The notes under the pieces: model-generated | The model's input: only the letters and a program-made list of their open reading frames with translations | Databases searched by the model: none | What the model was told of the DNA's origin: nothing | Shown here: positions 1-33,129 of the stretch, one piece after another | How positions within the stretch are numbered: position 1 is the stretch's first letter | Layout: each line of letters begins with the position of its first letter | Program-made: the position numbers and the translations under genes | Assembly (NCBI GenBank): GCA_949297215.1 | Contig: CASFRV010000006.1 | Location: 84,149-117,277 of the forward strand | Direction: 5' to 3' | Length of the DNA stretch: 33,129 nucleotides | Origin: an uncultured Bacteroidales bacterium | GTDB taxonomy: Bacteria; Bacteroidota; Bacteroidia; Bacteroidales; Bacteroidaceae

Positions 1-477
1 TATACCGACCGCCCCGTGGGACGTCCGCAGCTCGACACGCTGCTGCATGCCGCCATGGCCGCACCGACGGGCCGCGACATGCGGCCGTGGAAATTTGTGG
101 TGGTCGACAACCGCGCCGTGCTCGACACGCTGCATGCCCGCCTGCCCAAAGCCGCCATGCTGGCCGAGGCGCAGGCCGCCATCGTGGTGTGTGGCGACCT
201 CACGGTCAAGGACGACCGGGGGCAGCCCAGCCGAAACTGGCCGCTCGACTGCTCTGCCGCCACGCAGAACCTGCTGCTGGCGGCCGAGTCGATGGGCCTG
301 GGCGCCGTGTGGACGGGCGTATGGCCCTACGACGACCGCATAGCCGCCGTGCGGGCCGCCCTGCATCTGCCCGACAGCATCGTGCCGCTCAACGTCGTGC
401 CCATCGGCTACCCGAAAGGCGACGCCCGGCCGAAAGAAAAGTACGACCCGCACAACGTACGCTATAACCGCTGGTGA
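1..477 (+). CDS. Nitroreductase family protein, 5' end cut by window
   Basis: This is a flavin-dependent NAD(P)H oxidoreductase of the nitroreductase fold. The frame is open from base 1, and the residues before the first possible start (YTDRP, then VGRPQLDTLLHAAMAAPT) match the N-terminal part of the family, so the true start lies upstream and the GTG at 16 is internal. The segment AAPTGRDMRPWKFVVV is the usual FMN-binding N-terminal region. The later part, with SMGLGAVWTGVWP and the tail PLNVVPIGYPKGDARPKEKYD, fits the C-terminal region of the short single-domain nitroreductases. About 158 residues are visible, so only a small N-terminal piece is missing. It ends three bases before the next gene, so the two are probably cotranscribed. 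The natural substrate cannot be told. Confidence 0.85.
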   Translation, partial: YTDRPVGRPQLDTLLHAAMAAPTGRDMRPWKFVVVDNRAVLDTLHARLPKAAMLAEAQAAIVVCGDLTVKDDRGQPSRNWPLDCSAATQNLLLAAESMGLGAVWTGVWPYDDRIAAVRAALHLPDSIVPLNVVPIGYPKGDARPKEKYDPHNVRYNRW

Positions 478-480
478 GCC

Positions 481-3108
481 ATGACGAAACGCCTTTTGCT
501 CCTCAGCCTGCTGACGCTCCTGCCCCTCGGCCTGAAAGCCACCGGCGGGAGCGATGCCGAAGCGCTCTTCCGGCGCTTCCGCGAAGCCGCCCGCTTCGAC
601 TTCAACTACCCGCGCGAGCGCGTTTACCTGCATCTCGACAACAATGCCTACGTCGAGGGCGAGACCATCTGGTTCAAGGCCTACGTCATGCGGGCGTCGA
701 GCCTGGCAGCCTCGGAGCTGAGCCGCGTGCTCTACGTCGAGCTGCTCAACGCCGACGGCGAACTGATGGAGCGCAAGCTGCTGCGCGTGGAGAACGGGCA
801 GGCTGCCGGCGAGCTCTCGCTGCAACTGCCCGTCCGCTCGGGCTATTACGAGGTGCGCGCCTATACGCGCGAAATGCTCAACTGGGGGCCGGCCGTCTGC
901 TTCTCGCGCGTGGTGCCTGTGTTTCGCCGGGCGGCCGACGGCGGCCCGCTCTCGCCGCTCACCATCGACCGCCCGATGGCCGAAAGCGACCTGGCGCCCT
1001 CGCATGCGCGGCCATACACCTTTCCGAAGGCAGGCGGCGTGCGCATGGCCTTCTTTCCCGAAGGGGGCAACCGCGTAAAGGGGCTGACCCAGCGCGTTGC
1101 GTTCAAGCTGACCGACGACCGCGGCTATGCCCTGGCCGACTCGTGCGAGCTCTTTGCCGAGGACGGCACGCGGCTGGGCGCCTTCCGCCCGCAGCACGAG
1201 GGCATGGGCGTTTTCACGGTGCCGGCCGCGGCGGGGCAGGGCAGCGTCGTGGTGCACAGCGGCGGGGGGACGAAGCGTTTCGACCTGCCGGCCGCCGCAG
1301 CCTCGGGCTACGTGATGACCGTCGGGGCTGACGACGGTGGATGCAGCGTGGTGGTGGAGCGCAGCGCCGGCGAGGCGCCCCGCCTGCTGGGGCTGCTCGT
1401 GGCGTGCCGCGACCGGGTGTGCCATTTCGACACGCTCACCGTGACCGACGGCGCCGTGGAGCTGCTCCTCCCCGACGAGGCGCTGCGCACGGGCGTGAAC
1501 CGCATCGAACTGTTCGACGCCGACGGGCGCAGCCTGTGCAGCCGCCTGCTCTTCAAGCGGGGCAGCGAGCGCACCCTGCGGCTCGACGTGCGCCAGAACG
1601 AGGAGCGCTATGCCGCCTTTGCCCCCGTGGCGCTCGAAATGCACCTGAGCGACGCCGAGGGCCGCCCCGCGCAGGGCACCTTCTCGCTCGCCGTGCGCGA
1701 TGCCGGGAGCGAACTGGTGGCCTCGCCCGAGGCCTCGCTCGACGCCGAGCTGCTGCTGGCATCGGAGGTGAAGGGCTACGTGGCCCGGCCCGAATATTAC
1801 TTCGAAGCCGACGACGCGGCCCACGACCGGGCGCTCGACCTGCTGCTGATGGTGCAGGGCTGGACGGCCAACGATTTTGAGACGCTTTGCGGCGCGAAGC
1901 CCATGCGCATCGGCCAGCCCATCGAGGAGAAGCTCACGCTGGACGGCCGCATCCTGCACGACAACGACAAGCAGAAGCCGCGGCCCGGCGCCGAGGTGGG
2001 CCTGTTCATGTACACCCGGGCGGGAGCCGCCATGCGCTCGCGGGCCGTGGCCGACAGCGTGGGAGGCTTTACCTTTGTGTCCGAGGAGGACTACACCGGC
2101 CGCTGGATAGGCCAGTTTTCCATCACGGAAGAGGGAAAGAACAAGTGGAGCCGCGTGGCCCTGAACCGGTGGTTCGACCCTGCGCCGCGGCCTTTCGCCT
2201 TTCGCGAGCTCGAACTGACGCCGCCCGACACCGTGCGCCGCAGCCGCCCCGCGGCACGCGAGGAGCTCTTCGCCTGGACCGACACGCTGCCCACCTATCA
2301 GCGCATCGACCTGGGAACGGCCGAAGTGACCACCCGAAACCGTTACCGCGGGCTGACGGGCAACCGCTATTCGTACCAGGGGGGCGAAAAGGCCGGGGCC
2401 GCACGCGCGCGTATCTTCTACAACGTGGAGCGCGAGCTGGAACGCCGCAAGGACGAGGGGCGGGGAGTGCCCTATATCTGGGACTTTCTGAAGGAGAAGA
2501 ACGAGGATATCTATTACGAGTACGCCACCGACACGACCGACCCCTACGTAAAAGGCTTTTTCCAGGCCATCGGCGACGTGGGGCAGGCTCCGGGCGACGT
2601 CATCCTGCCCTACTACAAGGGCCGCCCGGCCGTGGTGTTTCTCGACAACGACCTGCTCTTGCAGCGCAAGAAGATGGACAACGGCCTGATGCTGGCCGAC
2701 GAAATCAAATCGGCCGTGGTCATTGAGAACCAGGACGACTGGGAGCATTTCCTGCCGTCGAAGAGCTTCACCTTCGCCGGCGGCAACATCGGCAACTACC
2801 GGCCGGCGGCCATCTTCCTTTATTCGAACCCCGACTTCGCCCTGATGCGCACCAAGAAGGGGGTGGAGAAACGCATCATTTACGGCTTTTCCATCCCGAA
2901 ACGGTTCTACTCGCCCAACTACCGGGGCATCGACCTGCCCTCGGCCGCCGACGTGCGCCGCACGCTCTACTGGAACCCCTCGGTGACGGCCGGCGCGGAC
3001 GGCAAGGCCACGGCCGTCTTTTTCAACAGCTCGCACGACGGCGCGCGGCTGCGCATTTCGGCGCGCGGTGTGACGGCGGAGGGGCGTTTCGTCAGCTACG
3101 ACCGCTAA
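481..3108 (+). CDS. Large exported MG2-like domain protein of unknown function
   Basis: An 875-residue protein starting with a clear signal peptide (MTKRLLLLSLLTLLPLGLKA, about residues 1-20), so it is exported to the periplasm or outer membrane. Soon after comes ERVYLHLDNNAYVEGETIWFK, typical of the macroglobulin MG2 domain found in many large Bacteroidetes surface proteins. The middle resembles repeated beta-sandwich domains. The region around residues 690-760 (GDVILPYYKGRPAVVFLDN) looks like the plug-like domain found in some of these proteins, but no beta-barrel follows. Related proteins are usually annotated only as MG2 or TonB-plug-like. The start lies three bases after the nitroreductase stop and no other start fits the signal peptide. 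Function is unknown; a role in handling proteins or ligands at the cell envelope is only a guess. Confidence 0.82.
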   Translation: MTKRLLLLSLLTLLPLGLKATGGSDAEALFRRFREAARFDFNYPRERVYLHLDNNAYVEGETIWFKAYVMRASSLAASELSRVLYVELLNADGELMERKLLRVENGQAAGELSLQLPVRSGYYEVRAYTREMLNWGPAVCFSRVVPVFRRAADGGPLSPLTIDRPMAESDLAPSHARPYTFPKAGGVRMAFFPEGGNRVKGLTQRVAFKLTDDRGYALADSCELFAEDGTRLGAFRPQHEGMGVFTVPAAAGQGSVVVHSGGGTKRFDLPAAAASGYVMTVGADDGGCSVVVERSAGEAPRLLGLLVACRDRVCHFDTLTVTDGAVELLLPDEALRTGVNRIELFDADGRSLCSRLLFKRGSERTLRLDVRQNEERYAAFAPVALEMHLSDAEGRPAQGTFSLAVRDAGSELVASPEASLDAELLLASEVKGYVARPEYYFEADDAAHDRALDLLLMVQGWTANDFETLCGAKPMRIGQPIEEKLTLDGRILHDNDKQKPRPGAEVGLFMYTRAGAAMRSRAVADSVGGFTFVSEEDYTGRWIGQFSITEEGKNKWSRVALNRWFDPAPRPFAFRELELTPPDTVRRSRPAAREELFAWTDTLPTYQRIDLGTAEVTTRNRYRGLTGNRYSYQGGEKAGAARARIFYNVERELERRKDEGRGVPYIWDFLKEKNEDIYYEYATDTTDPYVKGFFQAIGDVGQAPGDVILPYYKGRPAVVFLDNDLLLQRKKMDNGLMLADEIKSAVVIENQDDWEHFLPSKSFTFAGGNIGNYRPAAIFLYSNPDFALMRTKKGVEKRIIYGFSIPKRFYSPNYRGIDLPSAADVRRTLYWNPSVTAGADGKATAVFFNSSHDGARLRISARGVTAEGRFVSYDR

Positions 3109-3142
3109 TTCGTCGACAAAACAGAAAAAAAGCGGATGAAAA

Positions 3143-3174
3143 TTTGGCAGTAAGGCCGGAAAGCTCTACATTTG
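3143..3174 (+). promoter_or_regulatory. Promoter of the phe/tyr operon
   Basis: A Bacteroidetes-type promoter: TTTG at 3143-3146, a 20-base spacer, and TACATTTG at 3167-3174. Transcription would start near 3180, leaving a leader of about 180 bases before pheA that contains a short aromatic-rich ORF and a terminator. Confidence 0.75.
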
Positions 3175-3201
3175 CCGCGAACAAACAAGAAAACAGCGAC
3201 C

Positions 3202-3288
3202 ATGACAATGTCTGCTTCCTACTTTTTCGGTTTTTATTTTTACTTTGCCGGGCAAGCGAAGCGGGACGTTGCGTGCGTTAGGAAATAA
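3202..3288 (+). CDS. Phe/Tyr leader peptide of the pheA operon
   Basis: A 28-codon ORF starting 22 bases or so after the predicted transcription start. Its residues 7-15 read YFFGFYFYF: five Phe and three Tyr codons within nine. The remaining residues are ordinary (AGQAKRDVACVRK). It ends at TAA 3286-3288, about 20 bases before an intrinsic terminator, and the downstream operon makes Phe and Tyr. This arrangement is the classic ribosome-mediated attenuation leader. The start could be ATG 3202 or the in-frame ATG 3208. The composition, the position and the competing RNA pairings (see the terminator entry) all agree, but translation is inferred, not seen. It is too short for standard gene callers. 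Confidence 0.85.
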   Translation: MTMSASYFFGFYFYFAGQAKRDVACVRK

Positions 3289-3306
3289 AAATAAGAACCA
3301 ATCGCG

Positions 3307-3340
3307 AAAATCCCGCTCCCACCCGGAAGCGGGATTTTTC
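3307..3340 (+). terminator. Attenuator terminator before pheA
   Basis: A perfect 11-bp stem (3307-3317 AAAATCCCGCT with 3328-3338 AGCGGGATTTT), a 10-base loop and a T run. A second copy of the 3' arm core, AGCGGGA, lies inside the leader ORF at 3260-3266 and can pair with 3311-3317. CCGGG at 3248-3252 can pair with CCCGG in the terminator loop (3322-3326). Together these form an alternative, terminator-disrupting structure. The expected logic is that a ribosome stalled on Phe/Tyr codons (3220-3246) favours the antiterminator. Confidence 0.85.
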
Positions 3341-3358
3341 GTTTAAACCAAACAACGA

Positions 3359-4189
3359 ATGAAGACAATAGCGATACAAGGCGTCGAGGGCTCGTTTCAC
3401 GACATGGCCGCCCACCGATATTTCCCGGGCGAGGAAATCAAGCTGGTGTGCTGCAACACGTTCGAGGACGTGTTTGGCAGCATGGAGCACGACCGCGAAA
3501 TGCTCGGCATGGTGGCCATCGAAAACACGATAGCCGGCAGCTTGCTCCACAACTACGAGCTGCTGCGCGCCAGCGGGAAGGTCGTCGTGGGCGAATACAA
3601 GCTGCACATCGAGCACAGCCTGCTCTGCCTGCCCGAAGACAGCTGGGAGAGCATCACCGAGGTCCACTCGCACCCGGTGGCCCTGGCCCAGTGCCGGCAG
3701 TTCCTTGCCGCCCATCCCGCGCTGCGTGCCGTCGTGGCCGACGACACGGCCGGCGCCGCCGAAGCCATCAGCCGCGACCACATGCGCGGGCATGCCGCCA
3801 TCTGCTCGGCAGATGCCGCGCCGCTCTACGGCATGAAGGTGCTCCAACAGGCCATTGAGGACAACAAGCACAACTATACGCGCTTTCTGCTCGTGAGCGA
3901 CCCGCTTTTTGCCAACGACCTGCGCACGCCCGACCGCACCGACAAGAGTTCGCTCGTCTTCACCCTCCCGCACGAAGAGGGCAGCCTCTCGCAGGTGCTC
4001 TCCATCTTCACGTTCTACAAGATCAACCTGACGAAAATACAGTCGTTGCCCATCGTGGGCCGCGAGTGGGAATATCTGTTCTACATCGACGTGACGTACA
4101 CCGACTACCTGCGCTTCCGGCAGAGCATCGAAGCCGTGCGCCCCCTGACGAAACAACTGAAAATACTTGGAGAATATGCAGCCTCTTGA
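3359..4189 (+). CDS. pheA: Prephenate dehydratase
   Basis: Converts prephenate to phenylpyruvate, the committed step to phenylalanine, in the cytoplasm. The 276-residue length is usual for the monofunctional enzyme. The catalytic domain (about 1-185) starts MKTIAIQGVEGSFHDMAA and ends with the conserved TRF motif in NYTRFLLVS. It is followed by an ACT domain (about 195-276) with HEEGSLSQVLSIF. The allosteric Phe-binding motif, ESRP in many homologues, reads QSLP here, so feedback control may differ. It is the first gene after the attenuator and overlaps the aminotransferase by 14 bases. No Shine-Dalgarno is obvious, as usual in this phylum. Identity is secure. Confidence 0.95.
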   Translation: MKTIAIQGVEGSFHDMAAHRYFPGEEIKLVCCNTFEDVFGSMEHDREMLGMVAIENTIAGSLLHNYELLRASGKVVVGEYKLHIEHSLLCLPEDSWESITEVHSHPVALAQCRQFLAAHPALRAVVADDTAGAAEAISRDHMRGHAAICSADAAPLYGMKVLQQAIEDNKHNYTRFLLVSDPLFANDLRTPDRTDKSSLVFTLPHEEGSLSQVLSIFTFYKINLTKIQSLPIVGREWEYLFYIDVTYTDYLRFRQSIEAVRPLTKQLKILGEYAAS

Positions 4190-5381
4190 AAGCAAAACAC
4201 CGGCCATCCGCCCCGCCGACCGCCTGGCGGCCGTGAGCGAATACTACTTCAGCCGTAAGGGCAAGGAGATAGCCCGTCTGAACGCCGCCGGGCAGGACAT
4301 CATCAGCCTGGCCATAGGGAGCCCCGACATGCCGCCCTCGCCCGAGACGGTCGAAACGCTCTGCCGCGAGGCGCGCCGCGACGATGCCCACGGCTATCAG
4401 CCGACGGCGGGCACGCCCGAGCTGCGCCGGGCCATGAGCGGCTTCTACAAACGCTGGTATGGCGTGGAACTCGACCCCGACAGCGAGATACAGCCGCTCA
4501 TCGGCTCGAAAGAGGGCATCCTGCACGTCACGCTGGCTTTTGTCAACCCCGGTGAGCGCGTTCTGGTGCCCAATCCCGGCTACCCCACCTACACCTCGCT
4601 GAGCCGCCTGCTGGGCTGCGAGGTGGTCCACTACGACTTACGGCCCGAGCTGGGCTGGCAGCCCGACTTTGACCAGCTGGAAAGCATGGACCTCACGGGC
4701 GTGCGCCTTTTGTGGAGCAACTACCCGCACATGCCCACCGGTGCCCCGGCGCGCATGGAGACCTACGAGCGCCTGGTCGACTTTGCCCGCCGCCACGGCA
4801 TCGTCGTCGTCAACGACAATCCGTACAGCTTCATCCTCAACCGCGAGCGCAGGAGCCTGCTCCAAGTGGACGGCGCCAAGACGTGCTGCATCGAGTTCAA
4901 CTCGATGAGCAAGAGCCACAACATGCCGGGCTGGCGCGTGGGCATGCTGGCCTCGAACGCCGAGTTTGTGAGCTGGGTGCTCAAGGTGAAGAGCAACATC
5001 GACTCGGGCACCTTCCGCCCGCTCCAACTGGCAGCCGCCCGCGCCTACGAAAACAGCGAGGCCTGGCACGTCGAGGCCAACGTCAACGTCTATGCCCGCC
5101 GCCGCCACCTGGCCGGCGCCATCATGGACGCCCTGGGCTGCACCTACGACCCCGCCCAGGTGGGCATGTTCCTGTGGGGCCGCATCCCCGACGCCTGTGC
5201 CGACGCCGAGGAGCTTACCGAGCGCGTGCTTCGCGAGAGCCGCGTGTTCATCACGCCGGGCTTCATCTTCGGCTCGAACGGCAGGCGCTATGTGCGCATT
5301 TCGCTCTGTGCAAAAGAAGAAAGAATGGCCGAAGCCCTCGGCCGCATCCGCGATACGTTCAACACATTATCCACCCGTTAA
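4176..5381 (+). CDS. Class I/II PLP aminotransferase of the phe/tyr operon
   Basis: A fold-type I pyridoxal-phosphate aminotransferase of 401 residues. The cofactor lysine is in SMSKSHNMPGWRVG (about residue 245), with the substrate and PLP contact regions NPGYPTY and NDNPYSF. It resembles aspartate and LL-diaminopimelate aminotransferases. Placed between pheA and the DAHP synthase gene, it probably carries out the last transamination to phenylalanine and tyrosine; this is inferred from context, since sequence does not fix the substrate. I chose ATG 4176 because GGAG lies at 4169-4172; a TTG at 4167 is possible but less likely. It overlaps pheA by 14 bases, which suggests translational coupling. 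Confidence 0.9.
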   Translation: MQPLESKTPAIRPADRLAAVSEYYFSRKGKEIARLNAAGQDIISLAIGSPDMPPSPETVETLCREARRDDAHGYQPTAGTPELRRAMSGFYKRWYGVELDPDSEIQPLIGSKEGILHVTLAFVNPGERVLVPNPGYPTYTSLSRLLGCEVVHYDLRPELGWQPDFDQLESMDLTGVRLLWSNYPHMPTGAPARMETYERLVDFARRHGIVVVNDNPYSFILNRERRSLLQVDGAKTCCIEFNSMSKSHNMPGWRVGMLASNAEFVSWVLKVKSNIDSGTFRPLQLAAARAYENSEAWHVEANVNVYARRRHLAGAIMDALGCTYDPAQVGMFLWGRIPDACADAEELTERVLRESRVFITPGFIFGSNGRRYVRISLCAKEERMAEALGRIRDTFNTLSTR

Positions 5382-5393
5382 AACATCTTGACC

Positions 5394-6464
5394 ATGGAAC
5401 TCCATCTCGAACCCTTGCGCCTCCCGGGCATCGACCCGAAGCGCCCCGTCGTCGTCGCCGGCCCCTGCTCGGCCGAGACCGAAGAACAAGTGATGACCAC
5501 TGCCACGCAACTTTGCAAGAAAGGCATCAAAATATTCCGCGCGGGCATCTGGAAGCCCCGCACCAAGCCCGGCGGTTTCGAGGGCGTGGGCACGGTGGGC
5601 CTGCCGTGGATGCAGCGCGTCCAGCAGGAGCTGGGCATGCTCGTGGCCACTGAGGTGGCTACGCCGCGCCATGTCGAGGCTGCCCTCGAAGCAGGCATTG
5701 ACCTGCTCTGGGTGGGCGCCCGCACGGTGGCCAACCCGTTTGCCATGCAGGAACTGGCCGACTCGCTGCGCGGAGCCGACGTGCCCGTGCTGGTGAAAAA
5801 CCCCGTCAACCCCGACCTTGAGCTGTGGATCGGCGGGCTGGAACGCATCAACGGGGCGGGCATCACGCGCCTGGGCGTCATCCACCGCGGCTTCTCGTCC
5901 TACGACAAAAAGCTCTACCGCAACCTGCCCATGTGGCACATCCCCATCGAGCTCCACCGCCGCATCCCGGCGCTGCCCATCTTCGGCGACCCGAGCCACA
6001 TCGGCGGCAAGCGTGAGCTCATAGCCCCGCTCTGCCAGCAGGCCATGGACCTGGGCTTCGACGGTCTCGTGGTCGAGAGCCACTGCTGCCCCGACGAGGC
6101 GTGGAGCGACGCCGGCCAGCAGGTGACGCCCGACGTGCTCGACTTCATCCTCGACAAGCTCGTCATCCGCGAGGCGACGCAGACCACCGAAAGCCTGGAA
6201 ACCTTGCGCAGGCAGATTGATGAATGCGACAACTCCATCCTGGAACTGCTGGCACGGCGCATGAGAGTGAGCCGCGAAATCGGCCAATACAAGCGCGAAC
6301 ACAACATGACCGTCGTGCAGGCCAGCCGCTACTCGGAGATACTCGAAAAGCGCGGCGCGCAGGGCGTGCTCTGCGGCATGAGCGCCGAGTTTATGAAGGC
6401 GGTCTTCGAGGCCATCCACGAGGAAAGCGTGCGCCAGCAGATTGAAATCATGAACAAGGAATAA
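5394..6464 (+). CDS. Bifunctional DAHP synthase / chorismate mutase
   Basis: A two-enzyme fusion of 356 residues. Residues about 1-260 are a DAHP/KDO8P synthase-type barrel that condenses phosphoenolpyruvate with erythrose 4-phosphate; VVAGPCSAET, FRAGIWKPRTKPGGFEG and FGDPSHIGGKR are signature regions. Residues about 270-356 are an AroQ-type chorismate mutase (LRRQIDECDNSILELLARRM, then IGQYKREHNM), which turns chorismate into prephenate. C-terminal mutase fusions of this kind are known from Porphyromonas and Prevotella, where the mutase also helps feedback control of the synthase. In one operon it supplies both the entry step of the pathway and the substrate for pheA and tyrA. Start ATG 5394 is chosen over TTG 5388. 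The next gene starts 14 bases later. Confidence 0.95.
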   Translation: MELHLEPLRLPGIDPKRPVVVAGPCSAETEEQVMTTATQLCKKGIKIFRAGIWKPRTKPGGFEGVGTVGLPWMQRVQQELGMLVATEVATPRHVEAALEAGIDLLWVGARTVANPFAMQELADSLRGADVPVLVKNPVNPDLELWIGGLERINGAGITRLGVIHRGFSSYDKKLYRNLPMWHIPIELHRRIPALPIFGDPSHIGGKRELIAPLCQQAMDLGFDGLVVESHCCPDEAWSDAGQQVTPDVLDFILDKLVIREATQTTESLETLRRQIDECDNSILELLARRMRVSREIGQYKREHNMTVVQASRYSEILEKRGAQGVLCGMSAEFMKAVFEAIHEESVRQQIEIMNKE

Positions 6465-6478
6465 ACACAGCAAGAAAG

Positions 6479-7252
6479 ATGCGTATCCTCATATTGGGAG
6501 CAGGCAAGATGGGCTCGTTCTTCGTCGACCTGCTCAGCTTCGACCACGAGACGGCCGTCTACGACGTTGATGCGCGCCGCCTGCGCTTCATGTACAACAC
6601 GCAGCGCTTCACGCAGCCCGAGGAAATAGAGGCTTTCCGCCCCGAACTGGTGGTCAACGCCGTGACGCTCGAGCGCACGCTCGACGTGTTTCGTGCCGTC
6701 GTCCCCCTGCTGCCGCTCGACTGCATCATCAGCGACATCGCCTCGGTGAAAACGGGCTTGAAGGACTATTACCTCACGTGCGGCCGCCGCTACGTGTCGA
6801 CCCACCCCATGTTTGGCCCCACCTTTGCCAACCTTGGTGCGCTGAGCTCCGAGAATGCCATCGTCATCTCCGAGGGCGACTACATGGGGCGCATCTTCTT
6901 CAAGGATCTCTACGCACGTCTGGGGCTTCACGTCTGCGAATATACGTTCGACGAGCACGACGAAACCGTGGCCTACTCGCTAAGCATCCCCTTCGTCTCC
7001 ACTTTCGTCTTTGCCGCCGTCATGAAGCATCAGGACGCGCCGGGCACCACCTTTAAGCGCCACCTGCAAATAGCCCGCGGCGTGCTGGGCGAGGACGACT
7101 GCCTGCTGCGCGAAATTCTCTTCAACCCGCGCACGGGCGGCCAAGTGTCGAAAATTCGCGACGAGCTGACCAACCTGCTCGACATCATAGACCGCCGCGA
7201 CGCCGGGGCCCTCGACGCCTACTTGCAGCGCATCCGCGGAAACATACGGTGA
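6479..7252 (+). CDS. tyrA: Prephenate dehydrogenase
   Basis: Oxidatively decarboxylates prephenate to 4-hydroxyphenylpyruvate, the tyrosine branch. It has 257 residues. The N-terminus MRILILGAGKMGSFF is the NAD(P) dinucleotide-binding loop, ISDIASVKTGL is a conserved family segment, and STHPMFGPTF is the signature of prephenate dehydrogenases, with the catalytic His. An all-helical C-terminal half follows. There is no C-terminal ACT domain, so feedback by tyrosine is likely exerted elsewhere, for instance through the Phe/Tyr leader. It is the last gene of the operon, followed by an inverted-repeat region. Confidence 0.93.
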   Translation: MRILILGAGKMGSFFVDLLSFDHETAVYDVDARRLRFMYNTQRFTQPEEIEAFRPELVVNAVTLERTLDVFRAVVPLLPLDCIISDIASVKTGLKDYYLTCGRRYVSTHPMFGPTFANLGALSSENAIVISEGDYMGRIFFKDLYARLGLHVCEYTFDEHDETVAYSLSIPFVSTFVFAAVMKHQDAPGTTFKRHLQIARGVLGEDDCLLREILFNPRTGGQVSKIRDELTNLLDIIDRRDAGALDAYLQRIRGNIR

Positions 7253-7370
7253 CAATGGACAATTGACAATTGACACTGAGCAAAGGAGGGTAGACAAAGG
7301 ACAATTGAGAGCAAATGCTTTTCAATTGTCCTTTCTTAATTGTCAATTCTCAATTGTCAATTGTCAATTG
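7251..7370. repeat. Inverted heptamer (GACAATT) arrays around a central hairpin
   Basis: About three units of GACAATT lie at 7251-7274 and about four units of its complement AATTGTC at 7338-7370. A 16-bp perfect inverted repeat pairs 7258-7273 with 7350-7365. Between the arrays is a 13-bp perfect hairpin, 7296-7308 with 7322-7334, built from the same word (GGACAATTG). The left array begins on the tyrA stop codon. The structure may act as an operon-end terminator, but no clean T run follows. Confidence 0.85.
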
Positions 7371-7506
7371 AAAGCTTTCGTTGCACACTTCCGTAAAAGT
7401 CGTGCAATAGCAAGCGGGGCTTACATTTGGGCCCTCCGGCGGCGAAAAACTTCTAAAAATGTGCCATCGCTTGTCCGCTCCGGGCGGGTTGTACGAAATA
7501 AATCCT

Positions 7507-7514
7507 TAACTTTG
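7507..7514 (+). promoter_or_regulatory. -7 box of oadA-like gene
   Basis: TAACTTTG fits the Bacteroidetes -7 consensus and lies 60 bases before the ATG at 7574. The -33 box is weak (TTG at 7489-7491, spacer 15). A second TACATTTG at 7422-7429 could be an alternative start site. This placement makes the in-frame GTG at 7514 an unlikely start. Confidence 0.6.
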
Positions 7515-7573
7515 TGGGCGTTTGGGCCCGGCAGGCCCGAGGAAACGACAAAACTTTACCACACATATTGGAT

Positions 7574-9343
7574 ATGAAAAGAAAGATACAGTTCAGCCTC
7601 GTCTATCGCGACATGTTCCAGTCGGCAGGCAAGTTCCAGCCGCGCAAGGATCAGTTGGAGCGCATAGCTCCCGTCATCATCAAGATGGGATGCTTCGCCC
7701 GCGTTGAGACCAACGGCGGGGCCTTTGAGCAGGTGAATCTCCTTTACGGCGAAAACCCCAACCAGGCCGTCCGTGCCTTTACAAAACCCTTTAACGAAGC
7801 AGGCATCAAGACGCACATGCTCGACCGCGGCCTGAACGCCCTGCGCATGTTCCCCTGCCCGGCCGATCTGCGCCGCCTGCAATACAAGGTGAAGCACGCT
7901 CAGGGCGTCGACATCCCCCGCATCTTCTGCGGCCTGAACGACGTGCGCAACATTATCCCCTCCATTCATTACGCCCTCGAAGCAGGCATGACGCCCCAGG
8001 CCACGCTCTGCATCACCAACTCGCCCATTCATACGGCCGAATATTACAGCGCCATCGCCGACCAGCTCATCGAGGCCGGCGCCCCCGAGATCTGCCTGAA
8101 AGACATGGCCGGCATCGGCCAGCCCGCCCTCCTGGGCAAGCTCTGCGGCATGATCAAGACGAAGCACCCCGAGGTCATCGTGCAATATCACGGCCACAAC
8201 GGCCCCGGCCTCGTCATGGCCAGCATCCTCGAAGTGTGCAAGAACGGTTGCGACATCGTAGACGTCGCCATGGAGCCCCTCTCCTGGGGCAAGGGCCACG
8301 CCGACGTGCTCTCCGTCCAGTCGATGCTGAAACACTACGGCTTCGACGTGCCCGAAGTCAACATGGAAGCCTACATGGAAGCCCGCGCCCTCACGCAGGA
8401 ATTCATGGACGACTTCCTGGGCTACTTCATGGATCCCAACAACAAGCTCATGAGCTCGCTCCTGCTCGGCTGCGGCCTGCCCGGCGGCATGATGGGCTCC
8501 ATGATGGCCGACCTCAAAGGCGTTATGAACGCCATCAACATGAATCTGGCCAAGAAGGGCGAGAAAGAGCTCTCCGAGGACGAGCTCCTGGTGCGCCTCT
8601 TCGACGAAGTGGCCTACGTATGGCCGCGCGTGGGCTATCCTCCCCTCGTGACGCCGTTCAGCCAGTATGTCAAGAACATCGCCCTGATGAACCTCCTCAT
8701 GCAGTCGCAGGACAAGCCCCGCTTCTCCATGATGGACGACAACATGTGGGGAATGATACTCGGCAAGAGCGGAAAACTGCCCGGCGAGGTGGCACCCGAA
8801 ATCGTGGCGTTGGCCAAGGAAAAGGGCTACGAGTTTTCCACCACCGACCCGCAGGAAAACTATCCCGACGACCTCGACCGCTTCCGCAAGGAGATGGCCG
8901 AGAACGGCTGGGACGAAGGCCCCGACCAGGAGGAGCTCTACGAGTTTGCCATGCACGAAAAGCAGTATCGCGACTACAAGAGCGGCGTAGCCAAGAAGCG
9001 CTTCCTTGCCGACCTGCAAGCCGCCAAGGACAAGCAGACGGCCGGCCACATGAGCCTCGAAGAAGCTACGGCCTTCAAGCACGCCAAGGCCGACGCCATC
9101 GTGGCCCCCGAGAGCGGCATCGTGCTGTGGGAAATCGGCGGCGACGGCGAATGCGTCAAGGCCATCGAGCCCTACATCGGCAAGACCTATGCCGAGGGCG
9201 AGCGCTTCTGCTACATCGAAAACACCCACGGACAGATCGTTGAAATCCCCGCCGCACTGGGCGGCAAGCTCGTCGAAGTGGCAGCCAAGCAGGGCGGCCA
9301 CGTGAGCAAGGGCGACGCCCTGGCCTACATCGAGCGCGCATAA
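7574..9343 (+). CDS. OadA-like carboxyltransferase with degenerate biotinyl domain
   Basis: A 589-residue protein of the oxaloacetate decarboxylase alpha / pyruvate carboxylase subunit B family. Residues about 1-270 are the HMGL-like carboxyltransferase barrel: R12-D13 and Q16 (YRDMFQS), the carbamate lysine K176 in LKDMAG, and metal ligands H206 and H208 in YHGHNG. Residues about 290-480 are the conserved carboxylase domain. Residues about 510-589 fold like a biotinyl domain, but where biotin proteins have EAMKM this one reads ENTHG, so the lysine is replaced by histidine and it should not be biotinylated. It would need biotin carried on another subunit, or works differently. Start ATG 7574 follows the promoter; the upstream GTG frame is not family-like. 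Confidence 0.85.
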   Translation: MKRKIQFSLVYRDMFQSAGKFQPRKDQLERIAPVIIKMGCFARVETNGGAFEQVNLLYGENPNQAVRAFTKPFNEAGIKTHMLDRGLNALRMFPCPADLRRLQYKVKHAQGVDIPRIFCGLNDVRNIIPSIHYALEAGMTPQATLCITNSPIHTAEYYSAIADQLIEAGAPEICLKDMAGIGQPALLGKLCGMIKTKHPEVIVQYHGHNGPGLVMASILEVCKNGCDIVDVAMEPLSWGKGHADVLSVQSMLKHYGFDVPEVNMEAYMEARALTQEFMDDFLGYFMDPNNKLMSSLLLGCGLPGGMMGSMMADLKGVMNAINMNLAKKGEKELSEDELLVRLFDEVAYVWPRVGYPPLVTPFSQYVKNIALMNLLMQSQDKPRFSMMDDNMWGMILGKSGKLPGEVAPEIVALAKEKGYEFSTTDPQENYPDDLDRFRKEMAENGWDEGPDQEELYEFAMHEKQYRDYKSGVAKKRFLADLQAAKDKQTAGHMSLEEATAFKHAKADAIVAPESGIVLWEIGGDGECVKAIEPYIGKTYAEGERFCYIENTHGQIVEIPAALGGKLVEVAAKQGGHVSKGDALAYIERA

Positions 9344-9347
9344 CGCA

Positions 9348-9386
9348 CCTTTCGTCCGACCGCCGGCCGGACGAAAGGCATCTTTT
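9348..9386 (+). terminator. Intrinsic terminator of the oadA-like gene
   Basis: A perfect 11-bp stem (CCTTTCGTCCG 9348-9358 with 9368-9378), a 9-base loop, then CATCTTTT. It lies four bases after the stop codon. Confidence 0.85.
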
Positions 9387-9396
9387 CCACCTAACG

Positions 9397-9441
9397 CGGC
9401 CCCGCACGCCACCCCCTCACCGAGGGAAGCGTGCGGGGCCG
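9397..9441. other. Second GC-rich hairpin, 13-bp stem
   Basis: CGGCCCCGCACGC at 9397-9409 pairs perfectly with 9429-9441 around a 19-base loop. It has no proper T run on either strand (TGGCTTTG follows on plus), so it is not a convincing terminator. It may be a backup terminator or the 3' end of an unrecognised RNA. Confidence 0.6.
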
Positions 9442-9929
9442 TGGCTTTGCTTGCGGTGCGCGCGGGCGCCGCGTCCTTCGACGGCTGAGGTTTCCGTGCA
9501 GCAGGGTGTAAACAGTTTTTAACGCCGTGGCAGCGCTCCTTTCATGCGCCGGGAGAGAGGCCAACGGCCGGGCGAATTTTGTACCAATCTGATACAGAGT
9601 GCAGAACGTCTCAGCACCTTTCCGAGAGCCCCCATAACAAGCCATTTCCGGGCCATTTTTGCATCAAATGCAGGCCTTGACCGGCCAACAACAGGCCTTC
9701 GATTTCAAAATCCATCCCATGGATTCAGAAATCCAAGGCTTGTTTCGATGAAGACATGTGCGTTTTTCCGCAAAACAGAGCCTCCCGAACGCTGGAACGC
9801 GCGCCCCGGCCTGTCATTATTTTTTGGAAAATCTGCGTTTTGCCAAATAGCGCACACGAGAAAAGGCTTGCAGCTGTGCCGGCGCGTCCGGCCGTGATGT
9901 GGCGGAGGCTTTCGGGGTGGCGGAGTGGG
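9442..9929. other. Gene-free stretch between oadA-like gene and araC-type gene
   Basis: About 490 bases with no convincing gene. The open frame across 9544-9897 has no family-like composition. The stretch is less GC-rich than its neighbours and contains one copy of a repeat shared with 32668-32688. No RNA gene is recognised and no clear promoter is found. Confidence 0.6.
9704..9724. repeat. Copy of dispersed CCATGGAT-type repeat
   Basis: Twenty-one bases, from TTCAAAATCC to CCATGGAT, match 32668-32688 exactly. The core ATCCATCCCATGGAT is a near-palindrome. Both copies lie in gene-free stretches. Confidence 0.8.
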
Positions 9930-10841
9930 CTATTCTGCGAAGTCTTTGCGGTATTGGCTGGGCGTTACGCCCGTCTTGGCCTTGAAGAGGCGGGTGAAAT
10001 GTTGCGGATAGTCGAACCCCAGCTCATAAGCTATCTGGCTGATGCTTTTGTCGCAGAGGCAAAGGCGGTCCTTGGCCGTCTCGATCACTTTGTGCAGGAT
10101 GTGTTCCTGCATGTTGTGCCCCGTTTCCTTTTTGATGAGGCAGGAGAGATAGTCGGGCGAGAGGTGAAGCCTGTCGGCAAAGAGCTTCACCGATGGCAGC
10201 TTGCGGGGGCTGCCCGGAGCGGGGGCGAAATAGTCGTTCAGGAGCGTTTCGAAGCGGCTCACCACGTCGGTGCCGCTCCGGGTGGCGGCGCCCTGACGGT
10301 CGTAGAGGCGGTCGCTGTATGCGAGCAGCAGCCCGACGGCGGCACAGACGACCCGGGTGGTGTGGCTGTCGGGGCGCCGGGCCAGTTCGGAGGCAATGTG
10401 GTCAAGGCAGCTGCGAATGCAGGCCGCTTCGGCGAGGGAGGGGCGCAGTGCCTCGTGCGCCTCGTATGAGAAAAGTCGGTGGCGACCGATGTTTTGGGCC
10501 AGGTCGGTGCCCCGGAAATAGTCGGGGTGGAGCAACAGGGCGATGCAGCTCGCCCGCGGGCGGTAGGGCTCCTTGTGGCCGGTGAACGTTACGACCTGTC
10601 CCGGCGCCGTGAAAAACAGGGCCCTGTCCCGGTAGTCGTACATGTTGCGGCCGTATCGCACGCCGCAGCTGGTGTCGCCGCAATAGAGCGAGACAACGTA
10701 ATAGCCGCAGCACAGGCCCGGAGGATTGCTGTATGCCTTCATGGCAGCATAGCGGACGACGGTGGCCAGCGGGTGGAGGGCGCGGATGCCGATGGCGGCG
10801 CAATAGTCGTGCGGGGTGTCGTAGCGGATGGCGGGAGTCAT
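9930..10841 (-). CDS. AraC family transcriptional regulator
   Basis: A 303-residue DNA-binding protein. The C-terminal 100 residues hold the two helix-turn-helix motifs of the AraC family: KLFADRLHLSPDYLSCLIKKETG, and SISQIAYELGFDYPQHFTRLFKAKTGVTPSQYRK, which is the conserved second motif. The N-terminal two thirds would be a cupin-like sensor domain, with FFTAPGQVVTFTG as the clearest piece. The gene is divergent from the first aldo/keto reductase-ferredoxin gene, with 154 bases between the starts, so it probably controls that gene and perhaps the redox cluster; this is inference from arrangement. The ligand is unknown. No homopolymer or frameshift oddity is seen. Confidence 0.92.
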   Translation of the reverse strand: MTPAIRYDTPHDYCAAIGIRALHPLATVVRYAAMKAYSNPPGLCCGYYVVSLYCGDTSCGVRYGRNMYDYRDRALFFTAPGQVVTFTGHKEPYRPRASCIALLLHPDYFRGTDLAQNIGRHRLFSYEAHEALRPSLAEAACIRSCLDHIASELARRPDSHTTRVVCAAVGLLLAYSDRLYDRQGAATRSGTDVVSRFETLLNDYFAPAPGSPRKLPSVKLFADRLHLSPDYLSCLIKKETGHNMQEHILHKVIETAKDRLCLCDKSISQIAYELGFDYPQHFTRLFKAKTGVTPSQYRKDFAE

Positions 10842-10862
10842 GGCTTTGCTTGTTGTTCAGGG

Positions 10863-10870
10863 CAAATGTA
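10863..10870 (-). promoter_or_regulatory. -7 box of the araC-type gene
   Basis: Read on the minus strand this is TACATTTG, followed by C, about 21 bases before the start codon. A TTTG lies only 14 bases further upstream, closer than the usual 19-20, so the -33 box is uncertain. Confidence 0.5.
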
Positions 10871-10995
10871 CGCAAAGCGTTGCACAAACCGGGGGGGTAT
10901 CGGATTTGTTGCAGACGGGCACGGATTTGTTTAGCAGGCCCGGGCCTTTTTGTACCGAACTTTGCGGGTATACTGATTTTTCTTTTGCATCTGAC

Positions 10996-12390
10996 ATGAA
11001 GAGTAACAACGGAATGTCGCGTCGCGACTTTATAAAGACTGTGGCAACTGCATCGGCGGGGGCGGGCATGGCTGCCTGCGCCGGCGGGTGCGGCGGCAGC
11101 GGGGCGGCAGGGGCGCCGGCCGGAGAGATGACCTGCCGCACCGACCCGGCAACGGGCGAGAAGATTTCGCTGCTGGGCTATGGCTGCATGCGCTGGCCCA
11201 CCCGTCCGAGAGACGACGGCCGCGAGGGCGAGGAGATTGACCAGGAGGCGGTGAACAGGCTGGTGGACCATGCCATAGCGCATGGCGTTAACTATTTCGA
11301 CACGGCCCCCAACTACGTGCAGAACCTTTCGGAGGAGGCCACGGGCATCGCCCTGGCGCGCCATCCGCGCCACAAATGGCACATCGCCACAAAAATATCC
11401 AACTTTACGCCCGACACCGAGACGTTCGAAGGGGCTACGGCCATGTATCGCGAGTCGTTCCGCAGGTTGCGGGTGGACTATGTCGACTTTCTGCTCCTGC
11501 ACGGCATAGGCATGGGCGGCATGGAGGTGCTCGACAGGCGCTTCCTGAGAAACGGCGTCCTCGACTTCCTCTTGAAGGAGCGCGAGGCGGGACGCATCCG
11601 CCATCTGGGCTTCTCCTTTCACGGCGATGTGGAGGTGTTCGACTATATGCTCGCGCGGCACGGCGAGTGGAAGTGGGACTTCGTGCAGATTCAGCTCAAC
11701 TACGTGGACTGGCACCATGCGGCCAAGGCCAACGTGGGCAATCCGTGGGTGCGCAACGTGGTGAACGCCGAGTATCTCTACCATCGCCTGGCTGAGCTCC
11801 GCATTCCCTGCACCGTCATGGAGCCGCTCCTGGGCGGCCGCCTCTCGAAACTGCCCGACTACGCCGTGGCGCAGCTGAAGCAGCGGGAGCCGCAGCAGAG
11901 CGTGGCGTCGTGGGCCTTCCGCTTTGCGGGGAGCTTCCCGGGCGTGCTCACCGTCCTGAGCGGCATGACCTATATGGAGCACTTGCAGGACAACCTGCGC
12001 ACGTTCAGTCCGCTACGCCCCGTCGCGGAGGAGGACCCGAGGCTGCTCTTCGACGTGGCAGACCGCCTCATGCAGGTGCCCACCGTTCCGTGCAACGGCT
12101 GCATGTACTGCATGCCCTGTCCGTTCGGCGTGAACATTCCCGCCATTTTTGCCCATTACAACAAATGTGTCAACGAGGGAAACGTGGCCGGGCTCCGCGA
12201 CGCTCATTACAGCGAAGCCCGCCGTGCCTTTCTCGTGGGCTACGACCGCAGCGTGCCACGGCTGCGCCAGGCCGACCACTGCATTGGGTGCCGGCGGTGC
12301 ATGGCCCATTGCCCGCAGGGCATCAACATTCCCGAAGAAATGCACCGCATCGATGCCTATGTGGAGCGGTTGAAGCAGGAAAAGGGGTGA
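10996..12390 (+). CDS. Tat-signal aldo/keto reductase fused to a 2[4Fe-4S] ferredoxin domain (copy 1)
   Basis: A 464-residue protein. The N-terminus MSRRDFIKTVATASAGAGMAAC is a twin-arginine signal with a lipobox-like end, suggesting export of a folded, cofactor-loaded protein, possibly a lipoprotein. Residues about 50-340 form an aldo/keto reductase barrel with the catalytic set D102 (NYFDTAPNY), Y107, K133 (ATKIS) and H169 (LLLHG). The C-terminus carries two cluster motifs, C366/C369/C372/C375 and C429/C432/C435/C439. Such fusions are known as a family, but the substrate is not. I chose ATG 10996 because the signal begins there; upstream in-frame codons overlap the divergent promoter region. 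A paralogue lies at 15125-16510. Confidence 0.9.
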   Translation: MKSNNGMSRRDFIKTVATASAGAGMAACAGGCGGSGAAGAPAGEMTCRTDPATGEKISLLGYGCMRWPTRPRDDGREGEEIDQEAVNRLVDHAIAHGVNYFDTAPNYVQNLSEEATGIALARHPRHKWHIATKISNFTPDTETFEGATAMYRESFRRLRVDYVDFLLLHGIGMGGMEVLDRRFLRNGVLDFLLKEREAGRIRHLGFSFHGDVEVFDYMLARHGEWKWDFVQIQLNYVDWHHAAKANVGNPWVRNVVNAEYLYHRLAELRIPCTVMEPLLGGRLSKLPDYAVAQLKQREPQQSVASWAFRFAGSFPGVLTVLSGMTYMEHLQDNLRTFSPLRPVAEEDPRLLFDVADRLMQVPTVPCNGCMYCMPCPFGVNIPAIFAHYNKCVNEGNVAGLRDAHYSEARRAFLVGYDRSVPRLRQADHCIGCRRCMAHCPQGINIPEEMHRIDAYVERLKQEKG

Positions 12391-12474
12391 ACGCGCCGGT
12401 ACGAAACTGTTAAATATCGCTTCCCGGCGGCGTTAATCTGCCGGCAGCGGGGTGGTTGTCATGCCGTTATTGCA

Positions 12475-12482
12475 TATCTTCG
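12475..12482 (+). promoter_or_regulatory. Possible -7 box of cysK
   Basis: TATCTTCG, one base off the TAnnTTTG consensus, with a TTG at 12456-12458. It lies about 100 bases before the cysK start, in a 195-base gap, so cysK may have its own promoter. Confidence 0.4.
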
Positions 12483-12585
12483 CGCTTTCTCCCTACACGG
12501 GAGCGAAGGCGGTGGCCGCGAGGCTCTCCCTGCGGGGACGCGCCGGCCGTCCGCCTGACGTTAACACAAACAACTGACGGCAAAG

Positions 12586-13491
12586 ATGTACAGCAACAAC
12601 ATTTTAGAAACCATCGGGCGGACGCCGATGGTGCGCATCGCGAAGCTCTCGCCCAATCCCCGCGTTTCGATATTTGCCAAGCTGGAAGGGTTCAACCCGA
12701 CGGGCAGCATCAAGGACCGCATTGCCCTGAAAATGGTGGAAGAGGCCGAGCGGAGCGGCAGGCTGCGGCCTGGCATGACCATCATTGAGCCCACGTCGGG
12801 CAACACGGGCATTGCCCTGGCCGCCATCGGCGCCGTCAGGGGCTATCGCGTGGAGATCGTGATGAGCCGGGCCGTGTCGGTGGAGCGCAGGCAGATGATA
12901 CGCGCCTATGGCGCCACCGTGCGCCTCACGCCTGCCGACGAGGGCACCGACGGGGCCATCCGCCTGGCGCGCCGCCTGGTGGCTGAGCACCCCGAGCGCT
13001 ACTTCATGCCCGACCAGTTCTCGAACGCGTGCAACTATCTGGCCCATTACGAAAGTACGGCGCTGGAAATATGGCAGCAGATGGAGGGGCAGATCGATTA
13101 TCTGGTGTGTGCGCTCGGCACGTCGGGCACGCTCATGGGGCTTTCGCGCTTCTTGAAGATGATGAAGCCCGACATTCGCTGCGTATGCGCCCACCCCGTG
13201 AAGGGCCACTACATACAAGGACTGAAAAACATGGAGGAGGCCATCGTTCCGGCCATTTATGATCCGTCGAAGATAGACATTGAGGAAATGGTAGGGAGCG
13301 AGGAGGCCATAGCCACGGCCCGCCGCATCATTGCCTGCGAAGGCATTTTTGCGGGCATGAGCAGCGGTGCGGCCATGCTGGCCGCCATGCGCACGGCCGA
13401 GCGCATCGAGAGCGGCCGCATCGTTGTTGTTTTCCCCGACAGGGCCGAAAAATACCTGAGCACCCGTATGTTTGAAGGTTTGGACGGCTGA
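12586..13491 (+). CDS. cysK: Cysteine synthase (O-acetylserine sulfhydrylase)
   Basis: Makes cysteine from O-acetylserine and sulfide, using PLP, in the cytoplasm. It has 301 residues. The PLP lysine is in FNPTGSIKDR (about residue 44). PTSGNTG binds the substrate carboxylate, and GTSGTLMG holds the PLP phosphate. The NPTGS form of the lysine motif leans towards the CysM-type branch, so CysM is an alternative name. It stands alone between two iron-sulfur protein genes; cysteine supply for cluster assembly is a tempting but unproven link. The 5' region has a weak promoter. Confidence 0.9.
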   Translation: MYSNNILETIGRTPMVRIAKLSPNPRVSIFAKLEGFNPTGSIKDRIALKMVEEAERSGRLRPGMTIIEPTSGNTGIALAAIGAVRGYRVEIVMSRAVSVERRQMIRAYGATVRLTPADEGTDGAIRLARRLVAEHPERYFMPDQFSNACNYLAHYESTALEIWQQMEGQIDYLVCALGTSGTLMGLSRFLKMMKPDIRCVCAHPVKGHYIQGLKNMEEAIVPAIYDPSKIDIEEMVGSEEAIATARRIIACEGIFAGMSSGAAMLAAMRTAERIESGRIVVVFPDRAEKYLSTRMFEGLDG

Positions 13492-13573
13492 CAGGGCCGG
13501 TGGCGGCTGCAAAATCAGTATTATGGTGAGGCTTTTCTGTAAAAGTGGTAAGCCCGAAAAGATACGGGCGCAC

Positions 13574-13581
13574 TAACTTTG
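13574..13581 (+). promoter_or_regulatory. -7 box of the polyferredoxin gene
   Basis: TAACTTTG followed by C, 28 bases before the start codon. No clear TTTG -33 box is seen at the expected distance. Confidence 0.55.
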
Positions 13582-13609
13582 CAGCCAACCCATCAAAAAG
13601 AAAAAACTT

Positions 13610-15106
13610 ATGCTGCGCAAAATAAGACGCGGGCTTGCCGTCGTGTTTTTCGTCGCCGTTACGCTGTTGTTTCTCGACTTTACGGGAACGCTCCACGCCT
13701 GGTTGGGCTGGACGGCCCGGGTGCAGTTTCTGCCGGCGCTGCTGGCGCTCAACCTGGGCGTCGTTGTGTTTCTTGTGTTGCTGACGCTCGTGCTGGGGCG
13801 GGTCTATTGCTCCGTCATTTGCCCGCTGGGCGTGATGCAGGACCTCTTTGCCCACGCGGGGCGGAAGCGAAAGAAAAACCGTTACACCTATTCGCCGGCC
13901 AAGACGTGGCTCCGTTGGGGCGTGCTGGCGGTCTTCGTGCTGGCGCTGGTGGCCGGAGTGGGGTCGCTGGTGGCGTTGCTCGCTCCATACAGTTCGTACG
14001 GGCGGATGGCGAGCAACCTGCTTGCCCCCCTATACGCCTGGGGCAACAACCTGCTGGCCTATGCGGCCGAGCGGGCCGACAGCTATGCTTTCTACGAAAC
14101 GGAGGTGTGGATGAAGAGTCTGCCCACGTTTCTCATCGCCCTGTTCTCCTTTATTATAATAGGTGTGCTGGCGTGGCGGGGCGGGCGCACTTATTGCAAC
14201 ACCATCTGTCCCGTCGGGACGGTGCTGGGCTTCCTGGCGCGCTTTTCGTGGCTGAAGCCGGTGGTCGACGCCGACCGCTGCGTGGGCTGCAAGCTGTGCG
14301 AGCGCAACTGCAAGGCCTCGTGCATCGACATCGCCCATCATCAGATCGATTACAGCCGCTGCGTGGCGTGCATGAACTGCATTGAGACCTGCTACAAGGG
14401 GGCCATCAGCTATAAGCATCCCGTGAAGAAGGCCGCCGCCGTGCCCGATGAGGCCGGGGCCGCAGACGGGCCGGCCGACGGCGGCCGCCGCACCTTCCTG
14501 ACGGCTACGGCCATGGCTGCCACGGCGGCAGCCCTGAAAGCGCAGGAGAAAAAGGTGGACGGCGGCCTGGCCGTCATCGAGGACAAGCAGGTGCCCCACC
14601 GCGCGGTGCAGCTCGTGCCGGCGGGAGCGTGGAGCGCGCGGCATTTTGCCCGGCATTGCACCGCCTGCCAGCTCTGCGTGTCGGTTTGCCCGAACGGCGT
14701 GCTGCGTCCGGCCACCGACCTGGGGCGGCTCATGCAGCCCGAGATGAGCTACGAGCGGGGCTACTGCCGGCCGGAGTGTACGAAGTGTGCCGATGTGTGC
14801 CCGGCGGGGGCGATCCACCCGATTACGGTGGCCGAGAAATCGTCTACGCAGATTGGCCACGCCGTGTGGGTCAGGCAAAACTGCGTGCCGCTGACCGACG
14901 GCGTGGAGTGTGGCAACTGTGCCCGCCATTGCCCCGCGGGAGCCATCCAAATGGTGCCCTCGGTCGAGGCCGATCCCGCCTCGCCCAAGATACCGGTGGT
15001 CAACGAGGAGCGCTGCATCGGTTGCGGAGCTTGCGAGAACCTTTGTCCCGCACGGCCGTTCAGCGCGATTTACGTGGAGGGGCACGAGGTTCACAGGGAG
15101 ATATAA
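13610..15106 (+). CDS. Membrane polyferredoxin, NapH-like half fused to NapG-like half
   Basis: A 498-residue electron-transfer protein. Residues 1-215 have about four membrane helices and the paired motifs CSVICPLG (C67, C71) and CNTICPVG (C196, C200) typical of NapH/CcoG-type proteins. Two [4Fe-4S] motifs follow: C224/C227/C230/C234 and C251/C254/C257/C261. At 292-310 comes an internal RRTFLTATAMAATAAALKA stretch that looks like a Tat signal. The last part has four more motifs, at C350-C360, C386-C397, C434-C441 (with C425) and C469-C479, the layout of NapG. So it looks like NapH and NapG joined. It is 18 bases upstream of the second aldo/keto reductase and is probably its redox partner at the membrane. 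No nitrate reductase gene is present here. Confidence 0.88.
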   Translation: MLRKIRRGLAVVFFVAVTLLFLDFTGTLHAWLGWTARVQFLPALLALNLGVVVFLVLLTLVLGRVYCSVICPLGVMQDLFAHAGRKRKKNRYTYSPAKTWLRWGVLAVFVLALVAGVGSLVALLAPYSSYGRMASNLLAPLYAWGNNLLAYAAERADSYAFYETEVWMKSLPTFLIALFSFIIIGVLAWRGGRTYCNTICPVGTVLGFLARFSWLKPVVDADRCVGCKLCERNCKASCIDIAHHQIDYSRCVACMNCIETCYKGAISYKHPVKKAAAVPDEAGAADGPADGGRRTFLTATAMAATAAALKAQEKKVDGGLAVIEDKQVPHRAVQLVPAGAWSARHFARHCTACQLCVSVCPNGVLRPATDLGRLMQPEMSYERGYCRPECTKCADVCPAGAIHPITVAEKSSTQIGHAVWVRQNCVPLTDGVECGNCARHCPAGAIQMVPSVEADPASPKIPVVNEERCIGCGACENLCPARPFSAIYVEGHEVHREI

Positions 15107-15124
15107 CGAAAAAACGCGACGTTT

Positions 15125-16510
15125 ATGGATAAAAAGAAAGCGATGAGCCGCCGCGACTTCTTCAAGGTGGCGGGAGCGGCCGGCCTGTCGGCCACAGCGC
15201 TGGCGGGCTGCCGCGGGGGCGGGGCGTCGGCCCCCGAGGAGCTCCCCATGGGCGAGATGACCCGCCGCACCAACCCCTCGACCGGCGACCGGGTGTCGCT
15301 GCTCGGTTTCGGCATGATGCGCCTGCCCTCGGTGGGAGGGCGCTCGGCCCGTGAGGGCAACGAGGACATTGACCAGGAGATGGTGAACCGCATGGTCGAC
15401 TTCGCCATTGCCCACGGCGTCAACTATTTCGACACCTCGCCCGCCTATTGCCGGGGGCTGTCGGAGAAAGCCACGGGCATCGCCCTGGCGCGCCATCCGC
15501 GCAACACCTATTTCATTGCCACCAAGCTGTCGAACTTTGCCCCCGAAACGTGGACGCGCGAGGCCTCCATCGCCATGTACCGCAACTCGCTGAAAGACTT
15601 GCAGACGGACCACATCGACTATTACCTGCTGCACGGCATCGGCATGGGCGGCGGCATGGAAGAGTATGAGAAACGCTACGTCGATAACGGCGTGCTCGAC
15701 TTCCTTCTGGACGAGCGCAAGGCCGGGCGCATCCGCAACCTCGGGTTTTCCTACCATGGCGACGTGGCCGTGTTCGACCGCCTGCTGGCCGAGCACGACA
15801 AATATCATTGGGACTTCGTGCAGATCCAGCTCAACTACCTCGACTGGAAATATGCCAAGGAAATCAATCCCAATAACACCAACGCAGAATATCTGTACAA
15901 CGAACTGGCGAAACGCCACATCCCGGCCGTCATCATGGAGCCCCTTTTGGGCGGGCGCCTCTCGAACGTGCCCGACGGCATCGTGGCCATGCTCAAGCAG
16001 CGCGAGTCCGAGCGGAGCGTGGCGTCGTGGGCCTTTCGTTTTGCGGGGAGTTTTCCCGGCGTGCTCACGGTGCTGAGCGGCATGACGCGCATGGAGCATT
16101 TGCAGGACAACCTGCGCACATACAGCCCCCTCCGCCCGTTGAGCGACGAGGAGTTCGCCTTTTTGCAGCGGGCGGCCGACCGCATGATGCAGTTCGACAC
16201 CATCCCCTGCAACGACTGCAAATACTGCATGCCGTGTCCCTATGGCATCGACATCCCCGCCATCCTGCTCCATTACAACAAATGCCTGAATGAGGGCAAC
16301 GTGCCCGAGAGCTCGCAGGAGCCCGGCTACCGCAGTGCCCGCCGCGCCTGGCTCGTGGGCTACGACCGCAGCGTGCCCAAGCTGCGCCAGGCCAGCCACT
16401 GCATCGGGTGTGGCCAGTGCAGCCCCCATTGTCCGCAGCGCATCGACATACCCGCCGAGCTGCACCGCATAGATGCCTACGTCGAGCGGCTGAAACAAAA
16501 CACATTGTAG
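15125..16510 (+). CDS. Tat-signal aldo/keto reductase fused to a 2[4Fe-4S] ferredoxin domain (copy 2)
   Basis: A 461-residue paralogue of 10996-12390. It has the same plan: a Tat signal SRRDFFKVAGAAGLSATALAGC with a good lipobox (LAGC), an aldo/keto reductase domain with NYFDTSPAY, ATKLS and LLHGIG, and two C-terminal cluster motifs, CNDCKYCMPC and CIGCGQCSPHC. Long stretches between the copies are nearly identical, for example SVASWAFRFAGSFPGVLTVL, so they arose by duplication, but their signals and N-terminal thirds have diverged. It probably shares a transcript with the polyferredoxin gene 18 bases upstream. Electrons may pass between substrate, clusters and membrane. The substrate is unknown. 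Confidence 0.9.
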   Translation: MDKKKAMSRRDFFKVAGAAGLSATALAGCRGGGASAPEELPMGEMTRRTNPSTGDRVSLLGFGMMRLPSVGGRSAREGNEDIDQEMVNRMVDFAIAHGVNYFDTSPAYCRGLSEKATGIALARHPRNTYFIATKLSNFAPETWTREASIAMYRNSLKDLQTDHIDYYLLHGIGMGGGMEEYEKRYVDNGVLDFLLDERKAGRIRNLGFSYHGDVAVFDRLLAEHDKYHWDFVQIQLNYLDWKYAKEINPNNTNAEYLYNELAKRHIPAVIMEPLLGGRLSNVPDGIVAMLKQRESERSVASWAFRFAGSFPGVLTVLSGMTRMEHLQDNLRTYSPLRPLSDEEFAFLQRAADRMMQFDTIPCNDCKYCMPCPYGIDIPAILLHYNKCLNEGNVPESSQEPGYRSARRAWLVGYDRSVPKLRQASHCIGCGQCSPHCPQRIDIPAELHRIDAYVERLKQNTL

Positions 16511-16593
16511 ACCGCGAGGCCGCGCCGGCCCGCCGCCGGAAAGCGCGTGCCGGGCGTTTTGCAGGGCTCCCCGGCCCGTACCCCTAAAATAAA

Positions 16594-16632
16594 GCCACGG
16601 CAAAACGAGCAGTTGCCCGTTTTGCCGTGGCT
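16594..16632. terminator. Bidirectional terminator
   Basis: A perfect 14-bp stem: GCCACGGCAAAACG at 16594-16607 with 16618-16631. On the minus strand it is followed by TTTATTTTA, a good terminator for the psd-pssA operon; on plus by TGTTTCG, weaker. It lies between two converging operons. Confidence 0.85.
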
Positions 16633-16657
16633 GTTTCGTGTGGAGTGGGGGATGCCT

Positions 16658-16876
16658 TTATTTGATTTCTTCGAAGTCGATGTAGGTGCCTTCGTCCTTC
16701 CCTATTTTCTTTTTCCGCCGGCGATGGGTGCGGTGCGGCTCGTGCGGGGTGTCTCCCCCGTCGCGCGGTTCGGGGCGGCGCGGGCTGCGTATGGCGCGCC
16801 AGATTCCTCCGACGGCAGCCATGAAGAAGGCAAAAATGATGAAGACGAGGGCAAAAAGACAACCGAGGGCTTTCAT
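16658..16876 (-). CDS. Small membrane protein resembling DUF4834
   Basis: A 72-residue protein. One N-terminal membrane helix (MKALGCLFALVFIIFAFFMAAVGGIW) is followed by a very basic, proline- and arginine-rich stretch (RRRKKK) and an acidic tail GKDEGTYIDFEEIK. The helix plus a conserved YIDFEEIK-type end matches my memory of the DUF4834 family of Bacteroidetes, a group with no known function. It follows pssA by 71 bases and ends near the bidirectional terminator, so it is likely the last gene of the phospholipid operon. No catalytic residues are visible. Confidence 0.75.
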   Translation of the reverse strand: MKALGCLFALVFIIFAFFMAAVGGIWRAIRSPRRPEPRDGGDTPHEPHRTHRRRKKKIGKDEGTYIDFEEIK

Positions 16877-16947
16877 TTTCTTGTTTTGTATTTAGATGAT
16901 GCTTCTTGACCGGTAGCGGTACAAAAAGCGTGCCATGGCGGCGCGGC

Positions 16948-17652
16948 TCAGCGTTTGCGCATGTTGGCTGCCAGCGAGAGCAGCACGTAGAGCACGACGA
17001 TGAAGGGCAGGCCGCGCCACCCGAAAGCGCCGACAAGGAAGCCGGCCAGGAAGATGAAGACGTAGCGCAGGCGGTTGTCGCGCCAGCCGAAATGTTTGAA
17101 CTTTAAGGCAAACATGGGGATCTCGCTCACGAGCAGCCAGCACGACAGGACGATGCCGGCCAGGACGAGCCAGCCGCCGCAGGCGATGTGGGCGATGTCG
17201 TCGTGGAGACCGAGGGCGAGCGAGGCCCAGAAGAGGGCGTTGGCCGGCGTAGGCAGGCCGATGAAGCCCATGGTCTGGCGCTCGTCGAGGTTGAACTTGG
17301 CCAGGCGCAGCGCCGAGAAAGCCGCTATCAGGAAGCCTGCCCAGGGCACGTAGGCCGCCACGGCAGGGGGCAGGCCCGGAAAGGTGGCCTCGCCGAGGAG
17401 GCTGGCCACGACGGCGGCCGGCGCCAGGCCGAAGGTGATGTCGTCGGCCAGCGAGTCGAGCTCGCGGCCGAAGGGGCCGGCCACGCCCAGCAGGCGGGCG
17501 GCAAAGCCGTCGAAAAAGTCGAACACGGCGCCGCCGACGATGAACGTCAGCGCCAGCGGATAGTTACCTTGCAACGCAAAAACAGCTGCAACGCATCCGC
17601 AGAGGAGGTTGCAGCTGGTGATGATCTGAGGAAATTGTTTTTTCAAGCTCAT
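16948..17652 (-). CDS. pssA: CDP-diacylglycerol--serine O-phosphatidyltransferase
   Basis: Makes phosphatidylserine from CDP-diacylglycerol and serine in the inner membrane. It has 234 residues and several membrane helices. The CDP-alcohol phosphotransferase motif is intact: [26 protein letters not shown] has DG, AR, G, D and D at the required spacing. Start ATG (complement of 17650-17652) overlaps the psd stop by four bases (ATGA), so the two are translationally coupled; longer upstream frames are inside psd. Its product feeds psd directly to give phosphatidylethanolamine. Confidence 0.95.
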
Positions 17653-18341
17653 GCCTGTGGATTTAGACGTGCCACGATGGTCTGGTTGCCCACGGCTTTC
17701 TGGCCCACGTACACAAGGGGCGTGCTGCCCAGGGGCAGGAACACGTCGACCCGCGAGCCGAACTTGATGAAGCCGAGGTGCTCGTCGATGTAGCATTCGT
17801 CGTCGGGGCGGGCATAGGTCACTATGCGTCGGGCCACGGCGCCTGCAATCTGGCGGACAAGGATTTCCTGCCCGGCTGGCGTTTCTATGACGATGGTGGA
17901 GCGTTCGTTTTCGGAGCTGGCCTTGGGCAGCCATGCTTTGTGGAAGTTTCCGCTGTGGTGCTCGACGAGCTTGACGTGCCCGTCCACGGGAAACCAGTTG
18001 GCATGGACGTTGGTGAGCGACATGAAGATGGAAATCATCAGGCGCCGGTCGTGAAAATATTCGTTCTCGTCCACTTCCTCGACGACGACCACTTTGCCGT
18101 CGGCCGCGGCGAGCACGACGTTTTCCGTCTCTCCGTTGAAGAGGCGGATGGGGCAGCGGAAAAAGTTGACAATGATGGCGTAGAAGACGATGCTGGCCAG
18201 CAGCAGCGTGTAGAAGACGGCGGGCCAGCGCTCCCCGGCGACATAATAGACGACGGCATTGGCTGCCAGCAGGAAGACGAGCACGATGAGCAGCGTATCT
18301 GTGCCTTCACGGTGCAGGCGTATCTTTTTCAGTCGTTTCAT
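17649..18341 (-). CDS. psd: Phosphatidylserine decarboxylase proenzyme, short (PSD-A) type
   Basis: Decarboxylates phosphatidylserine to phosphatidylethanolamine with a pyruvoyl cofactor. It has 230 residues, matching the short PSD-A class rather than the longer enterobacterial type. Two hydrophobic segments (about 15-60) anchor it in the membrane. The self-cleavage site is in [12 protein letters not shown], where Gly-Ser is cut and the serine becomes pyruvoyl; a small alpha chain follows. VNVHANWFP-like residues are present as [12 protein letters not shown]. It is the first gene of the psd-pssA-small protein operon and has a strong promoter. Confidence 0.94.
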
Positions 18342-18405
18342 TCTTACTTTCCCGGCCTGGGGCCGATTGCAGTTGTTGTTCTAATCCGGGTGATGCTTTG
18401 CCCTG

Positions 18406-18437
18406 CAAAGATAAATGTTTTTACTTAAACGGACAAA
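18406..18437 (-). promoter_or_regulatory. Promoter of the psd-pssA operon
   Basis: On the minus strand: TTTG (complement of 18434-18437), a 20-base spacer, then TATCTTTG (complement of 18406-18413). It is a complete Bacteroidetes-type promoter about 65 bases before psd, separating this operon from folP-cdaA. Confidence 0.8.
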
Positions 18438-18463
18438 TCTGTCGGCCGAAAGGGAAGCGCGGG

Positions 18464-19228
18464 CTATTCCCAGGCTTCCGTCAGGCTGCGTTCGAGCTCT
18501 TCGGGCGAGAGGCGCAGGTGAAACTGTCCGTCGCGGGCTATGGAGATGCCGCCCGTCTCTTCCGAGACGATGATGGCGAGGCAGTCGGTTTTCTGCGAGA
18601 TGCCCAGCGCGGCGCGGTGGCGCAGGCCGAGGGCCTTGGGTATGTCGGCGTCGTGCGAGACGGGCAGGATGCAGCCGGCGGCTTTGATGTGTTTGTGGCT
18701 GATGACCATGGCGCCGTCGTGGAGAGGGCTGTTCTTGAAGAAGATGTTCTCGATGAGTCTCTGGTTGATATCGGCGTTGATGATGTCGCCCGAGTGGATG
18801 ATCTCGCTCAGCCCCACGTTTCTCTCGATAACGATGAGCGCGCCCACCTTTTGCTTGCTCATGCTCATGCAGGCCATGACGATGGGCATGATGTCTTCGC
18901 GGCGGGCGCTCTCGCGCTTTTTGCCCGTGACGAGGCGCAGGATGAGGTTGGTGCTGCGGCGCGAGCCGATGGTCGAGAAGAAGTGGCGTATTTCCTCCTG
19001 GAAAAGGATGATGAGGGCCAGGGCGCCCATGTTGACCAGTTTGTCGAGGATGCTGCCCATCAGGCGCATCTCGAAGACCTGCGATACGAGGATCCACACG
19101 AGCACAAAGACGAGGATGCCCGAGAAGATGTTGGCCGAGCTCGACTCTTTCATCAGGCGGTAGATGTAGTAGAGCAGCAGGGCGACGAGAACGATGTCGA
19201 TGACGTCTTTTATTCCGAGGGAGATCAT
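18464..19228 (-). CDS. cdaA: Diadenylate cyclase (c-di-AMP synthase), CdaA type
   Basis: Makes the second messenger c-di-AMP from two ATP. It has 254 residues. Three N-terminal membrane helices (about 8-24, 34-51, 62-77) and a short coiled stretch are followed by the DisA_N catalytic domain with the DGA motif at 171-173 (PLHDGAMVI) and the RHR motif at 203-205 (GLRHRAALG), both intact. In CdaA enzymes these bind ATP and the metal. The start overlaps the folP stop by four bases, so the pair is coupled. Pairing with folP is common in this phylum as far as I recall; no CdaR-like partner is present. Confidence 0.95.
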   Translation of the reverse strand: MISLGIKDVIDIVLVALLLYYIYRLMKESSSANIFSGILVFVLVWILVSQVFEMRLMGSILDKLVNMGALALIILFQEEIRHFFSTIGSRRSTNLILRLVTGKKRESARREDIMPIVMACMSMSKQKVGALIVIERNVGLSEIIHSGDIINADINQRLIENIFFKNSPLHDGAMVISHKHIKAAGCILPVSHDADIPKALGLRHRAALGISQKTDCLAIIVSEETGGISIARDGQFHLRLSPEELERSLTEAWE

Positions 19229-20115
19229 GGGCAGAGAGTTGGGTGGTCGGTGCAGGCGCTGCGCAGGGCGCCGACGAGACGCACGGCCTCGACGGCGGCC
19301 CGCACGTCGTGGACGCGCAGGATGTGGGCCCCCTGCATGAGGGCCGCGGTGTTCAGTACGGTTGTGCCGTTCAGGGCCGTGGCGGGCGTGGCGTCCAGCG
19401 TTTGCCACACCATGCGCTTGCGCGAGAGGCCCACAAGGAGGGGCAGGCCGAGCAGGCCCAGATCGGACAGGTGGCCGAGCAGCACAAAGTTGTCCTCCGG
19501 GCTCTTGCCGAAGCCGAAGCCCGGGTCGACGATGATGTCGTGCGCGCCGAGCTCGTGCAGCCGGCGCACGCGGCCCGAGAGCCATGTGCATACGCTCTCC
19601 ATCACGGGCGCCCGGTCCACGGCGTCGGCCCCGCCGCCCATGTGCATGAGCACGTAGGGCACGCCGAGGGCGGCCACCGTGGGCAGCATGGCGGCATCGA
19701 GCGTGCCGCCCGAGATGTCGTTGACGATGTGGACGCCATACTCCTCGACGCACATGCGGGCCACGTCGGCGCGGTACGTGTCGACCGATACGACGGCTTC
19801 GCCCGCCTCGCGCATCACGACGGGGAGCACCTTTCGCAGCCTGTGGGCCTCCTCTGCGGCGTCGGTGGCGGTGGCTCCCGGCCGTGTCGAGCAGGCTCCC
19901 ACGTCGATCATCGTGCCCCCTTCGGCCAGAATTTGCCGCACGCGGGCAGCCACGGCGGCTTCGTCCGTGGTGCGCGAGGGGGCGTAGAACGAGTCGGGCG
20001 TGGCGTTGACGATGCCCATCACCTGCGGCCCGTCCATCTCGAACAGACGGCCGCCCACGTTCAGGCTGTATGGTGTGTAAGGCTGCATCGGGCAGCCATA
20101 CGGGTTTTCATTCAT
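19225..20115 (-). CDS. folP: Dihydropteroate synthase
   Basis: Joins p-aminobenzoate to the pterin diphosphate in folate synthesis; it is the sulfonamide target. It has 296 residues. Pterin and pABA site motifs are all present: MGIVNATPDSF, DVGACSTRPGA, VSVDTYRADV, VNDISGG, DPGFGFGKSPEDN, VGLSRKRM and RVHDV. The SRKRM loop differs slightly from the common SRKS. I chose the ATG at the complement of 20113-20115, after a promoter; an ATG nine codons downstream is a possible alternative. It overlaps cdaA by four bases. Confidence 0.95.
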   Translation of the reverse strand: MNENPYGCPMQPYTPYSLNVGGRLFEMDGPQVMGIVNATPDSFYAPSRTTDEAAVAARVRQILAEGGTMIDVGACSTRPGATATDAAEEAHRLRKVLPVVMREAGEAVVSVDTYRADVARMCVEEYGVHIVNDISGGTLDAAMLPTVAALGVPYVLMHMGGGADAVDRAPVMESVCTWLSGRVRRLHELGAHDIIVDPGFGFGKSPEDNFVLLGHLSDLGLLGLPLLVGLSRKRMVWQTLDATPATALNGTTVLNTAALMQGAHILRVHDVRAAVEAVRLVGALRSACTDHPTLCP

Positions 20116-20138
20116 ATATATAATAATGGTATGCCTCG

Positions 20139-20146
20139 CAAAATTA
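20139..20146 (-). promoter_or_regulatory. -7 box of folP-cdaA
   Basis: Minus strand TAATTTTG followed by C, about 24 bases before the folP start. The -33 box is weak. Confidence 0.55.
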
Positions 20147-20346
20147 GCGAGAAACCGCGGAATAGACGAATAAAAGCCTGCGAAACCGGCGCCGGCGCTC
20201 TGCGAAGGCCCTGACGGGCGGTTGCCGAGGGCCGCAACGGGGGCCGGCGCCGGCACGTGGCGGCCCGGGCCGCCTGTCGGGAGCTTTTGTGCCTGCCGCA
20301 GGGCAATTAAACCGGCCGCGCGGCAGAAGGGTATGCGTTTTTCGCC

Positions 20347-20354
20347 TAACTTTG
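20347..20354 (+). promoter_or_regulatory. -7 box of murF
   Basis: TAACTTTG followed by C, 65 bases before the start codon. No clear TTTG sits 19-21 bases upstream; the nearest is at 20285-20288, too far. Confidence 0.55.
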
Positions 20355-20419
20355 CACCCCGCAGGCGGCCATGGGCCGAGGCCTTCGGACCGTCTGCGGC
20401 GATTAACTTTTGGAACGCA

Positions 20420-21724
20420 ATGGATATCAAGGATCTTTATGAGCTCTTCCTCCGCCATCCCGAGGTGACGACCGATACGCGCCACTGCCCGGCGGACTCC
20501 CTGTTCTTTGCCCTCAGGGGCGCTACGTTCGACGGCAACGCCTTTGCGGCCGCGGCGCTCGAAGCGGGCTGTGCCTATGCCGTCGTGGACGATCCGTCCG
20601 TGCCCGTCGGAGGCGACGGCCGCTATATCCTCGTCGACGACGTGCTCGCCACGCTGCAACGTCTGGCCACCGAGCACCGCCGGCGCCTGGGCACGCGCAT
20701 CGTGCAGATAACGGGTACGAACGGGAAAACCACCACCAAGGAGCTCACGGCTGCCGTGCTGCGCGGGCGCTATAACGTGCTGGCCACCGAGGGCAACTTC
20801 AACAACCACATTGGCGTGCCCAAGACGCTGCTGCGCCTGCGCCCGGAGCACAAGGTGGCCGTCGTCGAGACGGGGGCCAACCATCCCGGCGAGATAGCCC
20901 GGCTGAGCGCCATCGTCGAGCCCGACTGCGGCCTCATCACCAACGTGGGGCGGGCCCATCTGGAGGGCTTCGGGTCGTTCGACGGCGTCGTGCGCACCAA
21001 GGGCGAGCTCTACGACTGGCTGCGCCGCAGCCCCGAGGGCTTTATCTTCCTGCACAAGGGCGACGCCGTGCTCGAGGGTATCGCCGGCGGTTTGCCCCGC
21101 TTCACCTACGGCGAGCCCGGGCCGGGCTGCGACGTCGAGGGCGAGGTGACGGCCTGTGCCCCCTTCCTGCGGCTGCGCTGGCGGCCGGCCGGCGGGGCGT
21201 GGCACGAGGTGCAGACACATCTCATCGGCGCGTACAACCTGTGGAACGTGCTGGCTGCCGTGGCCGTGGGTCTGCGTTTCGGCGTGGAGCCCGCCCGCAT
21301 CACGTCGGCCCTCGAAAGCTACGTGCCGACGAACAACCGTTCGGAGCTCAGAGAGACGGCCCACAACACGCTCATCGTCGACGCCTACAACGCCAACCCG
21401 ACGAGCATGAAGGCCGCGCTCGACAACTTCGCGCTCATCGCCCACCCGCACAAGATGGTCATACTCGGCGACATGCGCGAGCTGGGCGAGGCTTCGGCCG
21501 GGGAGCATCGCCGCGTGGCAGCTCAGGCGGGCGCGTTGGGCTGCGAGGCCGTGTGGCTCGTGGGCCCCGAGTTTGCGTCGTGCGAAGTGCCGCACGGCCG
21601 CCATTTTGCCGACGTGGCCGAGGTGAAGGCCGCCATCGCCGGCGGAGAGCGGCCCGAGGGACGGCTCATCCTGATCAAAGGAAGCAACGGGACGCGCCTG
21701 TTTGAGCTCCCCGATTTGTTATAA
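20420..21724 (+). CDS. murF: UDP-N-acetylmuramoyl-tripeptide--D-Ala-D-Ala ligase
   Basis: Adds D-Ala-D-Ala to the UDP-MurNAc tripeptide, the last cytoplasmic step of peptidoglycan precursor assembly. It has 434 residues, as usual. The ATP loop is ITGTNGKTTTKEL (G99 to T106). ETGANHPGEI and TNVGRAHLEGF are central-domain motifs, and DAYNANPTSM near the C-terminal third is a MurF signature. Start ATG 20420 is chosen over an in-frame extension that would run through the promoter and 5' region. It is a single gene followed by a terminator. Confidence 0.96.
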   Translation: MDIKDLYELFLRHPEVTTDTRHCPADSLFFALRGATFDGNAFAAAALEAGCAYAVVDDPSVPVGGDGRYILVDDVLATLQRLATEHRRRLGTRIVQITGTNGKTTTKELTAAVLRGRYNVLATEGNFNNHIGVPKTLLRLRPEHKVAVVETGANHPGEIARLSAIVEPDCGLITNVGRAHLEGFGSFDGVVRTKGELYDWLRRSPEGFIFLHKGDAVLEGIAGGLPRFTYGEPGPGCDVEGEVTACAPFLRLRWRPAGGAWHEVQTHLIGAYNLWNVLAAVAVGLRFGVEPARITSALESYVPTNNRSELRETAHNTLIVDAYNANPTSMKAALDNFALIAHPHKMVILGDMRELGEASAGEHRRVAAQAGALGCEAVWLVGPEFASCEVPHGRHFADVAEVKAAIAGGERPEGRLILIKGSNGTRLFELPDLL

Positions 21725-21792
21725 ACCAAGGGCAGCCGCCGGCCGCAGGACAGGCTGAGACGCATCTTGCGGACGGCGCTGCGCCGTAACGG

Positions 21793-21830
21793 GGCCGGGG
21801 CGGCACGCATGCCGTGTCCCGGCCTTTTTT
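21793..21830 (+). terminator. Intrinsic terminator downstream of murF
   Basis: Outer stem GGCCGGG 21793-21799 with CCCGGCC 21818-21824, inner stem CGGCA with TGCCG, then six T. Confidence 0.85.
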
Positions 21831-22015
21831 GTGCCCGTTGTGCCCGCGTCTGTTTTGCAGCCGGGCCGGGCGCGGCTGCTCCCGGGCTTTTCCCGCCGGC
21901 CGCCTTGAAAAACAGCCGGGACGCCTGCCGAACGGTGCCGGCCCATGGCCGTTGTATAAATTTGAGGCGAAAGGGTTAAAATTAAGTTGCGGGCGGCATT
22001 TTCTGCCAAGCGCGC

Positions 22016-22047
22016 TTTACATTCGTCCGGCAAAATTTGTAACTTTG
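22016..22047 (+). promoter_or_regulatory. Promoter of the nuo operon
   Basis: TTTA at 22016-22019, a 20-base spacer and TAACTTTG at 22040-22047. Transcription would begin near 22052, leaving an unusually long leader of about 210 bases before nuoA. Confidence 0.7.
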
Positions 22048-22088
22048 CGGGCCTAAGACGGACGACGTGGATGAGAGGCCATTTCGCT

Positions 22089-22108
22089 TGCCCCACATCG
22101 GTGGGGCA
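22089..22108 (+). promoter_or_regulatory. Leader hairpin 1 of nuo operon
   Basis: TGCCCCAC 22089-22096 and GTGGGGCA 22101-22108 form a perfect 8-bp stem with an ATCG loop. GTGGGGCA occurs again at 22173-22180, so the 5' arm has two possible partners. Confidence 0.65.
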
Positions 22109-22125
22109 CTTTCGCAGCTCAGATA

Positions 22126-22160
22126 CGCAGGCGGGCACGAGGCCCGTTTGCGCCTTTTTT
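22126..22160 (+). terminator. Terminator-like hairpin inside the nuo leader
   Basis: An 11-bp stem pairs 22126-22136 with 22142-22152 (nine Watson-Crick pairs and two G-U pairs) around a 5-base loop. It is followed by CC and six T (22155-22160). It lies between the nuo promoter and nuoA, so it would cut transcription before the operon unless disrupted. Confidence 0.7.
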
Positions 22161-22263
22161 GTGTGCGGCGGAGTGGGGCAGAGGCCCTTTGCGGCGCGGC
22201 GTCTGCGCTGTTTACAACGCAACAACAAACAACAAACAAATATATTAACAACACATTAGAGCT

Positions 22264-22614
22264 ATGAACTTTACCTTATTAGTGACAACACTGCTTACAG
22301 GTATTGCTTTCGTAGGTATCGTGGTGGTATTGGCGAAGCTGATTTCGCCACGCTCCTACAACAAGCAAAAGGAAGAGGCTTACGAATGTGGTATCCCGAC
22401 GCGCGGCCGCTCATGGATGCAGTTTCGCGTGGGCTACTATCTCTTTGCCATCTTGTTCCTGATGTTCGACGTCGAGACGATGTTCCTCTTTCCGTGGGCC
22501 GTCGTGATGCGTTCGCTGGGCCCGGCCGGCCTTTGGAGCGTGCTCTTCTTCCTGTTCATCTTAGTTCTGGGCCTGGCCTATGCCTGGAGGAAAGGAGCGT
22601 TGAAATGGCAGTGA
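22264..22614 (+). CDS. nuoA: NADH-quinone oxidoreductase subunit A
   Basis: A small membrane subunit of respiratory complex I, 116 residues with three helices. The conserved loop YECGIP and the motif LMFDVETMFLFPWA are intact; the acidic residues of the latter are family hallmarks. It is the first gene of the operon. The start region is AT-rich with no Shine-Dalgarno. It overlaps nuoB by 10 bases. Confidence 0.96.
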   Translation: MNFTLLVTTLLTGIAFVGIVVVLAKLISPRSYNKQKEEAYECGIPTRGRSWMQFRVGYYLFAILFLMFDVETMFLFPWAVVMRSLGPAGLWSVLFFLFILVLGLAYAWRKGALKWQ

Positions 22615-23246
22615 TGAAGAAACCAAACATCAAGTCGATCCCTTACGAGGAGTTTAAGGACAACGAAACCTTCGAGAAGCTCGTGGCCGAGCTCAACGCC
22701 GGCGGCGCCAACGTCGTCGTGCGCAAGCTGGACGATCTTATCGACTGGGGACGCAGCAATTCGCTTTGGCCGCTCACGTTTGCCACGAGCTGCTGCGGCA
22801 TCGAGTTTATGGCCGTCTGCGCCGCGCGTTACGACATCGCCCGTTTTGGCTTCGAGGTGACGCGCAACAGTCCGCGCCAGGCCGACGTCATCCTGGTGAG
22901 CGGTACGATAACGACGAAGATGGCGCCCGTGTTGAAGCGTCTGTACGACCAGATGGCTGACCCGAAGTATGTGGTGGCCATCGGCGGCTGCTCCATCAGC
23001 GGCGGACCGTTCACAAAGTCGTACCACGTGGTGCGCGGCGTCGACACCGTCATCCCCGTCGACGTCTACGTGCCCGGCTGTCCGCCCCGCCCCGAGTCGT
23101 TCCTCTACGGAATGATGCAGCTGCAGCGCAAGGTGAAGGTGGAAAACTTCTTCGGCACCGTCAACCGTAAGGAAAAGGACCCCTTCGCCAAGGAGGCTGT
23201 CCGCGAAAAGGAAAGAGAAATATTTAGCGAGGAGGAACAGGCATGA
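22605..23246 (+). CDS. nuoB: NADH-quinone oxidoreductase subunit B
   Basis: Carries the terminal N2 [4Fe-4S] cluster that hands electrons to quinone. It has 213 residues. The four cysteine ligands are in TSCCGIEF, IGGCSISGGPF and VPGCPPRPE. The start ATG 22605 is preceded by AGGAG seven or so bases upstream, which decides it over the ATG at 22614. A charged C-terminal tail (about 25 residues) extends past the usual end. It overlaps nuoC/D by four bases (ATGA). Confidence 0.96.
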   Translation: MAVMKKPNIKSIPYEEFKDNETFEKLVAELNAGGANVVVRKLDDLIDWGRSNSLWPLTFATSCCGIEFMAVCAARYDIARFGFEVTRNSPRQADVILVSGTITTKMAPVLKRLYDQMADPKYVVAIGGCSISGGPFTKSYHVVRGVDTVIPVDVYVPGCPPRPESFLYGMMQLQRKVKVENFFGTVNRKEKDPFAKEAVREKEREIFSEEEQA

Positions 23247-24811
23247 ATCTGGACATAAGAACCGTTGCACCCGAGAACCTGCGCGAGGAAATGCTCCGTC
23301 TGCGCCGTGAGCAGAAGATGGACTTCCTGGAAACGCTCACCGGCATGGACTGGGGCGAAGAGGGCGGCCTTGGCGTCGTCTATACGTTGGAGTCGACCGA
23401 GACGGGAGAGCGCGTGGCGCTGAAAACGGCTACGACCGACCGCGAGAACCCGATGCTCCCGAGCGTGAGCGACATCTGGAAAATAGCAAACATCTACGAA
23501 CGCGAGGTCTACGACTTCTACGGCATCAAGTTTACGGGCCACCCCGACATGCGCCGCATCTTCCTGCGCGAGGACTGGGTGGGCTATCCCTTCCGCAAGG
23601 ACGATGAGCCCGAGAAGGAAAACCCGCTGCGCATGACCAACGAGCCGCTTGCCGACGTGACGGAGAGCTACGTGCTCAACCCCGACGGAAGCGTCACGAA
23701 GGAGACGCACCGCATCTTCGAGGAGGGCGAATACGTCGTCAACATCGGCCCGCAGCACCCCTCGACGCACGGCGTGCTCCACTTCCGCGTGAGCCTCGAC
23801 GGCGAGGTGATACGGAAAATCGACCCCGTGCTGGGATATATCCACCGCGGCGTCGAGAAGCTCAACGAAAGCCTTACCTATCCGCAGGCGCTGGCCCTGA
23901 CCGACCGCCTCGACTATCTGGGCGCCATGCAGAACCGCCACGCCCTCTGCCTCTGCATCGAGCAGGCCATGGGCATCGAGGTGAGCGACCGCGTCAAGGT
24001 GATCCGCACCATCATGGACGAGTTGCAGCGTATCGACTCGCACATACTCTTCTTCTCCTGCCTCTGCCAGGACCTGGGCGCCACGACGGCCTTCCTCTAC
24101 GGCTTCCGCGACCGCGAGAAGATACTCGACATATTCGAGGAAACCTGCGGCGGCCGCCTCATTCTCAACTACAACACCATCGGCGGCGTCATGGCCGACC
24201 TGCATCCCAACTTCGTAAAGCGCGTCAAGGAGTTTATCCCCTACATGCGCAAGAATATGCAGGAATATTTCGACGTTTTCATCAACAACGTCATTGCCCG
24301 CAACCGTATGGACGGCGTTGGCGTGCTTTCGCTGGATGACGTCATCTCGTTTGGCTGCACGGGCGGTACGGGACGCGCCTCCGGCTGGCACAACGACGTG
24401 CGCAAGCGCATGCCTTATGCCGCCTACGACCGGGTGGAGTTTAACGAGATCACCCGTACGGAGGGCGACAGCTTTGCCCGCCTCATGATACGTATGGACG
24501 AAATCAAGGAGAGTCTCAACATCATCGAACAGCTCATCGACAACATCCCCGAAGGTCCGTTCCAGGAAAAGACGAAACCCATCATCAAGGTGCCCGAAGG
24601 TACGTACTATACGGCCGTCGAGGGCAGCCGTGGCGAGTTTGGCGTCTTCCTGGAAAGCCATGGCGACAAAACGCCCTACCGTCTCCACTACCGTGCCACG
24701 GGCCTGCCGCTGGTGGCCGTCATGGATACGGCATGTCGCGGCAACCTGATAGCCGACCTGATTACCATCGGTGGAACCGTCGACTACGTGGTGCCCGACA
24801 TTGACAGATAA
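23243..24811 (+). CDS. nuoCD: NADH-quinone oxidoreductase fused subunits C and D
   Basis: A single 522-residue protein joining two peripheral complex I subunits. Residues about 1-125 are NuoC (30-kDa type), with REVYDFYGIKFTGHPDMRRI. Residues about 160-522 are NuoD (49-kDa type), with NIGPQHPSTHGVLHF, whose His helps bind quinone, then GYIHRGVEKL and a C-terminal end VDYVVPDIDR. The fusion also occurs in enterobacteria and in other Bacteroidetes. The next gene is nuoH; the usual nuoE, F and G are missing between them. Confidence 0.96.
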   Translation: MNLDIRTVAPENLREEMLRLRREQKMDFLETLTGMDWGEEGGLGVVYTLESTETGERVALKTATTDRENPMLPSVSDIWKIANIYEREVYDFYGIKFTGHPDMRRIFLREDWVGYPFRKDDEPEKENPLRMTNEPLADVTESYVLNPDGSVTKETHRIFEEGEYVVNIGPQHPSTHGVLHFRVSLDGEVIRKIDPVLGYIHRGVEKLNESLTYPQALALTDRLDYLGAMQNRHALCLCIEQAMGIEVSDRVKVIRTIMDELQRIDSHILFFSCLCQDLGATTAFLYGFRDREKILDIFEETCGGRLILNYNTIGGVMADLHPNFVKRVKEFIPYMRKNMQEYFDVFINNVIARNRMDGVGVLSLDDVISFGCTGGTGRASGWHNDVRKRMPYAAYDRVEFNEITRTEGDSFARLMIRMDEIKESLNIIEQLIDNIPEGPFQEKTKPIIKVPEGTYYTAVEGSRGEFGVFLESHGDKTPYRLHYRATGLPLVAVMDTACRGNLIADLITIGGTVDYVVPDIDR

Positions 24812-24820
24812 ACCATCCTG

Positions 24821-24865
24821 CCGGGGCACGGCCGTGCGGCGGAGAGCCGCCGGCCGCCGGCCCGG
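24821..24865 (+). other. GC-rich structured spacer between nuoCD and nuoH
   Basis: The 79-base gap folds into nested stems: CCGGG 24821-24825 with CCCGG 24861-24865, GGCCG 24830-24834 with CGGCC 24851-24855, and GCGGC 24836-24840 with GCCGC 24846-24850. No T run follows, so it is more likely an mRNA stability or processing element than a terminator. Confidence 0.55.
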
Positions 24866-24890
24866 TGCGAACTTATCATAAACAGAAGTT

Positions 24891-25973
24891 ATGTTATTCG
24901 ATTTTAATGTAATATCCCAATGGATACACGGGGCGCTCACGTCGGTCATGCCCGAGTGGGCGGCAATACTCACCGAGAGTATTCTGGTGGCGCTGGTCAT
25001 CATCACGCTCTATGCCGTGTTCGCGATCATCCTCATTTACATGGAGCGCAAGATCTGCGCTTTCTTCCAGTGTCGTCTGGGCCCGATGCGCGTGGGCAAA
25101 TGGGGACTTTTGCAGCTCTTTGCCGACGTGTTCAAGATGCTGACGAAGGAAATCATCAGCATGCGTCAGTCCGACCGCTTTCTCCACAACCTGGCTCCGT
25201 TCCTTGTCGTGGTGGCTTCGATGCTGACGTTCGCCTGTCTGCCCTGGAACAAGGGGGCACACATCCTCGACTTCAACGTCGGTGTGTTCTTCATGCTGGC
25301 AGCCTCGTCTATCGGCGTGGTGGGCATCCTGCTGGCCGGTTGGAGCAGCAACAACAAGTATTCGCTCATCGGTGCCATGCGTAGCGGTGCGCAGATCATC
25401 AGTTATGAGCTCTCTATCGGCCTGACTATGCTCACCATGATGGCGCTCACCGGCACGTTGCAGATTTCGGAAATCGTCGAGCAGCAGTATGCCGAGGGCT
25501 GGAACATCGTGCGCGGCCACGTGCCCGCCGTCATCGCCTTCCTTATCTACCTGATAGCAGGCAACGCCGAGTGTAACCGCGGCCCGTTCGACCTGCCCGA
25601 GAGCGAAAGCGAGCTCACGGCAGGTTATCATACGGAGTACTCGGGTATGCACTTCGGCTTCTACTACCTTTCCGAGTATCTGAACCTGTTCATCACGGCG
25701 GGTATCGCCACGACCATCTTCCTCGGAGGCTGGGCGCCGCTGCATATCATCGGTCTGGACGGGTTCAACGGTGTCATGGACTATATCCCCGGCATTGTCT
25801 GGTTCGTAGGCAAGACGCTTTTTGTTGTCTTTCTGCTCATGTGGATCCGCTGGACGTTCCCCCGCCTGCGTATCGACCAGATCCTGGCTCTCGAATGGAA
25901 ATACCTCGTGCCCATCAGCTTGGTCAACCTGGTGCTCATGGCCCTCGTGGCAGCTTATGGATTTCATTTCTAA
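24891..25973 (+). CDS. nuoH: NADH-quinone oxidoreductase subunit H
   Basis: A membrane subunit next to the quinone chamber that links the peripheral arm to the proton-pumping arm. It has 360 residues and about eight helices. Conserved loops are [34 protein letters not shown] and [19 protein letters not shown], the last rich in the acidic residues needed for coupling. It is preceded by the GC-rich spacer and 21 bases upstream of nuoI. Confidence 0.97.
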
Positions 25974-25994
25974 CGGAGTAAAACTACATTGATT

Positions 25995-26465
25995 ATGAAA
26001 GAAGATAAAACATATCTTGCTGGGTTGTTCGGGGGCATCAAAACGCTGTGCGTCGGCCTGAAGACGACGATGCGCGAGCTCTTTACGCCCAAAGTGACCG
26101 AGCAGTATCCCGAGAACCGCCGGGAGCTGAAGATGTTCGACCGTTTCCGCGGTTCGCTCACGATGCCCCACAACGAGAACAACGAGCACAAGTGTGTGGG
26201 CTGCGGCTTGTGCCAGATGGCATGCCCGAACGGCACCATTACGGTGAAGAGCGAATTTTACGAGACGGAAGATGGCAAGAAGAAAAAGCGTCTTGTCAGC
26301 TACGAGTACAATCTGGGCTCCTGCATGTTCTGTCAACTGTGTGTGAGGGCCTGCCCGCACGGCGCCATCACGTTCGACCAGAGTTTTGAGAATGCCGTGT
26401 TCGACCGTTCGAAGCTTGTTAAGAAGCTGAACCACGAAGGCAGCAAATTAATGGAAACGAAATAA
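25995..26465 (+). CDS. nuoI: NADH-quinone oxidoreductase subunit I
   Basis: An 8-iron ferredoxin-type subunit of 156 residues. Two full cluster motifs are CVGCGLCQMACPNGTI and CMFCQLCVRACPHGAI (clusters N6a and N6b). In a complex without nuoEFG it is a likely docking point for an alternative electron donor such as ferredoxin, but this is inference. Start ATG 25995 is preferred to TTG 25989. Confidence 0.96.
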   Translation: MKEDKTYLAGLFGGIKTLCVGLKTTMRELFTPKVTEQYPENRRELKMFDRFRGSLTMPHNENNEHKCVGCGLCQMACPNGTITVKSEFYETEDGKKKKRLVSYEYNLGSCMFCQLCVRACPHGAITFDQSFENAVFDRSKLVKKLNHEGSKLMETK

Positions 26466-26474
26466 TCAGACATT

Positions 26475-26987
26475 ATGAATTCGCATAATATTATGTTCAT
26501 CGTGCTGGCAGTCTTCATCGCTCTGTCCTCGTTTATGACGGTGCTGACGAAGAGCATCATCCGGGCTGCCACGTACCTGCTCTTCGTGCTGCTGGGTACG
26601 GCCGGTCTGTATTTCCTTATGGGCTATACGTTCCTCGGCTCCGTTCAGGTCATGGTGTATGCGGGAGGCATCGTCGTGCTGTACGTGTTCTCCATCCTCC
26701 TTACCAGCGGCGCCAAAGACGTTGTGAACAACCGTACGAAGAAAAAAGTGTTCTTCTCGGCGTTGCTCTCGCTCGTGGGCTTTGCCACGGTGCTCGTCGT
26801 ATTGCTCAAGCACGGCTTCAAGGCTGCTGTCCTTTCTGCTCCCGAGGAGGGAGGCATCACCATCGACAGCGTGGGCCGCTTCATGCTTTCGTCCGGCCAG
26901 AACGGCTATCTCCTGCCTTTCGAGGCGGTGAGCGTTCTGTTGCTGGCATGCATCGTCGCAGGCTTGCTGATTGCCCGTAAACGCTAA
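26475..26987 (+). CDS. nuoJ: NADH-quinone oxidoreductase subunit J
   Basis: A membrane subunit of 170 residues with five helices. The third helix has the conserved segment GSVQVMVYAGGIVVLYVF, whose Tyr-Ala-Gly region forms a pi-bulge in complex I. It starts nine bases after nuoI and ends 15 bases before nuoK. Confidence 0.95.
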   Translation: MNSHNIMFIVLAVFIALSSFMTVLTKSIIRAATYLLFVLLGTAGLYFLMGYTFLGSVQVMVYAGGIVVLYVFSILLTSGAKDVVNNRTKKKVFFSALLSLVGFATVLVVLLKHGFKAAVLSAPEEGGITIDSVGRFMLSSGQNGYLLPFEAVSVLLLACIVAGLLIARKR

Positions 26988-27002
26988 AAATGGAATAAGA
27001 TT

Positions 27003-27311
27003 ATGATACATTTGGAATATATTCTCATCATTTCGGCCATCATGATGTTCGCAGGCGTCTACGGCTTCCTGACGCGCAAGAGCACGCTGGCCATACTGCT
27101 CTCCATCGAGCTGATGCTTAATTCCACGGACATCAATTTCGCGGCATTCAACCGAATGCTTTACCCCGACGGACACGAGGGCTATTTCTTTGCCCTGTTC
27201 TCCATCGCCATCTCGGCGGCCGAGAGCGCCATCGCCATTGCCATCATGATCAATATCTACCGAATGCTGAAAGACATATCGGTGGGCAAGCTCGAAAAGA
27301 TGAAATGGTGA
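27003..27311 (+). CDS. nuoK: NADH-quinone oxidoreductase subunit K
   Basis: A 102-residue, three-helix membrane subunit. The two proton-channel glutamates are visible in LLSIELMLNS and in AAESAIAIAI. The length is usual for the family. 48 bases separate it from nuoL. Confidence 0.96.
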   Translation: MIHLEYILIISAIMMFAGVYGFLTRKSTLAILLSIELMLNSTDINFAAFNRMLYPDGHEGYFFALFSIAISAAESAIAIAIMINIYRMLKDISVGKLEKMKW

Positions 27312-27359
27312 ACTGCGGGATAACAAAGCAATTTTCAAACCGTAAGCAACACAATTGAT

Positions 27360-29270
27360 ATGGAATACACAATATTGATACTTCTGCTTCCGTTTCTCTC
27401 GTTCCTTCTTTTGGGAATAGCGGGAAAATGGTTCAGCCACAGGACAGCAGGTCTCATTGGCACGTGTTGTCTGGCCGTTGTGACGATACTTTCGTACATG
27501 ACAGCCTACGACTTCTTTACCATGCCCCGCACGGCTGAAGGTGTCATCGAGGCCATACCCCCGGTGGTCAACTTCACGTGGCTGCCTTTCTTCGCCGAGG
27601 GGCTGAAATTTGAGATGGGCATCCTGCTCGACCCCATCTCGGTCATGATGCTGATCGTCATCTCCACGGTTTCTTTCATGGTACACATCTATTCGTTCGG
27701 CTATATGCACGGGGAGCGCGGCTTCCAGCGCTATTATGCCTTCCTCAGCCTGTTCACCATGTCCATGCTCGGTCTGGTGGTGGCTACGAACATTTTCCAG
27801 ATGTACCTCTTCTGGGAGCTCGTGGGCGTTTCGTCCTATTTGCTCATCGGCTTCTACTACACGTCGCCCGCGGCCATCGCGGCATCGAAGAAGGCCTTCA
27901 TCGTGACGCGCTTTGCTGACATGTTCTTCCTCATCGGCATTCTTATCTATGGCTACTACTGCGGAACGTTCAGCTTCGACTTCGCCGGCGAGGCCCGCGG
28001 CTTTGCTGCCGGCGGCTTCATGCTCCCGACGGCCTTGCTGCTGATGTTCATCGGTGGTGCAGGTAAGAGCGCCATGTTCCCGTTGCACATCTGGCTGCCC
28101 GACGCCATGGAGGGCCCGACGCCCGTCAGCGCTCTCATCCACGCCGCTACGATGGTGGTGGCCGGCGTGTTCCAGATTGCACGCCTCTTCCCCTTGTGGA
28201 TACAGTACGCTCCCGACACGTTGCACATCGTGGCCTGGGTGGGTGCCTTCACGGCGTTCTATGCAGCGTCGGTGGCCTGCGTCCAGAGCGACATCAAGCG
28301 CGTGCTGGCCTTCTCCACCATTTCGCAGATTGCCTTCATGATGGTGGCCCTCGGCGTTTGCACGGAGATTACCACCGGTCATGACCATCCCGGCAGCCTG
28401 GGCTACATGGCTTCGATGTTCCACCTGTTCACACACGCCATGTTCAAGGCCCTTCTCTTCCTTGGAGCCGGGTGTATCATCCATGCTGTCCACAGCAACG
28501 AGATGAGTGCCATGGGTGGCTTGCGCAAGTATATGCCCATCACGCACATTACGTTCCTCGTCGCCTGCCTGGCCATCTCGGGCATACCTCCTTTCTCGGG
28601 CTTCTTCTCGAAGGACGAAATCTTGACGGCCTGCTTCGCATACAGCCCCGCCATGGGCTGGATCATGACAGCCATCGCAGGCATGACGGCCTTCTACATG
28701 TTCCGCCTGTATTATGGCATTTTCTGGGGCACGGAGAACAAGGAGCTCCACGCCGAGCACACGCCGCACGAGGCTCCGCTCACGATGACTGTCCCCCTGA
28801 TGGTGCTGGCTCTGATCACCATTTTCTGCGGATGGGCCTTCAACTTCGGCAGCTACGTGAGCGCCGACGGCCGCGACTATCAGATACACCTCGACTGGTC
28901 GGTGGCCGGCACGAGCATCGTTGTGGCCATCGTGGCCATCGCCCTTGCCACCTTCATTTATGCCCGCGACAAGCAGCCCGTGGCCGACAAGCTGGCCGCG
29001 CAGTTCAGCAGCTTGCACAAATGGGCCTACCACCGCTTCTATATGGACGAGGTTTATCAGTTCATCACGCACCGCATCATCTTTGCCCACATATCGAAGC
29101 CCATCGCCTGGTTCGACCGTCACGTGGTTGACGGCTTCTTCAACTTCCTGGCATGGGGCACGAACGCCCTCGGCTTCGAAATACGCGGCTTGCAGAGCGG
29201 AAGCGTGCAGAAGTATGCCTTCGTCTTCCTGCTGGGTGCTCTTCTCCTGTTGTTTATCATGATAATTTAA
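27360..29270 (+). CDS. nuoL: NADH-quinone oxidoreductase subunit L
   Basis: A distal antiporter-like proton-pumping subunit of 636 residues. The channel glutamate is in YLFWELVGVSSYLLIGFY, and the lysine-bearing helix region includes GGAGKSAMFPLHIWLPDAMEGPTPVSALIHAATMV. The C-terminal about 100 residues include the long lateral helix region and a final membrane anchor (YAFVFLLGALLLLFIMII). Nothing is missing compared with the family. Confidence 0.97.
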   Translation: MEYTILILLLPFLSFLLLGIAGKWFSHRTAGLIGTCCLAVVTILSYMTAYDFFTMPRTAEGVIEAIPPVVNFTWLPFFAEGLKFEMGILLDPISVMMLIVISTVSFMVHIYSFGYMHGERGFQRYYAFLSLFTMSMLGLVVATNIFQMYLFWELVGVSSYLLIGFYYTSPAAIAASKKAFIVTRFADMFFLIGILIYGYYCGTFSFDFAGEARGFAAGGFMLPTALLLMFIGGAGKSAMFPLHIWLPDAMEGPTPVSALIHAATMVVAGVFQIARLFPLWIQYAPDTLHIVAWVGAFTAFYAASVACVQSDIKRVLAFSTISQIAFMMVALGVCTEITTGHDHPGSLGYMASMFHLFTHAMFKALLFLGAGCIIHAVHSNEMSAMGGLRKYMPITHITFLVACLAISGIPPFSGFFSKDEILTACFAYSPAMGWIMTAIAGMTAFYMFRLYYGIFWGTENKELHAEHTPHEAPLTMTVPLMVLALITIFCGWAFNFGSYVSADGRDYQIHLDWSVAGTSIVVAIVAIALATFIYARDKQPVADKLAAQFSSLHKWAYHRFYMDEVYQFITHRIIFAHISKPIAWFDRHVVDGFFNFLAWGTNALGFEIRGLQSGSVQKYAFVFLLGALLLLFIMII

Positions 29271-29283
29271 GCCATTTGACGAT

Positions 29284-30807
29284 ATGAATTTTCTATCATT
29301 ATTCGTTCTGATACCCCTTCTCATGCTGCTCGGGCTTTGGTTGGCCCGGGGGCTGAAGGGCGTGCGCACCGTCATGGTGATTGGCAGCTCGGCCCTGCTC
29401 CTGCTGGCAGCCTGGCTCACCGTCACCTTCCTGTCCGACCGTGCGGCCGGGCTCGACGCCGAGATGCTCTACACGGCTTCGTTCACTTGGTTCGAGCCGC
29501 TCCATATTAAGTACTCCGTAGGTGTCGACGGCATCTCGGTGGCCATGCTGCTGCTGTCGTCCATCATCGTGTTCACGGGAACGTTTGCTTCCTGGCAGCT
29601 CAAGCCGCTCACCAAGGAATACTTCCTCTGGTTCACGCTCCTGAGCCTCGGTGTGTTCGGCTTCTTCATTTCGGTCGACATGTTCATGATGTTCATGTTC
29701 TACGAGATAGCCCTCATCCCCATGTACCTCCTCATCGGCGTGTGGGGCAGCGGTAAGAAAGAATATGCCGCCATGAAGCTCACGCTCATGCTCATGGGTG
29801 GTTCCGCCTTCCTGATGTGTGGCATTTTCGGCATCTTCTACGGTGCCGGCGGCCAGACGATGAACGTCGTCGACATTGCCAACCACACGGGCGGCGCCCA
29901 CCCCATCGACTTTGCGCAGCAGTGCATCTGGTTCCCCTTGACGTTCATCGGCTTCGGCGTGCTGGGAGCGCTCTTCCCGTTCCACACGTGGAGCCCCGAC
30001 GGTCATGCCTCGGCCCCCACGGCCGTGTCGATGCTCCATGCCGGTGTGCTCATGAAGCTTGGCGGCTACGGCTGCTTCCGCATCGCCATGTATCTGATGC
30101 CCGAGGCCACGAATGAGCTGGGCTGGATCTTCCTCATCCTTACGGGCATTTCCGTGGTCTACGGAGCCTTCTCGGCATGCGTGCAGACCGACTTGAAATA
30201 CATCAACGCCTATTCGTCCGTATCCCACTGCGGCCTGGTGCTCTTTGCCATCCTCATGGTCAACCAGACGGCGGCCACGGGTGCCGTGCTTCAGATGTTG
30301 AGCCACGGACTGATGACGGCCCTCTTCTTTGCCCTCATCGGTATGATCTACGGCCGCACGCACACGCGCGACATCCGCGAGCTGAACGGCCTGATGCGCA
30401 TCATGCCCTTCCTCTCCGTCTGCTACGTCATCGCCGGTCTGGCCAACCTCGGTTTGCCCGGCCTGAGCGGCTTCGTGGCCGAGATGACCATCTTTGTCGG
30501 TTCGTTCCAAAACGCCGATACGTTCCACCGCGTGCTCACCATCGCCGCCTGCACGAGCATCGTCATCACGGCAGTCTACATCCTGCGCCTCGTGGGTAAG
30601 ATTCTCTACGGCACATGCACGAACGAGCATCACCTGAAGCTCACCGATGCCACGTGGGACGAGCGCCTCTCCGTCATCTGCCTCATCGTGGCCGTGGCCG
30701 GTCTGGGTCTGGCTCCTCTGTGGGTGTCGAACATGGTCAGCGGCGGTGTGGCTCCCATCATCGAGCACATCGGCCATGGCGTGTCCTCATGTAATCCGTT
30801 CATTTAA
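29284..30807 (+). CDS. nuoM: NADH-quinone oxidoreductase subunit M
   Basis: The second antiporter-like subunit, 507 residues and about 14 helices. The channel glutamate is in FMFYEIALIPMYLLIG and the key lysine in LHAGVLMKLGGYG. FPFHTWSPDGHASAPTAVSM is the conserved loop. It starts 13 bases after nuoL. Confidence 0.97.
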   Translation: MNFLSLFVLIPLLMLLGLWLARGLKGVRTVMVIGSSALLLLAAWLTVTFLSDRAAGLDAEMLYTASFTWFEPLHIKYSVGVDGISVAMLLLSSIIVFTGTFASWQLKPLTKEYFLWFTLLSLGVFGFFISVDMFMMFMFYEIALIPMYLLIGVWGSGKKEYAAMKLTLMLMGGSAFLMCGIFGIFYGAGGQTMNVVDIANHTGGAHPIDFAQQCIWFPLTFIGFGVLGALFPFHTWSPDGHASAPTAVSMLHAGVLMKLGGYGCFRIAMYLMPEATNELGWIFLILTGISVVYGAFSACVQTDLKYINAYSSVSHCGLVLFAILMVNQTAATGAVLQMLSHGLMTALFFALIGMIYGRTHTRDIRELNGLMRIMPFLSVCYVIAGLANLGLPGLSGFVAEMTIFVGSFQNADTFHRVLTIAACTSIVITAVYILRLVGKILYGTCTNEHHLKLTDATWDERLSVICLIVAVAGLGLAPLWVSNMVSGGVAPIIEHIGHGVSSCNPFI

Positions 30808-30831
30808 TCAACATCAAACCCGACAGTAGAA

Positions 30832-32277
30832 ATGGATTATTCGCAATTCCTTTATATGCACGAGGAGCTCTCGCTCCTCCTGGTCATCACGATACTTTTC
30901 GTGGCCGACCTCATCATGTGCCCCGATAAGAAGAGCGGCCGCGGCGTCTACAACACGTGCCTGCCCGTCGTGCTGCTCACGCTCCACACGGTGCTCAATC
31001 TTCTGCCCTGTGCGGGCGACGCCGCCACGTCGGCTTTTGGTGGCATGTACCAGCACACGCCCATGATGACCATTGTCAAGAGCGTGCTCAACGTCGGCAC
31101 CCTCGTCGTTTTCCTCATGGCTCACGACTGGCTCCGCCGCGAGGAAAACAAGGTGAAGCAGGGCGAATTTTATCTGCTCACGCTCTTCACCCTGCTGGGC
31201 ATGTACTTTATGATATCAGCCGGCCACTTCCTCATGTTCTTCATCGGTCTTGAGCTGGCCTCCATCCCGTTGGCCGGCCTGGTGGCCTTCGACAAGCTCC
31301 GCTACGAGAGCGCCGAGGCAGGAGCCAAGTTCATCCTGCTTGCTCTCTTTTCGAGCGCCCTGCTGCTCTACGGCGTTTCGCTGCTCTACGGAGCTGCCGG
31401 CACGCTCTATTTCGACGAGTTTTTCTCGCAGCTCCGTCCGGGCCTTCTCTCCGTGTTGGGCATGACGTTCTTCATCACGGGCATGGGCTTCAAGATATCG
31501 CTTGTTCCGTTCCATCTCTGGACGGCCGACACCTATCAGGGCGCGCCCACCGTCGTCACGGGTTACCTTAGCGTCGTGTCGAAGGGTGCGGCAGCCTTTG
31601 TGCTCCTTACGGTGCTCTGCAAGGTCTTTGCCCTGACGCCTCTCTTCGAAGCTTGGAACCACGGGCTCTTCTGGATCATCATCCTCACCATCACCGTGGC
31701 CAACCTCTTCGCCATCCGTCAGAAAAACCTGAAGCGCTTCATGGCCTTCTCGGCCATTTCGCAGGCCGGTTACGTCATCCTGCCCATCATGGGCGGAACG
31801 GCTCAGGGTATGACGGCGCTTGTCTACTACCTGCTCGTCTACATGGCAGCCAATCTCGGCGCCTTTGCCGTCATCAACGTCGTGGAGCAACGTAGCGGCA
31901 AGATCAACATCGACGATTACGACGGCCTCTACCGCACCAACCCCAAGCTGGCGTTCCTCATGACGCTCTGCCTCTTCTCGCTGGCCGGCATCCCGCCCTT
32001 CGCCGGGTTCTTCTCGAAGTTCTTCGGCTTCATGGCAGCCTTCAACGCAGGCGAGCACCTGCTCGTGTTCATCGCTTTGGTCAACACGGTCATCTCGCTC
32101 TACTACTACCTGCTCATCGTCAAGGCAATGTACATTAAGACGAGCGACAGCCCCATCGCCACCTTCAAGAGCGACGGCTACACACGTGTGGCCCTGGCCG
32201 TCTGCCTGCTCGGCGTCGTCCTGCTCGGCATCGTCGGCACGGTGTACAACTACATCGACACGTTCAGCTACGCATAA
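30832..32277 (+). CDS. nuoN: NADH-quinone oxidoreductase subunit N
   Basis: The third antiporter-like subunit, 481 residues. The channel glutamate is in [18 protein letters not shown], and the conserved lysines are in [20 protein letters not shown] (nearby) and [12 protein letters not shown]. It is the last gene of the operon, with a strong hairpin 24 bases later. Confidence 0.97.
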
Positions 32278-32301
32278 AGGCATAAGCACTGACATTCCTT
32301 G

Positions 32302-32355
32302 AAAGAGGGTGGCCCGGTAAGTCGGAAAGACGCTCCGGGCCACCCTCTTTCGTTT
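32302..32355 (+). terminator. Terminator of the nuo operon
   Basis: A perfect 16-bp stem (AAAGAGGGTGGCCCGG 32302-32317 with 32335-32350) and a 17-base loop. The T tail (CTCTTTCGTTT) is partly within the stem, so termination strength is uncertain. Confidence 0.8.
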
Positions 32356-32960
32356 ACATTCCGCCCGCACGTTTCCGCCGCGCTTCGGCCGCACGGCATC
32401 CCCCTTCATCCGCCCGCAGGCTACTTCCCATCCCCGGAAGTCGCCCGTCAACAACGTCCGCCAATGCGGCGTCGGCAGTTTTTTAACACGGAAAATCCAT
32501 TATTTTCAAGCGCCCGTCACTTCGCTTGCAAATAAACGAAAAATGGAAACGCCTGATAAAGAGCCAAAAAGGTGAAGATTTAAATCGGAAACCACCCGAA
32601 AAGCGCGTTTTTCGCCACGATATGGCACAAAATGACGCGAATTCACACGCCGAAACACCCCATGGAATTCAAAATCCATCCCATGGATCGCCATTTCCAT
32701 GGGATGGATCCGTCGAAACATCCCATGGATCGTCAAAAACGCCCCACAAATCCTCCCAAACAACGCTAAAAGGCGGCACTCCGCCGCCGTCCGCTTTAAC
32801 GCATTGCCATATAGCGCACAAGCCACAGCCCCTACCACCCGGCCATTCCCCTCCCCGGCATAAGGCCGCAAAATGCCACCCCGAAACCCCTCGCGCGCCA
32901 ACCAAAGTAGCCCTTCCACACAGATTTTCGTCGGTTCAAATAAAAAATTCACCTCCACGC
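32356..32960. other. Gene-free stretch between nuo operon and tRNA-Phe
   Basis: About 600 bases, richer in A+T than the genes. No convincing gene is seen: the frame that crosses 32526-33065 would run into the tRNA, and it is rich in Pro, His and Ser without family features. The stretch holds the CCATGGAT repeat cluster and the tRNA promoter. Confidence 0.65.
32659..32730. repeat. CCATGGAT palindromic repeat cluster
   Basis: Four copies of a CCCATGG core lie within 72 bases. ATCCATCCCATGG at 32674-32686 and CCATGGGATGGAT at 32697-32709 form a perfect 13-bp inverted repeat with a 10-base spacer. A third copy is at 32719-32730 and a diverged one at 32659-32668. The 21 bases at 32668-32688 are identical to 9704-9724. 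Confidence 0.85.
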
Positions 32961-32991
32961 TTGGTTAATTCAAAATATCCCCTTATCTTTG
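32961..32991 (+). promoter_or_regulatory. Promoter of tRNA-Phe
   Basis: TTGG at 32961-32964, a 19-base spacer and TATCTTTG at 32984-32991, followed by C. It lies about 40 bases before the tRNA. Confidence 0.75.
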
Positions 32992-33030
32992 CACCCGAAA
33001 ACGAGAGGGAAACACCTCACAACCCAAAAA

Positions 33031-33103
33031 GGTGCCATAGCTCAGTTGGTAGAGCAAAGGACTGAAAATCCTTGTGTCCCCGGTTCGATTCCTGGTGGCA
33101 CCA
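33031..33103 (+). tRNA. tRNA-Phe (GAA)
   Basis: A complete 73-base cloverleaf. The acceptor stem GGTGCCA (33031-33037) pairs with TGGCACC (33096-33102), with discriminator A at 33103. The D-loop contains GTTGG, the anticodon loop reads CTGAAAA with anticodon GAA, and the T arm has GGTTCGATTCC. CCA is not encoded; CTT follows, so it is added after transcription. Confidence 0.97.
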
Positions 33104-33129
33104 CTTTGAAGAAAAGCAAATAGCAGTAA

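Follow-up and report, generated by a model that had tools for sequence, protein, structure and literature searches.

In enterobacteria, pheA is preceded by a leader that combines a leader peptide, a terminator and competing helices, and the version found in Escherichia coli is rich in Phe and lacks a run of Tyr. Multivalent leaders, in which one leader serves several amino acids that share an operon, are represented by thrL (Thr and Ile) and the ilv leaders. The fullest earlier survey of attenuation is reportedly that of Lopatovskaya, Seliverstov and Lyubetsky (2010), which may already list pheA of Bacteroidetes, a phylum in which the Bacteroid-trp RNA (Rfam RF01692) presumably acts as a Trp leader attenuator. 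That RNA has been tabulated as a cis-regulatory candidate of Bacteroidetes (PMC2864571). In Flavobacterium psychrophilum and other Flavobacteriaceae, a structured 5′ element with no Rfam hit was reported at pheA, together with strong clues for leader-peptide attenuation 5′ of amino-acid operons, hisG also being named (PMC9723704). Upstream of aroF, the uORFC-13-1 motif comprises a uORF with at least one Phe codon followed by a terminator, with 24 representatives from Acholeplasma and environmental sequences (PMC8632094). Short ORFs reminiscent of leader peptides have also been described in Bacteroides thetaiotaomicron, with no mention of pheA in the portion of that text available to us (PMC7366714).

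The locus described here lies in a 33,129-nucleotide stretch of DNA from an uncultured Bacteroidales bacterium (the window). It resembles the enterobacterial leader in placing a leader peptide, a terminator and competing helices before pheA, but has Tyr in its run and precedes a different operon. It carries Phe and Tyr, not the Trp of Bacteroid-trp, and shares with uORFC-13-1 a Phe-containing uORF and a terminator ahead of a DAHP synthase gene, whereas that motif, in the part of its description available to us, has no Tyr run. Its multivalence is like that of the thrL and ilv leaders, although the amino acids and the phylum differ. The pheA element of Flavobacteriaceae is in all likelihood the same element, found in a different order of the class, and hence a prior observation; that report, in the text available to us, is silent on codons, helices, a second amino acid, a wider distribution and a tandem form. 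Elsewhere in the window, inspection of the translations suggests consecutive NADH-quinone oxidoreductase genes at 22264-32277, and a tRNA gene lies at 33031-33103 (RF00005). The parts of the leader locus and its operon are as follows.

3143..3174, plus strand: promoter, with TTTG (3143-3146), a 20-nt spacer and TACATTTG (3167-3174); read from the sequence
3202..3288, plus strand: leader ORF of 28 codons, ATG at 3202, TAA at 3286-3288, encoding MTMSASYFFGFYFYFAGQAKRDVACVRK; from the sequence and relatives
3197..3232, plus strand: region 1, the leader start and first control codons, predicted protector arm pairing with region 2; from duplex energy and permutation
3249..3267, plus strand: region 2, predicted antiterminator segment with the core AGCGGGA (3260-3266); from duplex energy and covariation
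3306..3317, plus strand: region 3, terminator 5′ arm GAAAATCCCGCT, common to the predicted antiterminator and the terminator; from folding and permutation
3328..3339, plus strand: region 4, terminator 3′ arm and T run, AGCGGGATTTTT; from the sequence and folding
3359..4189, plus strand: pheA, prephenate dehydratase (PF00800, E 1.2e-54)
4194..5381, plus strand: class I/II aminotransferase, start codon approximate (PF00155, E 1.1e-57)
5388..6464, plus strand: DAHP synthase fused to chorismate mutase (PF00793, PF01817)
6479..7252, plus strand: tyrA, prephenate dehydrogenase (PF02153, E 1.1e-8; below NCBIfam cut-offs)

An earlier note on this DNA had described a promoter, a leader ORF with an aromatic run and a terminator before pheA, and all three are present. 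The promoter, which we take to be of the Bacteroidota type, lies in the gap downstream of an ORF ending at 3108 and was scored in a site scan of the window as a sigma-70-like site with 9 of 12 positions, where shuffles yield 0.1. The large ORF ahead of the leader (481-3108) has a sub-threshold MG2 match (22.6 against 32.8 bits). The aromatic run of the leader reads SYFFGFYFYF, with eight Phe/Tyr codons among codons 7-15 (3220-3246). Among the 508 short ORFs of the window (8-60 amino acids, both strands), this is the only one with at least six Phe, Tyr or Trp per nine residues; it reaches eight, the runners-up reach five, and the 2.40 Mb genome to which it belongs has no second instance of its codon pattern. 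RNA folding gives the terminator (3306-3339) -19.5 kcal/mol, and its absence from a stricter terminator scan of the window follows from the rule of that scan, which allows loops of 3-8, shorter than the loop found here. The stem that the note gave as 11 bp counts 12 pairs when its G-U end is included. A copy of the terminator 3′ arm inside the ORF, also claimed there, was confirmed as AGCGGGA at 3260-3266; being such a copy, it complements the terminator 5′ arm, at TCCCGCT (3311-3317). The further pairing suggested between CCGGG (3248-3252) and the terminator loop could form, but in the best duplex the extra pairs are those of GGG (3250-3252) with CCC (3318-3320). The leader as a whole folds more stably than its own shuffles (z -3.21).

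By their domain matches, the products of the four genes serve the synthesis of both Phe and Tyr. Within the sequence examined per locus, 46 of 80 named loci have all four genes in the order of the window; the first three are present at 29, the first two at 3, and PheA stands by itself at 2. In 53 survey loci with 1.5 kb flanks, 27 hold PheA-aminotransferase-DAHP synthase, 15 PheA-aminotransferase, 9 PheA-DAHP synthase and 2 PheA alone.

To follow the leader across relatives, we scored a pheA upstream region as positive when it held an ORF with at least seven Phe, Tyr or Trp in nine residues. Sequence upstream was sufficient at 79 of the 80 named loci, and two loci, L005 (137 nt) and L153 (75 nt), were dropped. 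The order sample held 109 relatives of 139 genomes with PheA (a count that includes the source genome), and the sample outside the order 84 of 337 phylum-survey genomes with PheA, picked by better matches and genus. Because loci were picked by match quality and genus, the resulting fractions are not from random samples: the leader precedes pheA in 76 of the 79 near relatives that are named, in 91 of 108 loci and 40 of 46 families of the order, 40 of 47 loci and 6 of 6 families of other orders of the class, and 5 of 37 loci outside the class, in total 212 of 271 regions. Two families of the class with PheA matches (f5 and f12) lie outside the set, and two more (f8 and f9) have no PheA matches. 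In a first-order simulation based on 212 regions, seven in nine was reached in 0.19% of simulated regions and eight in none of 1,060. The closest named genome is a metagenome-assembled genome labelled uncultured Alloprevotella, with a PheA 96% identical to that of the window. The threshold is missed at 3 of the 79 named loci, 17 of the 108 in the order and 7 of the 47 in the rest of the class; at the three near relatives with no leader at threshold upstream of pheA (L008, L036 and L064), our reading is that the switch was lost or replaced. The promoter-like pattern TAnnTTTG lies no more than 120 nt 5′ of the leader at 60 of the 68 named loci (2 after mononucleotide shuffling), 65 of the 101 in the order (5) and 27 of the 42 in the class (2). 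A scan of 60 genomes of the order for seven consecutive Phe/Tyr codons matched its reversed control about as often.

Phe is encoded in all 212 leaders and Tyr in 211. An attenuator that senses one amino acid only, such as Phe, with the other codons kept as TWY for the pairing of region 1, would also produce mixed runs, since Phe and Tyr codons are similar in letters and region 1 lies largely within them; the excess of Phe over Tyr residues in the order (564:362) and in the class (207:148) would fit such a device. The near relatives, however, have 331 Phe to 334 Tyr, both residues occur in 211 of 212 leaders and the operon makes both amino acids, and we consider a single signal unlikely. A leader that reads both amino acids is the reading followed below.

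Terminators were counted with the leader threshold lowered to six in nine. One follows the leader at 68 of the 76 named loci, all 101 in the order, 42 of the 43 in the class and all 6 outside it, as raw finder counts with no null; the 8 named leaders without one fail the T-run rule, and several of them have a hairpin with an interrupted T run. In 165 of 190 loci, region 2, which was searched for within 45 nt downstream of the aromatic run, starts 6-14 nt past the last aromatic codon. Across 55 family representatives, the cognate pairing of regions 2 and 3 (helix 2:3) averages -16.05 kcal/mol against -10.30 (sd 0.37) for permuted partners, the lowest of 5,000 permutations being -11.71; 13 representatives have their cognate region 3 ranked first among the 55, and 25 have it in the top three. 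All 55 helices differ, and in 53 that could be anchored, at least two kinds of standard pair are found at each position from -5 to +8 except +1. Helix 2:3 falls in the best 5% of shuffles of its own spacer at 64 of the 68 named loci, 85 of the 101 in the order, 39 of the 42 in the class and 4 of the 6 outside it, with a Wilcoxon p of 3e-26 for the survey loci (n 149) when related loci are treated as independent. Covariation across families thus supports a predicted antiterminator helix 2:3 that would compete with the terminator. The window's own pairing (-15.9 against a shuffle mean of -13.05) lies outside the best 5%, and the case for an attenuator rests mainly on the comparison of sequences with those of relatives.

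A ligand-binding riboswitch or a T-box with an incidental ORF could also present a long 5′ leader with a terminator. The conserved feature here is the codon run, the hairpin arms vary freely, and no Rfam family was found at gathering score in the leader region of the window or of 20 relatives, Bacteroid-trp (RF01692) included; the nearest model, Phe_leader (RF01859), reached 27.3 bits, below its cut-off of 55. We regard either kind of element as barely credible.

Beyond what the earlier note had described, we found a third helix, in which the control codons of region 1 pair with region 2 (helix 1:2; -31.2 kcal/mol in the window). Across the 55 representatives the cognate duplex averages -15.85 kcal/mol against -12.07 (sd 0.38) when permuted. 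It beats the mean of synonymous redraws of the codons in 58 of 68 named, 85 of 101 order, 32 of 42 class and 6 of 6 outside loci, and lies in the best 5% in 31, 29, 16 and 0, respectively. The survey p of 9e-19 again treats related loci as independent, and the replacement codons reflect usage across the group, which leaves room for the codon bias of single genomes to contribute to the signal; in the window alone the redraw test is not significant. Taken across relatives, these comparisons support a predicted protector helix formed with the control codons. They also bear on the view that the leader is a functional small protein or serves translational coupling, the hairpin merely ending a short transcript. 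In favour of that view, the peptide is conserved among near relatives and many leaders run past region 2; across families only the aromatic run is kept, synonymous codon choice favours RNA pairing and region 2 covaries with region 3, all of which makes that view very improbable.

The locus thus combines an ORF with codons for the products of its operon, an intrinsic terminator between this ORF and the first gene, and helices 2:3 and 1:2, and it very likely works as a ribosome-mediated transcription attenuator, with charged tRNA-Phe and tRNA-Tyr as the signals that it reads. Its best reading is as classical ribosome-mediated attenuation extended to two amino acids. The earlier note had expected relatives to keep the mixed Phe/Tyr leader at pheA and its competing pairings to covary, and both expectations were borne out, by the 212 positive regions, the covariation of helix 2:3 and the support for helix 1:2; its proposal of one leader with both kinds of codon before an operon making both amino acids is likewise supported, by the relatives and the operon content.

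In the mechanism we propose, a ribosome would translate the small ORF while RNA polymerase makes the leader RNA. With both tRNAs charged, it would clear the aromatic codons and arrive at the stop codon, leaving region 2 either covered or re-captured by region 1 through helix 1:2; region 3 would then be free to pair with region 4, and transcription would stop near 3340. With Phe or Tyr in short supply, the ribosome would stall on one of the eight aromatic codons and cover region 1, region 2 would be free to pair with region 3 before region 4 emerges, no terminator could form and the Phe/Tyr operon would be transcribed. As the two kinds of codon are mixed in the run, a shortage of either should suffice. 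Folding is consistent with these steps: with a ribosome of assumed footprint placed at seven of the eight aromatic codons and region 4 absent, the window RNA folds into helix 2:3 (-16.7 to -19.5), and with no ribosome it folds into helix 1:2, leaving region 3 for the terminator. Once region 4 has been made, the terminator is the preferred fold throughout, whether or not a ribosome is stalled, which makes the model dependent on timing, as the classical one is. Where the stop codon lies before or within region 2 (21 named, 43 order and 15 class loci), a finished ribosome would cover region 2; where it lies past region 2 (47, 58 and 27 loci, and the window itself), region 1 could re-capture it.

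The comparison with hisG provides a measure of specificity. Upstream of hisG in Bacteroidia, in the best 30 of 87 matched genomes by score, with upstream ends less certain in 4 loci, none of the 30 regions reaches seven aromatic residues in nine and 22, as a raw count, hold at least four His in nine, whereas 2 of 47 class pheA loci do so. This contrast indicates that leaders match their operons. The His-rich ORFs among the 30 hisG regions (L308-L337), for example MKTTNTHHHSHHAHIV in L316, are probably His leader attenuators, and the class seems to use ribosome-mediated attenuation generally. Inspection of upstream regions in the source genome found no His-rich leader at hisG and no Phe-rich leader at pheS.

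Trp codons also occur in the leader run, in 18 of the 40 leaders from other orders of the class (L216, L219, L235 and L240 among them) and in 25 of the 91 from the order itself. Trp as a third signal was considered and rejected, TrpE (PF04715) being found in 34 of 37 genomes with a Trp-bearing leader and 40 of 43 without. PF04715, the TrpE N-terminal domain, is present in 74 of 80 sampled relatives and had no match in the source genome, whose assembly is 94.6% complete; the organism is possibly a tryptophan auxotroph.

Two separate leaders of at least seven occur in 18 of 272 pheA upstream regions (the 271 of relatives and that of the window, which has one leader), spread over 12 families. A looser count, with one leader of at least seven and the other of at least six, gives 24 loci with two leaders, 18 of them with a terminator after each; 16 loci have both two leaders of at least seven and a terminator after each. 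L115 is one of these 16, and there the looser count lists an overlapping frame as the first leader. In the 18 terminator-bearing tandems, region 2 pairs with the region 3 of its own module at means of -13.7 and -15.8, against -9.6 and -8.6 with that of the other module, and, of the 18 taken singly, 13 first modules and 16 second modules stand out from shuffles at p 0.05 or less. First modules hold 95 Phe to 76 Tyr, and last modules 102 to 79. By eye, the two modules are of different types in five families (f110, f117, f127, f136 and f142), each type common to several families: the second leader run ends in FM with a region 2 of GGTG type, and the first has a region 2 of ACGGG type. Since the types differ within a pair and are shared between families, the pair looks old, which argues against recent duplication. 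On balance we favour, with some reserve, a history in which a single leader attenuator, bivalent for Phe and Tyr, ancestrally controlled pheA of Bacteroidia, and in which several families carry two complete ones in series. In the open-access literature searched, we found no report of tandem leaders at pheA or of a bivalent, class-wide Phe/Tyr form, and the tandem form in relatives is a more novel part of this work than the element of the window.

In this class, main gut commensals included, pheA seems as a rule to be preceded by a bivalent leader, for which Rfam has no family. Classical attenuation requires a ribosome close behind RNA polymerase, so that the pheA leaders, together with the His-rich leaders of hisG, provide a way to assay directly the coupling of transcription and translation in Bacteroidota. 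If the proposed history of the tandem leaders is true, serial terminators would multiply repression, with stalls needed at both leaders, giving a two-step, steeper switch and a natural series circuit for studying how attenuators combine.
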